Shown here in pieces: positions 1 to 64,000 of a stretch of DNA of 64,000 nucleotides. A model generated the notes under the pieces. That model had not been told where the DNA came from, made no database searches, and worked only from the letters and a program-made list of their open reading frames with translations. The first letter of the stretch is position 1. The number at the start of each line of letters is the position of its first letter. The translations under genes and the position numbers were made by a program. The DNA lies in contig JABWCL010000002.1 in the NCBI GenBank assembly GCA_013360295.1, positions 1 through 64,000 on the forward strand. The letters are read 5' to 3'. Origin of the DNA: Ignavibacteriaceae bacterium (GTDB lineage: Bacteria; Bacteroidota; Ignavibacteria; Ignavibacteriales; Ignavibacteriaceae).

Positions 1-178
1 TATCCGGTACAGCCCTTTCCATCACCGTGCGGAAGCCAAGTTGATTATGCAGGACGGTATTGTGATACCCCCACGCGCTCCAATGTATATTGTCTGAATT
101 AAAGCTTGATTGGCTCTGGCATAATGCCGAAGTTGATAATATAAATGAAATAGAAATTATTTTGAACCTTAGGAACAT
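1..178 (-). CDS. Secreted protein, N-terminal fragment (cut by window edge)
   Basis: This is the start of a minus-strand gene that runs off the left edge of the window. It begins with ATG at 178, preceded 7 bases upstream by a strong Shine-Dalgarno sequence (GGAGGA, 186-191). The first 22 or so residues form a typical signal peptide: a basic MFLRFK start, a hydrophobic stretch, then a small-residue cleavage region. The next 30 or so visible residues (including NIHWSAWGYHN) match no family I recognise. It is probably an exported or cell-surface protein. The ribosome binding site and signal peptide make the gene itself credible, but no function can be given from 59 codons. Confidence 0.65.
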   Translation of the reverse strand, partial: MFLRFKIISISFILSTSALCQSQSSFNSDNIHWSAWGYHNTVLHNQLGFRTVMERAVPD

Positions 179-653
179 AATTTAATCCTCCGGTAATTTA
201 TTCTGGTGAAATTACAAAAATATAATTCTGAATTCAAGAGCTTTAAGTGAGCAATGGCATAAATTATGGAGTGAAATAGTGTAGCTTTTATGAGGCCAGG
301 AGAGAAAATAACTCAGCGCATAACACGGTTAGCCCCCTCGGTCAGGGGAGGAGAAAACTTTCCGCGCGTCATAATCAACCAGCGGCTTATATTATTTCTG
401 ACAAAGGATTTCATCGAGCCTCATTGTTTGTCTTATTATTAAAGAAAATATATTTTTACAACTAGAATAAATAATATATAACGACAAAGTCAAGCGAAAT
501 AATCACTTTAACTAATTGTTTTTTAACTGCAACAATCTGCGCAAATCCACAAACATCCGCGTCATCTGCGTTCCATCCTCTTTTTACAATCCCCGAATCA
601 CTTACGCGGAAGATATTCTTAATTCTTAATTCTTGATTCTTAATTCTTAATTT
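179..653. other. Intergenic region with short repeat elements
   Basis: No gene is seen in these 475 bases. They hold three repeat-like pieces: a CCCCT/AGGGG hairpin near 325-338, a GC-rich motif at 534-578 with the core ATCCGCGTCATCTGCGTTC, and AT-rich TTAATTCTTAAT units at 615-660. The last contains a 19-mer found at other intergenic sites in this window. Confidence 0.6.
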
Positions 654-659
654 TTAATT
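641..659. repeat. 19-bp AT-rich intergenic repeat, copy 1
   Basis: TAATTCTTAATTTTTAATT, the exact reverse complement of the copies at 3407-3425 and 29975-29993. It overlaps the last codons and the stop of the adjacent minus-strand gene and is preceded by further imperfect TTAATTC units. Confidence 0.75.
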
Positions 660-1616
660 ACAATTAAGGTACTCTTTACGCTTATCAAACACCCCAAAGA
701 ATCCGCCTGTATGCACAAACAAAACGCCTGGGTCGCACTTAAGCGCTTTATAATAGGCATTAAACGCTTTCCCAGTATATACCGGATCAAGCACGATTCC
801 AGTCTCCGCTGCAAAATCCCTGATCAGCTTCACTTTTACTGTATCTATTTTTTTATACCCCTCCTCGGAATAACCGTCAATTATTTTAAGCCTTTTTAAC
901 GGGTCACCGCATTTTAAGGAGTAGGAAGAGACCGTTGCACTTACAATTGCTTCAATCTTTTCATAGAGTACATCCTTAGAATAAAGTACATTTACAGCGT
1001 AAACGGTTATTTCCGCATCCAGCAGAGCCGCCCCTATCAGCATTCCAGCGGCCGTCCCTCCGCTTCCGGAAGCAGCAAGTATCCCGTTAAGATTATTAAT
1101 GCCATACTGTGCGCTGAGTTCATACATAAAGTTAACATACCCGAGAATACCAAGCGGAGAGGATCCCCCCTCCGGAATTACATATACTTTTTTCTTTCTC
1201 CTTTTTTCATATATCATTTTTTCTTTGTTCATAAGGAGAAAATTTTCGAGAAATTTTGCCTTATTAATATATTTTATTTCCGCGCCGAGGAATGAATTCA
1301 TAAACAGGTTGCCGTCAGGGTTTTTAGCGGGTGCACCCCAGAGATAAAGCCTGGATTTCAATCCGCACATTGCAGCGGCATAAGCGGTTGCGCGTGCGTG
1401 GTTGGACTGCAAACCTCCGCTGGTAAAGACTATATCTGCATTCTGTTTCATCGCGTCATAGATCAGGAAATCAATTTTACGCGCCTTATTTCCGCTCAGT
1501 TCAATTCCGGTAAAGTCGTCGCGTTTGATGAGGAAATTTTTCTTTTTATAGTTGATCTGGTAAATAGGTGTGGGAAGGTTCGCGAGGTTCAGCCTGTCGG
1601 CAAGCAGGTTTTCCAT
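654..1616 (-). CDS. PLP-dependent D-cysteine desulfhydrase / ACC deaminase family protein
   Basis: This is a cytoplasmic pyridoxal-phosphate enzyme of the fold-type II group that includes D-cysteine desulfhydrase (DcyD) and 1-aminocyclopropane-1-carboxylate deaminase. The conserved block LIKRDDFTGIELSGNKARK carries the PLP-binding lysine. It is followed by SGGLQSNHARATA and a glycine-rich phosphate loop, GILAASGSGGTAAG. I chose the ATG at 1616 over an upstream start at 1667. It sits 4 bases after the kdsB stop, has an AAGGAAA ribosome site, and gives a normal N-terminus (MENLLADRLNLANLPTPIY) of about 320 residues. The substrate cannot be fixed from sequence; D-cysteine desulfhydrase is a more likely role than ethylene-precursor breakdown. 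It is the last gene of the kdsB run. Confidence 0.85.
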   Translation of the reverse strand: MENLLADRLNLANLPTPIYQINYKKKNFLIKRDDFTGIELSGNKARKIDFLIYDAMKQNADIVFTSGGLQSNHARATAYAAAMCGLKSRLYLWGAPAKNPDGNLFMNSFLGAEIKYINKAKFLENFLLMNKEKMIYEKRRKKKVYVIPEGGSSPLGILGYVNFMYELSAQYGINNLNGILAASGSGGTAAGMLIGAALLDAEITVYAVNVLYSKDVLYEKIEAIVSATVSSYSLKCGDPLKRLKIIDGYSEEGYKKIDTVKVKLIRDFAAETGIVLDPVYTGKAFNAYYKALKCDPGVLFVHTGGFFGVFDKRKEYLNCN

Positions 1617-1620
1617 TTTA

Positions 1621-2373
1621 TCATTTCCTTTGTGATTTATAAATTTCTGTAGCGCGGCGGAGGTCATCCGGCGTATCCACGGAAAAGCTTTCCAGGTCTG
1701 TTTCTACAACCTTTATTCGCATCCGGTTTTCAAGCATCCGCAGCTGCTCAAGTTTTTCGGTCTTTTCCAGTTCCCCCTGCTGCAATGAAGTGAACTGCAT
1801 CAGAGCGTCGTATTTATAGACATAAAGGCCGATATGCTTATATATCAGTTCCGCTTTCAGCCATTCATTTTCATTCTGCGCATCCCGCACGTATGGTATC
1901 GGGGAGCGTGAAAAATATAAGGCGTAATTATAATTATCGAAAGTAACCTTAACCACCGCGGGTGATTTCAATTCATTGATATCCGTTATCCGCTTCATTA
2001 GCGTGGCGACATCAATTTCCGGCTCAAACAGCAGCGGAGCTACAGCCTGGTCAATCATCTCTCCTTTAATAAATGGCTCATCTCCCTGGATATTCACAAT
2101 TATTTCGGCGTCCTTGAGAGTCCTGGCCACAAACGCAATGCGGTCGGAACCGGTTTCAATATCATCGGGAGTAAAAACAACGCGCGCCCCAAAGGAGGCG
2201 GCAGTGTGCAGGATCTCTTCGTGGTCAGTCGCTATGATCAGTTCATTTATAAGCTTGGACTTCTTCGCGCTCTCATAAGTATGCTGAATAAGAGGTTTAT
2301 CGCCTATCATTGCAAGCGGCTTCCCAGGGAGCCGGGTTGAAGCGTATCTTGCGGGAATGATTCCGTAAATCAT
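1621..2373 (-). CDS. kdsB: 3-deoxy-manno-octulosonate cytidylyltransferase (CMP-KDO synthetase)
   Basis: KdsB activates KDO with CTP to give CMP-KDO, the donor for the inner core of lipopolysaccharide. The 250-residue protein has the family's usual length. It opens with the nucleotide-binding signature IIPARYASTRLPGKPL and also shows ATDHEEI, the GSDRIA region and NIQGDEPFI, all typical of KdsB. The gene points to a KDO-containing outer membrane, in line with the GT9 and LptD genes elsewhere in the window. It lies 19 bases downstream of gatC and directly upstream of the PLP enzyme, so it is probably part of one minus-strand operon with plsC and gatC. No unusual residues were noticed. Confidence 0.95.
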   Translation of the reverse strand: MIYGIIPARYASTRLPGKPLAMIGDKPLIQHTYESAKKSKLINELIIATDHEEILHTAASFGARVVFTPDDIETGSDRIAFVARTLKDAEIIVNIQGDEPFIKGEMIDQAVAPLLFEPEIDVATLMKRITDINELKSPAVVKVTFDNYNYALYFSRSPIPYVRDAQNENEWLKAELIYKHIGLYVYKYDALMQFTSLQQGELEKTEKLEQLRMLENRMRIKVVETDLESFSVDTPDDLRRATEIYKSQRK

Positions 2374-2392
2374 TTGCGGTTAGTAATTATTA

Positions 2393-2686
2393 TCAGGACT
2401 GATTAATAACTTTGGGCACCTTGAAAAACTTTTCATCGTGTTCCGGAGCGTTTCTTAAGGCTTCTTCCCGCGTAACGCCGGGCAGAACCTCATCCTCTCT
2501 AAGCGGTTTGCGGACATCAACCGGATACGAGAGCGGTTCAACGTCAGATGTATCAATCTCGTTCATCTTATCCATATACTTTAATATCTGGTTGAGGTCC
2601 TCTGAAAGCTTCACAAGTTCTTCATCGGAAAACTGAAGCCTCGCGAGGGCAGCGGTATATTTTACCTGTTCAATCGTAACGCTCAT
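2393..2686 (-). CDS. gatC: Aspartyl/glutamyl-tRNA amidotransferase subunit C
   Basis: GatC is the small stabilising subunit of GatCAB, which converts Glu-tRNA(Gln) and Asp-tRNA(Asn) to Gln-tRNA and Asn-tRNA. The 97-residue length fits. The family pattern is clear: ALARLQFSDEEL near the N-terminus, then DVEPLSYPV, LREDEV and the C-terminal FKVPKVI. Its first codon overlaps the plsC stop by 4 bases, so the two are probably translationally coupled. gatA and gatB are not in this window. The gene matters here because the same window also encodes GatD and GatE (45358-48843), an alternative amidotransferase for Glu-tRNA(Gln). Confidence 0.93.
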   Translation of the reverse strand: MSVTIEQVKYTAALARLQFSDEELVKLSEDLNQILKYMDKMNEIDTSDVEPLSYPVDVRKPLREDEVLPGVTREEALRNAPEHDEKFFKVPKVINQS

Positions 2687-3393
2687 AAATCTGTCTTATT
2701 TTTAATGACAATGTCCCTGACGGATTCCATCAGTTTTACTTCATCCACTTTATTTTTTATTTCTGTAGTCGGGATCGGCTGATCAAAATGAACAGTAATC
2801 GTACCCGTTTTTATGTTAAAAGTTCCCTTCGGAAGCAGCCTTGCGGCACCGCTAATAGAGACAGGGATGATATCGTAACCGACACGCGATGCAAGATAGA
2901 ACGCTCCCCGTTTAAATGGCTGCACTTCACCTGTTTTGCTCCTTGTCCCCTCTGCAAAAAGCACTACGGAGAGGTTTTTCTTTTCCATCCTTTCTTTCGC
3001 AAGCTGAATACTCTTCATTGCCTCATCAGGCCTCTGCCTGTCAATCATAATATACGGTCCGATTGCCAGTTGCCAGCCGAAAAGGGGTATCTTCGTTAGT
3101 TCCTTTTTAAAGACAATCGCGACCCTGTTAGGGAACGCAAGCTGCAACGCGGGAATGTCAAACATACTCGAATGATTTGAAACAAAGACATACTTTTTTG
3201 AAGTATCAAAATTTTCAAGTCCGTTTACTTTTAGCTTCACCCCTGAAAGAAAAAGAACTCCGCTGGAAAATATTTTAGTAAGCACAAAATACGACCAGTA
3301 GCTCCGGTCCACCAGTATTGATATCATCGCAACTATGGAGAGGAAAACTGTATAAATACCTATTAAAAGCAGCTTTATCGCCGACAGAATCAT
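2683..3393 (-). CDS. plsC: 1-acyl-sn-glycerol-3-phosphate acyltransferase (PlsC family)
   Basis: This protein probably acylates lysophosphatidic acid to phosphatidic acid at the inner membrane. It starts with one or two hydrophobic segments (residues 1-55). The catalytic NHSSMFD motif (H-X4-D) follows at about residue 73, then FAEGTRSKTGEVQPFKRG at about 147, which binds the glycerol phosphate, and a later VPVSISGA-like segment. The length of 236 residues is normal. It is the first gene of a minus-strand run with gatC and kdsB. The sequence does not distinguish a true PlsC from a relative acting on another lysolipid. Confidence 0.88.
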   Translation of the reverse strand: MILSAIKLLLIGIYTVFLSIVAMISILVDRSYWSYFVLTKIFSSGVLFLSGVKLKVNGLENFDTSKKYVFVSNHSSMFDIPALQLAFPNRVAIVFKKELTKIPLFGWQLAIGPYIMIDRQRPDEAMKSIQLAKERMEKKNLSVVLFAEGTRSKTGEVQPFKRGAFYLASRVGYDIIPVSISGAARLLPKGTFNIKTGTITVHFDQPIPTTEIKNKVDEVKLMESVRDIVIKNKTDL

Positions 3394-3406
3394 TTTGTCA
3401 ATTATA

Positions 3407-3425
3407 AATTAAAAATTAAGAATTA
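3407..3425. repeat. 19-bp AT-rich intergenic repeat, copy 2
   Basis: AATTAAAAATTAAGAATTA, identical to 29975-29993 and the reverse complement of 641-659 and 30041-30059. It lies just upstream of the plsC start. Confidence 0.75.
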
Positions 3426-3624
3426 AGAATAAAGATGTAAAAATTGCGGCAAAAATCCTAAGAAGAGATGCGGAAAAAATAACGGTTCCGGGTATGGTTG
3501 ATCTATTGGTGAAGGAGAGTTAAAAGTTAAAAGTTAAAAGTTAATACTCAATCTGCCCGGATCATAATCAATTTCCCCGTTAATCTGATCTCACCTCGAT
3601 TAAGATGTCATTAAACATCAACCT

Positions 3625-3698
3625 TTCCCCCTCTATTTCTAAGAATGCGAGCAGTCAGTAGATACCAACTTTTCCCCCTCTATTTCTAAGAGAGGGGG
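3625..3698. repeat. C-rich direct repeat pair, the second copy forming a hairpin
   Basis: TTCCCCCTCTATTTCTAAGA occurs at 3625-3644 and again at 3672-3691. In the second copy CCCCCTCT (3674-3681) pairs perfectly with AGAGGGGG (3691-3698) across a 9-base loop. The first copy lacks the right arm, so it looks like a truncated version. Confidence 0.7.
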
Positions 3699-3800
3699 CT
3701 GGGGGTGAGTTCTATCAACAACAACTTCAAGCCCATCATTTCCCCTTTCCTCTTATCACTCATCCCCCAAAAATCCAGTACAAAAATACTCAAATACATA

Positions 3801-3826
3801 AAAAAAGGCGGCTCATCAGGCCGCCT
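3801..3826 (-). terminator. Rho-independent terminator
   Basis: Read on the minus strand, GGCGGC and GCCGCC (arms 3820-3825 and 3807-3812) enclose a 7-base loop and are followed by a run of T (3801-3806). It lies 12 bases past the stop of the minus-strand gene at 3838. Confidence 0.85.
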
Positions 3827-3837
3827 CTTTAATAAAA

Positions 3838-4155
3838 TTAGCTCTTTGGTTTAGAGTCTGTTTTCTTGGCTTCTTTTTTAGTTTTAGCCTCACCCGGGCA
3901 GCAACCGGCTGATTCTTCTGTCTCACAGCTTTCGCTTTCTTTTACGGATTTACTTTTTTTATTATCTACTTTCGTAGGCTGTAAACCTGTGTTTTTCGAA
4001 TCCAGAATAACTGAATGTCCGTTTTCCGGAACTTCACACCATTTTTCTTTGGTTTCTTTGCTTTCCTTGCTGTTTTTCGCGGCTTTTTTATCATCAGCCT
4101 GCGTAAAAGTTACAAATAAAGCGAGAACAAAACTCAGCAACAACATTTTTTTCAT
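3838..4155 (-). CDS. Small lysine-rich exported protein with cysteine pairs
   Basis: This 105-residue protein belongs to no family I recognise. It has a clear signal peptide (MKKMLLLSFVLALFVTF, then TQA), an AAGGAAA ribosome site, and a terminator right after it, so it is very likely a real gene. The mature part is highly charged and rich in Lys, Glu and Ser. It holds a lone Cys (KWCEVPENGHSVI) and a later cluster, SCETEESAGCCPGE. The cluster suggests metal binding in the periplasm, which is inference. It lies 10 bases downstream of a YHS-type metal-binding protein, and the two probably form one operon. A heavy-metal handling pair is a reasonable but untested idea. Confidence 0.7.
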   Translation of the reverse strand: MKKMLLLSFVLALFVTFTQADDKKAAKNSKESKETKEKWCEVPENGHSVILDSKNTGLQPTKVDNKKSKSVKESESCETEESAGCCPGEAKTKKEAKKTDSKPKS

Positions 4156-4165
4156 AGGGTTTCCT

Positions 4166-4453
4166 TTATTTAGTTTGATTTAATTTTTTGATATACTTTT
4201 CAGGGTCTTTTTCAAATTTCTTCAGGCATCTTTTACAGCAGAGAGCGTATGTGACACCCTTATGAACAGCAACAATCTCACCGTCCGCTTCTTCATCCGT
4301 AACCGGACAAATTGTATTTACCGGCTTTCCCGGTTTCTGGGAGGCCACATTTTCCTTTTTAGCTTTTTCACTCTTCTTATCCTGTGCAATAGCACTTCCA
4401 TCTATTCCGGCAACCAAAAACATCAATGCGACTATCACTACTAAAATTCTCAT
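4166..4453 (-). CDS. Exported YHS-domain-like small metal-binding protein
   Basis: A 95-residue exported protein. I placed the start at the ATG at 4453, which has a GAGGT ribosome site 9 bases upstream and leads straight into a signal peptide (MRILVVIVALMFLVAG). An in-frame start at 4504 would put 17 polar residues in front of it. After a lysine-rich linker comes a YHS/TRASH-like domain: NTICPVTDEEA, then VAVHKGVTYALCCKRC and FEKDPEKYI. These domains bind transition metals through paired cysteines and often occur in copper or heavy-metal proteins. The role is inferred from the domain alone. It shares an operon with the lysine-rich protein downstream. Confidence 0.82.
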   Translation of the reverse strand: MRILVVIVALMFLVAGIDGSAIAQDKKSEKAKKENVASQKPGKPVNTICPVTDEEADGEIVAVHKGVTYALCCKRCLKKFEKDPEKYIKKLNQTK

Positions 4454-4551
4454 ATTTGCTACCTCGCAATTATTATAAAATGTAAAATATTGGTAAATAT
4501 ACAATAATATATAACAAAAAAAAGTGATAAAAGATTCAGAATAAAAAAATT

Positions 4552-5055
4552 TTACAGGGTGAGTTTATCGTTCTTTTGTGCCGACTCTTCCGCGATTTTC
4601 AGTTTATAAGCTAACACCTTACCCTGTAAGGAGTTATCGAAGGCTGAAAGGAACTGAACAGCCAGCAATCCTGCATTCTTCGCCATATTGATTCCCACTG
4701 TAGCCACAGGTACGCCATTTGGCATCTGGACGATTGAGAGCAACGAATCCAGGCCGTCTAAAGATTTTGATTTTATCGGTACTCCGATGACCGGAAGGGG
4801 TGAAAAAGCCGCCGTCATTCCCGGCAGATGGGCTGCCCCACCGGCACCGGCGATGATGATCTTGATTCCACGCGAAGGGGCTTCTTTACCGTAAGATGCC
4901 ATAAGATCGGGAGTCCGGTGGGCTGAAACTATCTTTATTTCATAAGGTACGCCGAATTCATCCAGAATAGCGCCCGCGTCTTTCATTACCGGGAGGTCGC
5001 TGTCGCTCCCCATAATAATACCAACGACCGGATTATTCGTTTCATCCTTTTTCAT
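4552..5055 (-). CDS. purE: N5-carboxyaminoimidazole ribonucleotide mutase
   Basis: Class I PurE rearranges N5-CAIR to CAIR in purine biosynthesis. The 167-residue protein has the defining [13 protein letters not shown] start, the SAHRTPD active-site loop with the catalytic histidine, and [14 protein letters not shown]. Its ATG overlaps the purK stop by 4 bases. The purK gene just upstream, whose enzyme makes the N5-CAIR substrate, supports a class I rather than class II assignment. No other purine genes are present here. The 98 bases to the next gene downstream hold no clear terminator. Confidence 0.96.
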
Positions 5056-6188
5056 ATTATGATACTCCTTTCAATCTTTTTGGCTTTGTTGACAAGTTCA
5101 TTCATATCATTTCCCTTTACCGTAATATGCCCCATCTTCCTCCCCCTGCGTGATAGTTTTTTCCCATACATATGGAGGTGGAAGTTCCCCTTTTTAAGTA
5201 CCTGATCATAATTTTTTATTTCACCGGTGCCTTCAACCCTGCCAAGTATATTTATCATGACGGCATTGCGGCAGTTCATTTCCGTATTGCCAAGCGGCAG
5301 ATTGAGCACGGCCCTTATATGGTTTTCGAACTGAGATGTAATGGTTGATTCGATAGTATAATGCCCTGAATTATGCGGACGGGGAGCCATTTCATTCACC
5401 AGAATTGATCCGTCTTTAAGATAAAACATCTCAATGCCGAAGATACCGTAACCCTCCACCGCTGCCACCGCTTCAACCGCGACCTGTTCCGCCAGTTTTC
5501 GTGCCCGGACCGGTATCTGCGCGGGAGCGAGTACAAGTTTGCAGATATGATTTTCCTGCACAGTCTCGACCACAGGATAAACTTTAGTTTCCCGTTTTGT
5601 ACGCACAACCATCACAGCAAGTTCTTTTTCAAAATCAACAAAACTTTCAGCATATATTTCCGAGTGACGGTTCAGCAGTTTACTCAGCGCTTCACGGTAT
5701 CCCCTCTCGTCTCTTACCAGTGCGTTTCCGTAACCGTCATAACCCATCTTCCGCGATTTAAGTATAAACTTCTTACCGAATAATTTACTTAGGGCAGGAT
5801 ACGCAGTCATATCAGTAACAGGGATAAATCCGGGGACCGGGATCCCGTTCGAAGCAAGCGTCCTTTTTTGAATATACTTATCCTGTATCAGCGAGATCGT
5901 GTAAGATGAGGGGATCATTTCAACCCCCAAACTTTCAATAAACTCGAGATGGCCAGAATCAATAAATTCATTTTCCAGCGTTACAACTGACACACTTTCA
6001 GCGAATTTTTTAAGTAGCTCGCGATCATCAACCCAGCCTACGTGCTCTTTAGGTGTAAGCATTCCCGCGGGTGAATCTTTTTCTTTTTCCATTACCGCGA
6101 CAGGAATTCCCATCCTGCTTGCGGCGTGCAGTGACATACGGGCTAACTGCCCTCCGCCTAGTATTCCAATAGTATTTTGCTTTATCAT
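5052..6188 (-). CDS. purK: N5-carboxyaminoimidazole ribonucleotide synthase
   Basis: PurK is an ATP-grasp enzyme that carboxylates AIR using bicarbonate and ATP. The protein begins with the nucleotide-fold motif [12 protein letters not shown], and ATP-grasp residues follow, including [31 protein letters not shown] and the metal-binding [17 protein letters not shown] placed the start at 6188 because family members begin only a few residues before this motif. The longer frame from 6251 adds 21 atypical residues and would overlap comEC. No strong ribosome site is visible before 6188, so the start is the main uncertainty. It is coupled to purE through a 4-base overlap. Confidence 0.93.
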
Positions 6189-6231
6189 AATCTTTTTTCT
6201 GAAACTAATCTTAAAGTTAAAAAAAGAACTG

Positions 6232-8622
6232 CTATCGCCAATCTTTTTCAATTATTTTTTTACCGTCTGATTCCAGTATAACCGCCCCCTCAAGATCACT
6301 TCTCAGCACCCTCGAATTAAAAACAGACAGATTATTCAGTACATCCTGAGAAGGATGTCCATAAACATTATGCTTTCCGGCGCTGATCAGAGCAATACGG
6401 GGCACAACCTGTTCGAGGAATTCAGGTTTCGTCCCGCTCTTACTTCCGTGATGTGACACCTTGAGAACATCAGAGCGTAGGAAATCCGCGTATGTATCCC
6501 TAAGCAGATTTTCACGGCGGGAACCGGCATCACCTGTGAATAAAAATGAAGTCTCACCATAAACTAACTTTACGATCAGGCTGTTATCATTTTTAGAAAA
6601 TCCCTCACGGTACCGGCTATCTAATATATAAACTCTAATCCCGTCAAAATCAAATAAGGTATCCCCTGTCTCCGCAACATCCGCGCCACACTCTTTGAAG
6701 TAATTAAAAATAACTTTCCCCTCCTCATCTGAAAATTGCCCTGATCCGGTGATCAATCGTTCTATTCTCCCTTCTGCCGCAAGCGCGGTAAATCCTCCGA
6801 AGTGATCTGCATCAGTATGGCTCATCAGCGCGAGATCTATTCTGCCCAGGCCAAGCCTCTCCATTAAAGGGATAAGTATACGGTCGCCGCTGTTAAAGTT
6901 CTCATCTGCCTTGCCTGCGTCAATAAGAATTGTTCTCCCGCGCGGACTCTTAATGAGAAAAGCATCTCCCTGCCCGACATCCACCATCATCACACTCATT
7001 TTCCCTTCTGCCAGGACTGCGGAAGACCCAACCGAGAAAACAACTACGGCGGTTAAAAATAATACTATCAGTGCAGCAGAGGGAATAATGCTTGTATATC
7101 GTCGCAATAACCAAACCAGCGAAATAATAAGCGCGGTTAAAATAATAAAATCGTAAAGTGTGATAGACTCCAGAGGAAGATACGCTGCAGGTATCCCGGC
7201 GGTAAAATGCACGGTTTCAAACAAGAGATAAGTCAACAGGTTGTTGGTCTCCGCAAGAATACCTGCTAACCCGGTGGAAACTCCGGCAATTATAAGCGTA
7301 ACCAAACCATTCGCCACAAGCACATTGCTTAAGGGGACAGCGATTATATTCGCGGGTATGCTCATAAATGAAAATATGCCAAAATAGTAATGTGTAAGAG
7401 GAAGGATTGCCAGTTGTGCGGAGATTGTTGCCAGCACAAGTTCCATCCCCCAACGCGGCAAAGATGACAATCTGATTTTAGCATAAACTATTTTTCTGAA
7501 TTCAGGAAAAATAAAAATAAGCCCCAAAACAGCCGCGTATGATAGCTGAAATCCGGGCGCGAAAAGATCATCGGGATTTATCAGCAGGTTAATCATCGCT
7601 GCCAATGCCACGATGTTCACAATGTCGCGGCTTCTGTTTGCCGCAATCGCGAACATTCCCAGCGCTGCCATCAGTACCGCGCGCATTACAGGCGCGGGCG
7701 CCCCGGTTAAAAACATAAATAGAAAAAGTGAAGCGGCTGTGATTCCAAACCGAGGTATCAGGGGAAATCTTTGAAGAAGGAAGAAAAGTATAAGCGAGAT
7801 CACTATTATATGCAGGCCAGATATGGCGATTATATGCACCAAACCTGTACGCATAAAATCTTTCATCAGGTTCGCGTCAATTTCAGATCTGTCTCCTAAG
7901 ATCAATCCTTTCAGAAATCCTGCCGTCTGCCTGTCGTGCAATTCATCAATCGTGTACCCCAACTGCTTACGCCACTTATTTATAGTACCACCGAAGGAAG
8001 CACCCCCCTTCTTCATCCACTTCACCTCCTCTATTGTATTTAAGTAAATGAATCCGGTGATGTTTTTCCTGTTCAGGTATTCGCGATAGTCAAATTCCCC
8101 TGGATTTCTCCTTTCCGGGGGCTTGTGATAGTTTCCGCGAACTTCAATCAGATCGCCTGTTTTCAGTTCACGGTGCAATTCTCTCATATCCCTCTCAGCC
8201 TTATCACGCACCCGGACTACAATCTCATTCATAAAAATCGAGTAATCCCCGCCCTCAAAAGTCATCAGTTCTAATGTAAGATCAAATTTATCCTCCTGAA
8301 GAAGTGAAATATCTTTTATTACCCCTGTTGCTGTGATACCCTTAAGATTGTCGTAAGGAATAAAATCAATAACTCTGCTGCTTTTCTTTGACGCCTGAAG
8401 TATTGCCCCGGCAGAAATAAAATTTAAAAGTACAAGTCCGAGTAAAATTGTCTGTAAAGTGGCAGAAGGCCGGGCACGTTGAAGAAGAAATATTAGCAGC
8501 GTGGCGGCAAAGATTATTGCGGCATAAATTAAGAGCGCAGCTGTTTCATTAAGGAGGTATTCCCCGGTCAGTATCCCAGCTATTAAAAATAATACAGCCG
8601 TTTTAACCGGATAGGTTTTCAC
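6232..8622 (-). CDS. comEC: ComEC/Rec2-family DNA uptake channel protein
   Basis: ComEC is the inner-membrane channel that passes single-stranded DNA into the cytoplasm during natural transformation. The 796-residue protein has all three usual parts: N-terminal membrane helices with an OB-like DUF4131 segment (roughly 1-200), the Competence membrane domain (about 215-500, with HIIAISGLHI at 263), and a C-terminal metallo-beta-lactamase-like domain (from about 545; VDVGQGDAFLI, MSHTDADHFGG, LLRSDVLKVSHHGS). It starts with GTG at 8622, overlapping the stop of the upstream gene by 4 bases. No other competence genes are in the window. The metal-site residues HTDADH look intact. Confidence 0.93.
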   Translation of the reverse strand: MKTYPVKTAVLFLIAGILTGEYLLNETAALLIYAAIIFAATLLIFLLQRARPSATLQTILLGLVLLNFISAGAILQASKKSSRVIDFIPYDNLKGITATGVIKDISLLQEDKFDLTLELMTFEGGDYSIFMNEIVVRVRDKAERDMRELHRELKTGDLIEVRGNYHKPPERRNPGEFDYREYLNRKNITGFIYLNTIEEVKWMKKGGASFGGTINKWRKQLGYTIDELHDRQTAGFLKGLILGDRSEIDANLMKDFMRTGLVHIIAISGLHIIVISLILFFLLQRFPLIPRFGITAASLFLFMFLTGAPAPVMRAVLMAALGMFAIAANRSRDIVNIVALAAMINLLINPDDLFAPGFQLSYAAVLGLIFIFPEFRKIVYAKIRLSSLPRWGMELVLATISAQLAILPLTHYYFGIFSFMSIPANIIAVPLSNVLVANGLVTLIIAGVSTGLAGILAETNNLLTYLLFETVHFTAGIPAAYLPLESITLYDFIILTALIISLVWLLRRYTSIIPSAALIVLFLTAVVVFSVGSSAVLAEGKMSVMMVDVGQGDAFLIKSPRGRTILIDAGKADENFNSGDRILIPLMERLGLGRIDLALMSHTDADHFGGFTALAAEGRIERLITGSGQFSDEEGKVIFNYFKECGADVAETGDTLFDFDGIRVYILDSRYREGFSKNDNSLIVKLVYGETSFLFTGDAGSRRENLLRDTYADFLRSDVLKVSHHGSKSGTKPEFLEQVVPRIALISAGKHNVYGHPSQDVLNNLSVFNSRVLRSDLEGAVILESDGKKIIEKDWR

Positions 8623-9530
8623 AGGAAGAGGTTCGTAAGTGCGGGTTTAATATCGGGGAGTGATTTAATCCGGGCGGAGAGTTCCTCTTTGTGCTTGCCG
8701 GCAGCAATCATCAGCGCCGGATTGAGAGTATGAGACTTTACGGACAGGTCTTCAAAGTTACCGTGGTCGGAGCACATAAAAACAGTTGTATCTGCATCGT
8801 TGAAACCTGTAAATATTGCGGTAATAAAACGGTCAAACATTCGCACCAGTTTCTCAGCTTCGTCTTTGATCCTTCCGTGTCCGATGTGGTCTGTCAGGAA
8901 GTACTCATAAATTAGCAGATCATTCTCCGCGGACTTTCTTAATAATCTCTCTGCCGCCGCCTCCGGGGTTATTAAAGGCAGCTTATATCCAAGATGAATG
9001 TTCCATCTTTCACCGGTAATTTCCGCCGTCAGCGCATCACCGGCAAGAACTTCGTCCACACCATTGAGTCTAAGTCCGTTAAGCATTGCCGACATTGCGA
9101 ATGCTCCAAGCCTTTTTTTTCCGGCATTTATGTAATCAAAAAATACCTGTGGGTATGCGTTCATAAAATGGACTCTTTTTCCCGCTCTTAAAAAATCAGA
9201 GATTATGCTTTCCTTTTCGAGAAACGGAAGAAGAGTTGTATGGGGAAATGGCCCGAAGTGCTGCCCCACGATTTCTGAAGCGTTCACACCGCATAAAATT
9301 GAAGTCTGCCCCGTGCCGCTCTGCGGAAGTCCCTCAATCTCCATCCTGGCGTCAATTCCTTTAAGCAGTATCCTTTTATCAACAGATACCATAGGCAGGT
9401 TGCCTTCGTACGGCTGCCCGCCGAAAAACTTTTCAAAGAAATTCAGCCGGTAAATGAAAAACGGATTATTCACTTCATCATTTTTCCCTGCACCGAATCC
9501 ATCCACAAAAAGAAATATAAGTCTGCTCAT
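8619..9530 (-). CDS. Alkaline phosphatase superfamily metalloenzyme
   Basis: A soluble protein of about 303 residues with the alkaline phosphatase / phosphopentomutase fold. It opens with a metal-binding aspartate (LIFLFVDGFGAG), then has GLPQSGTGQTSILCG, where the catalytic Ser/Thr lies. The C-terminal metal ligands are in DHIGHG and CSDHGNFED. These residues suggest a working two-metal phosphomutase or phosphoesterase, but the substrate is unknown. The ATG at 9530 follows the dtd stop by one base and has an AAAGAG ribosome site. A TTG further upstream is less likely. It overlaps comEC by 4 bases and lies within the prmC-dtd-comEC operon. Confidence 0.8.
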   Translation of the reverse strand: MSRLIFLFVDGFGAGKNDEVNNPFFIYRLNFFEKFFGGQPYEGNLPMVSVDKRILLKGIDARMEIEGLPQSGTGQTSILCGVNASEIVGQHFGPFPHTTLLPFLEKESIISDFLRAGKRVHFMNAYPQVFFDYINAGKKRLGAFAMSAMLNGLRLNGVDEVLAGDALTAEITGERWNIHLGYKLPLITPEAAAERLLRKSAENDLLIYEYFLTDHIGHGRIKDEAEKLVRMFDRFITAIFTGFNDADTTVFMCSDHGNFEDLSVKSHTLNPALMIAAGKHKEELSARIKSLPDIKPALTNLFL

Positions 9531-9531
9531 C

Positions 9532-9987
9532 TTATTTCTCTTTTGACTCAACCATTACCGTAACGGGACCGGCGTTAACCAGGCTCACATCCATCATCGC
9601 CGCGAAGATTCCACTTTTTACTCTTTCGCCGCCAAGATTGAATTTCATCCTTTCAATAAACAATTCATATAGTCTGGAAGCCTCCTCCGGGCGCGCTGCC
9701 ATTGTAAAGTTGGGGCGGTTGCCTTTCGCCGTTTCACCATAAAGTGTGAACTGAGAAATAACCAATACCTCACCACCGGTATCTTTAAGGGAGAGATTCA
9801 TCTTCCCCTCCGCGTCCTCAAATATCCTGAGATTCGAACACTTGTCCGCGACAAAAATAACATCATCTTCCCTGTCGCCGGTTTTCACTCCAAGAAGTAT
9901 CAGCATTCCCGCGCCTATTACGGATTTATAATTTGCCTCTTCAACTTTCACTCCCGCCGAGGAGACCCTCTGAACAAGCGCTCTCAT
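9532..9987 (-). CDS. dtd: D-aminoacyl-tRNA deacylase
   Basis: DTD hydrolyses D-amino acids mischarged onto tRNA, a proofreading step in translation. The 151-residue protein has the full family pattern: MRALVQRVSSAGVKV at the start, the SQFTLYGETAKGNRPNF active-site segment, and the cross-subunit Gly-Pro motif near the end (NAGPVTV). Its ATG overlaps the prmC stop by 4 bases, so translation is probably coupled. The pairing of dtd with a release-factor methylase makes a small translation-quality module at the head of this operon. Confidence 0.96.
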   Translation of the reverse strand: MRALVQRVSSAGVKVEEANYKSVIGAGMLILLGVKTGDREDDVIFVADKCSNLRIFEDAEGKMNLSLKDTGGEVLVISQFTLYGETAKGNRPNFTMAARPEEASRLYELFIERMKFNLGGERVKSGIFAAMMDVSLVNAGPVTVMVESKEK

Positions 9988-10838
9988 TCCAGTACTCCTG
10001 TTATTATCCGGTCTATACCTGCAAAATCCTTGATTACATTCACGCTTACATACCCATTCTCCGCAAGAAGCCTGCTGACTTCCGCGCTCTGCCCCTGGGC
10101 AATCTCAAACGCAATTCTCCCGGGACGGTTCAATAAATTTTTTGCTTTCGGAGGGATAAGCCTGTAAAATGAATAGCCGTCTGAAAAATCCGTTACTGCG
10201 TATGCAGGCTCGTAATCCCGCACTTCAGCCTGTAATGTCCTGTAATCGTTATGTGAGACATAGGGAGGGTTTGAAACAACGATATCAAATCCGCCTTCAA
10301 GTTTTCCCTCAATTTCATTCACATCCAGATGAACAAATTCAACCCTTTCTGAAATACCTGTGAGGATTGCGTTATTCCTTGATGTTTCCACCGCGGCGGC
10401 GTCTCTGTCAATCCCGGTAATCCTGGCTCCCTCTATGCTCTTTGCGAGCGCTATCGCGATATTCCCGCTGCCGCTTCCGATATCCAGTATTTTTGGCGTT
10501 TCCATCCCAGATGTCAATCTGATAATTTCTTCCACAAGCAGTTCAGTCTCGGGCCTGGGAATGAGCACGTGGGGATTCACCTTCAACTCAAATCCCATGA
10601 ACTCAACTTTACCCAGTATATATTGAAGCGGTTCCCGGTTTCCTCTCCGGCGGAGGTACTCGCGGTAAGCATTGACCTCCGGCTCCTGAAGCGGGCGCTC
10701 AAACATAAGGTAGAGTCCAATGCGGTTCGTTCTGAGGATATCAGCCAGAAGAAGCTCCGCGTTCAGGCGCGGCGATTCAACCTGCTTTTTCGCCAGGTAA
10801 TCAGCAGATAAATTTAATATCTCAAGAATTGTCGGCAT
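9984..10838 (-). CDS. prmC: Peptide chain release factor N5-glutamine methyltransferase
   Basis: PrmC (HemK) methylates the GGQ glutamine of release factors RF1 and RF2. The 284-residue protein has an N-terminal helical substrate-recognition domain (1-90; LNAELLLADIL), the SAM-binding motif ILDIGSGSGNIAIALAK at about 115, and the diagnostic NPPYVS catalytic tetrapeptide at about 190. It is the first gene of a minus-strand operon of overlapping genes that runs through dtd, the phosphatase-fold enzyme and comEC. The 98-base gap to the divergent glycosyltransferase gene probably holds promoters for both directions. Confidence 0.95.
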   Translation of the reverse strand: MPTILEILNLSADYLAKKQVESPRLNAELLLADILRTNRIGLYLMFERPLQEPEVNAYREYLRRRGNREPLQYILGKVEFMGFELKVNPHVLIPRPETELLVEEIIRLTSGMETPKILDIGSGSGNIAIALAKSIEGARITGIDRDAAAVETSRNNAILTGISERVEFVHLDVNEIEGKLEGGFDIVVSNPPYVSHNDYRTLQAEVRDYEPAYAVTDFSDGYSFYRLIPPKAKNLLNRPGRIAFEIAQGQSAEVSRLLAENGYVSVNVIKDFAGIDRIITGVLE

Positions 10839-10936
10839 TTAGAGTAAAAATTATAAGTCAATTAATTAAATTGCAGAATTAATAAAAGTAAAGTTTTAAA
10901 TATAATTAATTGAAGTCATCAAACCCCTTCTGATCA

Positions 10937-11989
10937 ATGACGATTGAGAAAAACCGAGTAAAAAAAATTCTCTGCATCAAACTGAAAGGCATCGGCGATG
11001 TAATCCTTTCTTCGATCGTTCTGAAGAATCTGAGAGAAGATTTTCCGGATGCCAGGATAGACTTCCTGACTGAGCGCCCCAGTGAACCACTCCTGCGGAA
11101 TCTGCCGCTGATTAATGAAGTCCTCGTCCTTAAAAAAATGAGCTTTACTCAGACCGTCAGGTTTTACTGGGACATTATTTCCAGGAATTATGATCTGGTT
11201 CTTGACCTTTATTCTAACCCGAGGACCGCGCTGATTACTTACCTGAGCGGTGCCCGCTTCAGGGCGGGATTTCCTTATAGGGGAAGATCTTACGCATATA
11301 ATCTATTTGGCCCCGTTGAGAGAGACAAATTCCACGCTGCTCCGCTCCATCTGGAACTCCTTAAAAATATCGGCATCGCCCACTCGGACGATTCCTTCGC
11401 TATTTCTCTACCCGATGAATCTGAGCAATTTGCTGATAATTTCTTTAAAGAAAAATTTAAGCCGGGTGAATTTGTTTTTTGCATCAGCCCCTCCGGCGGC
11501 TGGGACTCCAAAAAGTGTACGACGGAAAAGTGGCTCGATGTCTGTACGTCCCTGTTTGATTTATATGAAGGGAAGATTTTATTGGTCTGGGGGCCGGACG
11601 ATGAAACGCAGGTAGATGAAATCAAAAGAACTCTGATTGATGACAGAATTATCAAGGCTCCGTTTACTGATATTACAAGAATGGGAGCCCTGATGAAGAG
11701 GTGCGGGCTCATAATCGCAAATGACAGCGGCCCGATGCACCTCGCGGTCGCTCTTGAACTTCCGGTATTAAGCATACACGGACCCACAAATCCCCGTTTC
11801 CAGGGGCCCTACGGAGATAAAAATCAGTGGGTCAGGCTCGATGAACTTGACTGCATAAGCTGTAACCTGCTGGTATGCCCTAAGAAAAAAGAGTGCTTCA
11901 ATGATCTCCCGTTCAGCCGGATACAGCATAAGATCGAAAAATTATTTACCGCTTATGGAATAGATGAAAGTGATATTAAAAAAAACTGA
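10937..11989 (+). CDS. Glycosyltransferase family 9 (heptosyltransferase-like), first of three
   Basis: This GT9 protein resembles ADP-heptose:LPS heptosyltransferases, GT-B enzymes that extend the lipopolysaccharide core at the inner membrane. The N-terminal motif ILCIKLKGIGDVILSS and the C-terminal donor-binding region, CGLIIANDSGPMHLAVAL followed by IHGPTNP, are both clear. The C-terminus also has four cysteines (DCISCNLLVCPKKKEC), a pattern seen in many GT9 proteins. It is 350 residues long and heads a run of three GT9 genes that overlap one another. No ribosome site stands out before the ATG. The sugar transferred is unknown. Confidence 0.9.
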   Translation: MTIEKNRVKKILCIKLKGIGDVILSSIVLKNLREDFPDARIDFLTERPSEPLLRNLPLINEVLVLKKMSFTQTVRFYWDIISRNYDLVLDLYSNPRTALITYLSGARFRAGFPYRGRSYAYNLFGPVERDKFHAAPLHLELLKNIGIAHSDDSFAISLPDESEQFADNFFKEKFKPGEFVFCISPSGGWDSKKCTTEKWLDVCTSLFDLYEGKILLVWGPDDETQVDEIKRTLIDDRIIKAPFTDITRMGALMKRCGLIIANDSGPMHLAVALELPVLSIHGPTNPRFQGPYGDKNQWVRLDELDCISCNLLVCPKKKECFNDLPFSRIQHKIEKLFTAYGIDESDIKKN

Positions 11990-13037
11990 AATATTCTTTA
12001 AGAATTTCCTTCTTAACTTAGTCCTGCTCTTCTTCCGTGCAAAAAAGAGGATTGACCCAGTAACTATTAATGCATCCCAGAAAGTACTGATTATCAGGCT
12101 CAACCGTGTCGGCGATGCTCTTATCACCACTCCGCTGATAAAGCTTGTCAAACAAAACACCGGTGCTTCTGTGTATGTGCTGGCGGACGCAAAAAATAGG
12201 TTCGCTTTCAGCAACAACCCTTTTATTGATGAGGTAATAATCTACCGGAAGGGCTTCAGCGGTTTCCGTAAGTTAGTGAAGAATATAAATTCGAAAAAAT
12301 TCGATCTGGTAATTGACTCTCACGATGATGTCTCTTTTACGGTTACGATGCTCGTCGGGATGATCAAAGCTCCCGCAAAAGCAGCCCTGAAAAAAAAGAA
12401 CAGCGCCATATTTACACACACGATAGAAAAACCCGATCCGCGAAATACACACGTCCTTCTTCGTGTGGCGGCCATCGCGGGCGCCCTTGGAATAAAATAC
12501 AATCCTGATGAATTGAAGGTTGTAGTTACCGTACCGGAAACATCAAATGAAGAAATGAAAAGCATTCTGCGGAAAAGATATCCTGAGAAAAAACTGCTTT
12601 TGGGAATTAATATTTCAGCGGGAAGTGACGCGAGATTCTGGGGTGTTGAGAATTTTAAGCGGCTCGGGAAGTGGATAAAAGAAAACTTTGATGTCAATTT
12701 GTTATTCACCTGTTCGCCCCGTGACTTGAAACTTGCACTTCAGATATCTTCCGATTCCGATACCGTCTTCGATGTGCCAAAGTTCGATGAATACACAGCG
12801 CTCATCAAAAATCTGGATTTGCTTTTTTCACCTGATACAGCTACGGTTCACGTCGCGTCAGCTTTTTCGCTGCCTGTCTTCGGGCTTTATGTCCACTATA
12901 ACACCACGGATATGATCTGGTCGCCTTACAGTTCAGAATTTGACGGAATAATCACTACCGAACCTAATTTTCAAAGTGTTACCTTTGAAGAGGTAATTAA
13001 TAAGTTTAAACCATTCCTGGAGAAATACCTTAAATGA
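11964..13037 (+). CDS. Glycosyltransferase family 9, second of three
   Basis: A second GT9 (heptosyltransferase-like) protein of 357 residues, overlapping the previous gene by 26 bases. It has the family's N-terminal glycine motif (LIIRLNRVGDALITTPLIK) at about residue 40, after a basic, hydrophobic leader that may associate with the membrane. The C-terminal donor site is LDLLFSPDTATVHVASAF. Unlike its two neighbours it lacks the C-terminal four-cysteine cluster. The differences among the three copies suggest successive, non-redundant sugar additions to the lipopolysaccharide core rather than recent duplicates. This is inference. Confidence 0.87.
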   Translation: MKVILKKTEIFFKNFLLNLVLLFFRAKKRIDPVTINASQKVLIIRLNRVGDALITTPLIKLVKQNTGASVYVLADAKNRFAFSNNPFIDEVIIYRKGFSGFRKLVKNINSKKFDLVIDSHDDVSFTVTMLVGMIKAPAKAALKKKNSAIFTHTIEKPDPRNTHVLLRVAAIAGALGIKYNPDELKVVVTVPETSNEEMKSILRKRYPEKKLLLGINISAGSDARFWGVENFKRLGKWIKENFDVNLLFTCSPRDLKLALQISSDSDTVFDVPKFDEYTALIKNLDLLFSPDTATVHVASAFSLPVFGLYVHYNTTDMIWSPYSSEFDGIITTEPNFQSVTFEEVINKFKPFLEKYLK

Positions 13038-14164
13038 TCAGAAACGCGCCTTATTGCAAGAATTTTAACGGCTACAAACCCTGCTTCCCCGATCACGATT
13101 GCTGGACAAACGGCTGCAAGGCAGAAAATCCGATTGGCACCAAAATACTGATAGTAAATCTGGATGCTATGGGCGATGTTCTTATGACCACTGCACAGCT
13201 TCACGGGATAAAACGGAAATTCCCGGTTTCTACAATATATTGGGTAACAATGAAAATTGCCGCCCCGCTTCTACAGAATAATCACCTTGTTGATTATGTT
13301 TATCCCTACGATTTTGAATCCCTTTCAATCCTTCAGCAGATTGAATTTGATTACGTTTACTCCTGCGATAAGTCCCAAAGATCCTGCGCGATTACAAATA
13401 TGGTGAAGGCGAAGAACAAACTGGGCTTCGGAATGGATCCTAATGGAAAAATTATTCCGCTGAACGCAGGAGCAAACTATAATTTCCTTCTTGGAATGGA
13501 TAACCACCTCAAGTTTAAGATAAATACCCGCACCGGGCAGGATTATCTCGCTGAAACCTTCGATCTGGAATTTAAAGGTGATGAGTATGTTTTTAACTTT
13601 ACTCCTGCCGAGATCGAATACACTAACACTTATATGAAAGAAAACGGACTAGGCGCTTCTGATGAAATAATTGGTTTCAATACCGGATGTTCTAACCTTT
13701 TTCCAAACAAAAAGATGACGGTCGAACAACATATCTTTCTTATCGAGAAACTCCTTGCCTTTAACAGATTCAAAATCCTGCTCCTTGGCGGACCGGAGGA
13801 TATTGAGAGGAATAAAGCGATTGCAGCTCCGTTCGGTGATAAAGTACTGAATACCCCTGCAACAAATGGTGTGAGAATGGGAGCATGCTACGAGAATATC
13901 CCTCAGCTTATCATTACCGGAGATTCTTTCGGGATGCACCTTGCCATAGCACTCAAGAAGTATGTAATCGCCTGGTTCGGTCTTAGCTGCTGGACTGAGA
14001 TCGAAATGTACGGGAGAGGCATTAAACTATGGCCTGAAGGCTTGGAGTGCTCGCCCTGCTGGAAAAAATCGTGCCCTTATAACCTTGAATGTATAGATAT
14101 GATCGACCTTAACAGAATTGTTAGTGAAACTGTAACTTTCTTCGATTCAGTTAAACAGAAATAA
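13034..14164 (+). CDS. Glycosyltransferase family 9 with cysteine-rich N-terminal extension, third of three
   Basis: The third GT9 protein, 376 residues, begins with an ATGA overlap on the previous gene. The GT-B motif ILIVNLDAMGDVLMTTAQ starts only at about residue 38. Before it lies an extension with four cysteines (C8, C17, C23, C28; YCKNFNGYKPCFPDHDCW). A second set sits near the C-terminus (CSPCWKKSCPYNLEC). The donor-binding region is ITGDSFGMHLAIAL. The two clusters could bind a metal or form disulfides; the N-terminal one is unusual for GT9. The likely role is in lipopolysaccharide or surface-glycan assembly. Confidence 0.85.
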   Translation: MIRNAPYCKNFNGYKPCFPDHDCWTNGCKAENPIGTKILIVNLDAMGDVLMTTAQLHGIKRKFPVSTIYWVTMKIAAPLLQNNHLVDYVYPYDFESLSILQQIEFDYVYSCDKSQRSCAITNMVKAKNKLGFGMDPNGKIIPLNAGANYNFLLGMDNHLKFKINTRTGQDYLAETFDLEFKGDEYVFNFTPAEIEYTNTYMKENGLGASDEIIGFNTGCSNLFPNKKMTVEQHIFLIEKLLAFNRFKILLLGGPEDIERNKAIAAPFGDKVLNTPATNGVRMGACYENIPQLIITGDSFGMHLAIALKKYVIAWFGLSCWTEIEMYGRGIKLWPEGLECSPCWKKSCPYNLECIDMIDLNRIVSETVTFFDSVKQK

Positions 14165-14174
14165 CTATTTAAAA

Positions 14175-15071
14175 ATGAATAACTTACCCCTAATCAGCTC
14201 CAGATTCGAAGAAGTAACCAGGACCGGTAAACCGCTGTTACTTGACGGAGCAGTCGGGTCATTACTTATTCAAAGACTGGGCGAGCCCAGATCAAAAATA
14301 TGGGCTTCTCAGTTCAATGAAACACATCCGGAAGAAGTTATTAAGCTTCATAAGGATTACATAACAGCGGGTGCTGATATCATTACGACCAATACCTTCA
14401 GGACCAACCCTGCATACCGCGAGCACGAGAAAGATGAGATTTCACGGAGTAATGCGATAAGGACAGGTGTACTGCTTGCTCAGGAAGCACGGGGAGCATC
14501 CTCTATTCTTATTGCCGGTTCAAATGCTCCCGCTGAGGATTGTTACCAGGCAGAGCGGACTCTCTCCCACTCCTTTCTGGAAAAAAATCACAAGGTACAT
14601 ATTTCCAAACTAATGGAATACGGTGCCGACTTCATCCTTAACGAAACCCAGAGTCACACAGATGAAATAGAGATCATAACACAATTCTGTGCCTCAGAGA
14701 AGATACCATATGGAATAAGTCTGTATTTCACTCCTAATCTTAAACTTCTCTCCGGGGAGGATATTCTTCCTGTGATAAATCGAATCCGTGAGTTCGATCC
14801 GCTTTTCATTTCATTTAATTGCGTGAGTATCGCTGCATTTGACTCGTTCATTTCTCAAAAGCTTTTCCCTTTTCGCTGGGGTTTTTATCTCAATTGCGGT
14901 ACAGGCAAAGCGACAGACATAATCCTGGAGTGCGGAATTGAACCCGATGAATACGCTTCACTCATTCGAAGATATTTGGAGTTAAGACCTGTGCTTATCG
15001 GTGCTTGCTGTGGTTCAAACCCGGCTCATATACGTTCACTGAGAAAGCTGATTGATGAAGATAATCATTAA
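14175..15071 (+). CDS. Homocysteine S-methyltransferase family protein
   Basis: A 298-residue TIM-barrel protein of the betaine-homocysteine / S-methylmethionine-homocysteine methyltransferase family, which transfers a methyl group to a zinc-bound thiol. The start LLLDGAVGSLLIQRLG and the segment GADIITTNTFRTNP are typical. The zinc-binding cysteines are present: one in SFNCV and the pair in GACCGSNPAHI. No cobalamin domain is present, so this is not a complete MetH. The methyl donor is unknown. It lies 10 bases after the GT9 genes and overlaps ispE by 17 bases, so it is probably co-transcribed. Confidence 0.85.
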   Translation: MNNLPLISSRFEEVTRTGKPLLLDGAVGSLLIQRLGEPRSKIWASQFNETHPEEVIKLHKDYITAGADIITTNTFRTNPAYREHEKDEISRSNAIRTGVLLAQEARGASSILIAGSNAPAEDCYQAERTLSHSFLEKNHKVHISKLMEYGADFILNETQSHTDEIEIITQFCASEKIPYGISLYFTPNLKLLSGEDILPVINRIREFDPLFISFNCVSIAAFDSFISQKLFPFRWGFYLNCGTGKATDIILECGIEPDEYASLIRRYLELRPVLIGACCGSNPAHIRSLRKLIDEDNH

Positions 15072-15909
15072 TTCACACGCAAAAATAAACTTCGGGCTGA
15101 ACATTATCCGTAAGCGGGAGGATGGTTTTCACGACCTTAACACTATCTTCTACCCTGTCGACCTGCACGATGTTCTGACATTTACTAAGGCTGATGCTAT
15201 TTCTCTTACCACGGATTCACACGAACTTTCCGCAGATATATCATCAAATCTTATTATGAAATCTGTGAGGGCGCTCGAGGAATTTACAAACAAAAAACTC
15301 CCGTGCAAGATCCATCTGGAAAAGAAAATACCGATGGGCGCCGGACTTGGAGGAGGAAGTTCAAACGCTGCGTGCACACTTCTCAGCCTGAATGACCTAT
15401 ATAATTTGAATGTATCAATCGCGGAACTAATGAAGATTGCCGCCGGGATTGGCTCCGACGTAGCCTGTTTTCTCCGTCCCAATCCTACATTCGGTGAAAG
15501 CCGCGGAGAAAAACTGACCGATATTGACTTCCATATAAATAAACCGATGGTATTGCTCAATCCCGGTATCCACGTGTCCACCGTGTGGGCATACCAGAAC
15601 ATAACCCCCCGCATGCCGGATTACGACTTACGAACCCTTGTAAAAAATGAAACGGATGATTATCGAATTTACAGGGATAAAGTGGTAAACGATTTTGAAT
15701 CGCCGGTATTCCGTGAGTTTCCTGTCCTTAGAAAACTGAAGGAGGATTTTTACGCTAGCGGCGCCGGGTTTGCGCTGATGAGCGGAAGCGGTTCAACTCT
15801 TTTCGGAATTTTTTCAACTCCTGAAGACGCAGTCTCGTTTTCAGAAAGATATAAGGATAGATATTTTGTTTTCACTCAATTACCGGATAACGATGAAAGT
15901 ACATTATAG
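15055..15909 (+). CDS. ispE: 4-diphosphocytidyl-2-C-methyl-D-erythritol kinase
   Basis: IspE phosphorylates CDP-methylerythritol in the MEP route to isoprenoids. The 284-residue GHMP kinase shows the N-terminal HAKINFGLNIIRKREDGFH, the ATP-binding loop PMGAGLGGGSSNAAC, and the C-terminal GFALMSGSGSTLFGIF. I chose ATG at 15055 rather than the TTG three bases earlier. It overlaps the upstream gene by 17 bases and the amidase downstream by 17 bases, so the three genes are tightly packed. The gene shows that this organism makes isoprenoids by the MEP pathway. Confidence 0.95.
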   Translation: MKIIINSHAKINFGLNIIRKREDGFHDLNTIFYPVDLHDVLTFTKADAISLTTDSHELSADISSNLIMKSVRALEEFTNKKLPCKIHLEKKIPMGAGLGGGSSNAACTLLSLNDLYNLNVSIAELMKIAAGIGSDVACFLRPNPTFGESRGEKLTDIDFHINKPMVLLNPGIHVSTVWAYQNITPRMPDYDLRTLVKNETDDYRIYRDKVVNDFESPVFREFPVLRKLKEDFYASGAGFALMSGSGSTLFGIFSTPEDAVSFSERYKDRYFVFTQLPDNDESTL

Positions 15910-16507
15910 ACTTTTTATAGTCCTGTTATTATCAGCGCTTTTTGCGGGCTGTGCTTCTACTGGAGAGCCGCTTAATGTGACAATCCAATCTCGGGAGGTG
16001 TGGAACGCCACTCCCCCGCGCCCATTTAAAGTACACGTTCCGGATAAAATCACCGTTCATCACGAAGGGACTTTCTTCGATCCCGCGAAGCACAATGCCG
16101 CAGACCACATAAAGCGTGTGCAGACCTGGGGAATGGGGCCGGACAGGAAATGGATTGATATTCCCTATCACTTCCTCATTGATTTTGATGGTGTTATTTA
16201 CGAAGGGAGAAATGTCTTTACCGTTGGGGAAACCAATACTGAATATGATCCTTCCGGTCACCTGCTCATCTCGTGCCTCGGGAATTTTGAAGAACAGGAA
16301 GTCGGGGAAAAAACACTAAATGCCCTGACTGAGCTGCTCGCATATTCGTGCAAAAAATATGATATCAGCCCTGACTCCATAAAGACGCATCGCGACTACG
16401 CAAAAACATCCTGCCCCGGGAAAAATATGTATAAATACTTTTCTGACGGGACGATGGTAAAGCGAGTTAAAGAAATCCTTAAATCACGGCAGATTCAAGG
16501 AATCTGA
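15893..16507 (+). CDS. PGRP-type N-acetylmuramoyl-L-alanine amidase lipoprotein
   Basis: A predicted lipoprotein: MKVHYRLFIVLLLSALFAGC ends in a lipobox (LFAGC). The mature part is a zinc amidase of the PGRP/Amidase_2 fold that cuts the bond between muramic acid and the stem peptide. The zinc ligands are seen in KITVHHEGT and near the end in KTHRDYAKTSCPGKNMY. Residues around YHFLIDFDGVIYEGRN are typical. The ATG at 15893 is preferred to a TTG 27 bases upstream because it begins the signal peptide directly. It runs into an LD-carboxypeptidase from the other strand, with a 29-base overlap of the two 3' ends. Confidence 0.9.
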   Translation: MKVHYRLFIVLLLSALFAGCASTGEPLNVTIQSREVWNATPPRPFKVHVPDKITVHHEGTFFDPAKHNAADHIKRVQTWGMGPDRKWIDIPYHFLIDFDGVIYEGRNVFTVGETNTEYDPSGHLLISCLGNFEEQEVGEKTLNALTELLAYSCKKYDISPDSIKTHRDYAKTSCPGKNMYKYFSDGTMVKRVKEILKSRQIQGI

Positions 16508-17420
16508 TCCTTTTCTTTTTCGGGGAGATCTTAATATTTATGCCAAAAGGAATCGTATGGTTTCTTTTAATATGTCCGTGCGGGAAGTTGGTAACAAAAG
16601 GCACATTCAGTCGCCCAAAATAATCAGTGAAGACCTCTTCCGCGGTAAGTGTCCGTTTTTCCTTATCCGGTTCCTCTGAATCGGAAAATACGCCTGCAAT
16701 CAATCCATTTACCCTGTCCCAGCCTTTCAGGAGCATTAACTGATTCAGCAACCTGTCAATCCTGTAAGGCGGTTCACCGATATCTTCAGTGAGTACAATT
16801 TTATTTTTTAAGGAAGGTAAATAAGGCGTCCCCGCGCTCGCGGAGAATAATGCCAGGTTTCCGCCTATTATTCTTCCCTCTGTATCTTTATCTCCGTGAA
16901 AAATTGTCTCACGTCCTTCATCCGGAGTAAAGTCACCGGGAGCTTTATCCGAAGTAACCATTCTCCAGAAAATCTCCTCTGTATATTTTTCCACCGATGA
17001 ATGGAAGTCAACCGCGGCCATCGGCCCGGCAAACGTTACAAGTCCGCACCTGGCAAGAAAAGCCATCTGGAGGGATGTAATATCGCTGTACCCGACAAAT
17101 ATCTTAGGGTTTTTACTGATAATTTTATATGAAATCTTCCCTAATAATCTCGGAGAACCATAACCGCCTCTGAGACAAATGACAGCCTTAACATTTTTAT
17201 CACCAAACATATCGTGCAGGTCTTCAAGCCTCTCCTCATCAGTTCCCGCGAGATATCCGTGATACTTCCCGAGGTGCTTTCCCGGTTTCACCCGGTAACC
17301 AACAGATTCGAAGTATTTTACCGCTCTTTCGATGCGTGTCAGGTCATCGGGTGAAGACGCTGGTGAGATCAATCCTATTATATCACCCTTATTTAATTTT
17401 GCTGGTTTTACGACTTTCAT
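16479..17420 (-). CDS. LD-carboxypeptidase (peptidase family S66)
   Basis: A 313-residue member of the LdcA/MccF serine peptidase family, which removes the terminal D-alanine from tetrapeptides during murein recycling in the cytoplasm. The protein begins with PAKLNKGDIIGLISPASSP. It shows ICLRGGYGSPRLL and the nucleophile motif FVGYSDITSLQ, and later GRIIGGNLALFSAS and the conserved glutamate-containing VLTEDIGEPPYRID. No signal peptide is present. It converges with the PGRP amidase, another peptidoglycan enzyme. The 20 bases before its ATG separate it from the Pho-box-like array, which by orientation more likely serves the plus strand. Confidence 0.92.
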   Translation of the reverse strand: MKVVKPAKLNKGDIIGLISPASSPDDLTRIERAVKYFESVGYRVKPGKHLGKYHGYLAGTDEERLEDLHDMFGDKNVKAVICLRGGYGSPRLLGKISYKIISKNPKIFVGYSDITSLQMAFLARCGLVTFAGPMAAVDFHSSVEKYTEEIFWRMVTSDKAPGDFTPDEGRETIFHGDKDTEGRIIGGNLALFSASAGTPYLPSLKNKIVLTEDIGEPPYRIDRLLNQLMLLKGWDRVNGLIAGVFSDSEEPDKEKRTLTAEEVFTDYFGRLNVPFVTNFPHGHIKRNHTIPFGINIKISPKKKRIRFLESAVI

Positions 17421-17439
17421 ACTTACCTCGGTTGGTTTC

Positions 17440-17478
17440 TTAACAATTAGATAACAATAGTTTAATACTGGCTTAACA
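17440..17478 (+). promoter_or_regulatory. Pho-box-like array (four hexamers, 11-bp period)
   Basis: Four TTAACA-like hexamers lie on the plus strand at exact 11-bp spacing: TTAACA at 17440, ATAACA at 17451, TTAATA at 17462 and TTAACA at 17473, each separated by 5 bases. This matches the known PhoP box of Bacillus (TT[ACT]ACA repeats with about 5-base spacers). A -10-like TAAATTTA begins at 17488, leaving 9 bases between, as expected when such boxes replace the -35 element. The direction points toward the OlsF-like gene. The pattern is seen in the sequence; its function is inferred. Confidence 0.72.
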
Positions 17479-17487
17479 CAAAAATAA

Positions 17488-17495
17488 TAAATTTA
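17488..17495 (+). promoter_or_regulatory. Putative -10/-7 element of the olsF-like operon
   Basis: TAAATTTA starts 10 bases after the last Pho-like hexamer ends. It shares TAAATT with the -10 elements proposed at 37586 and 37750 and is close to the Bacteroidota TAnnTTTG consensus. Transcription would start near 17502. Confidence 0.5.
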
Positions 17496-17531
17496 GCTCA
17501 GATGTTTTAGTAATTAGTTGGAAACTGGAAA

Positions 17532-17723
17532 ATGAATAATCGGTATTTATCAAACGCTATAATAGCCGGTATTATAATGTTCTTTTCATTGGGGCGGGGA
17601 GAAATGATTCCTTTCGCTGTAACGTCAGTATTAGTCGCGGTCTTTATTTTTCTCACCGTTTCAAACAGCCGTTCGGGTGGCGAACAAATTTCTGGAATTA
17701 TTCAGGCAGGCGGCCGGTCATAA
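17532..17723 (+). CDS. Possible small membrane protein
   Basis: An open frame of 63 codons begins with ATG shortly after the Pho-like promoter and encodes two hydrophobic stretches (residues 8-20 and about 26-43) followed by a polar tail. GGAAACTGGAAA just before the ATG is only a weak ribosome site. The position between a regulated promoter and the acyltransferase gene makes a small membrane protein plausible. No family is recognised, and a non-coding leader is equally possible. Confidence 0.35.
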   Translation: MNNRYLSNAIIAGIIMFFSLGRGEMIPFAVTSVLVAVFIFLTVSNSRSGGEQISGIIQAGGRS

Positions 17724-17904
17724 CTTAATATATAAGAATTTTAGTGGCTGCGTACACAAAGGAATTAAGTTCATAAACCTGATTTTTGAATTTCAGTTTT
17801 ATCTGTTTATTAATTCCCTAAAAGTACTGGTGGTTTCAGTTCTCTATCCAGCCTGTTTTTCCTGGTCACCTAAGGGCGCTCTTGCAGTATAGTTTTTTCT
17901 ACTG
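17724..17904. other. Leader region before the acyltransferase gene
   Basis: These 181 bases hold no supported gene and no clear riboswitch. If transcription starts near 17502, the acyltransferase message has a leader of about 400 bases that includes the small open frame. Confidence 0.5.
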
Positions 17905-19656
17905 ATGCATAAAATTGATATCTCCGAAGTAATTCTCAAAAAAAATCCGAATTTTCTTGGGTGGATGCCCCGGCTTTTCCGGAAGACTGCTCTTTATCTG
18001 ATCGGTAAAGTTCTCATTATCGATAAGATAAACACCTTCCGAAGGGAAAATTCACACAAGAACGGTATTGATTTCATTGATGAAGCCTTTGATTACCTCG
18101 ATTTTTCCTACACGATTTCAAAGCGGGACCGCGACAGGATTAAAAGTGAAGGAAGAGTCGTGATTGTAGCGAATCATCCTCTCGGCGGACTTGACGGGCT
18201 CGCGTTGGTTAAACTAGTGTCTGAGATTCGGCCCGATGTTAAGGTTGTCGTAAACGATTTTCTTGCAAACTTATCCAATCTTAACAGCGTGTTCCTGCCT
18301 TTTGACATTACTTTTTCAAGACCGCAAAAAAGCAATTTTATCAGAATAAAGGAAACTTTACTAAAAGAGTCTGCGGTAATTTTCTTCCCAGCCGGGAAGG
18401 TCTCTCGTTTCAGGTTCTCCGGTATTAAGGATGATGTGTGGCATAAGGGATTCCTCCATTTCGCGAGACAAACTAACTCCCCAATCCTCCCTGTGCATAT
18501 CACCGCAAAGAATTCTTTCTTCTTTTATATGATCGGAGCAATCAGCGACAGGCTCTCAATGTTGCTCCTTGCCAGGGAAATTTATAATAAAAAAGGAAAG
18601 ACAATAGAAATTAAAGTCGGAGAGATAATACCATTCAAAGCTGTGGAGGATATCAAACAGGAGAAAGTAGCACTGAAACTCCTGAAAAAACACGTGAATC
18701 TGATAGGTAAAGGAAAGCGAGGGATCTTCAGAACAGAGAGAAATATTATTCATCCCGTTAATCGTCAGTTGCTGAAACGTGAACTTCTTTCAAACGAAAT
18801 GCTGGGACGTACATCTGATAATAAATTAATGTTGCTTTTGAAAGCTGACCACAACGAAAATGTAATGAATGAGATAGGCCGCCTGAGAGAATTAACTTTC
18901 AGGAAAGTCGGCGAAGGTACAGGGCGAAAATCAGATACTGATCTGTACGACAAAACATACAAACATCTTGTTCTCTGGGATGAAGAAGCGCTTGAGATAG
19001 TCGGTTCTTATCGCCTCGGTTTCTGTGAGGAAATACTAGGTAAATCCGGTCCTTTTGGCCTTTACACCGCAAGTTTATTTAATTTTTCCGATGTTTTTCT
19101 TGAAACGCTCCCACAATCAATCGAACTGGGAAGAAGCTTTGTACAGTCACGTTACTGGAATACAAATGCGTTAGATTATCTTTGGCAGGGGCTTGGTGCA
19201 ATTCTGGCGAAGAATCCGGGTATCAGGTATTTATTCGGACCGGTAAGCCTCAGTAATTCTTATTCTGAGTATTCGAAAAATCTGATTATACATTTCTACA
19301 AAAAGTGGTTCTCTGGTACTAATAACCTGGTCACTGCTAAAAATCGTTTTATCCCCTCCCCTGTTTACAGACAGGAATTTTCTGAGCTTTTTAATAACGA
19401 CGATTACAAGAAGGAACTGTTGATACTAAAAAAAGTGCTGAAGAACAACGGGTTCGCGGTGCCAACTCTTTACAAGCAATATACTGAAGTAACCGAAGCA
19501 GGCGGTTCTGCTTTTCTTGATTTTGGAATTGATCCTGATTTCGGAGATTGTATTGATGGCTTAATTCAGGTTGACATTACAAAAATTAAACCCGGCAAAA
19601 GAGACAGGTACCTTGGCAAAAAAGCCGTGGAAGAATACACGGAGGTATTAGTATGA
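17905..19656 (+). CDS. OlsF-like bifunctional acyltransferase (PlsC-type plus OlsB-type domains)
   Basis: A 583-residue two-domain protein. Residues of about 60-270 form a PlsC-like O-acyltransferase with NHPLGGLD (90-97; spacing H-X5-D rather than the classic H-X4-D) and FFPAGKVSRFRF in place of the usual FPEGTR. Residues of about 300-560 resemble the OlsB-type N-acyltransferase of the GNAT fold (EIVGSYRLG, ELGRSFVQSRYW, YLFGPVSLSNSYS). This architecture and length match OlsF, which makes phosphorus-free ornithine lipids by N-acylating and then O-acylating the amino acid. The exact head group is not certain. The Pho-like boxes upstream fit, since ornithine lipids commonly replace phospholipids under phosphate limitation. 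It overlaps the phosphoesterase by 4 bases. No strong ribosome site is seen at its ATG. Confidence 0.83.
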   Translation: MHKIDISEVILKKNPNFLGWMPRLFRKTALYLIGKVLIIDKINTFRRENSHKNGIDFIDEAFDYLDFSYTISKRDRDRIKSEGRVVIVANHPLGGLDGLALVKLVSEIRPDVKVVVNDFLANLSNLNSVFLPFDITFSRPQKSNFIRIKETLLKESAVIFFPAGKVSRFRFSGIKDDVWHKGFLHFARQTNSPILPVHITAKNSFFFYMIGAISDRLSMLLLAREIYNKKGKTIEIKVGEIIPFKAVEDIKQEKVALKLLKKHVNLIGKGKRGIFRTERNIIHPVNRQLLKRELLSNEMLGRTSDNKLMLLLKADHNENVMNEIGRLRELTFRKVGEGTGRKSDTDLYDKTYKHLVLWDEEALEIVGSYRLGFCEEILGKSGPFGLYTASLFNFSDVFLETLPQSIELGRSFVQSRYWNTNALDYLWQGLGAILAKNPGIRYLFGPVSLSNSYSEYSKNLIIHFYKKWFSGTNNLVTAKNRFIPSPVYRQEFSELFNNDDYKKELLILKKVLKNNGFAVPTLYKQYTEVTEAGGSAFLDFGIDPDFGDCIDGLIQVDITKIKPGKRDRYLGKKAVEEYTEVLV

Positions 19657-20600
19657 GAATAGCCCACATATCTGATATTCATCTGCATCTCGATAGCCAC
19701 AATACGATGGTCGAAGAATTTTATGTCTTATTAAAAAAAGTTTTGCAAAAGAATCCCGACCATATAGCAATTACGGGAGATATTTCAGACAACGCTCAGA
19801 ATAAGGATCTTGAAATTTGCAGATTGATTCTTGACGACCTGGGGTTGTTAAAACCTCATAAAACCTCGGTTGTTATTGGCAACCACGATATTTATGGCGG
19901 CGTTTTTCACGCGGAAGAAATCTTCAACTTCCCCGAAAAATGCAGGAGCAGGGACTTCGACTCGGGCATATCCAATTTTAATTTTCACTTCCGTGAACTT
20001 TTTACTGAATGTCTGTACGTTTCGGAAAACAACTCTTATCCTTACGCAAAACTTATAAACGATACTCTGATAATTGGATTAAATTCCAATATTCCCTACT
20101 CGCAGATACAAAATCCTTTCGCTTCGAATGGTTTAATAAATGCATTACAAAGAGAGGAAATGCTACAGATATTACAGGACTTCTCAAGATACAGTAAACA
20201 TATCATTATTCTTGTACATCATCATTTTAACCGGATAAAATCAGGTTCATCCCGCATTCTCCAGACTGTGTGGAATAATATAGAGAAGCAAACAATGAAA
20301 CTGCGAAAGAAAAAAGTTTTGTTTAATATTTTTAATGAGTTCAAGGTAGATCTGGTTCTCCACGGGCATCTTCACGAACAGGGGAATTATGTAAGAAAGG
20401 GAATAAAATTTCTCAATTCTGGTGGAAGCCTTAAGAATAATGATCACCTCCTGAACTTCAACATCATAGACTTAACAAAAAACGGCATTGCAATTGAACA
20501 GCACTCTATTCCTTTTGACAAGTCCAAATTCCACAGCGACAAGCACATCACAGAATACCGCAGGATGGCTGAACAGGTAGATGCACGTATAGCCGTCTGA
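19653..20600 (+). CDS. Calcineurin-like metallophosphoesterase
   Basis: A cytoplasmic metallophosphoesterase of 315 residues with the complete two-metal site: AHISDIHLHLD, ITGDISDN, VVIGNHDIYGG, ILVHHHFNRI and VLHGHLHEQG. Its ATG overlaps the acyltransferase stop by 4 bases and has an excellent ribosome site (GGAGGT), so the two proteins are probably made together. The context suggests a part in lipid or phosphate metabolism, such as releasing a phosphate group from a lipid or nucleotide. That is inference; the family has very broad substrates. Confidence 0.88.
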   Translation: MRIAHISDIHLHLDSHNTMVEEFYVLLKKVLQKNPDHIAITGDISDNAQNKDLEICRLILDDLGLLKPHKTSVVIGNHDIYGGVFHAEEIFNFPEKCRSRDFDSGISNFNFHFRELFTECLYVSENNSYPYAKLINDTLIIGLNSNIPYSQIQNPFASNGLINALQREEMLQILQDFSRYSKHIIILVHHHFNRIKSGSSRILQTVWNNIEKQTMKLRKKKVLFNIFNEFKVDLVLHGHLHEQGNYVRKGIKFLNSGGSLKNNDHLLNFNIIDLTKNGIAIEQHSIPFDKSKFHSDKHITEYRRMAEQVDARIAV

Positions 20601-20703
20601 CATTTGCCTCCGCGTCATCCAGTAAATTACTTCCCTTCTCGAAAACTAACAATAAAAGATTCATCCGGCTGCATTAGCTAAGCTTTTTCATTATCTTTAA
20701 AAT

Positions 20704-20737
20704 AAAAAAGGTACGGACCTGAGGCCAAGCCCGCACC
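20704..20737 (-). terminator. Rho-independent terminator
   Basis: On the minus strand a 9-bp stem (arms 20729-20737 and 20710-20718, with G-U pairs) encloses a 10-base loop and is followed by a T run (20705-20709). It lies 27 bases past the stop of the duplicated secreted protein gene and ends the TonB-receptor operon. Confidence 0.75.
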
Positions 20738-20764
20738 CTTGTCGAAGGAGAGAGTATTACTGAA

Positions 20765-23647
20765 TTACTTCAGTAAAGTCATTTTCTTAGTCACGGTGTA
20801 GTTGTTAGTAACTAACTGATATAAATAAATACCTGAGGCAAGTCCCGCGGCATTAAAATTAACTGAATGCCTGCCCGCGGTCAGGTCACCTGAGAAAAGT
20901 GTGGCGACCTGCTGGCCAAGCATATTGTAAACTACAAGAGATACATCTGACTGCTCAGCAATATCAAAAGTAATAGTTGTTGCTGGATTAAACGGATTAG
21001 GATAGTTCTGCATCAGGTTAAACTTATCAGGGACTACAGTACTTCCGCTGTTAATCTCTTTAACATCAGTAAGAATGTAGTTCGCCGGATTAAAGTTTGC
21101 CCAGCCCATAGTCCAGTCTGTAGAGTCAAAAGCGCCGACAAAATTGCTTCCTCTTGCCTCAAAGAAAGGATCAGCAGGAACAGCAGTTCCTCCGGTAAGT
21201 ACCGGTGAACCTGATTTTGCCGTGAACGAAGGTGCAGCGAGGTTAAACGGATCGTTTAACATTAATTCAGCGCTTGTAGTTAGTATTCTGCCGGAATTAG
21301 TTGTTGTAAACCAGGCAGCCGGATCCCATGATAAATTAGGTGAACCGGTGGTATCTATTGCCTTTGTAGTAGCTCCGGCAATAATACTGTTCTTCAGATA
21401 GTTTGTACCATTAATAGCGCCGTTGATCGTACCGCTCCTGTCAAGAAGTACACCTGTAGGCCAGCCAACTATAACGGAGTTACCAATCTTGTTCTGGGAA
21501 TTTCTTCTTAAGTGCATTCCTCTTCTGTAAAGGCTGTTAATGGTAGTTGCGTCGGTTGCCTTCGGGCCAACCATAGTTACGTTCCACCACGTTGGCGCGG
21601 TTAAAGGTGTATTGGAAGATCCTGTTCCGTCATTATCAGATTCGAAACCGTTCGATTGTGACTGGTCTGCGATCAGAGGATCTCTCATAGCAACCAGGAA
21701 CTGAAGCTTACCATTAAAACCAAAGTCGGTATCAAAATCATCATCCCATCCGCGGAATGCGATAAGATATTTTGCATTTACATTTCCGCCAAACCATTCG
21801 AATGAATCATCGCCGCTATAGCTGACCTGAACATATTCGACTGTTGTCCCGCTTCCGACGCCGCCGAAAGTAAGACCGTTGATCTCATTATTCGGGGAGA
21901 AAGCGATACCGGGATATTCAATTCTTACATATTTCAAGGTTCCGCTGTTGTCATTCGGATTTGATCCGCCGTATGCATCACCGGGTCCTTCAATTGCAGC
22001 CCTTCCGCCGGGGACGTTGATCGGAGCGTTACCAAGAATAATAACTCCGCCCCAGTCACCGTATCTGGGTGCGCGTGATGAGCCCTGTTTTGTGAATTCA
22101 CTTGTGAAAATGATCGGTTTTTCTTTTGTTCCGGCAGCTTGAATCTTTCCTCCGGGTTTAATAATAAGAGAGCCCTGTGTAGCAGTCTCACCGAAAATTA
22201 TTGTTCCCGGCTCGATCGTGAGTGTCACAAGCGAGTCAACTCTTACAAAACCTCTGAGGAGATACGATTTATCTGCGGTTAAAGTCCTGCTGGTTGAAAT
22301 ATTACCTTCAAGAACAACCTGACCCGAAACATTTGTAACCACATAGTTTACCGGATTCCAGTTAGCCCAGCCCATAGTCCAGTCAGTGCTATCAAAAGCG
22401 CCAACGTGATTGCTCCCTCTGGTGTCAAAGAACGGATCAGCAGGAACTGCTGCCGCGCCGGTGAGAACAGGTGATCCTGCTTTAGCAGTCAGCCCGGGGG
22501 CTGTAAGATTAAATGGATCGTTGAGCATTACCGCTGAATTTTCGGTGAGAATTCTTCCCGAATTTGTTGTTGTGAACCATGCGGCAGGATCCCAGCTGAG
22601 ATTCGGAGAACCGGTAGTATCAACCGCTTTGGTCGTAGCTCCGGCAATTATGCTGTTCTTTATATAGTTAGTTCCGTTTATTGCACCGTTGATCGTTCCG
22701 CTTCTGTCAAGCAGGATACCGGTAGGCCATCCCATTATAACTGCATTCCCGATCTTATTCTGGGAATTTCTTCTGAGATGCATACCTCTTCTGTATAAAC
22801 TGTTAACAGTTGTTGAGGACGCAGCTTTTGGTCCGATCATTGTTACATTCCACCACGTCGGAGCGGTCAGAGGAGTGTTTGAAGAACCGGTTCCGTCGTT
22901 ATCTGATTCAAAACCGTTCGACTGTGACTGATCAGCGATGAGCGGATCCCTGATCGCAACCAGATACTGAAGTTTACCGCTATAGCCAAAATCTGAATCA
23001 AAGTCATCATCCCAACCGCGGTGAGCGATGAGGTATTTGCAGTTAACATTACCACCAAACCATTCGAATGAATCGTCGCCGCTGTAACTTACCTGCACAT
23101 ATTCTACAGTTGTGCCGCTACCTACTCCGCCGAAAGTTAAACCGTTAATTTCGTTATTCGGAGAAAAAGCAATACCGGGATATTCGATTCTTACATACCT
23201 TAAAGTACCGCTGTTATCGTTTGGATTGGAGCCGCCGTAGGCATCACCGGGGCCTTCAATTGCTGCCCTACCGCCGGGTACGTTTATCGGGGCATTACCA
23301 AGTATAATTACTCCTCCCCAGTCACCATATCTTGGAGCGCGTGAGGAACCCTGCTTCGCGAATTCACTTGTGAATACGATCGGCTTTTCTTTGGTTCCTG
23401 AAGCTTCAATTTTTCCGCCCGGCTTAATAATTAGCGAACCCTGGGTTGCAGTTTCACCAAAGATTACAGTTCCCGGCTGGATTGTTAACGTTACTAGAGA
23501 GTCAACCCTGACAAATCCTCTCAATAAATATGAATTGTTTGCAGTTAAGGTTCTATTTGAGGAGATGTTCCCCTCCAACACAATTTGAGCATTGGCAGAC
23601 ATCATCAGAATGCCTATCCAGATGAACATTAGTGCTTTTTTTGACAT
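20765..23647 (-). CDS. Secreted protein with two near-identical large repeats and T9SS sorting tail
   Basis: A 960-residue exported protein: signal peptide (1-20), two tandem repeats of about 420 residues (roughly 21-440 and 443-865), and a type IX sorting domain at the C-terminus (NLMQNYPNPFNPATTITFD, then a terminal KKMTLLK). The repeats are about 90% identical in protein but differ often at silent positions. Within each, TIQPGTVIFGETATQGSLII and GDWGGVIILGNAPIN suggest right-handed beta-helix-like structure; an acidic SGDDSFEWFGGNVN and GWDDDFDSDFG segment could bind cations. The catalytic role is unknown. It lies 17 bases after the TonB receptor gene, has an AAAGGAA ribosome site, and shares that operon's Pho-like promoter. 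It is probably a surface or secreted partner of the receptor. Confidence 0.85.
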   Translation of the reverse strand: MSKKALMFIWIGILMMSANAQIVLEGNISSNRTLTANNSYLLRGFVRVDSLVTLTIQPGTVIFGETATQGSLIIKPGGKIEASGTKEKPIVFTSEFAKQGSSRAPRYGDWGGVIILGNAPINVPGGRAAIEGPGDAYGGSNPNDNSGTLRYVRIEYPGIAFSPNNEINGLTFGGVGSGTTVEYVQVSYSGDDSFEWFGGNVNCKYLIAHRGWDDDFDSDFGYSGKLQYLVAIRDPLIADQSQSNGFESDNDGTGSSNTPLTAPTWWNVTMIGPKAASSTTVNSLYRRGMHLRRNSQNKIGNAVIMGWPTGILLDRSGTINGAINGTNYIKNSIIAGATTKAVDTTGSPNLSWDPAAWFTTTNSGRILTENSAVMLNDPFNLTAPGLTAKAGSPVLTGAAAVPADPFFDTRGSNHVGAFDSTDWTMGWANWNPVNYVVTNVSGQVVLEGNISTSRTLTADKSYLLRGFVRVDSLVTLTIEPGTIIFGETATQGSLIIKPGGKIQAAGTKEKPIIFTSEFTKQGSSRAPRYGDWGGVIILGNAPINVPGGRAAIEGPGDAYGGSNPNDNSGTLKYVRIEYPGIAFSPNNEINGLTFGGVGSGTTVEYVQVSYSGDDSFEWFGGNVNAKYLIAFRGWDDDFDTDFGFNGKLQFLVAMRDPLIADQSQSNGFESDNDGTGSSNTPLTAPTWWNVTMVGPKATDATTINSLYRRGMHLRRNSQNKIGNSVIVGWPTGVLLDRSGTINGAINGTNYLKNSIIAGATTKAIDTTGSPNLSWDPAAWFTTTNSGRILTTSAELMLNDPFNLAAPSFTAKSGSPVLTGGTAVPADPFFEARGSNFVGAFDSTDWTMGWANFNPANYILTDVKEINSGSTVVPDKFNLMQNYPNPFNPATTITFDIAEQSDVSLVVYNMLGQQVATLFSGDLTAGRHSVNFNAAGLASGIYLYQLVTNNYTVTKKMTLLK
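21070..23587 (-). repeat. Tandem intragenic duplication of about 1.26 kb
   Basis: The coding DNA from about 23587 down to 22330 is repeated from about 22325 down to 21070. The protein products align nearly without gaps. Codons often differ while residues are kept, for example throughout the segment ending INVPGGRAAIEGPGDAYGG in both copies. Confidence 0.88.
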
Positions 23648-23664
23648 ACGTTTCCTTTATTTAT

Positions 23665-26439
23665 TTAGAATTGATAAGTTAATGAAACTGAATACTGGGA
23701 CGCCGTTTTGTATCTTTCGGCGACTTTCTCTCCCAAAGGAGTTTTTTGTATAAATCTATAATCCTGAGCGAACATATCGCGAACCAACAACTTGACCGAG
23801 AGCATATCGAATAGTTTTTTACTGACCGACAGGTCCACAACTTCCCTTGCTTTCTCAATTACATCACCAAGACCTGCATAACCGACTTTCGCGATCCTGT
23901 CGCCTACTTTATTATATACAAGAGAAGCAGATAAGTCATTATCATAATCATCGTAGTATATACCGGTATTAAGGATAAAATCTGCCTGTCCCTGAAGCGG
24001 CCGCTTGGATGCCTGGAATGTTGAAGTTGAAGCATCATCAGTAAGTTTTATTTCAGATTTGATGAAGCTGAGATTACCGACTATCGAGAATTTTTCGACC
24101 CAGGAGTGTATAAAGCGCAGCGATTTACGAAGTTCAAATTCCACTCCGTAATTAACAGCCTCTTTAGCATTTGTGAATGAACGGATCGGATCATAAGATG
24201 CGACGATCAGGATCTGCTCTATTGGTTTTTCAAATTTCTTATAAAAAAGACTGACCGCAGCTAACTCACCGGGGCCCGGGTATGTTTCGAAGCGCAGATC
24301 ATAATTATTGATGAGTGTTCTTTCCAGAGAAGTGTCGCCCATTACGAGTTCGTTTGCAACAAAATCATAATAGCTGTATGGCGCTAATTCCCGGAACTCA
24401 GGCCTTGCCAGTGTCTGGGTGAAAGCAGCGCGAATATTTGAGTTTTCAGTTAACCTGTAGGTTAGATTAAGGCTTGGAAGATAATCGGTATTCTCTTTCA
24501 CTACATTAACGGGACTTCCTGTAATGGACCTGCTCTGAAGCACCTGCTTAGACTGTTCCATTCTGACTCCGCCGATCAGTTTTAATTCAGCAAGAACATC
24601 AAAATCGAACATCAGGTAGGTACCGAAAATATCCTGACGAGTATCGTAACTGTCACTTGGTTTTGTAAGTTCCTGGATCTGAATGAATGTATTCGTAAAG
24701 TGTTCAGGAACAAATATTTTATCAACCGGACCCATAAGCACAGTATCTTCATAAAAGAAATCACCAAACGGCAGGTTTTTGAAACCGAATGACCTTGCAT
24801 CGAATTCACGCTCTTTCTTGTCAAGCAGAAAGCCAAACTTAAACTTCGGCATCGTGGGGGATTCAAAGGGTTTTACGGTAAAATCTGTGTTGAATCCGTA
24901 AATGACATCATCAAGTTTACCATAAAAGCGGGTTGCAATAGATGGATCTAACTGAAAACGGAGAGGGTCTCCCGGTTCGTCAACAGAGTTACGATAAGAA
25001 TAATTTCTTGCGTCCGGTTCATCCCTTTTTGATTTCGAATAACTTGCGTTCCATTCAAAATTTACACCATACAGAAGATCAAAGAAATGCGCGCCCAGCA
25101 ACTGATGAGAGATTAAAGAGCGGGAAACAAATCTCAAACCTGTGTTTTCACGGTACTGCCCGCCGTAGTAATCTTCCCCTTTATAGAAACTTGTTACATC
25201 CTCACCGTCCTGATTGTATATATTCTTAAAACTTATTTTGTTTGTGCCCAGGAACTTATAACTTAAATTTACCAGCGCTCCCCAGGTAACTGTCCGCGAA
25301 TAGATCTCTCCGTCATATTCATATTTGGTACCCTGGTAATCGTAATTGTTTTTTTCCAGATTCCTCACATCAAATGAGCTTGAATAAGATAAAGAACCAA
25401 CTACACCAATTAGACCGGCTTCTTCGAGGTCATACTTGTCACCCAGGCTGAGTTTGAAGCTTCCGTTAAAAGGAGACTCGGTCTTCGAAGTGCCCCAATT
25501 ATTCTTGAATGTTTTACCGTAAAACTGGAGTACACTGTCTTTCAGTGCATTGGAAAGCCTCAGGTCGCCTATAGCTGAGGGGATTTGCCTGTCCCCTGCA
25601 TCAAAGCCAAGGTGGTCAGATTTACTCCCGGAGTAAGTCATAAACTTAGAAAGATTGTTTTCCCGGTCATATCCGCCGGAAAAATTAAGATCGAAAAAGA
25701 ATTTTTGGGGAAATTCAAGAGTCTGGATCTGAACCAACCCACCTGAAAAATCAGCAGGTTTATCGGGGGTGAATGTTTTAGCCGTCATCACATTTTCGAT
25801 GAGGCTCGCGGGGAAGATATCATAAGAGAAACTTTTCTTCTCCGGGTCAGTACTTGGGAGGTTCGCGCCGTTAAGCATTGTATTGTTGTACCGGTCACCT
25901 ATTCCGCGTATCACAGCGAATTTCCCGTCAGATATCGTAACACCGGTCATACTTTTGAGAACGTCAATACCGGTTGAATTATTATTCTTTTTGATCAGCT
26001 CGCTGCTGAGGCCGTCAACTATATTAAGAGAATTTCTTTGCATTTTCAGAATCCCCGCTTCGCTGTTTTTAAGAGCTTCTGCCGTGATCACAACTTCCTC
26101 AAGCTCTGTAGATATTGGACTAAGCGAGATATCTACTTTTGTTTCCTTCCCTGCAACAACACGAACGTTCTCGATGTTCATAGACTGGTATGAAACATAA
26201 GATATCTTTATAGAATATGTCCCCTCGGGAAGATTACGGATCAGATACGTACCATCAATGTCGGAGGCAGCGCCTAATGGTGTCCCCACGACAATGACAT
26301 TAGCTCCAATCAAGTCCTCATTGGTGGTTTTATCGGTTATTTTTCCCGAAATAGTGCCTTTTTGCTGGGCCCGAAACTGAGTTATTGAAAAAACTGAGAA
26401 AAAGATTAGTGTTAAGAAAATGTAATTATATTTGAACAT
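23665..26439 (-). CDS. TonB-dependent outer-membrane receptor with carboxypeptidase-regulatory-like domain
   Basis: A 924-residue outer-membrane transporter of the Bacteroidota type. A signal peptide (1-25) is followed by a CarboxypepD-reg-like beta-sandwich (about 27-115; GTISGKITDKTTNEDLIGAN). The plug domain follows (about 125-240; LKSMTGVTISDGKFAVIRG, GDRYNNTMLNGANLPS), then a large beta-barrel ending in an aromatic residue (SLTYQF). It imports an unknown substrate using TonB energy. No SusD-like partner is next to it; the secreted repeat protein lies downstream instead. Four Pho-box-like hexamers end 51 bases upstream of the ATG, so I infer induction by phosphate limitation. The ribosome site is AAAAGG. 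Confidence 0.92.
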   Translation of the reverse strand: MFKYNYIFLTLIFFSVFSITQFRAQQKGTISGKITDKTTNEDLIGANVIVVGTPLGAASDIDGTYLIRNLPEGTYSIKISYVSYQSMNIENVRVVAGKETKVDISLSPISTELEEVVITAEALKNSEAGILKMQRNSLNIVDGLSSELIKKNNNSTGIDVLKSMTGVTISDGKFAVIRGIGDRYNNTMLNGANLPSTDPEKKSFSYDIFPASLIENVMTAKTFTPDKPADFSGGLVQIQTLEFPQKFFFDLNFSGGYDRENNLSKFMTYSGSKSDHLGFDAGDRQIPSAIGDLRLSNALKDSVLQFYGKTFKNNWGTSKTESPFNGSFKLSLGDKYDLEEAGLIGVVGSLSYSSSFDVRNLEKNNYDYQGTKYEYDGEIYSRTVTWGALVNLSYKFLGTNKISFKNIYNQDGEDVTSFYKGEDYYGGQYRENTGLRFVSRSLISHQLLGAHFFDLLYGVNFEWNASYSKSKRDEPDARNYSYRNSVDEPGDPLRFQLDPSIATRFYGKLDDVIYGFNTDFTVKPFESPTMPKFKFGFLLDKKEREFDARSFGFKNLPFGDFFYEDTVLMGPVDKIFVPEHFTNTFIQIQELTKPSDSYDTRQDIFGTYLMFDFDVLAELKLIGGVRMEQSKQVLQSRSITGSPVNVVKENTDYLPSLNLTYRLTENSNIRAAFTQTLARPEFRELAPYSYYDFVANELVMGDTSLERTLINNYDLRFETYPGPGELAAVSLFYKKFEKPIEQILIVASYDPIRSFTNAKEAVNYGVEFELRKSLRFIHSWVEKFSIVGNLSFIKSEIKLTDDASTSTFQASKRPLQGQADFILNTGIYYDDYDNDLSASLVYNKVGDRIAKVGYAGLGDVIEKAREVVDLSVSKKLFDMLSVKLLVRDMFAQDYRFIQKTPLGEKVAERYKTASQYSVSLTYQF

Positions 26440-26472
26440 AAAAAAACCTTTTAAATTTTATCCATCGACGCC

Positions 26473-26480
26473 CCAAGTTA
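26473..26480 (-). promoter_or_regulatory. Putative -10/-7 element of the TonB receptor operon
   Basis: TAACTTGG on the minus strand begins 9 bases after the last Pho-like hexamer, the same distance as in the olsF-like promoter. The match to TAnnTTTG is imperfect. Confidence 0.42.
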
Positions 26481-26489
26481 GGTTTCTAA

Positions 26490-26528
26490 TGTTAAGGAAT
26501 TGTTAAGAGGATGTTAACTTAATGTTAA
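26490..26528 (-). promoter_or_regulatory. Pho-box-like array (four perfect hexamers, 11-bp period)
   Basis: Four perfect TTAACA hexamers lie on the minus strand, seen as TGTTAA on the plus strand at 26490, 26501, 26512 and 26523. The period is exactly 11 bases and each spacer is 5. This is the arrangement of PhoP boxes and, with different core bases, of PhoB boxes. The array faces the TonB receptor gene, whose ATG is at 26439. The exact spacing is seen directly; regulation by a PhoB/PhoP-type protein is inferred. Confidence 0.8.
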
Positions 26529-26821
26529 ATCAATTCGTAGGTGTGTGATCGGGCAGGGAGATATTCTGCGATTTTCCCAAAGATTTAATCAATACTGGTT
26601 CAGATGTTGTCATAAAGTATCAGAATCTGACGTTAGGGCGGATAAAAAAGACAGGCACTCCCTCATCGCGAATTAGAAGGTCCGCTAAAATGCTCCGGAA
26701 TCGGATTTATCACATTCAGGCAGAGTATAAAATACAGTTACACTTCGGTGTCTTAGATCAATCTCAACTGATCGAATTTCGATTTAGCGAGTCACAATCA
26801 TTCCGGGATTTTTTTACAGCA

Positions 26822-29461
26822 TTACTTTATTAATGATAATTTTTTAACTGACCGGTACTCCCCGGCTTCCATCTCATAAAAATATAAACCGGAAGAATAG
26901 CCCGAAGCATCCCACGATGTGAAGAAAGTCCCCTGCGGAGATTCATTATCAACAAGAAGAGCGATCTTCTCGCCAAGTATATTATAAACAGAAATCCTGA
27001 CGTGAGACGCATCTGGCACCTGATACTTTATTGTAGTCGCAGGATTAAATGGATTTGGGTAATTCTGAAAAAGATAAAATTCATCAGGCGCCAAAATTTC
27101 CTCCTCTGTAGACGTAATTAACGAATCAATCGTCAACTGGTGAGCGCCAATCCCATTATTAGTGGCGAGGACATAAAGTATATAGATATTATCCTGATAA
27201 TGGCGAAGTGCTACATCGCCTGAAGCTCCTGTCGTATTAATATTATCGCCAAGTGAAGGGGTTGTCTCGAACAACACTGCGGAAGCGAGGCCGTTAGTGA
27301 TATCGAGCACTTTTGCATTTTCATTCGGGAAACCGTACTGAAACGTTGCGATAAACTTACGCCCGCTGGCTTCAAAGTACCTTATCGCGTTGCTTCTGCT
27401 GTCAATGAGATTGGCAGGTAGAGTTGAGACTGTTACTCCGGCGTCCGTGTGCTCTCTGGGGAGGATACTGTTACCATTCACAATTATGTTGGTTGATCCG
27501 GTCCGTCGCGTTACCGAAGGATTCGTTCCTGAATTGGTAAAACCACTGAGCGTGATTTCGGTAGGTGTCTGATTGAAACCTGTACCTGACATCCTCCATT
27601 TGAGTACTTTATTCGATGAATTAACCGCGGCGTAAACAACTGCGCTGCTGTCCGCGAATGAACCCGTAATTGTAAATTTATCACCGAGCCGGTATGCTGC
27701 TGCTGAATAATTGATTATCTCTTCCGGTTGCGCGCTCTCGGATGCCCATTTATAAACTTTGAAAGGAGTACTATTAGCCCCTGTAGTAAGATTTGCGGCT
27801 ACGATTATTCCATCATCAGTGACATCAACATCATTAAGCGTGTAGGTACCTCCGGTGATGCCGGACTGATTCATTGTTCCTAAAAGATCTCCGTTATCGG
27901 CATTTAGGATCGACAGGTTCGGCCGGTTAACTACATAAAGGTGATTCGTAAATTTAGAGTAACCTAGCCCGCGCTCAGTGTTACCCGTGGCTGAAAACCA
28001 GGAAGGGAGATTATTCGTGGCATCGCATAATGTCCACACAGGTATGATATTGCCGGTCACGGTAACCGCAATAGTATCCGCGAGATTATTCAATCTCCCG
28101 ATAATGTATCCGCTCCCGGTAGAGGAGGGTTTAAAGAATCCAAGAGAATCAACGCTTCCCTGAATACCTCTTACTTCCCATACAATATCCGTTGCCCTGA
28201 GTTCCACAGGATACCCGTAAAGATCAACACCGCCGACATTTATTTTTTTTGTTTGAGTTGAGTCCATAAAAATTGATTCAGGCTTAAGATCAAGACTATC
28301 AGTAATATCACGTGATTCTATTTCAAGCACCGCAAGCAAAGCATTTCCGCAGGACCGCTCTCCGCCTGCATCCGAAGGGCTGTTTACAACTTTCCCCCTG
28401 ATCACCATAGTAGTGGATCCGCCGCCGTCCAGATTAAGCGCCTGATAACATCCGATGGAAAGCATATAGGCTGCCATCTGAGGTAATGACATACCTACTG
28501 AAAAACCTGCTTGCCTGCCGTCGACTGTAACTAAGTAGAACCTTGTGCTGTCCTGATTCAGACCCACAGCAGTGCGTGGATGCACGTTCGGATCAATCCC
28601 TGAATTGATAACCCCATTAGTTATCATCCTAGGCGAGCCGGAGATTAGTTCAACCAGGTCACCGCGGGAAGGATTCGAGTTGATTCTGATTCTCAGAGTA
28701 TCGCCGGTGAAAACAAGCGAGTCGAGATACGCTTTGGCGTTCCCCCTCCCGGAGAGGACATACTCGGTTTCCGTAAAAGACATATTCCCTGTACCGCTGA
28801 CTTTACTCTGAACGACAAATTTATTGATCTGGTTAACCGCGAATTCATCCACAGGTTTAAGTTTAATTTCTGTTACGTTGCCCGCAGTTTTTGTTGAGGT
28901 CCCCATAAATTTATTATAAAGAATCAGTCCGTTTGCTTTTACCGTATCATTGAATCCGGTAAGGGAGAATACAGAATCACTCACAGATGTGACGTTCCCG
29001 CCGAATCCAAGATCATCAAAAATGACCTTATTATCGGGCCTGAACGCAACAGAAGGCCGCTTATTTGTGTGTCCCTGCGCATACTCACGATTGGTTATCT
29101 GTGATCCCGTAAGAAAAGTATACGGATTGGATGAATTTGATATCCCGAAAAAGTCGCCATTAACCGCGCCGATAACAATGTTCCCACTCCTGCTTGAACG
29201 CGCTGCCATAGAGGAAGTTTTTTCAAATCCCTGCCCCAACACATCTTTGGCAAGCACGGTTTTAAGTTTGTTCTTCGGCTGAGAAATATCTATCTCAAGA
29301 ATTTTAATATTGAAAGGTCCGGACGTTTTATAGACTGAATGATAATAAAAGCCGGGGCCGACTAAAGTTTTAGTGGAATCCTGTGAATAGGTTTTTTGTG
29401 GGAAGGATGAAAGTAACAATAAAAAGAACGAAAGTGTAATCAGTCGCATTTCAGGTACCAT
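26822..29461 (-). CDS. Secreted phosphodiester glycosidase (NAGPA domain) with T9SS sorting tail
   Basis: An 879-residue exported protein. After a signal peptide (to about residue 27) comes an NAGPA-type phosphodiester glycosidase domain (about 50-380) with IVIGAVNGDFFG, HPRTAVGLNQD, YLVTVDGRQAG and ALNLDGGGSTTM. Enzymes of this type uncap sugar-1-phosphodiesters, such as those on glycans or teichoic-acid-like polymers. A middle region (about 470-770; NLPSWFSATGNTERGLGYS) resembles a beta-propeller-like DUF4623 module, and a type IX sorting tail ends the protein (FQNYPNPFNPATTIKY). Either ATG at 29461 or ATG at 29449 could be the start. It may release phosphate-linked sugars outside the cell, which would suit the neighbouring Pho-like operon, but it has no such box itself. 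Confidence 0.85.
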   Translation of the reverse strand: MVPEMRLITLSFFLLLLSSFPQKTYSQDSTKTLVGPGFYYHSVYKTSGPFNIKILEIDISQPKNKLKTVLAKDVLGQGFEKTSSMAARSSRSGNIVIGAVNGDFFGISNSSNPYTFLTGSQITNREYAQGHTNKRPSVAFRPDNKVIFDDLGFGGNVTSVSDSVFSLTGFNDTVKANGLILYNKFMGTSTKTAGNVTEIKLKPVDEFAVNQINKFVVQSKVSGTGNMSFTETEYVLSGRGNAKAYLDSLVFTGDTLRIRINSNPSRGDLVELISGSPRMITNGVINSGIDPNVHPRTAVGLNQDSTRFYLVTVDGRQAGFSVGMSLPQMAAYMLSIGCYQALNLDGGGSTTMVIRGKVVNSPSDAGGERSCGNALLAVLEIESRDITDSLDLKPESIFMDSTQTKKINVGGVDLYGYPVELRATDIVWEVRGIQGSVDSLGFFKPSSTGSGYIIGRLNNLADTIAVTVTGNIIPVWTLCDATNNLPSWFSATGNTERGLGYSKFTNHLYVVNRPNLSILNADNGDLLGTMNQSGITGGTYTLNDVDVTDDGIIVAANLTTGANSTPFKVYKWASESAQPEEIINYSAAAYRLGDKFTITGSFADSSAVVYAAVNSSNKVLKWRMSGTGFNQTPTEITLSGFTNSGTNPSVTRRTGSTNIIVNGNSILPREHTDAGVTVSTLPANLIDSRSNAIRYFEASGRKFIATFQYGFPNENAKVLDITNGLASAVLFETTPSLGDNINTTGASGDVALRHYQDNIYILYVLATNNGIGAHQLTIDSLITSTEEEILAPDEFYLFQNYPNPFNPATTIKYQVPDASHVRISVYNILGEKIALLVDNESPQGTFFTSWDASGYSSGLYFYEMEAGEYRSVKKLSLIK

Positions 29462-29650
29462 AATAATTGTAATGTTATATTCAAAAATATGGATTTTTCG
29501 GATACAATTCCCTTCATTTCTATTTTGTTAATATGGTAAAGCATCCCGGATTATGCAAGCCTGCCGAAAGCGTTAAGCTCACCCATTATTATGGCATCCT
29601 TACAAAGTCCATCTTTGATATATTCGATGAACTCCGACCCTTAAGTCTAT
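29462..29650. other. Intergenic region between glycosidase gene and tRNA cluster
   Basis: No gene, repeat or terminator was recognised here. Frames reading through the tRNA genes are not coding. Confidence 0.5.
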
Positions 29651-29712
29651 AGAAAAAGCCCGTATTGCAGCGAACTTCATTCCAGTGACCCTAAGGGGAT
29701 TTGATGCCGATC
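29651..29712 (-). pseudogene. Decayed tandem copy of the tRNA-Glu 3' end and terminator
   Basis: This stretch aligns with 29744-29805 at a constant 93-base offset, with about 70% identity over the best 52 bases. It covers the tRNA-Glu 3' half (GTGACC...AAGGGGATTTGA on the plus strand) and its terminator. The aligned CCA end and T-stem are degraded, so it cannot be a working tRNA. Confidence 0.6.
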
Positions 29713-29744
29713 CTTCGGAATATAGACGTGAACGGGAATAAACG

Positions 29745-29768
29745 AAAAAAGCCCACATTGCTGTGAGC
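29745..29768 (-). terminator. Rho-independent terminator after tRNA-Glu
   Basis: On the minus strand GCTCACA (29762-29768) pairs with TGTGGGC (29751-29757) across a 4-base loop, and a T run follows (29745-29750). It begins 7 bases past the tRNA-Glu CCA end. Confidence 0.8.
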
Positions 29769-29775
29769 TCTCTTT

Positions 29776-29850
29776 TGGTGACCCCAAGGGGATTTGAACC
29801 CCTGTTACCGCCGTGAAAGGGCGATGTCCTAACCACTAGACGATGGGGCC
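29776..29850 (-). tRNA. tRNA-Glu (TTC)
   Basis: The minus strand gives a full cloverleaf: acceptor GGCCCCA paired with TGGGGTC, anticodon loop CTTTCAC with anticodon TTC, a T-arm with GGTTCAAATCC, and an encoded CCA end. A decayed tandem copy lies downstream. Confidence 0.96.
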
Positions 29851-29892
29851 GAAGGACATAAAATTAAACTTTTAATAACCCGATAAGGTTCC

Positions 29893-29969
<77 letters not shown>

Positions 29970-29974
29970 TTTTC

Positions 29975-30059
29975 AATTAAAAATTAAGAATTATGAATTA
30001 AAAATTCTATGCAAAATTAAAAACCTCAAACGCCCGTTATTAATTCTTAATTTTTAATT
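29975..30059. repeat. Inverted pair of the 19-bp AT-rich repeat (copies 3 and 4)
   Basis: AATTAAAAATTAAGAATTA at 29975-29993 and its perfect reverse complement at 30041-30059 flank a 47-base spacer between tRNA-Arg and tRNA-Pro. They could form a 19-bp stem. The same 19-mer occurs at 641-659 and 3407-3425. Confidence 0.8.
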
Positions 30060-30072
30060 ATTAATTCCTCAG

Positions 30073-30148
30073 TCGGGGCGGCAGGATTCGAACCTGCGAC
30101 CTCCTGCTCCCAAAGCAGGCGCGATGAACCGGGCTACGCTACGCCCCG
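30073..30148 (-). tRNA. tRNA-Pro (TGG)
   Basis: On the minus strand the acceptor CGGGGCG pairs with CGCCCCG. The anticodon arm CCTGC...GCAGG carries TGG, and the T-arm has GGTTCGAATCC. CCA is not encoded, unlike the two tRNAs beside it. A second proline tRNA (CGG) lies at 56767. Confidence 0.95.
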
Positions 30149-30495
30149 AGTCTATATTATCTTTTTAGTAATATTTATCGGGACGGCCCCGAGACAGAAA
30201 GGTTATTTCCATCCCGGGAAAATCGAACCGATTATTTTCCGCCATTTTCCCTAATTATTAGCCAATTATCTCCCGCCGTTAACCCTGTTTATTCACCGAT
30301 TAATTCCCGCCGTTATCCCTGTTTATTTATCCGCTTTTCCCTGTTTTACAAAGCCCAAAAAATATAGACAAGTAAGATAATAATTTCTTTTATTATTTTC
30401 AAATTTTTTCAGAAATTTTATTTATTTTGCGAAAAAGGCATCCGCTCTACCTTCCCGGGGACAGCCTTATTTTCTCTTTTTGTATCTTTTGATTA
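30149..30495. other. Intergenic region with 34-bp-period direct repeats
   Basis: No gene is seen in these 347 bases before the lolC/E gene. A 23-base unit beginning TCCCGCCGTTA occurs at 30271-30293 and 30305-30327 with one mismatch, and a weaker third unit may lie near 30236-30262. The last 100 bases are AT-rich and may hold the promoter. Confidence 0.55.
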
Positions 30496-31713
30496 ATGAT
30501 TCTAACTTTTTATTTATTCAATAAACTATTCCGCAATAAACCCGGGATAAGAGGAAAGAGTATTTTCTCCTTCATTGTGATCTCCGGCATCGCCATCGGA
30601 ATCACTTCCCTGCTTATCGCTCTGAGTGTGCTCAATGGCTTTCAAAAAGTACTCTCGGAAAAACTCAGCGACCTTGACTCACACCTGCAAATAATTGGTT
30701 TCAGTGATTATAATCTAGACGAAACAGAAAAAAACGCCTCTCTTATAAGATCACTTCTCGGAGATAATTTTCAAAGCATTGATGTATCGGTGTCAAAAGC
30801 CGTTATTATTTCCTCCAGTAAAGTGACCGAGGGTGTCTCACTCAGAGGAGTCGCGGAAGAATATTTCCTCAGGAAAAAGAATATAACCATCAAAGAAGGA
30901 GACAAAAAACTGGATGGTTCTTCGGTAATCATTGGTGTTAATCTCGCAAAGAAAATGAAAGTGGCTCCGGGTGACAAAATTTCATTATTCTATCTGGCCG
31001 GAATAGACAGAAACATTACAATCGAGGACGGGGGAATTGAGCAATTTACCGTATCCGGACTGTTTGAAACCGGGATGTCGAAGTACGATGACAATTTTAT
31101 TTATACGGAAATTAACCGGGCGAGGGAACTGTTTAATATACCAGCTAACCAGGCTTCCATTATGGAAGTAAAGCTGAAGGACGTCAGCAGGATTGACAGC
31201 ATCACCACCTATCTTCAGGATGAGCTCACCTATCCTTACTATGTCCGGAACATTTATGAGATCAACAGGAATATTTTCACCTGGATTGAGCTCCAGCAAA
31301 AACCAATACCACTGGTCCTGGGTCTTATCACACTGGTAGCCGCTTTTAATATTATCTCGACCGTACTCATGACGGTACTTGAAAAAACCAGGCGGATCGG
31401 AATAATGCGTTCCCTTGGATTCAAAAAAACAGGTGTCTCAGGTCTATTTCTTTTATTCGGCAGCTGGCACGGATTACTCGGCACTGTCTATGGTAATTTA
31501 CTTGCTCTGCTCCTGATCTTCATTCAGAAAACATTTAACGTAATCACTCTCCCCTCCTCCATCTATTTCGTTTCTGAAGTTCCGCTTGAGATTGTGCCTG
31601 AAACTTTTCTGTTCGTTTCAGTTGGGAGTATCGTTCTCAATATCCTGATGTCACTTATTCCTTCGGTTGCGGCTGCACGTATCTCACCTTTATCGGCTAT
31701 AAGGTTTAAGTGA
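30496..31713 (+). CDS. LolC/LolE-type lipoprotein-releasing permease, first copy
   Basis: An inner-membrane subunit of the LolCDE transporter, which extracts lipoproteins from the inner membrane and hands them to LolA. The 405-residue protein has the MacB/FtsX layout: one N-terminal helix (about 22-48; FIVISGIAIGITSLLIALSV), a long periplasmic region, and three C-terminal helices (from about 270). The diagnostic loop TRRIGIMRSLGFKKTG lies between the last helices. The next two genes encode the second permease and the ATPase with 1-8-base overlaps, so the operon is complete. LolC and LolE cannot be told apart safely here. Confidence 0.9.
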   Translation: MILTFYLFNKLFRNKPGIRGKSIFSFIVISGIAIGITSLLIALSVLNGFQKVLSEKLSDLDSHLQIIGFSDYNLDETEKNASLIRSLLGDNFQSIDVSVSKAVIISSSKVTEGVSLRGVAEEYFLRKKNITIKEGDKKLDGSSVIIGVNLAKKMKVAPGDKISLFYLAGIDRNITIEDGGIEQFTVSGLFETGMSKYDDNFIYTEINRARELFNIPANQASIMEVKLKDVSRIDSITTYLQDELTYPYYVRNIYEINRNIFTWIELQQKPIPLVLGLITLVAAFNIISTVLMTVLEKTRRIGIMRSLGFKKTGVSGLFLLFGSWHGLLGTVYGNLLALLLIFIQKTFNVITLPSSIYFVSEVPLEIVPETFLFVSVGSIVLNILMSLIPSVAAARISPLSAIRFK

Positions 31714-32930
31714 TGAGAATAGAAAAATTCATTGCTCTAAGGTACCTCTTCTCTCGGCACAGGGTCAACTTTATCACGATTATTTCCTATCTGTCCATTG
31801 CCGGAATAGCCATTGGCACCGGCGCTTTGATAGTAGTGCTCTCTGTTTTCAACGGCTTCAGCAGTCTCGTGCAGTCTTATCTTATCGGGCTCGATCCACA
31901 CGTGAGAATAACGTTAACCGGCGATGAAAGCAAAATTAATCCGGACAGTTTATTCGCGGAAATGTCGCCGGTTAGCGGATTTACTCCGATAGCATCAGGT
32001 AAAGCGATCGTTACGAGGAATAAAGTTGTAAGGATTGTAAATGTAAACGGTGTTGATCATGAAGCCGCTAAGGGGGTCTACGGGCTCGAAGAGTTTATCC
32101 TTTATGGCAATTATGATCTGAAGGATAATGTTTATCCTAAAGCAATGATCGGTTTCCTGATGGCGGAACGGCTGCAGCTGCTACCGGGAGATACAATTCA
32201 GCTGGTCTCCCCTTCTGATATAAAAAAATTCATGAGCGCGCTGGTATTTCCACCGAGCCGCACATTCGTGATCTCCGGAATTTTTCTTTCTAACAATAAC
32301 GATTACGATGCCAACTATATTTTTACTTCTCTCTCCTCTGCACGCTCTTTATTTGGGGTCAGAGAAGAATATCCGGGAATAGACATAAAACTTAACGATA
32401 TTAACCTTGCCGATCAGTTCAAGAGTGAAATGGAAGACAAACTCGGCGAAAATTATCAGGTCGAGACCTGGTACGACCTGCACAGTGATCTCTATAATGT
32501 TATGCAATTGGAAAGGTGGGTTGCGTATATAATTCTGAGCCTGATCATAGTAGTGGCAACATTTAATATACTCGCGTCTTTGTCAATGACTGTTATTGAG
32601 AAATCCTCAGACCTGGGCACGCTAAAAGCTCTCGGATTAAATGACAATTCAGTTTACCGTATATTTATATATCAGGGTTTATTTGTTGGAGTGATAGGTA
32701 CATTTCTTGGATTTGTACTGAGCCTTGCAGTATACTGGTTGCAGGTGAACTATAAATTTTACCCGCTTGACCCGCTGAAGTATAAAATAGACGCTTTACC
32801 GATGTTGCTGAGTTTTTATGATTTTATCACAGTCGGCCTCGCTTCACTCATACTTGCAACTCTCGCGTCTGTCATTCCGGCGCGAAATTCATTAAAGATT
32901 AAAATTCTGGAAGCCATCAGATATGAATAA
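31713..32930 (+). CDS. LolC/LolE-type lipoprotein-releasing permease, second copy
   Basis: The second FtsX-family permease of the LolCDE-like operon, 405 residues. It begins RIEKFIALRYLFSRHRVNF, a typical LolC/LolE start, and has an N-terminal helix, a periplasmic domain and C-terminal helices around the motif SSDLGTLKALGLNDNSV. I placed the start at the ATG at 31713, whose A is also the last base of the preceding TGA stop. A GTG three bases earlier is possible. Having two different permeases suggests a LolC-LolE heterodimer rather than the fused LolF of some bacteria. Confidence 0.9.
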   Translation: MRIEKFIALRYLFSRHRVNFITIISYLSIAGIAIGTGALIVVLSVFNGFSSLVQSYLIGLDPHVRITLTGDESKINPDSLFAEMSPVSGFTPIASGKAIVTRNKVVRIVNVNGVDHEAAKGVYGLEEFILYGNYDLKDNVYPKAMIGFLMAERLQLLPGDTIQLVSPSDIKKFMSALVFPPSRTFVISGIFLSNNNDYDANYIFTSLSSARSLFGVREEYPGIDIKLNDINLADQFKSEMEDKLGENYQVETWYDLHSDLYNVMQLERWVAYIILSLIIVVATFNILASLSMTVIEKSSDLGTLKALGLNDNSVYRIFIYQGLFVGVIGTFLGFVLSLAVYWLQVNYKFYPLDPLKYKIDALPMLLSFYDFITVGLASLILATLASVIPARNSLKIKILEAIRYE

Positions 32931-33639
32931 CACTATCGGCACAATTCATAATCCAATTATCACCGGTGAAGGACTTGTAAAGACATATCAGAAATCGGAT
33001 CAGTCCTCACTGACAGTACTTAAAGGTATAGACATCCGGATACCATCGGAGTATATCTCGGTCATTGTCGGGCCTTCAGGCGCAGGCAAGAGCACCCTTC
33101 TTCATATACTGGGTGGGCTTGATAAAGCAGACAAAGGCAGGGTTACTGTGCTTGATAAAGATATCTCAGTACTTAATGATAATAAGTTGTCAGAATTCAG
33201 GAATCTTTCGCTGGGGTTTGTATTCCAGTTCCACCATCTTTTACCCGAATTCACCGCTGAAGAAAATATAATGATGCCCCTTTTAATCGCGGGAAAAAGC
33301 CATAAAGAGTCTGCTCAAAAAGCAAAAGAGCTACTTAACCTGGTAGGACTTGAAAACAGGCACGACCATAAACCCTCTGAATTATCCGGCGGGGAGCAGC
33401 AGCGTGTTGCTCTTGCCCGCGCGCTTGCTAACGATCCGAAGATTATTCTCGCCGATGAACCGACAGGTAACCTCGACTCTGTCAACAGCGATATCCTCAA
33501 CAGGCTGTTTATCCGATTACGGGATGAATTCAAGAAAACTCTCCTAATCGTGACGCACAACCCGGAACTTGTAAAAATAGCGGATCATATCTTTACAATG
33601 AAGGACGGGCTGCTTACGGATACTGAGAGCCGTTTATGA
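32923..33639 (+). CDS. lolD: Lipoprotein-releasing system ATP-binding protein
   Basis: A 238-residue ABC ATPase of the LolD/MacB subfamily that powers the two FtsX-like permeases before it. It has Walker A (VGPSGAGKSTLLHILGG), the Q-loop, the signature LSGGEQQRVALARALAN, Walker B with the subfamily's ILADEPTGNLDS, and the switch histidine in LLIVTHNPEL. It overlaps the upstream permease gene by 8 bases. Its 3' end overlaps the feoB membrane gene from the other strand by 6 bases, leaving no room for a conventional terminator between them. Confidence 0.94.
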   Translation: MNNTIGTIHNPIITGEGLVKTYQKSDQSSLTVLKGIDIRIPSEYISVIVGPSGAGKSTLLHILGGLDKADKGRVTVLDKDISVLNDNKLSEFRNLSLGFVFQFHHLLPEFTAEENIMMPLLIAGKSHKESAQKAKELLNLVGLENRHDHKPSELSGGEQQRVALARALANDPKIILADEPTGNLDSVNSDILNRLFIRLRDEFKKTLLIVTHNPELVKIADHIFTMKDGLLTDTESRL

Positions 33640-35061
33640 TACCCCCAGCATCCTTAATACTCCGGCTGTTATGAAACAAAGAATAATTCCCATAAGAACC
33701 GGCAGAAATGTGGCAATTGTCGTCCACTTAATACTGCCCGTTTCTTTGTAAATAGTATATATCGTTGTTGAGCAGGGGTTATGAAGCAGGCTGAAGAGCA
33801 TTATACATACTCCCGTAATTATTGTCCAGCCTCCTGCCTGAAGTAATTCTCCAGTGCCCTTTATTGATTCCATCTCAAACATCACTCCGGCACCCGCGCC
33901 TGCTTCAGGATTACCGGTCACCAGTACAGTCAGCATAAGGATCGTAGGAATTACAATTTCATTCGCAGGTATGGCGATAATATACGCTAAGAGTATAACT
34001 CCGTTTAAACCGATCAGGAAACCAAAAGGATTAGCCCAGTTTATAAAGTGCTCCGCGAGACTGATCCCTGATATGTGTACATTCGCCACAGTCCAAATCA
34101 CTAATCCGGCAGGGGCGGCAAAAACAATGGCCCTCCACAATACCATAAGGGTACGTTCAATTAGTGATTTGTATAATATCTGACCAATATGCGGTGGCCT
34201 GTATGGCGGCAATTCAAGGCTAAACGAAGTTGCCTGCCCTTTAAGTACTGTTTTAGACAGCATCAGTGAGACAATCAGGCTGAACGCAATTCCCAGCACA
34301 GCTACACCCACTACTGCAGCTGCCGATACAAGTCCCGCGAAATGAGCAGGCACCGCTCCACCGATAAAAATGGTGGCAATCAGAATTTGTGTCGGCCATC
34401 TCCCGTTACACAGGGAAAAATTATTCGTTATAATCGCGATTAGTCTTTCTCTGGGACTGTCAATTATTCTGGCAGCAATCACCCCTGCGGCGTTGCATCC
34501 GAAACCCATACTCATTGTAAGAGCCTGTTTCCCGTGCGCGCCTGCCCGTCTGTAAAGGCTGTCCATATTAAATGCAACCCTTGGCAGATATCCGAGATCT
34601 TCAAGCAAAGTGAATATCGGAAAGAAGATCGCCATCGGAGGCAGCATCACACTGATTACCCAGGCCAGGGCAAGATACGCTCCATCGAAGATTAACCCGT
34701 TCAGCCACGCGGGCAGACCAATAAAAACTCCGAAATTCTTTAATAACGGGTGGAGATAATCCACAAGAAATTCTGCCAGCATTCCGGATGGATAATTTGC
34801 TCCTACAATTGTTAGCCAGAAAATAATCGCCAGGATCATCAGCATAATCGGAAAACCAAATAACCTGCTTGTTATGACCCGGTCTATCTTATCTTCGATT
34901 TGAGTTGCCTTTGAAGAGCCTGCAACTTTAACCGTTGAATCTGCGATTGATTTTGCGCTGTTATAGATGGTTTCTACAAGCGCGTCGTGAAAATTCTCGC
35001 CGAGTTTCCACCTGAACGAATTCGCCGTTGATACCAGTAATTCTTTCTGTTTATCACTCAT
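33634..35061 (-). CDS. feoB: FeoB membrane (permease) domain, split gene
   Basis: The membrane half of the ferrous-iron transporter FeoB, encoded as its own 475-residue protein. It holds the two Gate domains (SMGFGCNAAGVIAARIIDSP and the LLHNPCSTTIYTIYKETGS region) and the FeoB core, with about ten hydrophobic helices. The first 65 residues match the FeoB segment that links the G protein to the membrane. A perfect GGAGGTGA ribosome site sits 6 bases before its ATG, within the end of the GTPase gene. Translation of a separate protein is therefore intended rather than caused by a frameshift. It is the last gene of the iron operon. Confidence 0.92.
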   Translation of the reverse strand: MSDKQKELLVSTANSFRWKLGENFHDALVETIYNSAKSIADSTVKVAGSSKATQIEDKIDRVITSRLFGFPIMLMILAIIFWLTIVGANYPSGMLAEFLVDYLHPLLKNFGVFIGLPAWLNGLIFDGAYLALAWVISVMLPPMAIFFPIFTLLEDLGYLPRVAFNMDSLYRRAGAHGKQALTMSMGFGCNAAGVIAARIIDSPRERLIAIITNNFSLCNGRWPTQILIATIFIGGAVPAHFAGLVSAAAVVGVAVLGIAFSLIVSLMLSKTVLKGQATSFSLELPPYRPPHIGQILYKSLIERTLMVLWRAIVFAAPAGLVIWTVANVHISGISLAEHFINWANPFGFLIGLNGVILLAYIIAIPANEIVIPTILMLTVLVTGNPEAGAGAGVMFEMESIKGTGELLQAGGWTIITGVCIMLFSLLHNPCSTTIYTIYKETGSIKWTTIATFLPVLMGIILCFITAGVLRMLGVS

Positions 35062-35062
35062 A

Positions 35063-35890
35063 TCAATTCACCTCCACACTGTCCGAAGCAGCAGATATCC
35101 TTGTCTGGTAGCTGTTTACCAGGTTTCCTATCTCACCGTTCAGGATCGCCTCAGTTATTGTATTATCCCCTTCCAGCATTCTCAGTGCGACCCAGCGCAC
35201 GTTCGGCAGTTCGGGATATATCTTTAGGATTTGCTCCGTCATCGCGGAGATCGCACTATGAAGTTCATCTGAATATTCCGATATCCGGTAAGGCTTGCAC
35301 TTGAATTTCCCGGTTGATACCTCGTGTATGGCATTCAGAAGTTCGTTCATTCCTTCTTTTCTCCTGGCTGCCGCAAGAACAACCGGTATTCCCAGTTTTT
35401 TAGAGAGTGCCCTGCTGTCAACTTCGATGTTTTTTCTCTTCGCTTCATCAATCAGATTGACACACAGCACTGCCCTGTCTGTAATTTCAAGCACTTGCAG
35501 AACAAGGTTAAGGTTGCGCTCTACTCTTGTGGCATCGATAACAATTACTGTTACATCCGGCTGACCAAATAGAATAAAATCCCGCGCTATCTCTTCGTCA
35601 CTACTCGCTGAAAGAAGCGAGTAAGTCCCGGGAAGATCGATAATCTTATATTTTTTATCATTGAAAGAAAAAGCTCCTTCTGACCTTGCTACAGTTTTTC
35701 CTGGCCAGTTGCCCGTATGCTGCCTAAGTCCTGTCAGATTATTAAAAACCGTGCTCTTCCCAGTATTGGGATTACCCGCGAGTGCTATAATAAAATCAAC
35801 GTTACTTGTATCAATCCCGAGTTTTTTCAGGTTCTTTTCATTAAAATTCGCGGGACAAACTTCGCAATTCATCGTACTATTCATATTCAT
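35063..35890 (-). CDS. feoB: FeoB GTPase domain, split gene
   Basis: The cytoplasmic G-protein half of FeoB, 275 residues. P-loop GNPNTGKST lies at about residue 39, the switch I region [12 protein letters not shown] follows, then [15 protein letters not shown] (G3) and the specificity motif NLIDE (G4). The C-terminal part is the helical regulatory domain. A short Cys pair, [10 protein letters not shown], lies at the N-terminus. The membrane half begins one base after its stop, in another frame. The two proteins presumably assemble to import Fe(II). Six bases separate it from the regulator upstream. Confidence 0.93.
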
Positions 35891-35896
35891 CTCCTG

Positions 35897-36892
35897 TCAG
35901 TTATGCTGTATAAATATCTGTCTGGCCTGTTGTTTCCTCAAGGCAATCTTTGTACCCATAATTTCATAGGCAACCGGTTCACCTCCGGGGCTTGCCATTG
36001 CATATCGAACATTGGTGCCGGGAATTAATCCCAGGTCCATTAATCTTCTTCTTTGCTGCCCCCTGCAGGCGCGAGAGAGCCCGACTATATACGCTGCTTC
36101 ACCCGGCTGAAGTTTATCAAGAGTTTTAAATTCTGAAAGCTGCTTTTCTGTGGGCATCAGTTCTGATACTGTTATATTATCCGCCAGTATCGGAGCAAGG
36201 ACGCACTCCTCACCCCCTGCTTCGAATGTCAATCTCTTTGAGTCAGATTGGATCATCCTGATATGCTTGCCCGGGTAAAGCCCCATCGCGACGAGTTGTT
36301 TATAAACCGCTTCAGGTTCATCTTCGATGTGCGTGATCTGACCATATTCACCAACAGAGAGAGAGGTTAACGGTTTACCTGAAATAGCCGGAATATCTCC
36401 GTCTGCAGTCGGGATAGGGTCGCCGTGCGGGTCAAAAACCGGATTGTTTAATCTCACTGCTAATTCATCCGCTTCAGCTTGTGTAATTGTATGTTCAAGA
36501 TTCTCAGCTTCCGAGTGCCAATAGGTTTCTTCCAAACCCTCTTCATCAGCAAAATATTTTTCGAGAAGTCTGTGGATACGAATTACTTTCAACGCATAGG
36601 AACGCCCCTCTGATGTCAGTATCAGTTCTCCTGAGCTCAGCGTAAGCAGTCCCATATCTTCAAGTTTCTCAACTATTGTGCTTGCATCGCTGTTACTTAT
36701 ATTCAGATTCCCGGCTATACTCATCACGTTACAACTGCGCTTCTTATACTCACAGTCATAAAGATGTTTAAGCGCGTCTTCAAATAATTCTTTTCTATTC
36801 CTTGTTGCTGCTCTCTTCATTCTGCGAAAAAGCCCTCTCCCCGGCAGCGCGAGAATAACAACAAACAGGGCGATAACTAATAATATTTCCAT
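35897..36892 (-). CDS. Membrane-anchored DtxR-like regulator fused to two FeoA-like domains
   Basis: A 331-residue fusion. An N-terminal membrane helix (about 2-18; LLVIALFVVILALPG) comes first. A DtxR-type winged helix follows (about 35-110; IAGNLNISNSDASTIVEKLE), then the DtxR dimerisation and metal region (about 110-175; HRLLEKYFADEEG, SEAENLEHTIT, DPHGDPIP). Two FeoA-like SH3 domains end the protein (about 178-245, and 252-330 with RRRLMDLGLIPGTNVRY). Metal ligands of the DtxR part look retained. FeoA domains normally bind FeoB, so this protein could couple iron sensing to the transporter at the membrane. This function is inference. It lies between the soluble DtxR gene and feoB, with gaps of 2 and 6 bases. 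Confidence 0.85.
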   Translation of the reverse strand: MEILLVIALFVVILALPGRGLFRRMKRAATRNRKELFEDALKHLYDCEYKKRSCNVMSIAGNLNISNSDASTIVEKLEDMGLLTLSSGELILTSEGRSYALKVIRIHRLLEKYFADEEGLEETYWHSEAENLEHTITQAEADELAVRLNNPVFDPHGDPIPTADGDIPAISGKPLTSLSVGEYGQITHIEDEPEAVYKQLVAMGLYPGKHIRMIQSDSKRLTFEAGGEECVLAPILADNITVSELMPTEKQLSEFKTLDKLQPGEAAYIVGLSRACRGQQRRRLMDLGLIPGTNVRYAMASPGGEPVAYEIMGTKIALRKQQARQIFIQHN

Positions 36893-36894
36893 AA

Positions 36895-37563
36895 CTAAGC
36901 CTCTCCCTCCTTCTCCTGGACAAAAATATTCGATGCAATTTTATGGCTGATATTTAATTCTTTGCCGTGAATGCTCAGCACAATCGAATTGTCAAACTTG
37001 AGGTGATTCTTGACGGTCAGTTCTGTATCCATAATTATACCAACTGACGAGATGTACGTCATAAATTCGTGGTCATAATCGTTCACCCTCACGACGACTG
37101 CAGTTTTACCGGATTCCATATAATCCAGCCTGAGCGCCGATCTGGCTTGAGGTATCTTTCCGGTCTTACTGGGGATCGGGTCACCGTGGGGGTCGTAATC
37201 CGGAAACTCCAGCATTTCTTCAAGCCTGTTAATTAGCTCCTCTGACGCTCCGTGTTCGAGCCTTTCAGCCTCCTCATGGACCTTCTCCCAGGGCATGTTC
37301 ACAATCTTATATAAGAACATTTCCAGGAGCCTGTGACGGCGTACGAGATTGACAGCAAATTCTTCCCCTTCCCCTGTTAAAGAAATGCCTTTATACTTAG
37401 TATAATAAATGAGTCCGTCACGCGAGAGTTTACGCAGCATATCTGTAACAGCCGCATTGGAAATGCTCATCCTGTCCGCGATTGTCGTACTCCGTATCAA
37501 ACCTTCGGTATCACGATGTTTGTAAATAACTGAAATGTAGTCTTCCTGGGATATATTTTTCAT
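36895..37563 (-). CDS. DtxR/MntR-family metal-dependent transcriptional regulator
   Basis: A soluble repressor of the DtxR family, about 222 residues. The winged helix is at about 5-65 (RMSISNAAVTDMLRKLSRDG), the dimerisation and metal-binding domain at about 66-135 (RRHRLLEMFLYK, HEEAERLEHGASEEL, DYDPHGDPIPS), and a C-terminal FeoA/SH3-like domain follows. The start at 37563 begins MKNISQEDYISVIYK, normal for the family. A longer frame from 37614 is unlikely because it would start inside the promoter. With iron or manganese bound, it probably represses its own operon, whose promoter contains a perfect palindrome (37586-37605). Confidence 0.9.
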   Translation of the reverse strand: MKNISQEDYISVIYKHRDTEGLIRSTTIADRMSISNAAVTDMLRKLSRDGLIYYTKYKGISLTGEGEEFAVNLVRRHRLLEMFLYKIVNMPWEKVHEEAERLEHGASEELINRLEEMLEFPDYDPHGDPIPSKTGKIPQARSALRLDYMESGKTAVVVRVNDYDHEFMTYISSVGIIMDTELTVKNHLKFDNSIVLSIHGKELNISHKIASNIFVQEKEGEA

Positions 37564-37585
37564 AATTAAGTATATTTTTGATATT

Positions 37586-37605
37586 AATTTAAGCATACTT
37601 AAATT
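37586..37605. promoter_or_regulatory. Palindromic operator, probable DtxR-family site
   Basis: AATTTAAG-N4-CTTAAATT: perfect 8-bp arms around CATA. It covers the proposed -10 element and most of the spacer of the iron operon promoter, the usual place for a repressor site. The TTTAAG/CTTAAA core resembles known DtxR-family operators such as TTTAGG-N4-CCTAAA. The palindrome is seen; which protein binds it is inferred from position. Confidence 0.75.
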
Positions 37606-37614
37606 TAATGTCAA
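37586..37614 (-). promoter_or_regulatory. Promoter of the iron (dtxR-feo) operon
   Basis: On the minus strand TTGACA (37609-37614) and TAAATT (37586-37591) are separated by exactly 17 bases. The start codon at 37563 would follow a short leader of about 16 bases. The same two elements and spacing recur in the divergent promoter at 37727-37755. Confidence 0.7.
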
Positions 37615-37726
37615 GTTTATTTAATATATTTTATAAGGTATGCCCAATTTTTTACCCTTCGACAATTTTGTCACCTCTGCCTCCCCGGATTAAAATGTCA
37701 AAAATCGAAAGAAAAAAACATTATAC

Positions 37727-37755
37727 TTGACAGTTATCAGAAAATCAATTAAATT
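37727..37755 (+). promoter_or_regulatory. Promoter of the tetR-ABC exporter operon
   Basis: TTGACA (37727-37732), a 17-base spacer and TAAATT (37750-37755) lie 38 bases before the tetR ATG. The elements are identical to those proposed for the divergent iron operon. Confidence 0.68.
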
Positions 37756-37756
37756 A

Positions 37757-37791
37757 GAAACATAAAAAACTAATTTATTTTTTATAGTTTC
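37757..37791. promoter_or_regulatory. Imperfect inverted repeat, possible TetR operator
   Basis: GAAAC (37757-37761) plus an A-rich arm mirrors a T-rich arm plus GTTTC (37787-37791), with one unpaired base. It spans the expected transcription start and ends one base before the tetR ATG. Self-repression or a translational hairpin are both possible. Confidence 0.45.
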
Positions 37792-37792
37792 C

Positions 37793-38407
37793 ATGCAGTC
37801 TTTAAGATCAAAACTATTGCGAAAGGCAACTGAGAGATTTCTGGTCGAGGGCTTCTATAAAATCTCGATGGACGAATTATCCTCTGACCTTAAAATGAGC
37901 AAGAAGACTATCTATGAGATTTTCCCCTCAAAACGAGAACTTGTTCGTGAAACCACCCTGCTTTTCCTCTCCACGAACGCCGATCAATTTACAGCCGTTC
38001 TGAAAACAGAGTTAAACTCAATTGAGAAACTTTATATGTTTATGGAAAAGCTTGCGAACACTGCGAGCGCAGTCAGTAATAATTTTTTGAGGGATATTGA
38101 AACACATATGCCTGACCTCTGGCAGGAAGTGGACAGTTTCAGGAGTGAAAAACTAAAGACCCTGATGAGGGAAATAATTACTCAGGGGCGGAAGGAAAAA
38201 GTTTTTAAGGAGTATCCCGATGATGTACTGATTGATTTTTTTGTTACTTCAGTTACATCAATGGTTACTCCCCGTAAACTGCTTCAGCACGAGACTAGTC
38301 TGAAGAAAATGATTAAGATGACAATGGAGATCCTGATCAAAGGGATCACTACCGATAAAGGTTTAGAAATATTTAAAAAATTCAAAGAGAGTTCTCAATA
38401 TGAGTAG
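37793..38407 (+). CDS. TetR-family transcriptional regulator
   Basis: A 204-residue TetR protein. The N-terminal helix-turn-helix (about 10-55) is typical: RKATERFLVEGFYKISMDEL, then LKMSKKTIYEIFPSKRELV. The rest is the all-helical ligand domain. It is the first gene of an exporter operon and overlaps the next gene by 8 bases, so it probably controls that exporter, like CecR (YbiH) with the ybh genes of E. coli. An inverted repeat at 37757-37791 is a candidate binding site. The ligand is unknown. Confidence 0.9.
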   Translation: MQSLRSKLLRKATERFLVEGFYKISMDELSSDLKMSKKTIYEIFPSKRELVRETTLLFLSTNADQFTAVLKTELNSIEKLYMFMEKLANTASAVSNNFLRDIETHMPDLWQEVDSFRSEKLKTLMREIITQGRKEKVFKEYPDDVLIDFFVTSVTSMVTPRKLLQHETSLKKMIKMTMEILIKGITTDKGLEIFKKFKESSQYE

Positions 38408-39356
38408 AATATTAATTTTAGCGTTTCTTGCTTTATTTCTCTCCGGATGTTCGGATGACGATAACAACAAAGTCGAGGGAACAGGAACAATCGAGATTGT
38501 TGCTTCTGTTTTAAGTTCAAGGATGCCAGGTGAGATATCAAAGATAATAAAGGACGAAGGAATGTCCGTCAGGAAAGGCGATACTTTGATAATCATAGAT
38601 CATAAGTACTATTCAATTCAGTTGAAGGCAGCGCTTGCTAACCTTAAGATAACGGAAGGAGCTCTGGATCTGCTCCGGAACGGCGCACGAAAAGAAGATA
38701 TTGAGCTTGCTGAGACGCAATTAAAACAGGCTGAACTGAATCTAAACTCCGCCGAAACAGATTATAAAAGATTTAAAGAACTGATCGCGGCCAATTCAGT
38801 AACACAAAAGCAATACGAAGACGCGGAGACAAGATATAAAATCGCCGGCGAACAAACGAAAGCGGCACAGGAATCTTTGCGTAAGTTAAAACACTTCGCC
38901 AGAACGGAAGAGATTAAGCAGGCACAGGGCAGATACGAGCAGGCTTTGGCAAATGTCGAATTACTGGAAAAGCAAATTTCGGATTGCTATATAACCGCTC
39001 CGTTTGATGGTGTGATCATAAAACGTTTTATTCAATTGGGCGAAACTGTAGGAATCAATTCTTCCATACTGAAAATAGCCGATACCGGATTTGCGGAATT
39101 AACGATCTATATTCCGGAAGAGCAGCTTCCAAAAGTAAAGTACGGGCAAAAGGTAACCGTTGCGATTGATATGAACCCGGATAAAAAGTACGAAGGGACA
39201 GTCTCCTTCATCTCATCGGAAGCAGAGTTCACCCCAAAAAATATCCAGACGAAGGATGAACGTACCAAACTCGTTTTTGCGGTTAAAATAAAACTGCCGA
39301 ACAATCATTTTGAATTGAAATCAGGCCTTCCGGCCGACGCGGTTATTGAGTTGTAA
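38400..39356 (+). CDS. HlyD-family membrane fusion lipoprotein (YbhG-like)
   Basis: The periplasmic adaptor of a tripartite ABC exporter, 318 residues. A lipobox (LFLSGC, Cys17) marks it as a lipoprotein, where YbhG has a signal peptide or anchor. A split biotinyl-lipoyl domain (SRMPGEISKIIKDEGMSVRKG and APFDGVIIKRFIQLGETV) surrounds a long helical hairpin (about 75-195). A beta-barrel domain follows (YIPEEQLPKVKYGQKVTVAI). It would bridge the two ABC-2 permeases downstream to an outer-membrane channel, which is not encoded here. The 8-base overlap with tetR shows close coupling. Confidence 0.88.
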   Translation: MSRILILAFLALFLSGCSDDDNNKVEGTGTIEIVASVLSSRMPGEISKIIKDEGMSVRKGDTLIIIDHKYYSIQLKAALANLKITEGALDLLRNGARKEDIELAETQLKQAELNLNSAETDYKRFKELIAANSVTQKQYEDAETRYKIAGEQTKAAQESLRKLKHFARTEEIKQAQGRYEQALANVELLEKQISDCYITAPFDGVIIKRFIQLGETVGINSSILKIADTGFAELTIYIPEEQLPKVKYGQKVTVAIDMNPDKKYEGTVSFISSEAEFTPKNIQTKDERTKLVFAVKIKLPNNHFELKSGLPADAVIEL

Positions 39357-39365
39357 GGGTTTGAG

Positions 39366-40319
39366 TTGGAAAAGGTAATTGAGGTCTCGGGTTTCAGTAA
39401 AAATTTCGGCGAGATTTCTGCTGTTCGAGGTATATCGTTCGAAGTAATCAAAGGAGAGATGTTCGGACTTGTAGGTCCGGATGGTGCGGGAAAAAGCACT
39501 ACCATCCGCACCCTCTGCGGTCTGATCTCCCCTGATAATGGAGAAATCTCAATGTTTGGGTTACCCCAGAAAAAGAATCTTAAACAGATCCAGAACCGGC
39601 TTGGTTATCTTTCACAGAAGTTCAGTCTTTACGGCGACCTCTCCATTGATGAGAATATTAATTTTTTCGCAAGGATCCACGGAGTAAAAAACCACAAGGA
39701 ATACGCCAATACGCTTCTATCATTCACAAGGTTGATTGATTTCCGCGCTCGAAGAGTCGAACGATTATCGGGGGGAATGAAACAGAAGGCAGCCCTGGCG
39801 TGCAGTCTGATTCATAAACCTTCTGTTCTCTTCCTTGATGAACCCACCACGGGAGTTGATCCCGTTTCACGACGCGACTTCTGGAAAATACTTTCCGATT
39901 TATTAAAGGACGGGCTTACCATTTTTATCTCCACTCCATATCTTGATGAAGCGGAACGGTGCAACAGGGTCGCGCTGATGAGTGGAGGAGATATTATTTC
40001 TCTTGATACGCCTGATAAACTGAAAGAGAGCATTCAGAAAGTTGTGCACGAAATTGTGTGCGAAGACACCTTCAGCGTATCGAGGCTGATCAAAGAAAAC
40101 TTCAGCATAGAGCCTCAGCTGTTTGGTGACAGGATAAACATCCTTACCGATGAATCAAGTGATGAGATTAAAAATATTATTGAATTCCTTTCTTCGAGAT
40201 CAGTCAGAGTCCTCTCTTCCCGGACAATGATGCCCTCACTTGAAAATGCGTTCATCTATCTTGTAAATAAGCATAAGCCGGATGTAAAAGATAAAATATC
40301 AGCTGTAGGTGTTAACTAA
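39366..40319 (+). CDS. ABC transporter ATP-binding protein (YbhF N-terminal half-like)
   Basis: An ABC-2-type exporter ATPase of 317 residues. The Walker A sequence is LVGPDGAGKSTTIRTLCGLI, with GPDGAGKS rather than the usual GPNGAGKS; this Asp variant is also typical of the first half of YbhF. The signature is LSGGMKQKAALACSLIHKP and Walker B is LFLDEPTTGVD. The frame has no nearby ATG and appears to start with TTG at 39366, after AAGGG. It sits between the adaptor and a second ATPase; in E. coli both ATPase halves are fused in one protein, YbhF. Confidence 0.9.
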   Translation: MEKVIEVSGFSKNFGEISAVRGISFEVIKGEMFGLVGPDGAGKSTTIRTLCGLISPDNGEISMFGLPQKKNLKQIQNRLGYLSQKFSLYGDLSIDENINFFARIHGVKNHKEYANTLLSFTRLIDFRARRVERLSGGMKQKAALACSLIHKPSVLFLDEPTTGVDPVSRRDFWKILSDLLKDGLTIFISTPYLDEAERCNRVALMSGGDIISLDTPDKLKESIQKVVHEIVCEDTFSVSRLIKENFSIEPQLFGDRINILTDESSDEIKNIIEFLSSRSVRVLSSRTMMPSLENAFIYLVNKHKPDVKDKISAVGVN

Positions 40320-41252
40320 GTGTATTCAATTGAAGTAAATAATCTCACAAAAAAATTCGGCAGTTTCACTTCCGTGGATAATATTTCTTTCAAAGTGGGA
40401 GAAGGGGAAGTATACGGCTTCCTGGGAGCAAACGGCGCGGGGAAATCCACGACAATCAAAATGCTTACCGGCATACTTGAACCTACATCAGGCGACGCTA
40501 TCGTTTCCGGCTTCAGCATTAAGTCACATCCCGATTCAGTTAAAATGAATATCGGGTATATGTCGCAAAAATTTTCATTATACAACGATCTCACTGTCGA
40601 ACAAAACATAGATTTTTTCAGCGGTATATATGGTATATCGGGTAATACGCTTGAGCAAAGAAAAAAATGGATACTTAATATTTCGGGACTTGAAGGTAAG
40701 GAAGGGATCTTAACCGGTTCCCTCCCCGGCGGCATAAAACAAAGGCTCGCGCTCGGTACAGCGGTGGTTCATAAACCCAGGGTAGTTTTCCTCGATGAAC
40801 CAACAAGCGGAGTTGATCCCATTTCAAGAAGAAGATTCTGGGATCTCATTTTCAGCCTCTCCGATGAAGGAATTACAGTACTCGTTACCACACATTACCT
40901 TGAAGAAGCAGAGTATTGCAATACGATACTGATGATTGACGCGGGTAAACTTGTGGCTGAGGGAGTACCCAAAGCCCTCAAATCCCAATATATCCGGAAT
41001 GATATTTTCGAGATCCAGTGCACTCCTCTCATAGAAGCGATGGATCATCTTTCAAAAGCGCCTTTTACGGGTGAAATTTCCATTTTTGGCAACAAAATTC
41101 ATTTGATGAGTAAATCCCCGGCTGTGAATACATCGGAAATCACAGGTTATTGCGCGCAATCCGGCATCAATATTATTAAACTCGAAAGGATCACTCCGTC
41201 ACTCGAAGATTTATTTATATATCTTCTCGATAAAAGGAACCGGACAAAATGA
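40320..41252 (+). CDS. ABC transporter ATP-binding protein (YbhF C-terminal half-like)
   Basis: The second exporter ATPase, 310 residues, starting with GTG right after the TAA of the first. Walker A is FLGANGAGKSTTIKML, Walker B is VFLDEPTSGVD, and the switch is LVTTHYLEEAEYCN. The signature motif is degenerate: SLPGGIKQRLALGTAV has LPGG in place of LSGG. A heterodimer with the previous ATPase, with one impaired site, would resemble other asymmetric ABC exporters. This is inference from the motifs. Confidence 0.9.
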   Translation: MYSIEVNNLTKKFGSFTSVDNISFKVGEGEVYGFLGANGAGKSTTIKMLTGILEPTSGDAIVSGFSIKSHPDSVKMNIGYMSQKFSLYNDLTVEQNIDFFSGIYGISGNTLEQRKKWILNISGLEGKEGILTGSLPGGIKQRLALGTAVVHKPRVVFLDEPTSGVDPISRRRFWDLIFSLSDEGITVLVTTHYLEEAEYCNTILMIDAGKLVAEGVPKALKSQYIRNDIFEIQCTPLIEAMDHLSKAPFTGEISIFGNKIHLMSKSPAVNTSEITGYCAQSGINIIKLERITPSLEDLFIYLLDKRNRTK

Positions 41253-42385
41253 ATCCGGGAAGGTTAATGGCTCTTGTTGAAAAGGAAGTAAAACATCTTC
41301 TTAGGGATTTTCGTTTCCTGCTGATACTTCTTTTTTTCCCCGTATTTCTATTAATGATCTTCGGTTACGCGGTAAATTTCGACGTTAAACACGTGCTCAT
41401 CGGTGTCTATGATCAGGAGAAATCACAGCTCAGCCGGGAATTGATTCAATCTCTCTCGTCGTCTTCCTATTTTGAGATTACAAAAATTATCACAAGCGAC
41501 GACGGCGTAAAGCAATCCCTTGACCTGAAAGAAGTCCAGTGCGTAATGATTATTCCTGATGATTTTTCGAAAGAGTTCTATTCAGGCAGGCAGTCACAAA
41601 TACAATTCCTGATCGACGGAGTTGACGGAAACACAGCTACAATCATTCAGAATTATGCCACGTCTTTCACTCAGAACTTCGAGAGCAGGCTTATCGACAG
41701 GATTGCGAAAGGAAAAGGATTCAGTGTATATAAACCTCTTCAGGTTGAGATTCTCTTCTGGTTCAATAAGGACCTGAAGTCATCCCGCTTTTTTATACCC
41801 GGACTTATAGCAATGATACTTATCATTATCGCTGTTGTCAGTGTTTCATTGTCAATGGTCCGGGAAAAGGAAATGGGTACGATAGAGCAGATCCTTGTTT
41901 CCCCCATTTCCACAATGGAATTACTTGTAGGTAAGACCATACCGTTTCTCTTTATTGCCCTGATCAATTCGACAATTATTCTAATTGCGGGCTATATCTT
42001 TTTTGAAGTAAGTGTGAAAGGAAGTTACCTTCTGCTCTTTGTGGCTACTCTCCTCTTTCTTTTTTCGGGTACAGGGATTGGTATACTTGTATCGGTGATA
42101 GCAGATACACAGCAGGTGGCATTCATGATGGCTACGCTTATATCTCTCCTCCCTTCACTGCTGCTTTCGGGCTTTATTTTCCCGATTGAAGGAATGCACC
42201 CGATAATTCAGGTTTTCACAAATATAACACCCGCGAAATTTTATATTAATATTCTGAGAGCCATTATACTCAGAGGTGTTGGTCTGGAAGCAATCTGGGT
42301 GAATATGCTTTACCTGCTGATATTCTCCATTATCACACTACTGATCGCGGCAAAAATTTATAAAAAGAAGGCTGCGAAGGTGTAG
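41249..42385 (+). CDS. ABC-2 type exporter permease (YbhS-like)
   Basis: A 378-residue inner-membrane permease with the ABC2_membrane_3 layout: one N-terminal helix (about 22-42; LLILLFFPVFLLMIFGYAVN), a large external domain (about 45-175), then five or six helices. The motif VREKEMGTIEQILVSPIS in the coupling loop is diagnostic. It overlaps the second ATPase gene by 4 bases. It probably pairs with the next permease. The substrate is unknown; YbhFSR relatives have been linked to drug or cation export. Confidence 0.9.
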   Translation: MNPGRLMALVEKEVKHLLRDFRFLLILLFFPVFLLMIFGYAVNFDVKHVLIGVYDQEKSQLSRELIQSLSSSSYFEITKIITSDDGVKQSLDLKEVQCVMIIPDDFSKEFYSGRQSQIQFLIDGVDGNTATIIQNYATSFTQNFESRLIDRIAKGKGFSVYKPLQVEILFWFNKDLKSSRFFIPGLIAMILIIIAVVSVSLSMVREKEMGTIEQILVSPISTMELLVGKTIPFLFIALINSTIILIAGYIFFEVSVKGSYLLLFVATLLFLFSGTGIGILVSVIADTQQVAFMMATLISLLPSLLLSGFIFPIEGMHPIIQVFTNITPAKFYINILRAIILRGVGLEAIWVNMLYLLIFSIITLLIAAKIYKKKAAKV

Positions 42386-42392
42386 AGTTTTA

Positions 42393-43523
42393 ATGAAACT
42401 TCTTCTCAGTATAATAAAAAAGGAATTCGCTCAGTTCAGGCGCGACCCGAAGATGTTTGGCATAACACTCATTGCCCCGATACTTCAGCTGATCATTTTA
42501 GGTTACGCGGTCAACCTTGATGTTGACAGTGTCCGGACAGCAGTGCTGGATCAGGATAACTCAGTTACCAGCAGGAGATTGATAAACGACTTCAGGGGAT
42601 GCGCAAATTTTAATTTGGAGCATAACGTTTCGAAAAGCAGTGAGATTGTAGAACTGATAGATAAAGGAGAAATTCTTCTGGCAATTGTTATCCCGCGGGG
42701 ATTTGAGAGTTCTGTTGAAAGTCACAGAACGGCCTCACTGCAGATCCTTCTCAACGGATCAGACGGAAACACTGCATCCATTGCCGCCGGATATGCTTCG
42801 GGCATCATCGCAGGTTTCTCGAAGAAAGTTGTTTTGCAGTTTTTCGACAAGTCGGGAATGAAAGTAAAACCATTCGGTTCAATATCGGCAGTTCCACGAA
42901 TTTGGTACAACCCGTTCGTTAAGACCAGATATTTTATGGTGCCTGCTATCGTGGGACTAATCCTTAGTATCATAACTCTCTTACTAACTTCGCTTGCTAT
43001 CGTAAAAGAAAAGGAAATCGGGACACTGGAACAACTTATCGTTACTCCAATTAAACCTTATCAGCTTGTGCTCGGTAAACTAATTCCGTTTGCCATACTC
43101 GGTTTCGTTGCCGTTACTCTCGTTCTTACGGGAATGCGCTTCATTTTTGATATCCCAATCCGCGGCAGTGTAAGTTTTCTATTTTTTTCCTCGTTTCTTT
43201 ATATCCTCAGCACGCTCGGACTTGGACTTTTCATTTCAACCATCTCTAAGACCCAACAGCAGGCGATGATGATAGCAATCTTCGCAGTATTGCTGCCAAT
43301 GGTATATTTGTCAGGTTTCGCTTTTCCTCTTGAAAATATGCCTGACACGATCCAGTCCCTGAGTGTTATTATTCCTTTAAAGTACTTCCTTACTATCATT
43401 CGCGGTGTCATCCTCAAAGGACTCGGTTTTGGAGAATTATGGCAGGAAGCGCTTATACTCCTGGTAATGGGCGTCTTTATTCTGCTGCTTAGTTCACTCC
43501 GCTTCAAAAAAAGGCTGGAGTGA
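42393..43523 (+). CDS. ABC-2 type exporter permease (YbhR-like)
   Basis: The second ABC-2 permease, 376 residues and similar in plan to the one 7 bases upstream: an N-terminal helix (PKMFGITLIAPILQLIILGY), an external domain, the coupling motif VKEKEIGTLEQLIVTPIKP and C-terminal helices. The two permeases share several segments, including GYAVN after the first helix and the ...DG(V/S)DGNTA... block in the external domain, so they are paralogues. This gene ends the operon. No hairpin terminator is visible in the 150 bases that follow. Confidence 0.9.
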   Translation: MKLLLSIIKKEFAQFRRDPKMFGITLIAPILQLIILGYAVNLDVDSVRTAVLDQDNSVTSRRLINDFRGCANFNLEHNVSKSSEIVELIDKGEILLAIVIPRGFESSVESHRTASLQILLNGSDGNTASIAAGYASGIIAGFSKKVVLQFFDKSGMKVKPFGSISAVPRIWYNPFVKTRYFMVPAIVGLILSIITLLLTSLAIVKEKEIGTLEQLIVTPIKPYQLVLGKLIPFAILGFVAVTLVLTGMRFIFDIPIRGSVSFLFFSSFLYILSTLGLGLFISTISKTQQQAMMIAIFAVLLPMVYLSGFAFPLENMPDTIQSLSVIIPLKYFLTIIRGVILKGLGFGELWQEALILLVMGVFILLLSSLRFKKRLE

Positions 43524-43676
43524 CACCGCTCTTAATAAAGTTTATTTCCCCCTATTTAAAAATCACTTCGAGTACTATCCAAACAATAGTGTTATGATCC
43601 AATTAAACATCCCTCCATGTTAAAAGGGAAATGTTGCATTTTTATAGATATCATTTACCAAAAAGAGTTATCTTAA

Positions 43677-44756
43677 CCGGATATTATTTCCATATTTATT
43701 TATTTAATACAAATAAATTGTACTGTTAATATTATTAGTCGGCAAGAAACTGTTAAAGATATAAATGCGGTCAGGAAACTGACGGTTCTCTGGGCATTCA
43801 ATGAAGCTGCCCTCGGAGGAATATTACACGCGATCAGGTTTCCTTTTACAGGGCTGATAATAGCCTCACTTGCAGTAATATTAATATCACTTATTGCCTT
43901 TACCTCCAGAGATAAGAAGCAGATAATAAATTCAACATTAATAGTGATCGCGGTCAAGTTTATCGTCAGCCCGCATTCCCCGGTTACGGCTCATTTCGCG
44001 GTACTAATTCAGGGAATAGCCGGTTATGTCATCTACTCTCTGTTTGGCTGCAGCAAATTTTCAACAGCACTGCACGGATCCTTCGCTCTTGTCTACTCCG
44101 CTTTCCAAAAACTGATAACCGCAACAATTCTGTTTGGAATGGACTTCTGGAGATCTTTTGATCACTTTATTTCATCCACAATTCTTCCCCTTTTTTCTAT
44201 TCGGGAGAGCGAATCATCTTCCGCACTCCTGTTGATTGTAATATTGTATCTGCTGATATATTTAATAGTCGGGATATTTACCGGACTCTTTGCTTCATCT
44301 GTTCCTCATCTGGTTGAGGGTAAAAAAGAAGAAGTACTCGGAAAATTCAGATTGTTAAAATCCACCAAGGATCCTGACAAATTTGATTCAAGGAAACTAA
44401 AAACAAGGTTGATTCTCTTTCTGGTTCTTATTATTGCTGCAGCCCTGACCTATGCCATTCCTCTGCTGTCAAAGGAAAGCACTCAGTGGATAATAATGTT
44501 GTTAATCAGAACCGTAGCTATTCTTATTGTCTGGCTTTACATACTCTCCCCCCTATTGAAATATCTGCTAAGATCGCGCGTATTGCTATTGGTGAGACGA
44601 GAGGAAATTGAAAATGTAATTTCACGATTCGGAAAAATAAAATCTTATACTCTTTTTTCCCTCAGATATTCCCTGCAGAATAAAGTATATTTACGGATTC
44701 AGACGTTTATTCTAACATTAATAATACTTGTACTTTATGAAGGCGAACCAGGTTAG
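43677..44756 (+). CDS. Putative multi-helix membrane protein, start codon uncertain
   Basis: A membrane protein with at least eight hydrophobic segments. The frame is open from 43677, but the first ordinary start codon is GTG at 43944. The upstream part looks coding and conserved in character (VLWAFNEAALGGILHAIRF, then a helix GLIIASLAVILISLIAF), so the true N-terminus probably lies before 43800 at a rare start, or the sequence carries a small error. The glycine-rich first helices recall ECF-transporter S components, but I cannot assign a family with confidence. It overlaps an NTPase gene by 20 bases, which suggests a functional pair. Confidence 0.6.
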   Translation, partial: PDIISIFIYLIQINCTVNIISRQETVKDINAVRKLTVLWAFNEAALGGILHAIRFPFTGLIIASLAVILISLIAFTSRDKKQIINSTLIVIAVKFIVSPHSPVTAHFAVLIQGIAGYVIYSLFGCSKFSTALHGSFALVYSAFQKLITATILFGMDFWRSFDHFISSTILPLFSIRESESSSALLLIVILYLLIYLIVGIFTGLFASSVPHLVEGKKEEVLGKFRLLKSTKDPDKFDSRKLKTRLILFLVLIIAAALTYAIPLLSKESTQWIIMLLIRTVAILIVWLYILSPLLKYLLRSRVLLLVRREEIENVISRFGKIKSYTLFSLRYSLQNKVYLRIQTFILTLIILVLYEGEPG

Positions 44757-45210
44757 AGAGACATATCTCGTCACTGGCCAGGTGCACTCCGGAAAAACAA
44801 CTTCGGTTATGTCATATTTCCGTACAGAAAAAAATATCTCCGGACTTTATGCGCCGGTGATTGACGGCAAGAGATTTATTTACTCTATTCACAATAAAAC
44901 CCTTATTCCATTGGAGGCAGATAGCGGGACAAAGGAAGCAGATATAATAAGAACAAAAAATTATAACTTCAGTGCACACTCCTTTGACCAGGCGCGAATG
45001 AACCTGCTTTGTGCACTGGCTACGGATACGGAATGGCTGGTAATTGATGAGGTCGGGATACTCGAATTGAGAGATTCCGGATATGAACCGGCGCTCACAA
45101 AAATCATAAAAGATCTGCAGCCCAACAGGAAATTGGTTATGGTCGTACGTGAGGCTGTCCTTGAAGAAGTAAAGAATAAATACTCACTTAGCTTTTTATC
45201 TCTTCCGTGA
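44737..45210 (+). CDS. THEP1-like nucleoside-triphosphatase
   Basis: A 157-residue P-loop protein of the NTPase_1/THEP1 type. Walker A is VTGQVHSGKTTSVM at about residue 11, and Walker B is WLVIDEVGILELRDSG at about 101. Between them lies a beta-rich segment without further motifs. I chose ATG at 44737; a TTG nine bases earlier is also in frame. It overlaps the membrane protein gene by 20 bases and ends with no other gene on this strand for 4 kb. The family's cellular role is poorly known; here it may serve as an accessory NTPase to the membrane protein. Confidence 0.75.
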   Translation: MKANQVRETYLVTGQVHSGKTTSVMSYFRTEKNISGLYAPVIDGKRFIYSIHNKTLIPLEADSGTKEADIIRTKNYNFSAHSFDQARMNLLCALATDTEWLVIDEVGILELRDSGYEPALTKIIKDLQPNRKLVMVVREAVLEEVKNKYSLSFLSLP

Positions 45211-45357
45211 CAATATATGGAGCTTTTTTACAAACCAACGCCGCGAATCATTACGGGAATACCTGATCAGACTTTAGATAATAAGTAAGAACTTCACACA
45301 GTATATTAAGGAACCTGTTCCAATAGTGCTACCCATATTTCATTAAATTCCCAATGA

Positions 45358-46743
45358 CTATTTATGAAATTTCTTTATGAACTCTTCCACCTCAGGTAGC
45401 CCTCCCTGATACACCAGGTATCCATTGTAAGGTTCGCGTTTAGTAATATCATCACATATAGGTGTAAGCATTATCCGTTTTACTTCCTCCGGCACATTCG
45501 TCTGCCCCAAAGCCCAGCCTAATTTGATATAAGCTACTTCAGGCAGCATATTGGCGGCAGGAACAATTCCCTTTGCCATAAGGTCACGTCCGGTATCGTA
45601 AACAAACATATGAACATATCCCCATAAGGTCTGAACTGTCATATATATATGTACACCTTTCTTAGCCGCGCGTTCTATCGCCGGGTAAATCGGTTTATTT
45701 ACGTGCCCTAATCCTGTACCCGCGATAATTATTCCCTTGTAACCATTGTCGACCAGAGAGTCAATAATATCCGGGAACATATTCGGATAATAGTAAACCA
45801 TCGCGACTTTCTCCTCAAACACCGGCGTAATAACCACTTTCCTGTCTTTCCTCCTGTGGTTATACTCCTTCTTTATCGGTTTGACGCCTTTTGTTGTTAC
45901 GGTTGCTAAGGGCGTGTCGCCGATAGTTCTGAAAGTGGATCTGTATGAGGAATGCATTTTACGAACGCGGGTGCCTCGGTGCAGCAAACCGTATTCATCG
46001 GATGTAGGGCCAAACATACTCACCATCACTTCGGCGATATCACCGTGACCGGCAGCATACGCAGCGTGCTGAAGGTTGAGAGCGGCATCGGAACTGGGAC
46101 GGTCCGAAGATCTCTGTGAACCAACAAGAATGATAGGAACCGGCGGATTCTGCACCATAAAAGAAAGAGCCGTTGCTGTATGATGAAGAGTGTCTGTTCC
46201 GTGTCCGATTATGATGCCGTCAATTCCGTTTTCGATTTCCTTACCGATCGCAACAGCAAGTTTTTTATACTGCTCCGGCCCCATATTCTCACTGAACACA
46301 GCAAAAAGTTTTTCTGTCGTAAGGTTGCAGATTTTAGCTAGTTCAGGAACAGCGCCGTAAAGTTCCCCGGGAGAGAATGCGGGTATTACTGCTCCGGTAC
46401 GGTAATCTAGCCTTGAAGCGATTGTTCCGCCGGTACCAAGAAGTTTTACCTTTGGCAATCCCTTCGTATACGGAAATTCCTTTTCGGGTATTTTATATAC
46501 CGCCTTTTTATATCCGGTTTCAATAATACCGGTTATTGTATCAATGTCTATTCCGATATTGTAGCCTGTAGGGATCTTTACAACAATGTGTAAATCATCG
46601 TCATTTTCGGCCCTGGGAAGTACAGTTCCTAAAAACTTTCCTCTTGTGGAATCAATCTCCACCTGACCCCAAACCCTGATATTATACTTCATCAGAGTTT
46701 CAAGCGCGCGTCCTTTATAACCTTGAAAAATGTCATCTGCCAT
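45358..46743 (-). CDS. gatD: Glutamyl-tRNA(Gln) amidotransferase subunit D (archaeal type)
   Basis: GatD is the asparaginase-like subunit that frees ammonia from an amide donor for GatE. The 461-residue protein has the GatD N-terminal extension (about 1-90; GYKGRALETLMKYN, LPRAENDDDLHIVVKIPTGYNIG), absent from plain asparaginases. The asparaginase core then shows KLLGTGGTIASRLDY with the first catalytic Thr at about residue 104, IIIGHGTDTLHHTATALSF with the second, and VGSQRSSDRPSSDAALNL. The C-terminal LPEVAYIKLGWALGQT matches GatD. The gatE gene lies directly upstream. GatDE is described as archaeal, which makes it remarkable here. Confidence 0.93.
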   Translation of the reverse strand: MADDIFQGYKGRALETLMKYNIRVWGQVEIDSTRGKFLGTVLPRAENDDDLHIVVKIPTGYNIGIDIDTITGIIETGYKKAVYKIPEKEFPYTKGLPKVKLLGTGGTIASRLDYRTGAVIPAFSPGELYGAVPELAKICNLTTEKLFAVFSENMGPEQYKKLAVAIGKEIENGIDGIIIGHGTDTLHHTATALSFMVQNPPVPIILVGSQRSSDRPSSDAALNLQHAAYAAGHGDIAEVMVSMFGPTSDEYGLLHRGTRVRKMHSSYRSTFRTIGDTPLATVTTKGVKPIKKEYNHRRKDRKVVITPVFEEKVAMVYYYPNMFPDIIDSLVDNGYKGIIIAGTGLGHVNKPIYPAIERAAKKGVHIYMTVQTLWGYVHMFVYDTGRDLMAKGIVPAANMLPEVAYIKLGWALGQTNVPEEVKRIMLTPICDDITKREPYNGYLVYQGGLPEVEEFIKKFHK

Positions 46744-46878
46744 TTAATTACTATACTTAATATTTCTATAAAAATTACTTCTGATACTGCTTAATCTAAT
46801 CTTGATTCCCAAACTGATTAAATATTGACCGTACTTTCAAAAACATTTTACCCGTTTCTTAATTCATGATTTTAGTTC

Positions 46879-48843
46879 TTAAACCTGAATAATTCTTTTC
46901 CGTAGTTCTCTCAGATCAACATTCCCCTCCGCGACCCTGCGCAACTGGCCCATTATCCAATTTGTACAGGCATCGGGGGATTCAGATTTATGATCTTTCA
47001 TAAAGCGCTGCTTAAGAAAACCTATTCTCGCTGCGATATCATCCTTGCTGCTTTTTCGGAAGCGGATACTCTCAAGTATGGAGTTAAAGTCCATATTCGG
47101 GTGCTCATAGATGAGAGGAAGCATCCTTACCGCCAGATCAAACTGCAGTTTCTCCTTTTTTAGGAAAGAAAAAAGATCGAAGATCAAATCATAATTGAAG
47201 TCGGGCGAAGCAGTATAATGCCCTTCAACATACTTTAGCCTGTGACCAAAAAATAAACCGGTAAACTTCGGGAAAACTCTGAGCTGAGTGTGTATCTTTT
47301 CTATAACCGGAAAAAGGTTCTTTCTGAAGATGTATGTAAATGTGTCCTCAGGTACTTCCCACTCCTTCAGTCTGTGATAAAAAATTATCACATCATCCGG
47401 CAAATTATTTCTTATCTGTTCGATATATTCATTTGAGAGAGGAATCGCGGCAGAATCCGTATCGGGATACATTCTGTCCGCCCCTGGAAGGACACGCTCA
47501 AAAATTGTTGTACCATCGGGGTAAGATTTTCTTGTTTCTTTCGGTACTCCTTCAAATGCCATCCTGCATCTTTCGCTGATCGTTTCAAGAGCGGTAGTGA
47601 TATCTTCCTCAGGACCCCAGAATATTAACTGCGCGTCACCTTTTTTTACACCAAGTATTTCCTTTATTTTATCCCATTCAAACGGGCTTATCATCTGCAT
47701 AAAGTCTTCTGAATGAGTCATATTAGGTTTTTCTAAACAGGCAATCACTTTCAAACGGTTGGTCAGTTCATCCGCGAAGGTCTTTCCGGGCTGGAGAAAA
47801 TGGGAGAGTATCCCCGCGAATCCGGGAAGATTCACTGCTACGACCTTGTACTTTTGTCCCCCTTCCTTCTCCATAAGTTGGAGGCGGAGGACTTTTTTAT
47901 CAATATAACTCCAATCGGTTTTCCAGGAAGCATAGTCACTTATTCTGTCCAGCAGCTTTTTCCGGATCGCGAGCAGCGCCCATTGCCTGAAGGCTTCATT
48001 ATGAGTCAGTTTAGGAATCCACTTGATTCGTGATACTCCTTTTATCTCTACTCTTGATCCGCCCGCGCAGCTAACGTTAACATCCTGCCGTGAAGCCCCC
48101 ATGCCAGTACGCACGTTGCCGGTGCTCCTGTTGAGGAAACGGATGTAGTTACAAGTTTCAGCAACCTCGTTTGGATTCACGCATTCGGGGTGTGTTACTA
48201 CTTCGATCAGCGGCATACCAAGCCTGTCAGTTTTATACACTCTTACGTGGCCGATATCCGATATTTCCCGGCAGGAATCTTCTTCAATGCTTAATTGTAT
48301 CAGCCTTATTTTTTTGTGTGACAAAGGAAGTTCGCCGCCAACTCCGATAATTGCAGTCCGCTGAAATCCAGTAGGTATGCTTCCGTCAAGATACTGTTTC
48401 CTGGTTATGTGGACTTCCCCCACGATATTCATTTTACAGAGCATTGCAATCTTTAAGGAGATCCCCAGAGCTTCCCTGTTTATCGAAAAAGGCGGTGTGT
48501 CATCAACTTCATATGTACAGGTAGTTACATTCTTAATGTGATAGATAATTTCTTTCCGTGTTCTGAACTCCATAAGCGCTGTACCGTCATATTCTCCCAA
48601 CTCACTCAGAGTCGGTCTCATATGCCGGATGAGTTCCGCGTCGTAGTCGTCACTATTCTGAAATACTCCTGCGGGACAGTGGCAGAACAGTTTTTCTTTG
48701 GTTAAGAGTTGCTGGTGGACTTCAAGCCCGGACATAAATCCGATCCTGTCGTAATCTTCCTGGGTGGCTTTGTTCAGAGGTACATACCCTATTTCACGAA
48801 GAGTGTTTTCGTAGTTCTCGTGAGGGTTAATTGGATTCTGCAT
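46879..48843 (-). CDS. gatE: Glutamyl-tRNA(Gln) amidotransferase subunit E (archaeal type)
   Basis: GatE phosphorylates and amidates the glutamate of Glu-tRNA(Gln) using ammonia from GatD. The 654-residue protein is related to GatB but longer. It has the kinase core start GFMSGLEVHQQL with a metal-site CHCPAG, the GatB/E block PLIEVVTHPE...VRTGMGASRQDVNVS, and the GatE-specific GAD insertion (about 280-410; KGVSRIKW, GPEEDITTALETI). The YqeY-like tail region is at the C-terminus (NWIMGQLRRVAEGNVDLRELR). The gene precedes gatD by 135 bases on the same strand. No Shine-Dalgarno sequence stands out at its ATG. Confidence 0.93.
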   Translation of the reverse strand: MQNPINPHENYENTLREIGYVPLNKATQEDYDRIGFMSGLEVHQQLLTKEKLFCHCPAGVFQNSDDYDAELIRHMRPTLSELGEYDGTALMEFRTRKEIIYHIKNVTTCTYEVDDTPPFSINREALGISLKIAMLCKMNIVGEVHITRKQYLDGSIPTGFQRTAIIGVGGELPLSHKKIRLIQLSIEEDSCREISDIGHVRVYKTDRLGMPLIEVVTHPECVNPNEVAETCNYIRFLNRSTGNVRTGMGASRQDVNVSCAGGSRVEIKGVSRIKWIPKLTHNEAFRQWALLAIRKKLLDRISDYASWKTDWSYIDKKVLRLQLMEKEGGQKYKVVAVNLPGFAGILSHFLQPGKTFADELTNRLKVIACLEKPNMTHSEDFMQMISPFEWDKIKEILGVKKGDAQLIFWGPEEDITTALETISERCRMAFEGVPKETRKSYPDGTTIFERVLPGADRMYPDTDSAAIPLSNEYIEQIRNNLPDDVIIFYHRLKEWEVPEDTFTYIFRKNLFPVIEKIHTQLRVFPKFTGLFFGHRLKYVEGHYTASPDFNYDLIFDLFSFLKKEKLQFDLAVRMLPLIYEHPNMDFNSILESIRFRKSSKDDIAARIGFLKQRFMKDHKSESPDACTNWIMGQLRRVAEGNVDLRELRKRIIQV

Positions 48844-49145
48844 AAATAGCTATAAAATATTATTCGTATGTCAAAATTAAAAAACTTTTTCTATTTAACC
48901 TTACTTAATAATCTTACCCGGCTTTAACATATGAAAGGGACAATGGTGATTTTTCACAAAAAGCGGGTAAATAAACTGCAGAGAGATGAACAGTAACCGG
49001 TTCCGTATTCTCTTAAAATATCAAGGATTAGGGCAGGTCAGGATTCTTAATCAGCTGATTTGGATCATTAAGCTATTTCAATTATCGGCGGATTTTTCTT
49101 AAGTTTGATTGTATTACTAAAACTTTAGTCGCGGAAAAGCTTTAA
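48844..49145. other. Divergent intergenic region
   Basis: These 302 bases separate gatE from the helicase gene on the other strand. They are AT-rich and must hold promoters in both directions. I see no gene, clear repeat or terminator, and no element strong enough to name. Confidence 0.5.
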
Positions 49146-52100
49146 TTGTTAACCAGTCACCAAAACGAAGCCCTAGATTATTCACATCATATTTCTCTGA
49201 CGGCAAACGCGGGATCGGGGAAAACACTTGTTCTGACGAACCGGTTCATTAATATTGCCCTTCGTCCCGATATCAGCCTCAGAGAGATAGTCGCTATAAC
49301 ATTTACTGACCAGGCTGCCGCGGAACTTCAGGAAAAGATATCCCGCCGCGTCGAATCGGAAATTGAAGCTGCAGAAGACCGGAAACAAAAAGCCAGGCTC
49401 AAATCCCTCAGACAGCAGCTCTCTTCCGCAAATATCTCAACTATTCACTCATTCTGCATTTCTTTGCTCCGGAGGTACCCCGTTGAAGCAGGGCTCGACG
49501 CCGGTTTTGCTGCCATTGATAAAAATCAAACTAATGAACTGATCCTTCTTTCGGTAGAGGCTATGATCAAGGAGGCTTTTGCTGATGTTCGAAGCGTTGA
49601 TAAACTGAAAGAAGTCGTCAGGATCTTAGGCTCACTTAATAATCTTAAGAAACAGATAATCAACCTTATACAAAACAGAAAAAACTTTCTGGATCTTTAC
49701 GATCGGGTTTATAAAACCGGCTACGATCAGATACTTGATTTTTATAAAAAGACTAAAAATGAAAACGCTGATATATGGGCAGGGATTATCAAAAATGAAT
49801 ACTTCCCCATAATGGCTGAAGTAAACCAATATGTCAGGTGTAATAACCCAAAAGCAAAAGCAGTTACCGACATTGATAAAAACATTAAAGCCCTTCGATC
49901 AGCGGGTGCATCGGAGTGCATTTTGGGTTTTATCAGACTGACTGAAACTATGTTGACAGAGAAGGGAGAATTCCGGAAGAATTATCTTGGCGAGGCTCTC
50001 TTTACAAGTGAAATTAAGTCTATTCACACACTGCGGGTAGCACTCTCATCGGCGGTACCGGGGGACGATGAAGATAAACTGGAAAAGCTTTCTGAATTCA
50101 GCCTTACAATTTGCAGGCTTTTCGATTCAGCTCTCAGGCAGTATGAAAAGCGAAAAAGAGGCCACGGCTATCTCGACTTTGAAGATATCTTGCTTTACAC
50201 CCAGAGGGTATTGAAAATAGAGAGTGTTCTGGAAGATCTGGCTGACAGGTATAAATACATTATGATCGATGAGTATCAGGATACAAACGATTTACAGTAC
50301 GAGATATTCCTCCCAATCCTAAAAGAATTACAGAACGGAAACCTTTTTGTCGTCGGAGACGATAAACAAAGCATCTATATGTTCAGGGATGCTGAATTAA
50401 AGGTCTTCGAAAAAACAAAGGAACTAATAAGCGCAAATAACGGAAAGATCCTCTCATTGCCTGAGAGCTTCCGGATGTCACCGCCTCTGGCTTTCTTTAA
50501 CAACTATGTATTTGAACACATCTTACAGAATCCTGATAAAAACTTCAACGAGGTGGGACACCAGCACATCATCTGCGCGAAGCAAACAGATATCGAAGGC
50601 GGAGTTGAGTTTCTCATTCCGCAGTGGAGTAGTGATGAAAAAGCGCCTCCCACAGCCCAGAAAACCGAAATCCTGGCAGCGCTTACCGCAAAGTGGATAA
50701 TAAATTTTCTGGGACGGGAAGAAATTACAGGCAAGTTCTCGTATAAAAATATCGCCATCCTCTGCAGAAGAAGGAATAAATTCCCTGCGCTGGAAAAGCA
50801 ACTTGCGCTGCAGGGTATTCCCTATACAATTGTCGGAGGTACCGGTTACTTTCAGCGCCAGCTGATTCTTGATTTTTACAATCTTTTTTCTTTTCTCATT
50901 TCCAGGGAAAATGACCACGCTTTGGCGGCTTTACTTAGGTCTCCATTCTTTATGATACCGGATACGACTCTATTTAAAATCACGAAATCTCCAGGCAACA
51001 GCCTCTGGGACAAGGCCGCTTTCTTAGCAAATACTGACCGGGAGCTGTCGTTTGCACTAAAAAAACTTCAGATTTATATTTCACTCTCATTGTCATCAGG
51101 CGCGCTTTCTGTAATACGGATGATTTGCAGGGATACCGGTTATCTCGCTGTGATAGCATCAAGGCGCAACGGAGAACAGGAATATCAGAATTTCAGGAAG
51201 TTTATTACTCTTACAACGAATTTCTTCTCCGTGGGAAAAAGGAATTTATACGACTTCGTTACTTATCTTAAAGAAGCCGTGGATAACATCGAAGATGAAG
51301 CACAGGCTGAACTGGTGGAAGAGGACGATAAAGTTAAGATAATGACAATCCACCAGGCAAAAGGCCTTGAGTTCGAAGCGGTTCTTTTGTTCGACCTTAA
51401 TGAAACATATAACACCCATAGCTTAAAAAAGGGGGAAGTGATTCTTGATAAAGAATTCGGGATCCTCACAAAATTACCTGTTCAAAATAATTACACGGGC
51501 GAGTATTCCGCGCCTTCAGTTGCAAATTTCAGTTCTCTGAAAAACAGCAGGAAACTGTTGGCAGAGCATAAACGACTGCTTTATGTCGCCTGCACACGGG
51601 CAAAGAATTATCTGGCAATTGCCGCATTCAACCGCCTGCCGGAAAGGAATTCTTACTTCTCTCTCCTTTGTGACGGATTACAGAGTACAACCGGTGTTTT
51701 CGATAATATGACGATATCCGGTGAACTCGAGATGCTTGTGGATATAGAGCGCGACCGGATTGAAAAAAAGAATATTACCCTGGACTTCAAATTATTCAGC
51801 GGCGCTGAGGATGTTGAGAAACAGCCCTTCCATCAGGAAATAATCGCTCGAAAATCAGACTATGAATCGTCCATACCCGATAAACAAAGCGGTGAGATTA
51901 TTTCAGCGACAATCTATGCGGTATACAAAAGCTGCCCTGTAAAATATTATCTGACATACCGGCTCGGGTATGGTGATATATTGGACCAGTTCGAACTGAT
52001 GAAAAAAGAGAAATCCGATACTGTGCTAATAAATAGAGACGATGAGATAGTATTCCCGGAACCAAAGGTACTGGGAAATCTTATGCACAGGATTCTGGAG

Positions 52101-52667
52101 AAAAAGCCGGTTGACCTTACGGACGAGACACTGAGATCAATAATCATCTCCGAACTTTCACTCGAGCATTCGCCGGCACCGCAACTGGAAAGATATATTA
52201 AGGAACTCGCCGGCAATGTGCACTCCTCTCAGGTGTTTTCCCGTATCTCGTCGTCAGATAATGTTTTTAATGAGTACTCCCTCTCTGTCAAAGCCGGGGA
52301 TTTTGTATTATTCGGCAGGCTGGATAAACTGGTACTTGCTCAGGATCGTGCCTTAATAATTGACTACAAAACAGGTGATCTTACGGGAGATGATGAGAAG
52401 ATACGATTTTACACCGATCAGTTAAGGTTTTATGCATTTATCGTTGGTAGAATATATCCATTAATCGAAAATTTCGAATTAATACTTTTGCCCGTAAAGA
52501 AACCTGATTCCCCTGTCATTGTTCAGGTAAATAGAAAAGATATTGACGGTATTGGCGCCGAAGTAAAAGGCATAATAGAAGATATCAGATCTGATAATTT
52601 TGTTAAGAATACCCTGCATTGTAAATTTTGCAGATATTATCAAAAAAATAATTGTGCGTATCCATAA
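49146..52667 (+). CDS. AddA/RecB-like UvrD helicase with C-terminal iron-sulfur nuclease
   Basis: A 1173-residue superfamily 1 helicase-nuclease, probably for recombinational repair of double-strand breaks. The helicase core starts with the Q motif and Walker A (ISLTANAGSGKTLVL) and contains ITFTDQAAAEL, STIHSFCISLLRR, IMIDEYQDTNDLQYEI, VGDDKQSIYMFRDAE, MTIHQAKGLEFEAV and LLYVACTRAKN. A PD-(D/E)XK nuclease lies in the last 250 residues (ALIIDYKTGDL). Cysteines at SCPVKYYL and at the end (CKFCRYYQKNNC) could form the iron-sulfur staple known from AddB/Cas4-type nucleases. The start is TTG at 49146, after GGAAAAGC. No addB lies next to it. Confidence 0.87.
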   Translation: MLTSHQNEALDYSHHISLTANAGSGKTLVLTNRFINIALRPDISLREIVAITFTDQAAAELQEKISRRVESEIEAAEDRKQKARLKSLRQQLSSANISTIHSFCISLLRRYPVEAGLDAGFAAIDKNQTNELILLSVEAMIKEAFADVRSVDKLKEVVRILGSLNNLKKQIINLIQNRKNFLDLYDRVYKTGYDQILDFYKKTKNENADIWAGIIKNEYFPIMAEVNQYVRCNNPKAKAVTDIDKNIKALRSAGASECILGFIRLTETMLTEKGEFRKNYLGEALFTSEIKSIHTLRVALSSAVPGDDEDKLEKLSEFSLTICRLFDSALRQYEKRKRGHGYLDFEDILLYTQRVLKIESVLEDLADRYKYIMIDEYQDTNDLQYEIFLPILKELQNGNLFVVGDDKQSIYMFRDAELKVFEKTKELISANNGKILSLPESFRMSPPLAFFNNYVFEHILQNPDKNFNEVGHQHIICAKQTDIEGGVEFLIPQWSSDEKAPPTAQKTEILAALTAKWIINFLGREEITGKFSYKNIAILCRRRNKFPALEKQLALQGIPYTIVGGTGYFQRQLILDFYNLFSFLISRENDHALAALLRSPFFMIPDTTLFKITKSPGNSLWDKAAFLANTDRELSFALKKLQIYISLSLSSGALSVIRMICRDTGYLAVIASRRNGEQEYQNFRKFITLTTNFFSVGKRNLYDFVTYLKEAVDNIEDEAQAELVEEDDKVKIMTIHQAKGLEFEAVLLFDLNETYNTHSLKKGEVILDKEFGILTKLPVQNNYTGEYSAPSVANFSSLKNSRKLLAEHKRLLYVACTRAKNYLAIAAFNRLPERNSYFSLLCDGLQSTTGVFDNMTISGELEMLVDIERDRIEKKNITLDFKLFSGAEDVEKQPFHQEIIARKSDYESSIPDKQSGEIISATIYAVYKSCPVKYYLTYRLGYGDILDQFELMKKEKSDTVLINRDDEIVFPEPKVLGNLMHRILEKKPVDLTDETLRSIIISELSLEHSPAPQLERYIKELAGNVHSSQVFSRISSSDNVFNEYSLSVKAGDFVLFGRLDKLVLAQDRALIIDYKTGDLTGDDEKIRFYTDQLRFYAFIVGRIYPLIENFELILLPVKKPDSPVIVQVNRKDIDGIGAEVKGIIEDIRSDNFVKNTLHCKFCRYYQKNNCAYP

Positions 52668-53702
52668 ATGACTAAAAAAATATTTCGCCTTCTTTTTTTA
52701 CCTCTCCTTCTTATAGCAATCTTACCCGGGTGCACAACCACCCTCGTAGTGAATTATGAACTCCCCGTAGAATTCAGGAAACCGGAAAAGATGACTGATT
52801 TCATTGATCAGCACAAAAAGCACCTGACCGGAAAAACGTTCTTCCTCGACCCAGGGCACGGCGGTGAAGACAGAAGAAGCAAAGGGCCTGAAGGTAAAGT
52901 TGTGGAGGCTGATGTTAATCTTCGTGTTGCTCTCTACCTGCGCGATTTTCTATCTATGGCAGGGGCGAATGTCATTATGTCAAGAACGAAAGATTCTACC
53001 GTTTCACTGAATGACCGTTCAATGATGGCAAACCAGAGCAACGCCGACATTTTTATTAGCGTTCATCATAATGCTCCCGGAAGTTCTGCTGATAACTGGA
53101 TCAATTATGTATCAACTTACTACCACGCGAAAGAAACTGATTATGAATATGAACCAATGGAACAGGATCTAGCGCGGTTCATACAACGGGATATGGCTTA
53201 TGCAATGCGCCAGTCAGGTGGCTTAGGCTCGTTCGACGGTACTTATTCAGATTATATCATTTATCCCGGAAAAGGATTCGCGGTTCTCCGGAATACCACT
53301 ATACCCGCGGTGCTTGTTGAGTGCAGTTTCTTCACCAATCCCGCTGAAGAACAGAGGCTCGCAATTGATGAGTATAACCGCATACAGGCGTGGGGAATCT
53401 TCAGGGGAGTCAGCCGTTATTATCGTGCGGGTTTCCCTGTGATAAGTTTCTCCGGTGCAAGAAAAATAAATAACAGGGAATCAGAATTAACCTTCATCCT
53501 GAGAGACTCGGTGGGAATTCTGCAAAACAGCATCACCGTCTATCTTGATTCAGTAAAAACAGAAAACTACAGCTATTCTCCGAAAACGCAGGAGGTCAGG
53601 ATGAGAGTAAGTGAAGACAAACCATCCTACATTAGAATCATAGCAGCAAATAAAAATAAAAATTTTGCACTCCCCTTTCATTTTAATTACCCTGAAAAAT
53701 AA
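52668..53702 (+). CDS. N-acetylmuramoyl-L-alanine amidase lipoprotein (Amidase_3)
   Basis: A 344-residue lipoprotein (lipobox LPGC at about residue 22) with the Amidase_3 zinc fold of AmiA/AmiC (about 58-255), which cleaves stem peptides from peptidoglycan during cell separation. Zinc ligands and the catalytic Glu are visible: FLDPGHGGEDR, the glutamate in KVVEADVNLRVA, FISVHHNA and the late VLVECSFFTNPAEEQRL. A beta-rich C-terminal region of about 80 residues, unrecognised, may be a binding domain. The ATG follows directly on the stop of the helicase gene. Confidence 0.92.
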   Translation: MTKKIFRLLFLPLLLIAILPGCTTTLVVNYELPVEFRKPEKMTDFIDQHKKHLTGKTFFLDPGHGGEDRRSKGPEGKVVEADVNLRVALYLRDFLSMAGANVIMSRTKDSTVSLNDRSMMANQSNADIFISVHHNAPGSSADNWINYVSTYYHAKETDYEYEPMEQDLARFIQRDMAYAMRQSGGLGSFDGTYSDYIIYPGKGFAVLRNTTIPAVLVECSFFTNPAEEQRLAIDEYNRIQAWGIFRGVSRYYRAGFPVISFSGARKINNRESELTFILRDSVGILQNSITVYLDSVKTENYSYSPKTQEVRMRVSEDKPSYIRIIAANKNKNFALPFHFNYPEK

Positions 53703-53720
53703 CCTAACGGAAAAAATTGT

Positions 53721-55346
53721 ATGCTAAATTATGTTTGGTTCGCCCTTATCGTCCTGGGATTGGCCGCCGGATTATCCTCTGATTTTAATGACAGGCTGGC
53801 TGATAAGTACAAAAACGGCAAACCTATCAAAACGGAAATAATCGGAAACAGTTCTTATAAACCCAATGCCACCAGTGAAATAGAATTGAAGATTAACAGA
53901 ATGGACTTCGAAAAGTTTTATTCTGAGAAAACCAGTAACGATATTATCCTTAAGGGTAAAGTCACTTTCAAGGAAGATGCAAATAAGGGAAGCCTCTATC
54001 TTCTGACTAACGATGAGACCCCGGCGATTATCAAAAAAATTGCTTCAATAAACGGAAAGGAAAATGATCTTCTCGGGAAAATTGAAATAAAGAAAACCGG
54101 TACTGATTCCACACTAAGTGGATTCGTATATTTCGAAGAAATTTCTTTTGTAAAAATGAAGGAAATTACGGGCGCGGCAATTGGATTTGCTGAAACGGCC
54201 GTAACAATTGCTTTAGGATTAATCGGGATAATGGCAATGTGGCTGGGAATTATGAAAATTGCCGAGGAAGCAGGAATCATTAATTTTCTTGCCAGAATGT
54301 TACGCCCCATAACCCGGTTTTTGTACCCCGATGTTCCGCCTGATAATCCAGCTATCGGCGCAATGATTATGAACTTTTCCGCGAATTTCCTCGGGCTTGG
54401 AAACGCGGCTACTCCCTTCGGGTTAAAAGCAATGGATGAACTTGAAAAAATTAATCCGAATAAAGGAGTTGCGTCTAATGCAATGTGTACCTTCCTGACG
54501 ATCAATACCGCCGGAATGACTTTGATTCCCGCAACTGCAATAGCAGTCAGGGCGTCAGCGGGAAGTTCGGAACCAGCAATAATTATCGGTACTTCGATCT
54601 TCGGTTCATTCTGTGCTACTGTGGTTGGAGTGACTGTTGCAAAAATATTTGAGAACTTCCCTGTCAAGGCAGGCGCTCTCCCATCCTTACTGAAAGCGAA
54701 AAGAAAGCCTCTTTCAATAATTGCGGGCGTGATTGCATTCGTCCTGATCGGAGTATTAACAGGATTATTCAGCCTCATCGGAAAAAACGTCCCCCTTCCC
54801 AGCACAGAAACCGTAAAGACTGTGATCCAGGTAGTTTCAACTCTTGCGATTCCGGTTCTCATCATCGTCTTCGTAGGATACGGATTTATTAAGAAAGTTA
54901 AAGTATACGAGACTTTTGTGGAAGGCGCTAAAGAAGGTTTTAATATCGCGATCAGGATAATTCCGTACCTTGTTGCTATGCTGGTTGCCATCGCAATTTT
55001 CAGAGCCGGTGGCGCTATGGAATGGTTGATTTACAGTTTGAGTTACCTAACTAACCCGATCGGAATGCCCGCTGAAGCGCTACCTATGGCGTTGATGCGT
55101 CCTTTGTCAGGCAGCGGCTCTCTCGGTGTAATGGCTGAAATTATGTCAGTACACGGGCCGGATTCATTTATTGGTATCCTGGTTTCAACTTTCTTCGGCA
55201 GCAGCGAAACTACTTTTTATGTGCTTGCAGTTTATTTCGGATCGGTAAATGTTAAAAAGACGCGTCACGCACTCCCCGCGGGACTCATCGCGGATACCGC
55301 CGGATTTCTCGGAGCTTTGTTCATAGTGAAGATGCTTTTCGGATAA
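53721..55346 (+). CDS. SpmA-SpmB fusion, nucleoside-recognition (Gate) domain membrane protein
   Basis: A 541-residue membrane protein with two Gate domains, matching SpmA followed by SpmB fused in one chain. The first Gate domain (about 150-290) includes GLGNAATPFGLKAMDELEKI and the second (about 400-540) MRPLSGSGSLGVMAEIM and STFFGSSETTFYVLAVYFG. A soluble region (about 30-140) between the first helix and the Gate domains is unassigned. In Bacillus the two parts act in spore maturation, but fused forms occur in non-sporulating Bacteroidota, where the transported solute is unknown. A bidirectional terminator follows. Confidence 0.9.
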   Translation: MLNYVWFALIVLGLAAGLSSDFNDRLADKYKNGKPIKTEIIGNSSYKPNATSEIELKINRMDFEKFYSEKTSNDIILKGKVTFKEDANKGSLYLLTNDETPAIIKKIASINGKENDLLGKIEIKKTGTDSTLSGFVYFEEISFVKMKEITGAAIGFAETAVTIALGLIGIMAMWLGIMKIAEEAGIINFLARMLRPITRFLYPDVPPDNPAIGAMIMNFSANFLGLGNAATPFGLKAMDELEKINPNKGVASNAMCTFLTINTAGMTLIPATAIAVRASAGSSEPAIIIGTSIFGSFCATVVGVTVAKIFENFPVKAGALPSLLKAKRKPLSIIAGVIAFVLIGVLTGLFSLIGKNVPLPSTETVKTVIQVVSTLAIPVLIIVFVGYGFIKKVKVYETFVEGAKEGFNIAIRIIPYLVAMLVAIAIFRAGGAMEWLIYSLSYLTNPIGMPAEALPMALMRPLSGSGSLGVMAEIMSVHGPDSFIGILVSTFFGSSETTFYVLAVYFGSVNVKKTRHALPAGLIADTAGFLGALFIVKMLFG

Positions 55347-55365
55347 TTAAAGAAATTATGATCAT

Positions 55366-55395
55366 AAAAAAACCCGCGGTTAAGCGGGTTTTTTT
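55366..55395. terminator. Bidirectional Rho-independent terminator
   Basis: CCCGC (55373-55377) and GCGGG (55384-55388) enclose a 6-base loop and are flanked by seven A on one side and seven T on the other. It sits between the convergent SpmAB and OmpA genes and can end transcription from both. Confidence 0.9.
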
Positions 55396-55417
55396 ATGGA
55401 ATATTTATCCGGTGTAA

Positions 55418-56572
55418 TTACTTGTTAAGTACTTTAAATTCAATTCTTCTGTTAAGTTTTCTTCCCTGCTCTGATTTATTATCAGCAATCGGCCTTGTAT
55501 CGCCGAATCCGGCAGTCGTTATCCTGTTTGCCGCAACACCTTTGGATACGAGGTAGGCTTTTGCCATCTCAGCACGTGTGCGTGACAATTGTAGATTTGT
55601 TGAGGCTGAACCGACGTTATCAGTGTGCCCCTGAATTTCAACCCTGATTTCCGGGTTAGTTAATAATATCTGGGCAGCGTTAGCAAGTATCGGGTATGCT
55701 TCGCCCGGTATGGTAGATGCGCCTGACTCAAAGTTAATTCCAATAAGCACCCAGTTAGCTCTTGATTCCTCGATATTCTTTAACAGCGGTGTTTTGTTAT
55801 CCGCGAAAGCTTCATTCACACTTCTTTTAACAACATCTCCAATACGGTTATAATCTATCGAAGCTTCGTTATTTACATTGCGCTTGACAATATCTTCAAT
55901 CCTGTCATAATCAATGTTCGCCTGAACCGGCTGGCTGGAACCTGACGGTTTCATAGACCCTGAAGGAAGATTACAAATGTCTGATTCTTCTCCTCTGTCG
56001 ACATAGTATAAGATTCCAAAATCTAAAGTGATATAAGAATCAAGGCTGCCGCCAAAGAGGCCGCCGTTTCCGGCTGCTCTAGTGCCGTCAAATTTATCCG
56101 TGGAAATAGTTGTATTACCCATTTCAGCTTTGAAATATAGGTCAGAGTCCATCTGGTAAGTAGCGCCAAACCAAATATGTGCGCCAAACTCTCCAATAAT
56201 CAAGTCATCACGAACATTTCCTGAGTTTTTATTATCAAAGGCCAACGCTGACCCTCCAACACCAAGGAAAATATGGATATCACCGCAATAAACTAATTTG
56301 CGAAGGTAATCAATACCACCGGCATAAGTATTATTGGTAAATTTTGAAGGCATACTGGTAAACATAAGGTAGTGTGAACGCAGTCTTATTGTATTAGCTT
56401 CATCAAAATCGTAATTGATTGTGAAACCGCCTCCGAAATCAAGCGCTTCCGCGGGAGTATCCCCCATTAACCTGGGTGAAATTGCACTGAAACCTAAGGC
56501 CCATCCGCTCTTGTAAGTCTGTGCGATGGAAATTGTAGAAACCACAAAAAACAACAGTAATAATTTTCTCAT
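55418..56572 (-). CDS. OmpA-family outer-membrane protein
   Basis: A 384-residue outer-membrane protein. The start at the ATG at 56572 gives a proper signal peptide (MRKLLLLFFVVSTISIAQ) and has a GAAGG ribosome site. Residues of about 20-205 look like an outer-membrane beta-barrel. A linker with repeated IDYDRIEDIVKR / IDYNRIGDVVKR units follows. The OmpA peptidoglycan-binding domain occupies about 265-384 (INFESGASTI, VEIQGHTDNVGSASTNLQLS, GFGDTRPIADN). It probably anchors the outer membrane to the wall. The gene stands alone and ends at a shared terminator. Confidence 0.92.
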   Translation of the reverse strand: MRKLLLLFFVVSTISIAQTYKSGWALGFSAISPRLMGDTPAEALDFGGGFTINYDFDEANTIRLRSHYLMFTSMPSKFTNNTYAGGIDYLRKLVYCGDIHIFLGVGGSALAFDNKNSGNVRDDLIIGEFGAHIWFGATYQMDSDLYFKAEMGNTTISTDKFDGTRAAGNGGLFGGSLDSYITLDFGILYYVDRGEESDICNLPSGSMKPSGSSQPVQANIDYDRIEDIVKRNVNNEASIDYNRIGDVVKRSVNEAFADNKTPLLKNIEESRANWVLIGINFESGASTIPGEAYPILANAAQILLTNPEIRVEIQGHTDNVGSASTNLQLSRTRAEMAKAYLVSKGVAANRITTAGFGDTRPIADNKSEQGRKLNRRIEFKVLNK

Positions 56573-56766
56573 AATGTTAACCTTCGCAATGGTTTTCAAT
56601 AGTTGCTTACTAAAAATATAGTAAAATAAGCCGTCACTTAAAACTTTACTTTATTTACCGGCTGTAAGATATTATAAAAAATAAACAATTCCAAATGCTA
56701 TCCCAAAAATTTTTATTTTTTACTTTAATTCTAAGTTATTGTTTGCTATATTTATGGTTCTCTTTT

Positions 56767-56841
56767 CGGGGTGTAGCGCAGCCCGGTTAGCGCGCTTCGT
56801 TCGGGACGAAGAGGTCGGGAGTTCGAATCTCCCCACCCCGA
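56767..56841 (+). tRNA. tRNA-Pro (CGG)
   Basis: The acceptor CGGGGTG pairs with CACCCCG. The anticodon arm CTTCG-TTCGGGA-CGAAG gives anticodon CGG, and the T-arm has AGTTCGAATCT. CCA is not encoded, as in the other proline tRNA at 30073. It lies 65 bases upstream of yajQ. Confidence 0.95.
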
Positions 56842-56905
56842 CAAAAGGTAGATTTCTTTATCTATTTACCATTCAATTCATCTACACATTTTTTTCAGGA
56901 GCAGT

Positions 56906-57403
56906 ATGGCACAGAATCATTCATTTGACGTGGTTTCCGAAGTCGATTTACAGGAAGTTGATAACGCTGTAAATCAGGCGCTTAAAGAAATTCAGCAGCG
57001 CTATGATCTGAAAGACAGCCACACTACAATTGAATTGAACAAAAAAGATAAACTGCTCACAATCCATACTAAAGACGATTATTCCCGCAAAGCTTCGATA
57101 GATATCCTTCAGACAAAATTCATTAAACGGGGCCTGTCAGTTAAAGTAATGAAACCGGGAGAGCCGGAAACTGCCTCAGGCGGTACACTGAAACAAATTA
57201 TTAATCTTCAGTCAGGGATTTCAAAGGATAATGCTAAACTGATTACTAAACTGATCAAGGATTCAAAACTAAAGGTTAACGCGCAGATTCAGGATGAGCA
57301 AGTAAGGGTTACGGCGCCTAAGATCGACGATCTGCAAGCAATTATTAAAGTACTAAAGGAAAGCGAATTCGATTTCCCGGTACAGTTCGTAAATTATAAA
57401 TAA
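56906..57403 (+). CDS. yajQ: YajQ-family nucleotide-binding protein
   Basis: A 165-residue cytoplasmic protein of the YajQ (DUF520) family with two ferredoxin-like domains. The start HSFDVVSEVDLQEVDNAVNQ and the segments QRYDLKDSHTTIELN and ISKDNAKLITKLIKDSKLKV are characteristic. Members bind nucleotides or RNA, and some bind cyclic di-GMP as transcription co-regulators; which applies here is unknown. A good ribosome site (CAGGAG) precedes the ATG. Its stop lies only 8 bases from the convergent GH26-like gene, so the two must share a terminator region. Confidence 0.94.
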   Translation: MAQNHSFDVVSEVDLQEVDNAVNQALKEIQQRYDLKDSHTTIELNKKDKLLTIHTKDDYSRKASIDILQTKFIKRGLSVKVMKPGEPETASGGTLKQIINLQSGISKDNAKLITKLIKDSKLKVNAQIQDEQVRVTAPKIDDLQAIIKVLKESEFDFPVQFVNYK

Positions 57404-57411
57404 ACCGGATC

Positions 57412-59358
57412 TTACTGGATTAATACCATTTTCGTGATGACTCGCTGATCAGTAGTTCTCGCCTCCAGTAAGTATACTCCTGCTGAGATCTGATGGCGTT
57501 TTGATGGGGGGAAAGAATTTATTAATCCGAATTCAGAAGATCCGTCAGCATTAAGCGGAAACACTTTCTCTGATAACTCCCTCCCCGTCAGGTCATAGAT
57601 AACAATTTTAACCGTCTTGCCAGTCGCTCCGGTTATCCTGATCCGGCTCTGTTCCGTTGCCGGATTCGGAAACACTACTGCATTCAATACCTGCAATTTT
57701 ACTTCCGTTAATTCTTCTGCCTGTACAGGCAAATTAAATGACCATTCAACTCTAACTGCATCCGCTATCACGATCTCGTTTGCATTGTTGTTCAGTTCAA
57801 TGACCGCATCACCCTGCTGAAATGAATATCTGCCTAAAGAATTCCACTTCCCGCCATTTACCTCCTGATTAACCCTGATAGTATCTTCTCCCATAGCTGA
57901 GTGGATCACGTAAGGGGCATCAGTAGCCCTGTTCGGATGGGCACTCCAGTAAGCATAAACGTTGTAGTTCCCAGACATCGGTATGTTCACGTTCCAGAAT
58001 GCTTTATTACTGCCGTTTCCGGCAATGGAATAATGATAATACGGACCGAACCTGTCAGGCTGGGAAGTGGAGATATTCCAGGAACCTGCCAGAGAGAAGG
58101 ATGTTCCGACCACATCGTCAATGATCACATTCGTGTATTGATTGCTGTTATCAATTATTACCTTAATCTTCTCATAATTATGGTATCCTGAGGATGAGTA
58201 TGCTTCTGCTCTTAGTTCATAAATGCCGTCGATATAAGATGCCGTATTGAGGTCCCAGTCAATTGTGCCGGAGGTGAACGATTGCACCTTTCCTTCTCCC
58301 AGAAAAAGGTTGACGCTATCCAGAGGTGTATCACAATCCACACGGATGCTAACTGTGGTAACTCCCCTGACCACGGAATCGGATGAAGGTGAATTAATTT
58401 TCACCAATGGTACATTTCTGAAAGGCTGACTCAAAAAATAATTACTGCTTATGACAGATTTATAGTGGTTCAATACTACCGGATTTTCCGTCAACGTGAA
58501 ATTGCACCCGTTCTGAGTAAGGGAATTCATAGAGAACCAGTTTATGGATTTGAGGCGCGGAAACCTTGAAGCAGAAATTCCATAGAGCGAATCCATCTGT
58601 TCTGTGCAGTATGTTGAACAACTGACAGCGGGAGTTACCCTGTTAGTGTAATGCGCAGCAGCCCACTCACAGATAATTATCGGTTTGCGTGAAGCATAAA
58701 CATCATATACAATTTTTAATTTTTCTCCGGGAGGCTTCCGTTCAGGGGCACCGTTTGTGTGGAAGTATACTCCATAAAAATCAATACCAACCCAGTCAAC
58801 GTACTCATCGCCGGGATAATAGGAATGGACATAATTCGGCGGATTTAATGGGTCATTAGGGACATCATTAGGCGCCCAGACCATTGCAACATTCGGGGCT
58901 TCTTCTTTCATTATATGGTGCATTAGTCTGAATTTCTCTTTGTATTTTTCAGGGTTACCATACCAGGCTACCCAACTCCCGTTCATCTCACAAGCCCACC
59001 GGAGAAAGATCATTGCTCCGGTTCTTCTCGCCGCTCTTGCCCATTCCCTGATATAATCTCCGTCTATCACTTCATCGAGTCCGTTGTTGGGTTCAAACGC
59101 TATCTGCACAATATTCCCCTTCGAAGCGTAATCCGTCACCCAACTAACCGGAAAGGGCTGTCCAAAGACAGCGTAGCTAAAGTAAGAAGAGTGTTTTTTC
59201 CCGGTGAAGGTTTCGAAGCTTGTTATGCTGCCGTTTACTACCGGATCATTAACAATAAACGCTCCGATATATGCACCGTCCGCGGGTTCATATTTAGCCT
59301 GTGCCGCCAAAGGCAGGCTTAGCAGGAGAAAAAATAGTAATAATACCAACTGCTTCAC
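57412..59358 (-). CDS. Secreted glycoside hydrolase (GH26-like) with C-terminal sorting domain
   Basis: A 648-residue exported enzyme starting with GTG at 59358 (ribosome site GGAAAC). After the signal peptide comes a TIM-barrel domain (about 25-300) resembling GH26 mannanases. The probable acid-base Glu lies in FLRWACEMNGSWVAWYG and the nucleophile in PIIICEWAAAHYT. An Ig-like domain (about 315-400) and a golvesin-type beta-sandwich (about 405-545; GNYNVYAYWSAHPNRATDAP) follow. The C-terminal part (about 560-648; NAVVFPNPATEQSRIRITG) is a type IX sorting domain. It probably degrades mannan-like or other beta-glycans outside the cell; the substrate is inferred loosely from the fold. Confidence 0.83.
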   Translation of the reverse strand: MKQLVLLLFFLLLSLPLAAQAKYEPADGAYIGAFIVNDPVVNGSITSFETFTGKKHSSYFSYAVFGQPFPVSWVTDYASKGNIVQIAFEPNNGLDEVIDGDYIREWARAARRTGAMIFLRWACEMNGSWVAWYGNPEKYKEKFRLMHHIMKEEAPNVAMVWAPNDVPNDPLNPPNYVHSYYPGDEYVDWVGIDFYGVYFHTNGAPERKPPGEKLKIVYDVYASRKPIIICEWAAAHYTNRVTPAVSCSTYCTEQMDSLYGISASRFPRLKSINWFSMNSLTQNGCNFTLTENPVVLNHYKSVISSNYFLSQPFRNVPLVKINSPSSDSVVRGVTTVSIRVDCDTPLDSVNLFLGEGKVQSFTSGTIDWDLNTASYIDGIYELRAEAYSSSGYHNYEKIKVIIDNSNQYTNVIIDDVVGTSFSLAGSWNISTSQPDRFGPYYHYSIAGNGSNKAFWNVNIPMSGNYNVYAYWSAHPNRATDAPYVIHSAMGEDTIRVNQEVNGGKWNSLGRYSFQQGDAVIELNNNANEIVIADAVRVEWSFNLPVQAEELTEVKLQVLNAVVFPNPATEQSRIRITGATGKTVKIVIYDLTGRELSEKVFPLNADGSSEFGLINSFPPSKRHQISAGVYLLEARTTDQRVITKMVLIQ

Positions 59359-59379
59359 TTAAAGTTTCCGGATTTTTCT

Positions 59380-61143
59380 CTACCTCAACACGTTCATTTT
59401 CCTGACAATTCTCTCTTTCCCCGTTCGCAACTCATAGGAGTAGAATCCACTCGGCAATCCTACGGCACTAAAATCAATCTGATGAACTCCGGTCGCGACA
59501 GTTCCGTCAACAAGTCGCGCCACTTCTCTCCCGAGCACATCAAATACTTTGAGTGTCACGACTCCGTTTGGCGACTCTTTCCCCTGATCCTGAAGATAGT
59601 ATTTTATCCGGGTAGTATTATTAAACGGATTCGGATAATTCTGTTCAAGAACTATCCCACTCCTGCTGTCAGATACTGTAACATTAATTTCCTGGCTGTA
59701 CTTATGGCTCCCGTCAAGATCAATTTGTTTCAGCCTGTATGTATATTCTCCCGGCTCTGTTACTGCATCAAAATAAACGTAATCATTTGGTGCGGTGGTT
59801 GTTCCCCTGCCGGTAATATTGCCTGCGACTTTCCATCCGGAATTCATTTCATTGTCCGAATTGCTTTTCCTCTCAATGATAAATTCTTTATTGTTCAGTT
59901 CGGTCGCGGTAATCCATTTTAGTATAACGACAAATCCCTCGGGAACGGCAGTAAAAGATTGTAACTCAACCGGAATTTGCTGATAAAATCTTCTGTATAG
60001 TTCATCCCACAACTCATTTCTGCTGCCGTCATATCCCAGCGCCCACATACCAACGCCTGCATAATTTTTACTCTGTGCAAGAGCGTATTTTAAGCCAAGT
60101 GACGAATCATCATCATACCATACCTGGTACCACGTGTTACCGCTCTGATAACGATACCACGGTACCTGGTTGTCTGTTGCCCACAATAATCCATATTGCT
60201 GAACCAACAGCGCGTCATCCCTGAACCGCGTTGAATTGATGTAAGCTATTACCGGTGAGTGAGGATTCTGTGTTTGCGTCGTCCATCTCAGTCCATAGTA
60301 AGGAACACCGAGTACAAGTTTCTGCGGGTTAGAATTGGTCACAGTCGCGTACTGGGTAAGAACTGTATTGGTGATATTGTAGGTACCTCCGGTAAGTGGG
60401 GCACAGGCGCCCGTCGTTGTACTCCAGCTTCCGTAGAAAGCGTATCCCATAATAAAAATAAAATCACACGCATTTGCGAGTCCCGCTACATTCCATCCGT
60501 TAGTTGTTATTGCAGGCCCGGCAAAACTCACTTCCATCCCCGGGAAGTGTGTATTGATAAATGTTTTCAGGTCAGCCATAAAAGTATTCAAAACAGTTCC
60601 CCTGTCTGACTGATTCAAACCTTCAAAATCGATGTTAACTCCGTCCAGTTGGTACTGCTGAATCCGGTTTTTCAGATTGTTAAAAAAAGTCTGTTTAACC
60701 GTAGAGTTCGTCATAATCGTATTAATATCGCTGGCCTCAAAGTTCACAGCACAGAGAGTCACCTTAACGCCGTTAGCGTGCGCGGTATTTATAACATCTG
60801 TCCACGGCCAGCCGCTTGGATTAGTGATCGCGCCGGTATTACTGACAGTAAAATCAAATGCCGCGATATGAGTAAGTATATCGTACCTTAAATATTGCCT
60901 CGTTGAGGGGTATTCCCAGTCAGGCAAGTACCCGTAAATAATCGTTCCGGTCATCTTACTTTTATCATACTGAAGAGGAATTATTCCTGCCCCCTTTTCA
61001 TCGAATTCTGAAGGAAGATTGTCTTTGATCCCAAATGCTTCGGAATGCTCTTTGTGCACCGAGTACTCCTGTGCAGATGCAGAAACAGAAAATAGAAAAA
61101 TAAATGTCAAACTGATTATCAGGTAACGGTAGTGAAATGTCAT
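59380..61143 (-). CDS. Secreted GH18 glycoside hydrolase with T9SS sorting tail
   Basis: A 587-residue exported protein of glycoside hydrolase family 18, the chitinase and endo-N-acetylglucosaminidase family. The signal peptide ends near residue 25. The barrel (about 65-395) contains the catalytic signature DGVNIDFEG at about 167, where the usual middle Asp of DxxDxDxE is Asn but the final catalytic Glu and preceding Asp are kept. YAFYGSW and MWALGYDGS also fit the family. A fibronectin-like linker (about 400-480) and a sorting tail (VLEQNYPNPFNNTTRIKYY) follow. It lies 21 bases after the GH26-like gene's start on the same strand, so both may be co-transcribed. Confidence 0.9.
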   Translation of the reverse strand: MTFHYRYLIISLTFIFLFSVSASAQEYSVHKEHSEAFGIKDNLPSEFDEKGAGIIPLQYDKSKMTGTIIYGYLPDWEYPSTRQYLRYDILTHIAAFDFTVSNTGAITNPSGWPWTDVINTAHANGVKVTLCAVNFEASDINTIMTNSTVKQTFFNNLKNRIQQYQLDGVNIDFEGLNQSDRGTVLNTFMADLKTFINTHFPGMEVSFAGPAITTNGWNVAGLANACDFIFIMGYAFYGSWSTTTGACAPLTGGTYNITNTVLTQYATVTNSNPQKLVLGVPYYGLRWTTQTQNPHSPVIAYINSTRFRDDALLVQQYGLLWATDNQVPWYRYQSGNTWYQVWYDDDSSLGLKYALAQSKNYAGVGMWALGYDGSRNELWDELYRRFYQQIPVELQSFTAVPEGFVVILKWITATELNNKEFIIERKSNSDNEMNSGWKVAGNITGRGTTTAPNDYVYFDAVTEPGEYTYRLKQIDLDGSHKYSQEINVTVSDSRSGIVLEQNYPNPFNNTTRIKYYLQDQGKESPNGVVTLKVFDVLGREVARLVDGTVATGVHQIDFSAVGLPSGFYSYELRTGKERIVRKMNVLR

Positions 61144-61145
61144 TA

Positions 61146-61610
61146 TTACTTTCCTTGCGAAAATAATTTTAAGAAAAATTCTTTATCCTCAGAAGTGGTT
61201 TTTTCATCGTTATAGTGCTCTTTTTCAGGAGCCTTCCGTTCAAAGAGATTAACCGAAAATTCCTCGGATTTTATTACAGAACAGGAACAAACCCGCGCGT
61301 AGTTCCTTATCTCATTGTCTGAGGATACGACAACCAGATTTGAGCGGCTTTTGGCTTGTTCGATCCGTTCCCGGATCAACTTGTCTGCCGGCCTGTTATT
61401 TGAATATACAATTTTGATTTTACCGGCTCTCAGTTTATCGCTTTCATAACCGTCAAAAAAAAGGGTTACTTCATCTTTCCTGTTTTGAAAATAGCTGATG
61501 ACCTTCATCAGGAGCAGTTCACGGCTTAAGGGGTTTTCGGCTCTGTATGATTTATCCCGGCTAGAGAGTTTCCCGAGAAGATTATTCCCGTCAATCAGGT
61601 AGTGCGGCAT
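61146..61610 (-). CDS. YacP-like NYN-domain nuclease
   Basis: A 154-residue protein of the NYN (PIN-like) family, close to YacP/Rae1-type RNases. The N-terminal Asp motif is HYLIDGNNLLG. Further acidic residues occur in LFFDGYESD and VVVSSDNEIRNYA, giving the expected metal-binding pocket. The C-terminal 30 residues are charged and variable. It follows the lptD-like gene by one base and precedes the GH18 gene by two, so all three may be one transcript. The RNA target is unknown. Confidence 0.82.
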   Translation of the reverse strand: MPHYLIDGNNLLGKLSSRDKSYRAENPLSRELLLMKVISYFQNRKDEVTLFFDGYESDKLRAGKIKIVYSNNRPADKLIRERIEQAKSRSNLVVVSSDNEIRNYARVCSCSVIKSEEFSVNLFERKAPEKEHYNDEKTTSEDKEFFLKLFSQGK

Positions 61611-61611
61611 T

Positions 61612-64000
61612 TTAGTAGCGTCTTCCGCTGAAGAAATTATCCGATTTAGTAACCTTTAGGTCCTGGAGTTGTGATGCTTTTACTCTTATCTCAAGCCTGT
61701 ATCCACGCGCGTAACCGATCGGGTTCCAAGTAAAGTTCATCAGCCAGCAGTGGAGGTCGCGGCTGATTGCTATCTGAGGGGCGCTGAATTCCTTTCGTTT
61801 AAAGTCATAATTGCCGCTCATTACTATTTTCCAGGCCTTGGTAAGGCTGAAATTAAAATTCGCGTTTATCGTTGAATACTCTGAAAATTTTCCGGGGGCA
61901 ATTTTGTTAACAGAGTAATTATACCCTAACGATATACTCCACGGAATACTGAAATCCACTTCCTCTCGGTCATAGATACCTTTGTATATACCTCCTCTTG
62001 TGGGGATCGCCGGCGCATACGCCGCTTCTTCCGTTTCCTCGTCTTCACACCCTTCACCCTGGCAATCAGATTTCTTTTCCTGTATCCTGTCCCCTGATAA
62101 ACTTGTTGAAGCAGAAAACGAAAATGATTTCATCCTGACAAAACCTTTATTCTCATCAAGCAGAATTTTGTTGAGAGGCCTGCCGTTCTCATCGGAATCA
62201 TAAATGGTATAACTTGAACCGCCGTAAAGGTTAAGCCACTGACCGACCTGAGTGCGGTAACCAAGCCTGATATCGGATAGTTTCAGGCTGTCAGCGTTAA
62301 AATCATAACCTGCATCAGCAGATAAATTGAGCAGCTGGATTTTTTCTTCTTTGGAAGTTGTATCACGCGGGTCAGCAAGCGTCTTCATTTCGAAAATATT
62401 ATCTACTCTCATATTCATCACCCTGCTTTCCCGCGATGATGCCCCCCCGTAGATTTCCCTTTCAAACTTATTGTATGTTACTTCAGTACCATCTGACAAC
62501 CGGTACTTATCATAGTAACCCCAAAAATCTTTTGAGAAATCGGGTGTATAACTGAACGATACAGAGGGTTGAATGATATGCCTTAAAGCAGCGACTCCCA
62601 TCGAGTTTACCTGTGCGATGCCATATAATTTTGTGCCCACACCAACTCCGGTGCTGAATGTTCTTACAAAATTATACTCATTTATATCATTTGTTACCAC
62701 AGAATCCGAACCTGTTGAAGATGTAACCACTTTCCTTTCGATCCGCTTATTATACCATAACTCACGGTAACTGACCGAGGGGGTAATCGTAATATATCCC
62801 CACTTAGGAGATGCACTAAAACCTACGCTATGCTGTATACCACCCCGTGATTGAAAGTTACCTGATTCTTTTATACGCCGGTTCTGCAACTGTCCGTTGT
62901 AACTTATACCGATATATTCGTACCACTTCTGATCACCGATCGAGGACTTTCCGCGGAAAGGGTAGAACTGGGACTTGCTGAAACTTAATGAAGGCAGGTA
63001 TTCCGTAATATTTCCGTTTGAAAGATTCTGATTACGTTTGTAGTTAAGGCTCAGGCTCGCACCTGACTCTTCCCAGGTTGTATAGTAATTAGCGTTTGAA
63101 ACAATTTCGTTTGTGAGCAACTGATTATAGTCAATTGAGTTCTCCCTGAAGTAATTTGAGGACATGAAGAAAAGGTTCATATCAAACCTTGAAGTCGGAG
63201 TGATCGCTTGGTTGTGCACCCAGCTTAAGCTCCAGTTCTTTTGCTCCTCCCTGTCCGGATCTGTCTCTTCGCCTCTTACAAGGTCAGAATAATTACCGTC
63301 AAGATTTCCCGTAAAATCATATCGTTTGGCGTACCGGAATCGCGAATTCGCCGCGTATCCGCCTTTGGTGTAATAATCTCCTGTCAGAGCGAGATCCATA
63401 TAATCACTTATCGCCCAGAAATATCCGAACCTCGAAAAATATTTTCCGTAACCGGCTCTTTCACCGTAAGCGGGAGCAAGTATACCCGAGCGGCGCCCTG
63501 ACTGTAAAGGTATGATAGCAAAAGGGAGCGGTATTGGGAAAGGGACGTTTCCAAATGCCAGCCAGATCCATTTACCCATCATCTGTTCTTTCTGTATCAC
63601 TTTCATCTGGCTGCTGAAAAAATAATAATGTGGTTCGTCTGCTTCGCAAGTGGTATATACTCCGTTCTCAACAAACAAAGTAGTCTTGTCAACCTTTTTA
63701 ATTTTCGCTCCGGAGTATGAAGCATCTTCAGCATCAGTCTTGGCATAGGTTATAAAGCCACGGGTGGTTTTATAGTTGTATCTCATCTGAGTTCCGGTGT
63801 ACTCCTCCCCTTTATCATTCAATACCGGGAGGTCAGATGTCTTACCAGTTGCTGAATCAGGAGGTTTCCCGTACGCCTCAATCATATCCGTCTCAAAATC
63901 AATGTATATTCTGCCGCTCTTCAGTTTAGTTTCTTTGTAACGGATATCCCCCTTACCGTGAACTTCCATTTTCTTTGACCGTATCCTGAAAATAATGGAA
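61612..64000 (-). CDS. LptD/OstA-like outer-membrane protein, partial (continues past window end)
   Basis: The C-terminal 795 or so residues of a large outer-membrane protein of the LptD type, which inserts lipopolysaccharide into the outer leaflet. The frame is open to the last base, so the N-terminus is missing. The visible start, KMEVHGKGDIRYKETKLKSG, belongs to the OstA-like periplasmic domain (to about residue 140). A Cys lies in GVYTTCEADEPHYYFFSSQM. The barrel follows, with PIPLPFAIIPLQSGRRSG as the LptD plug region and long amphipathic strands to the end. An acidic Cys-containing insert (CQGEGCEDEETEEA) is unusual. The presence of kdsB and GT9 genes supports an LPS role. Confidence 0.87.
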   Translation of the reverse strand, partial: SIIFRIRSKKMEVHGKGDIRYKETKLKSGRIYIDFETDMIEAYGKPPDSATGKTSDLPVLNDKGEEYTGTQMRYNYKTTRGFITYAKTDAEDASYSGAKIKKVDKTTLFVENGVYTTCEADEPHYYFFSSQMKVIQKEQMMGKWIWLAFGNVPFPIPLPFAIIPLQSGRRSGILAPAYGERAGYGKYFSRFGYFWAISDYMDLALTGDYYTKGGYAANSRFRYAKRYDFTGNLDGNYSDLVRGEETDPDREEQKNWSLSWVHNQAITPTSRFDMNLFFMSSNYFRENSIDYNQLLTNEIVSNANYYTTWEESGASLSLNYKRNQNLSNGNITEYLPSLSFSKSQFYPFRGKSSIGDQKWYEYIGISYNGQLQNRRIKESGNFQSRGGIQHSVGFSASPKWGYITITPSVSYRELWYNKRIERKVVTSSTGSDSVVTNDINEYNFVRTFSTGVGVGTKLYGIAQVNSMGVAALRHIIQPSVSFSYTPDFSKDFWGYYDKYRLSDGTEVTYNKFEREIYGGASSRESRVMNMRVDNIFEMKTLADPRDTTSKEEKIQLLNLSADAGYDFNADSLKLSDIRLGYRTQVGQWLNLYGGSSYTIYDSDENGRPLNKILLDENKGFVRMKSFSFSASTSLSGDRIQEKKSDCQGEGCEDEETEEAAYAPAIPTRGGIYKGIYDREEVDFSIPWSISLGYNYSVNKIAPGKFSEYSTINANFNFSLTKAWKIVMSGNYDFKRKEFSAPQIAISRDLHCWLMNFTWNPIGYARGYRLEIRVKASQLQDLKVTKSDNFFSGRRY

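Follow-up and report, generated by a model that had tools for sequence, protein, structure and literature searches.

In Bacillus subtilis, the Pho box is described as direct repeats of TT(A/T/C)ACA with a 5+/-2-bp spacer (PMC3036859), and the PHO box of Escherichia coli as direct repeat units of 11 nt, to which PhoB binds in tandem, head to tail; 11-nt direct repeats are given as the usual form of PHO boxes at large (PMC4415409). Among Bacteroidota, a DAP-seq motif reported for PhoP of Riemerella has TTTAACA as its most conserved letters (PMC9603813), and predicted Pho boxes have been reported at plcP clusters of marine bacteria, with flavobacteria among those studied (PMC4796936). The phoBR cluster of Flavobacterium johnsoniae (Fjoh_0543-0546) is described as including a TonB-dependent receptor (TBDT) and the ElpS-related lipoprotein FII (Fjoh_0545/0546), both strongly upregulated at low phosphate; for FI-FIII of this species, 31-36% identity with a low-phosphate lipoprotein of Caulobacter is given (PMC8115612). 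In Caulobacter, phosphate starvation is reported to induce ElpS. The gene order there is elpS (cc0170), the receptor gene cc0171 and the gsp genes (T2SS); according to the same report cc0171 is constitutive, ElpS itself is not a phosphatase, deletion of elpS left phosphatase activity unchanged and its overexpression raised it (PMC2996285).

Here we describe an element of this kind from an Ignavibacteriaceae bacterium. The window, i.e. the whole stretch of 64,000 nucleotides that was analysed (assembly GCA_013360295.1, contig JABWCL010000002.1), contains at 26490-26528 on the minus strand four perfect TTAACA hexamers with 5-base spacers, at 11-bp spacing. To judge from the sequence and its surroundings, this is very probably a Pho box of four half-sites that would drive a phosphate-starvation operon by way of a PhoB/PhoP-type regulator, a degree of confidence that concerns the control of the operon and leaves surface capture or import aside. 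The box and the phosphate-regulated pair are each of known kinds, and membership in the Pho regulon is well supported.

The four-box element and its promoter

Read on the minus strand from 26528 to 26473, the sequence runs TTAACA-TTAAG-TTAACA-TCCTC-TTAACA-ATTCC-TTAACA-TTAGAAACC-TAACTTGG (Table 1). Nine bases (TTAGAAACC) thus lead from the last TTAACA to TAACTTGG, a one-letter variant of TAnnTTTG, and 33 bp from the end of TAACTTGG to the receptor ATG at 26439. We take TAnnTTTG to be the -7 element of Bacteroidota and TAACTTGG to be its variant; T9SS tails and TAnnTTTG promoters fit this phylum. A Pho box is expected to comprise at least two direct repeats in 11-bp register, to lie just upstream of a -10/-7 element and to recur before core phosphate genes. 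The element has four perfect copies in register, stands 9 nt from TAACTTGG (the -7 being assigned from sequence), and is found again before a pstSCAB-phoU operon and in the olsF region.

The original prediction had described four identical TTAACA hexamers with 5-base spacers on the minus strand, facing a TonB-dependent receptor and a secreted repeat protein, and a -10-like element at the same distance as in an olsF-like promoter. All of this is borne out by the sequence, the open reading frames, Pfam and the T9SS tail, and nine bases separate the last box from TAACTTGG here as they do from TAAATTTA at the olsF-side site. It had also considered four in-phase copies unlikely by chance, and pattern searches agree: with at most three mismatches, the four-box pattern has two matches in the window, at 26490-26528 (0 mismatches) and at 17440-17478 on the plus strand (2 mismatches), and 0 matches in 100 dinucleotide shuffles. 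The same search of the whole genome (4.46 Mb, 92 contigs) returned these two window sites only, and the reversed four-box pattern, used as a control, gave 0 matches genome-wide.

At low phosphate, a response regulator of the PhoB/PhoP type would bind the repeats head to tail, take the place of a -33 element and recruit RNA polymerase. The transcript would encode the TonB-dependent receptor and the ElpS-type beta-helix protein with its T9SS export tail. Less certain is a further step in which the beta-helix protein, at the cell surface, would bind a phosphorus-bearing ligand and hand it to the receptor for import.

Table 1. Promoter elements and genes of the receptor and olsF loci; positions are those of the window.
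Feature	Position	Strand	Evidence
Pho half-site 1, TTAACA, distal to gene	26523..26528	-	sequence
Pho half-site 2, TTAACA	26512..26517	-	sequence
Pho half-site 3, TTAACA	26501..26506	-	sequence
Pho half-site 4, TTAACA, gene-proximal, 9 nt before -7 element	26490..26495	-	sequence; profile match 26472-26528, E 9.8e-12
-7-like element TAACTTGG	26473..26480	-	sequence
TonB-dependent receptor, 924 aa (CarboxypepD_reg, plug, barrel)	23665..26439	-	Pfam; TIGR01782 below its cut-off; homologues in relatives
ElpS-type protein, 960 aa, two near-identical repeats, T9SS tail	20765..23647	-	Pfam, tblastn, MAFFT, model
Second Pho-box site, 2 mismatches, 426 bp before olsF	17440..17478	+	pattern search; profile E 1.3e-6
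-7-like element TAAATTTA, 9 nt past last box	17488..17495	+	sequence
OlsF, bifunctional ornithine-lipid synthase	17905..19656	+	NCBIfam NF052615 equivalog, 718 bits vs cut-off 620
Calcineurin-like metallophosphoesterase overlapping olsF end	19653..20600	+	Pfam PF00149, PF12850

The product of OlsF is a phosphorus-free membrane lipid. The metallophosphoesterase gene that follows may encode PlcP, a candidate identity suggested by the common match to PF12850, which is also given for Flavobacterium PlcP in a table of PMC8115612. A possible ORF of 63 aa (17532-17723, plus strand), small and partly hydrophobic, lies between this Pho box and olsF, and on the other side of the box is an S66 LD-carboxypeptidase gene (16479-17420, minus strand), of a kind that recurs near olsF, pst or receptor loci in five relatives (L087, L097, L120, L121, L123). 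Just upstream of the receptor box, the protein encoded by 26822-29461 on the minus strand combines a phosphodiester glycosidase (NAGPA) domain with a T9SS tail; the search for the four-box pattern, three mismatches allowed, gave no separate site for this gene. Elsewhere in the window, GatD and GatE, a tRNA-dependent amidotransferase pair, are encoded on the minus strand at 45358-46743 and 46879-48843 (TIGR02153 and TIGR00134, both over cut-off). The models are archaeal, and the genome is otherwise bacterial-looking.

Distribution of the element in the genome and in relatives

Perfect TTAACA triplets occur at two loci only in the 4.46-Mb genome: the receptor promoter and C28:11039-11066, where 121 bp separate the end of the triplet from pstS, the first gene of a pstS-pstC-pstA-pstB-phoU operon (PstS, PstB and PhoU recognised by Pfam). 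The reversed triplet has no match in this genome at zero mismatches, and all five perfect placements of TTAACA-N5-TTAACA lie within the receptor-promoter and pst loci. Relaxed searches of this genome reached control level: the two-box pattern with at most one mismatch gave 34 matches vs 48 for the reversed control, i.e. no enrichment, and the three-box pattern with at most three mismatches gave 12 vs 13, the control being undivided by mismatch number. Weaker single sites are for this reason indistinguishable from chance. A profile made from 40 sites of relatives, none from this genome and all picked for having a -7-like element, yielded three clear matches: the receptor promoter, pst (E 5.8e-7) and the olsF region, followed by matches of E 0.047 and weaker. 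No downstream same-strand ORF of at least 70 aa was seen within 1.5 kb of the E 0.047 match; the fifth match, a weak one (E 0.21), begins 69 bp upstream of what is probably the ATG of an alkaline phosphatase gene (PF00245).

Triplets with at most one mismatch are present in 88 of 146 relatives (this genome counted in), compared with a reversed-control match in 17 of 146, as counted from the table. Flanks were fetched for part of the triplet-bearing relatives, namely 29 automatically returned loci and 40 regions. Ten of these regions were chosen for a receptor already known there, so as to cover more of the downstream sequence, and their sites, which duplicate ones in the 29, were pooled with them on the basis of sequence. 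The remaining 30 came from the match list and were selected before gene content was known, with perfect matches favoured and one per genome. The fetched loci and the two loci of this genome comprise 66 distinct box sites, 52 of which have a gene of the receptor type or a phosphate-related gene within 700 bp downstream: receptor/ElpS (28), an OprP-like outer-membrane protein (11), pst (6), olsF (2), a phosphonate-binding protein (2), and a Na/Pi cotransporter, PhoU_div and CHAD (one each). Downstream of the remaining 14, no gene of the tested kinds is found within 700 bp. Several of the search queries for target genes were derived from the box loci themselves and then named by Pfam. The OprP-like label is weak, with one representative just below the Pfam Porin_O_P cut-off and another without a match; a gene so labelled heads the pst operon in several loci.

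A set of loci that was not selected for the box was obtained from those ElpS-like matches that had not already been fetched. They provided 40 upstream regions, of which six were dropped because a contig end interrupts the stretch, leaving 34 in which the start of the receptor ORF could be used. In 29 of these the receptor homologue is preceded by a triplet with at most 3 mismatches in 18, in none (0/34) by the reversed control; the five receptor loci without a good box are L163, L186, L193, L198 and L178, the last a truncated locus. When 25 box-selected loci are added, the counts become 54/59 for the box and 4/59 for the reversed control. Four boxes stand in phase at 52 of 77 distinct sites (flanking copies being allowed 2 mismatches), and TAnnTTTG follows the last box within 30 nt at 32 of the 77, at exactly 9 nt in 30 of them, against a mean of 1.8/77 at any offset within 30 nt in a shuffled control. 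Outside the order perfect triplets are rare, with 5 of 355 sampled genomes of the phylum vs 12 of 40 inside (control match in 3/395). One of the five is found in front of a PstC homologue, and another has a receptor homologue on the opposite strand to one side and an unlabelled ORF to the other; for the other three no target was recognised.

It had been proposed in the original prediction that a genome-wide scan should show whether the matches stand in front of pst, phosphatase and phoU-type genes, and that the element marks the receptor as a candidate importer or scavenger of a phosphorus compound. The position of the other perfect triplet before pstSCAB-phoU, the three clear profile matches, the boxes before receptor homologues and the 52 of 66 sites with receptor or phosphate-related genes downstream all support phosphate regulation.

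As to the regulator, the best PhoB match (C48:102192-102863, minus strand) and the best PhoR match (C48:101171-101941, minus strand) are neighbours, both below the curated cut-offs. The closest solved relatives of this regulator include RegX3 and a PhoP receiver domain. No triplet with at most five mismatches occurs in the 3.7 kb around this phoB-like gene. We infer that its product, with the phoR-like kinase beside it, is the best candidate for binding the box.

The receptor, its partner and rival readings

The gene of the ElpS-type protein starts 17 nt past the receptor stop. The two repeats of its product are 88% identical (MAFFT), possibly the outcome of a duplication with later gene conversion; among ElpS-like open frames of relatives, some are of about 960 aa and many of about 540 aa (single copy). 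The sole Pfam match of the partner is Por_Secre_tail. A tblastn search with the protein found relatives in Sphingomonas (E 3e-22) and Indioceanicola (E 1e-46), and in both loci the matching gene is followed by a receptor and gsp genes, i.e. these are ElpS-receptor-T2SS loci. ElpS is a lipoprotein released through T2SS and the partner has a T9SS type A sorting tail in place of this route, so that it is ElpS-like by sequence and not by export.

The model of the first repeat has a mean pLDDT of 70 and a pTM of 0.78, with residues 21-230 mostly above 80. Foldseek returned nothing for it at E <=0.001 (best 1.3e-3); VIA-align, run on the Foldseek candidates, gave Z of about 20-24 (23.8 at most) with right-handed beta-helix proteins such as AlgG and AlgE4. 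The partner is accordingly modelled as a right-handed beta-helix, though likeness of fold does not show function. Eight acidic residues (D191, D192, E195, D213, D214, D217, D219 and E247) are invariant in an alignment of six sequences that includes both repeats of the window protein, and may form a calcium or ligand site. When solved structures were searched by sequence, nothing related to the ElpS-like protein turned up at E up to 1; the only matches to the receptor were two cellulosomal scaffoldin chains (residues 37-109).

An ElpS-like gene adjoins a TonB receptor gene in the window, in all five of the plasmid records that were opened, out of 25 with a match, and in five of five named contigs found by the receptor. 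In two relatives (L112, L125) the pair is followed by pst genes and in a third (L116) it comes after pst-phoU. In a Bacteroidetes contig (L022), genes for a PhoR-like kinase and a PhoB-like regulator (best or near-best NCBIfam matches, below cut-off) diverge from the receptor and ElpS-like genes; the two-box match with one mismatch found there is weak, since such pairs occur at control level. In L089, L090, L091, L099 and L108, the pair precedes genes for a protein about 550 aa long and for a PstS-like one, the former an M28 peptidase by Pfam, which was run on L090 only.

Several other explanations of the element have to be weighed. Chance phasing of an AT-rich hexamer, to which the control-level counts of one-mismatch TTAACA pairs might point, is exceedingly improbable: none of the 100 shuffles reproduced the pattern, and this explanation is refuted by the conservation of the box before receptor homologues (29 of 34 loci). 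Binding of the repeats by another OmpR-family regulator, unrelated to phosphate, is very unlikely as well. OmpR-family sites are generally direct repeats of 10-11 bp, and none of the four full-length PhoB-like regulators in the genome reaches the PhoB cut-off. The Riemerella PhoP motif is, moreover, said to resemble that of ArcA (PMC9603813). Yet among the genes preceded by box sites are those for pst, PhoU_div, OprP-like, phosphonate-binding and Na/Pi proteins and for OlsF, which argues against such a regulator.

It is quite possible, if somewhat less than probable, that the element is a Pho box but the pair imports no phosphorus compound, and instead takes up something co-limiting, for example a metal or a sugar released from a degraded polymer, or acts as a surface sensor. 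By VIA-align (Z up to 23.8), the modelled beta-helix is similar to alginate epimerases, pectinases, polysaccharide lyases and phage tailspikes; ElpS is reported as no phosphatase and its deletion as without a phosphatase phenotype (PMC2996285), and on two alphaproteobacterial plasmids the homologous pair adjoins T2SS genes and not phosphate genes. Against this stands the clustering of the pair in four relatives (L108, L112, L116, L125) with pst genes and with PstS-like and OprP-like proteins. That the receptor imports a phosphorus compound is suggested with less certainty than phosphate control. Against a simple import reading stand the reports that Caulobacter cc0171 is constitutive and that phosphatase activity did not change on elpS deletion, though it rose on overexpression. 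A broader proposal, tentative and on balance rather doubtful, is that ElpS and its TonB receptor form an ancient cross-phylum outer-membrane system under Pho-box control which captures phosphorus polymers or organophosphates: the beta-helix protein would be a SusD-analogous surface receptor that passes the ligand on, exported by T9SS tail, lipid anchor or T2SS depending on lineage.

Comparison with described Pho systems

With phosphate control of the operon as the preferred reading, the promoter grammar (usually four TTAACA, 9 nt, TAnnTTTG) offers a means of predicting, for genomes of a whole order, which genes belong to the phosphate regulon. By sequence alone, it further connects the ElpS-receptor pair, which is poorly understood, with phosphate starvation, in agreement with two distant experimental reports, and makes the function of the pair testable. 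Among open-licence PMC papers, searched by title and the start of the abstract, we found no description of the TTAACA box architecture in Bacteroidota or of its link to an ElpS-receptor pair, which is weak evidence of absence.

The repeats of the window match the PhoP box of B. subtilis in sequence and spacing, but they belong to a T9SS-bearing genome and the last of them stands 9 nt before a -7 element of the TAnnTTTG type. With the PHO box of E. coli they share direct repeats of 11 nt, although the core is CTGTCAT there and TTAACA here. The PusCD systems, described as phosphate-induced SusCD-like complexes, likewise pair a TonB receptor under phosphate control with a partner at the surface (PMC8115612); in contrast, Pfam finds no SusD domain in the partner encoded in the window, and membership in SusCD/PusCD was rejected. 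Caulobacter ElpS and cc0171 are similarly a secreted protein and a TonB receptor, and their order of ElpS, receptor and gsp recurs in the homologous loci of Sphingomonas and Indioceanicola. ElpS, described as a lipoprotein released with the help of T2SS, differs from the T9SS-tailed partner, the likeness being drawn via the loci of relatives. The partner likewise differs from that of F. johnsoniae in its T9SS tail and its tandem duplication, the two being likened by the descriptions of the Fjoh genes. Nevertheless, Fjoh_0545/0546, described as a receptor followed by an ElpS-related exoprotein of pectin-lyase fold under phosphate regulation, correspond to the pair reported here, and the arrangement in the Bacteroidetes contig L022 is like that given for Fjoh_0543-0546 (PMC8115612).
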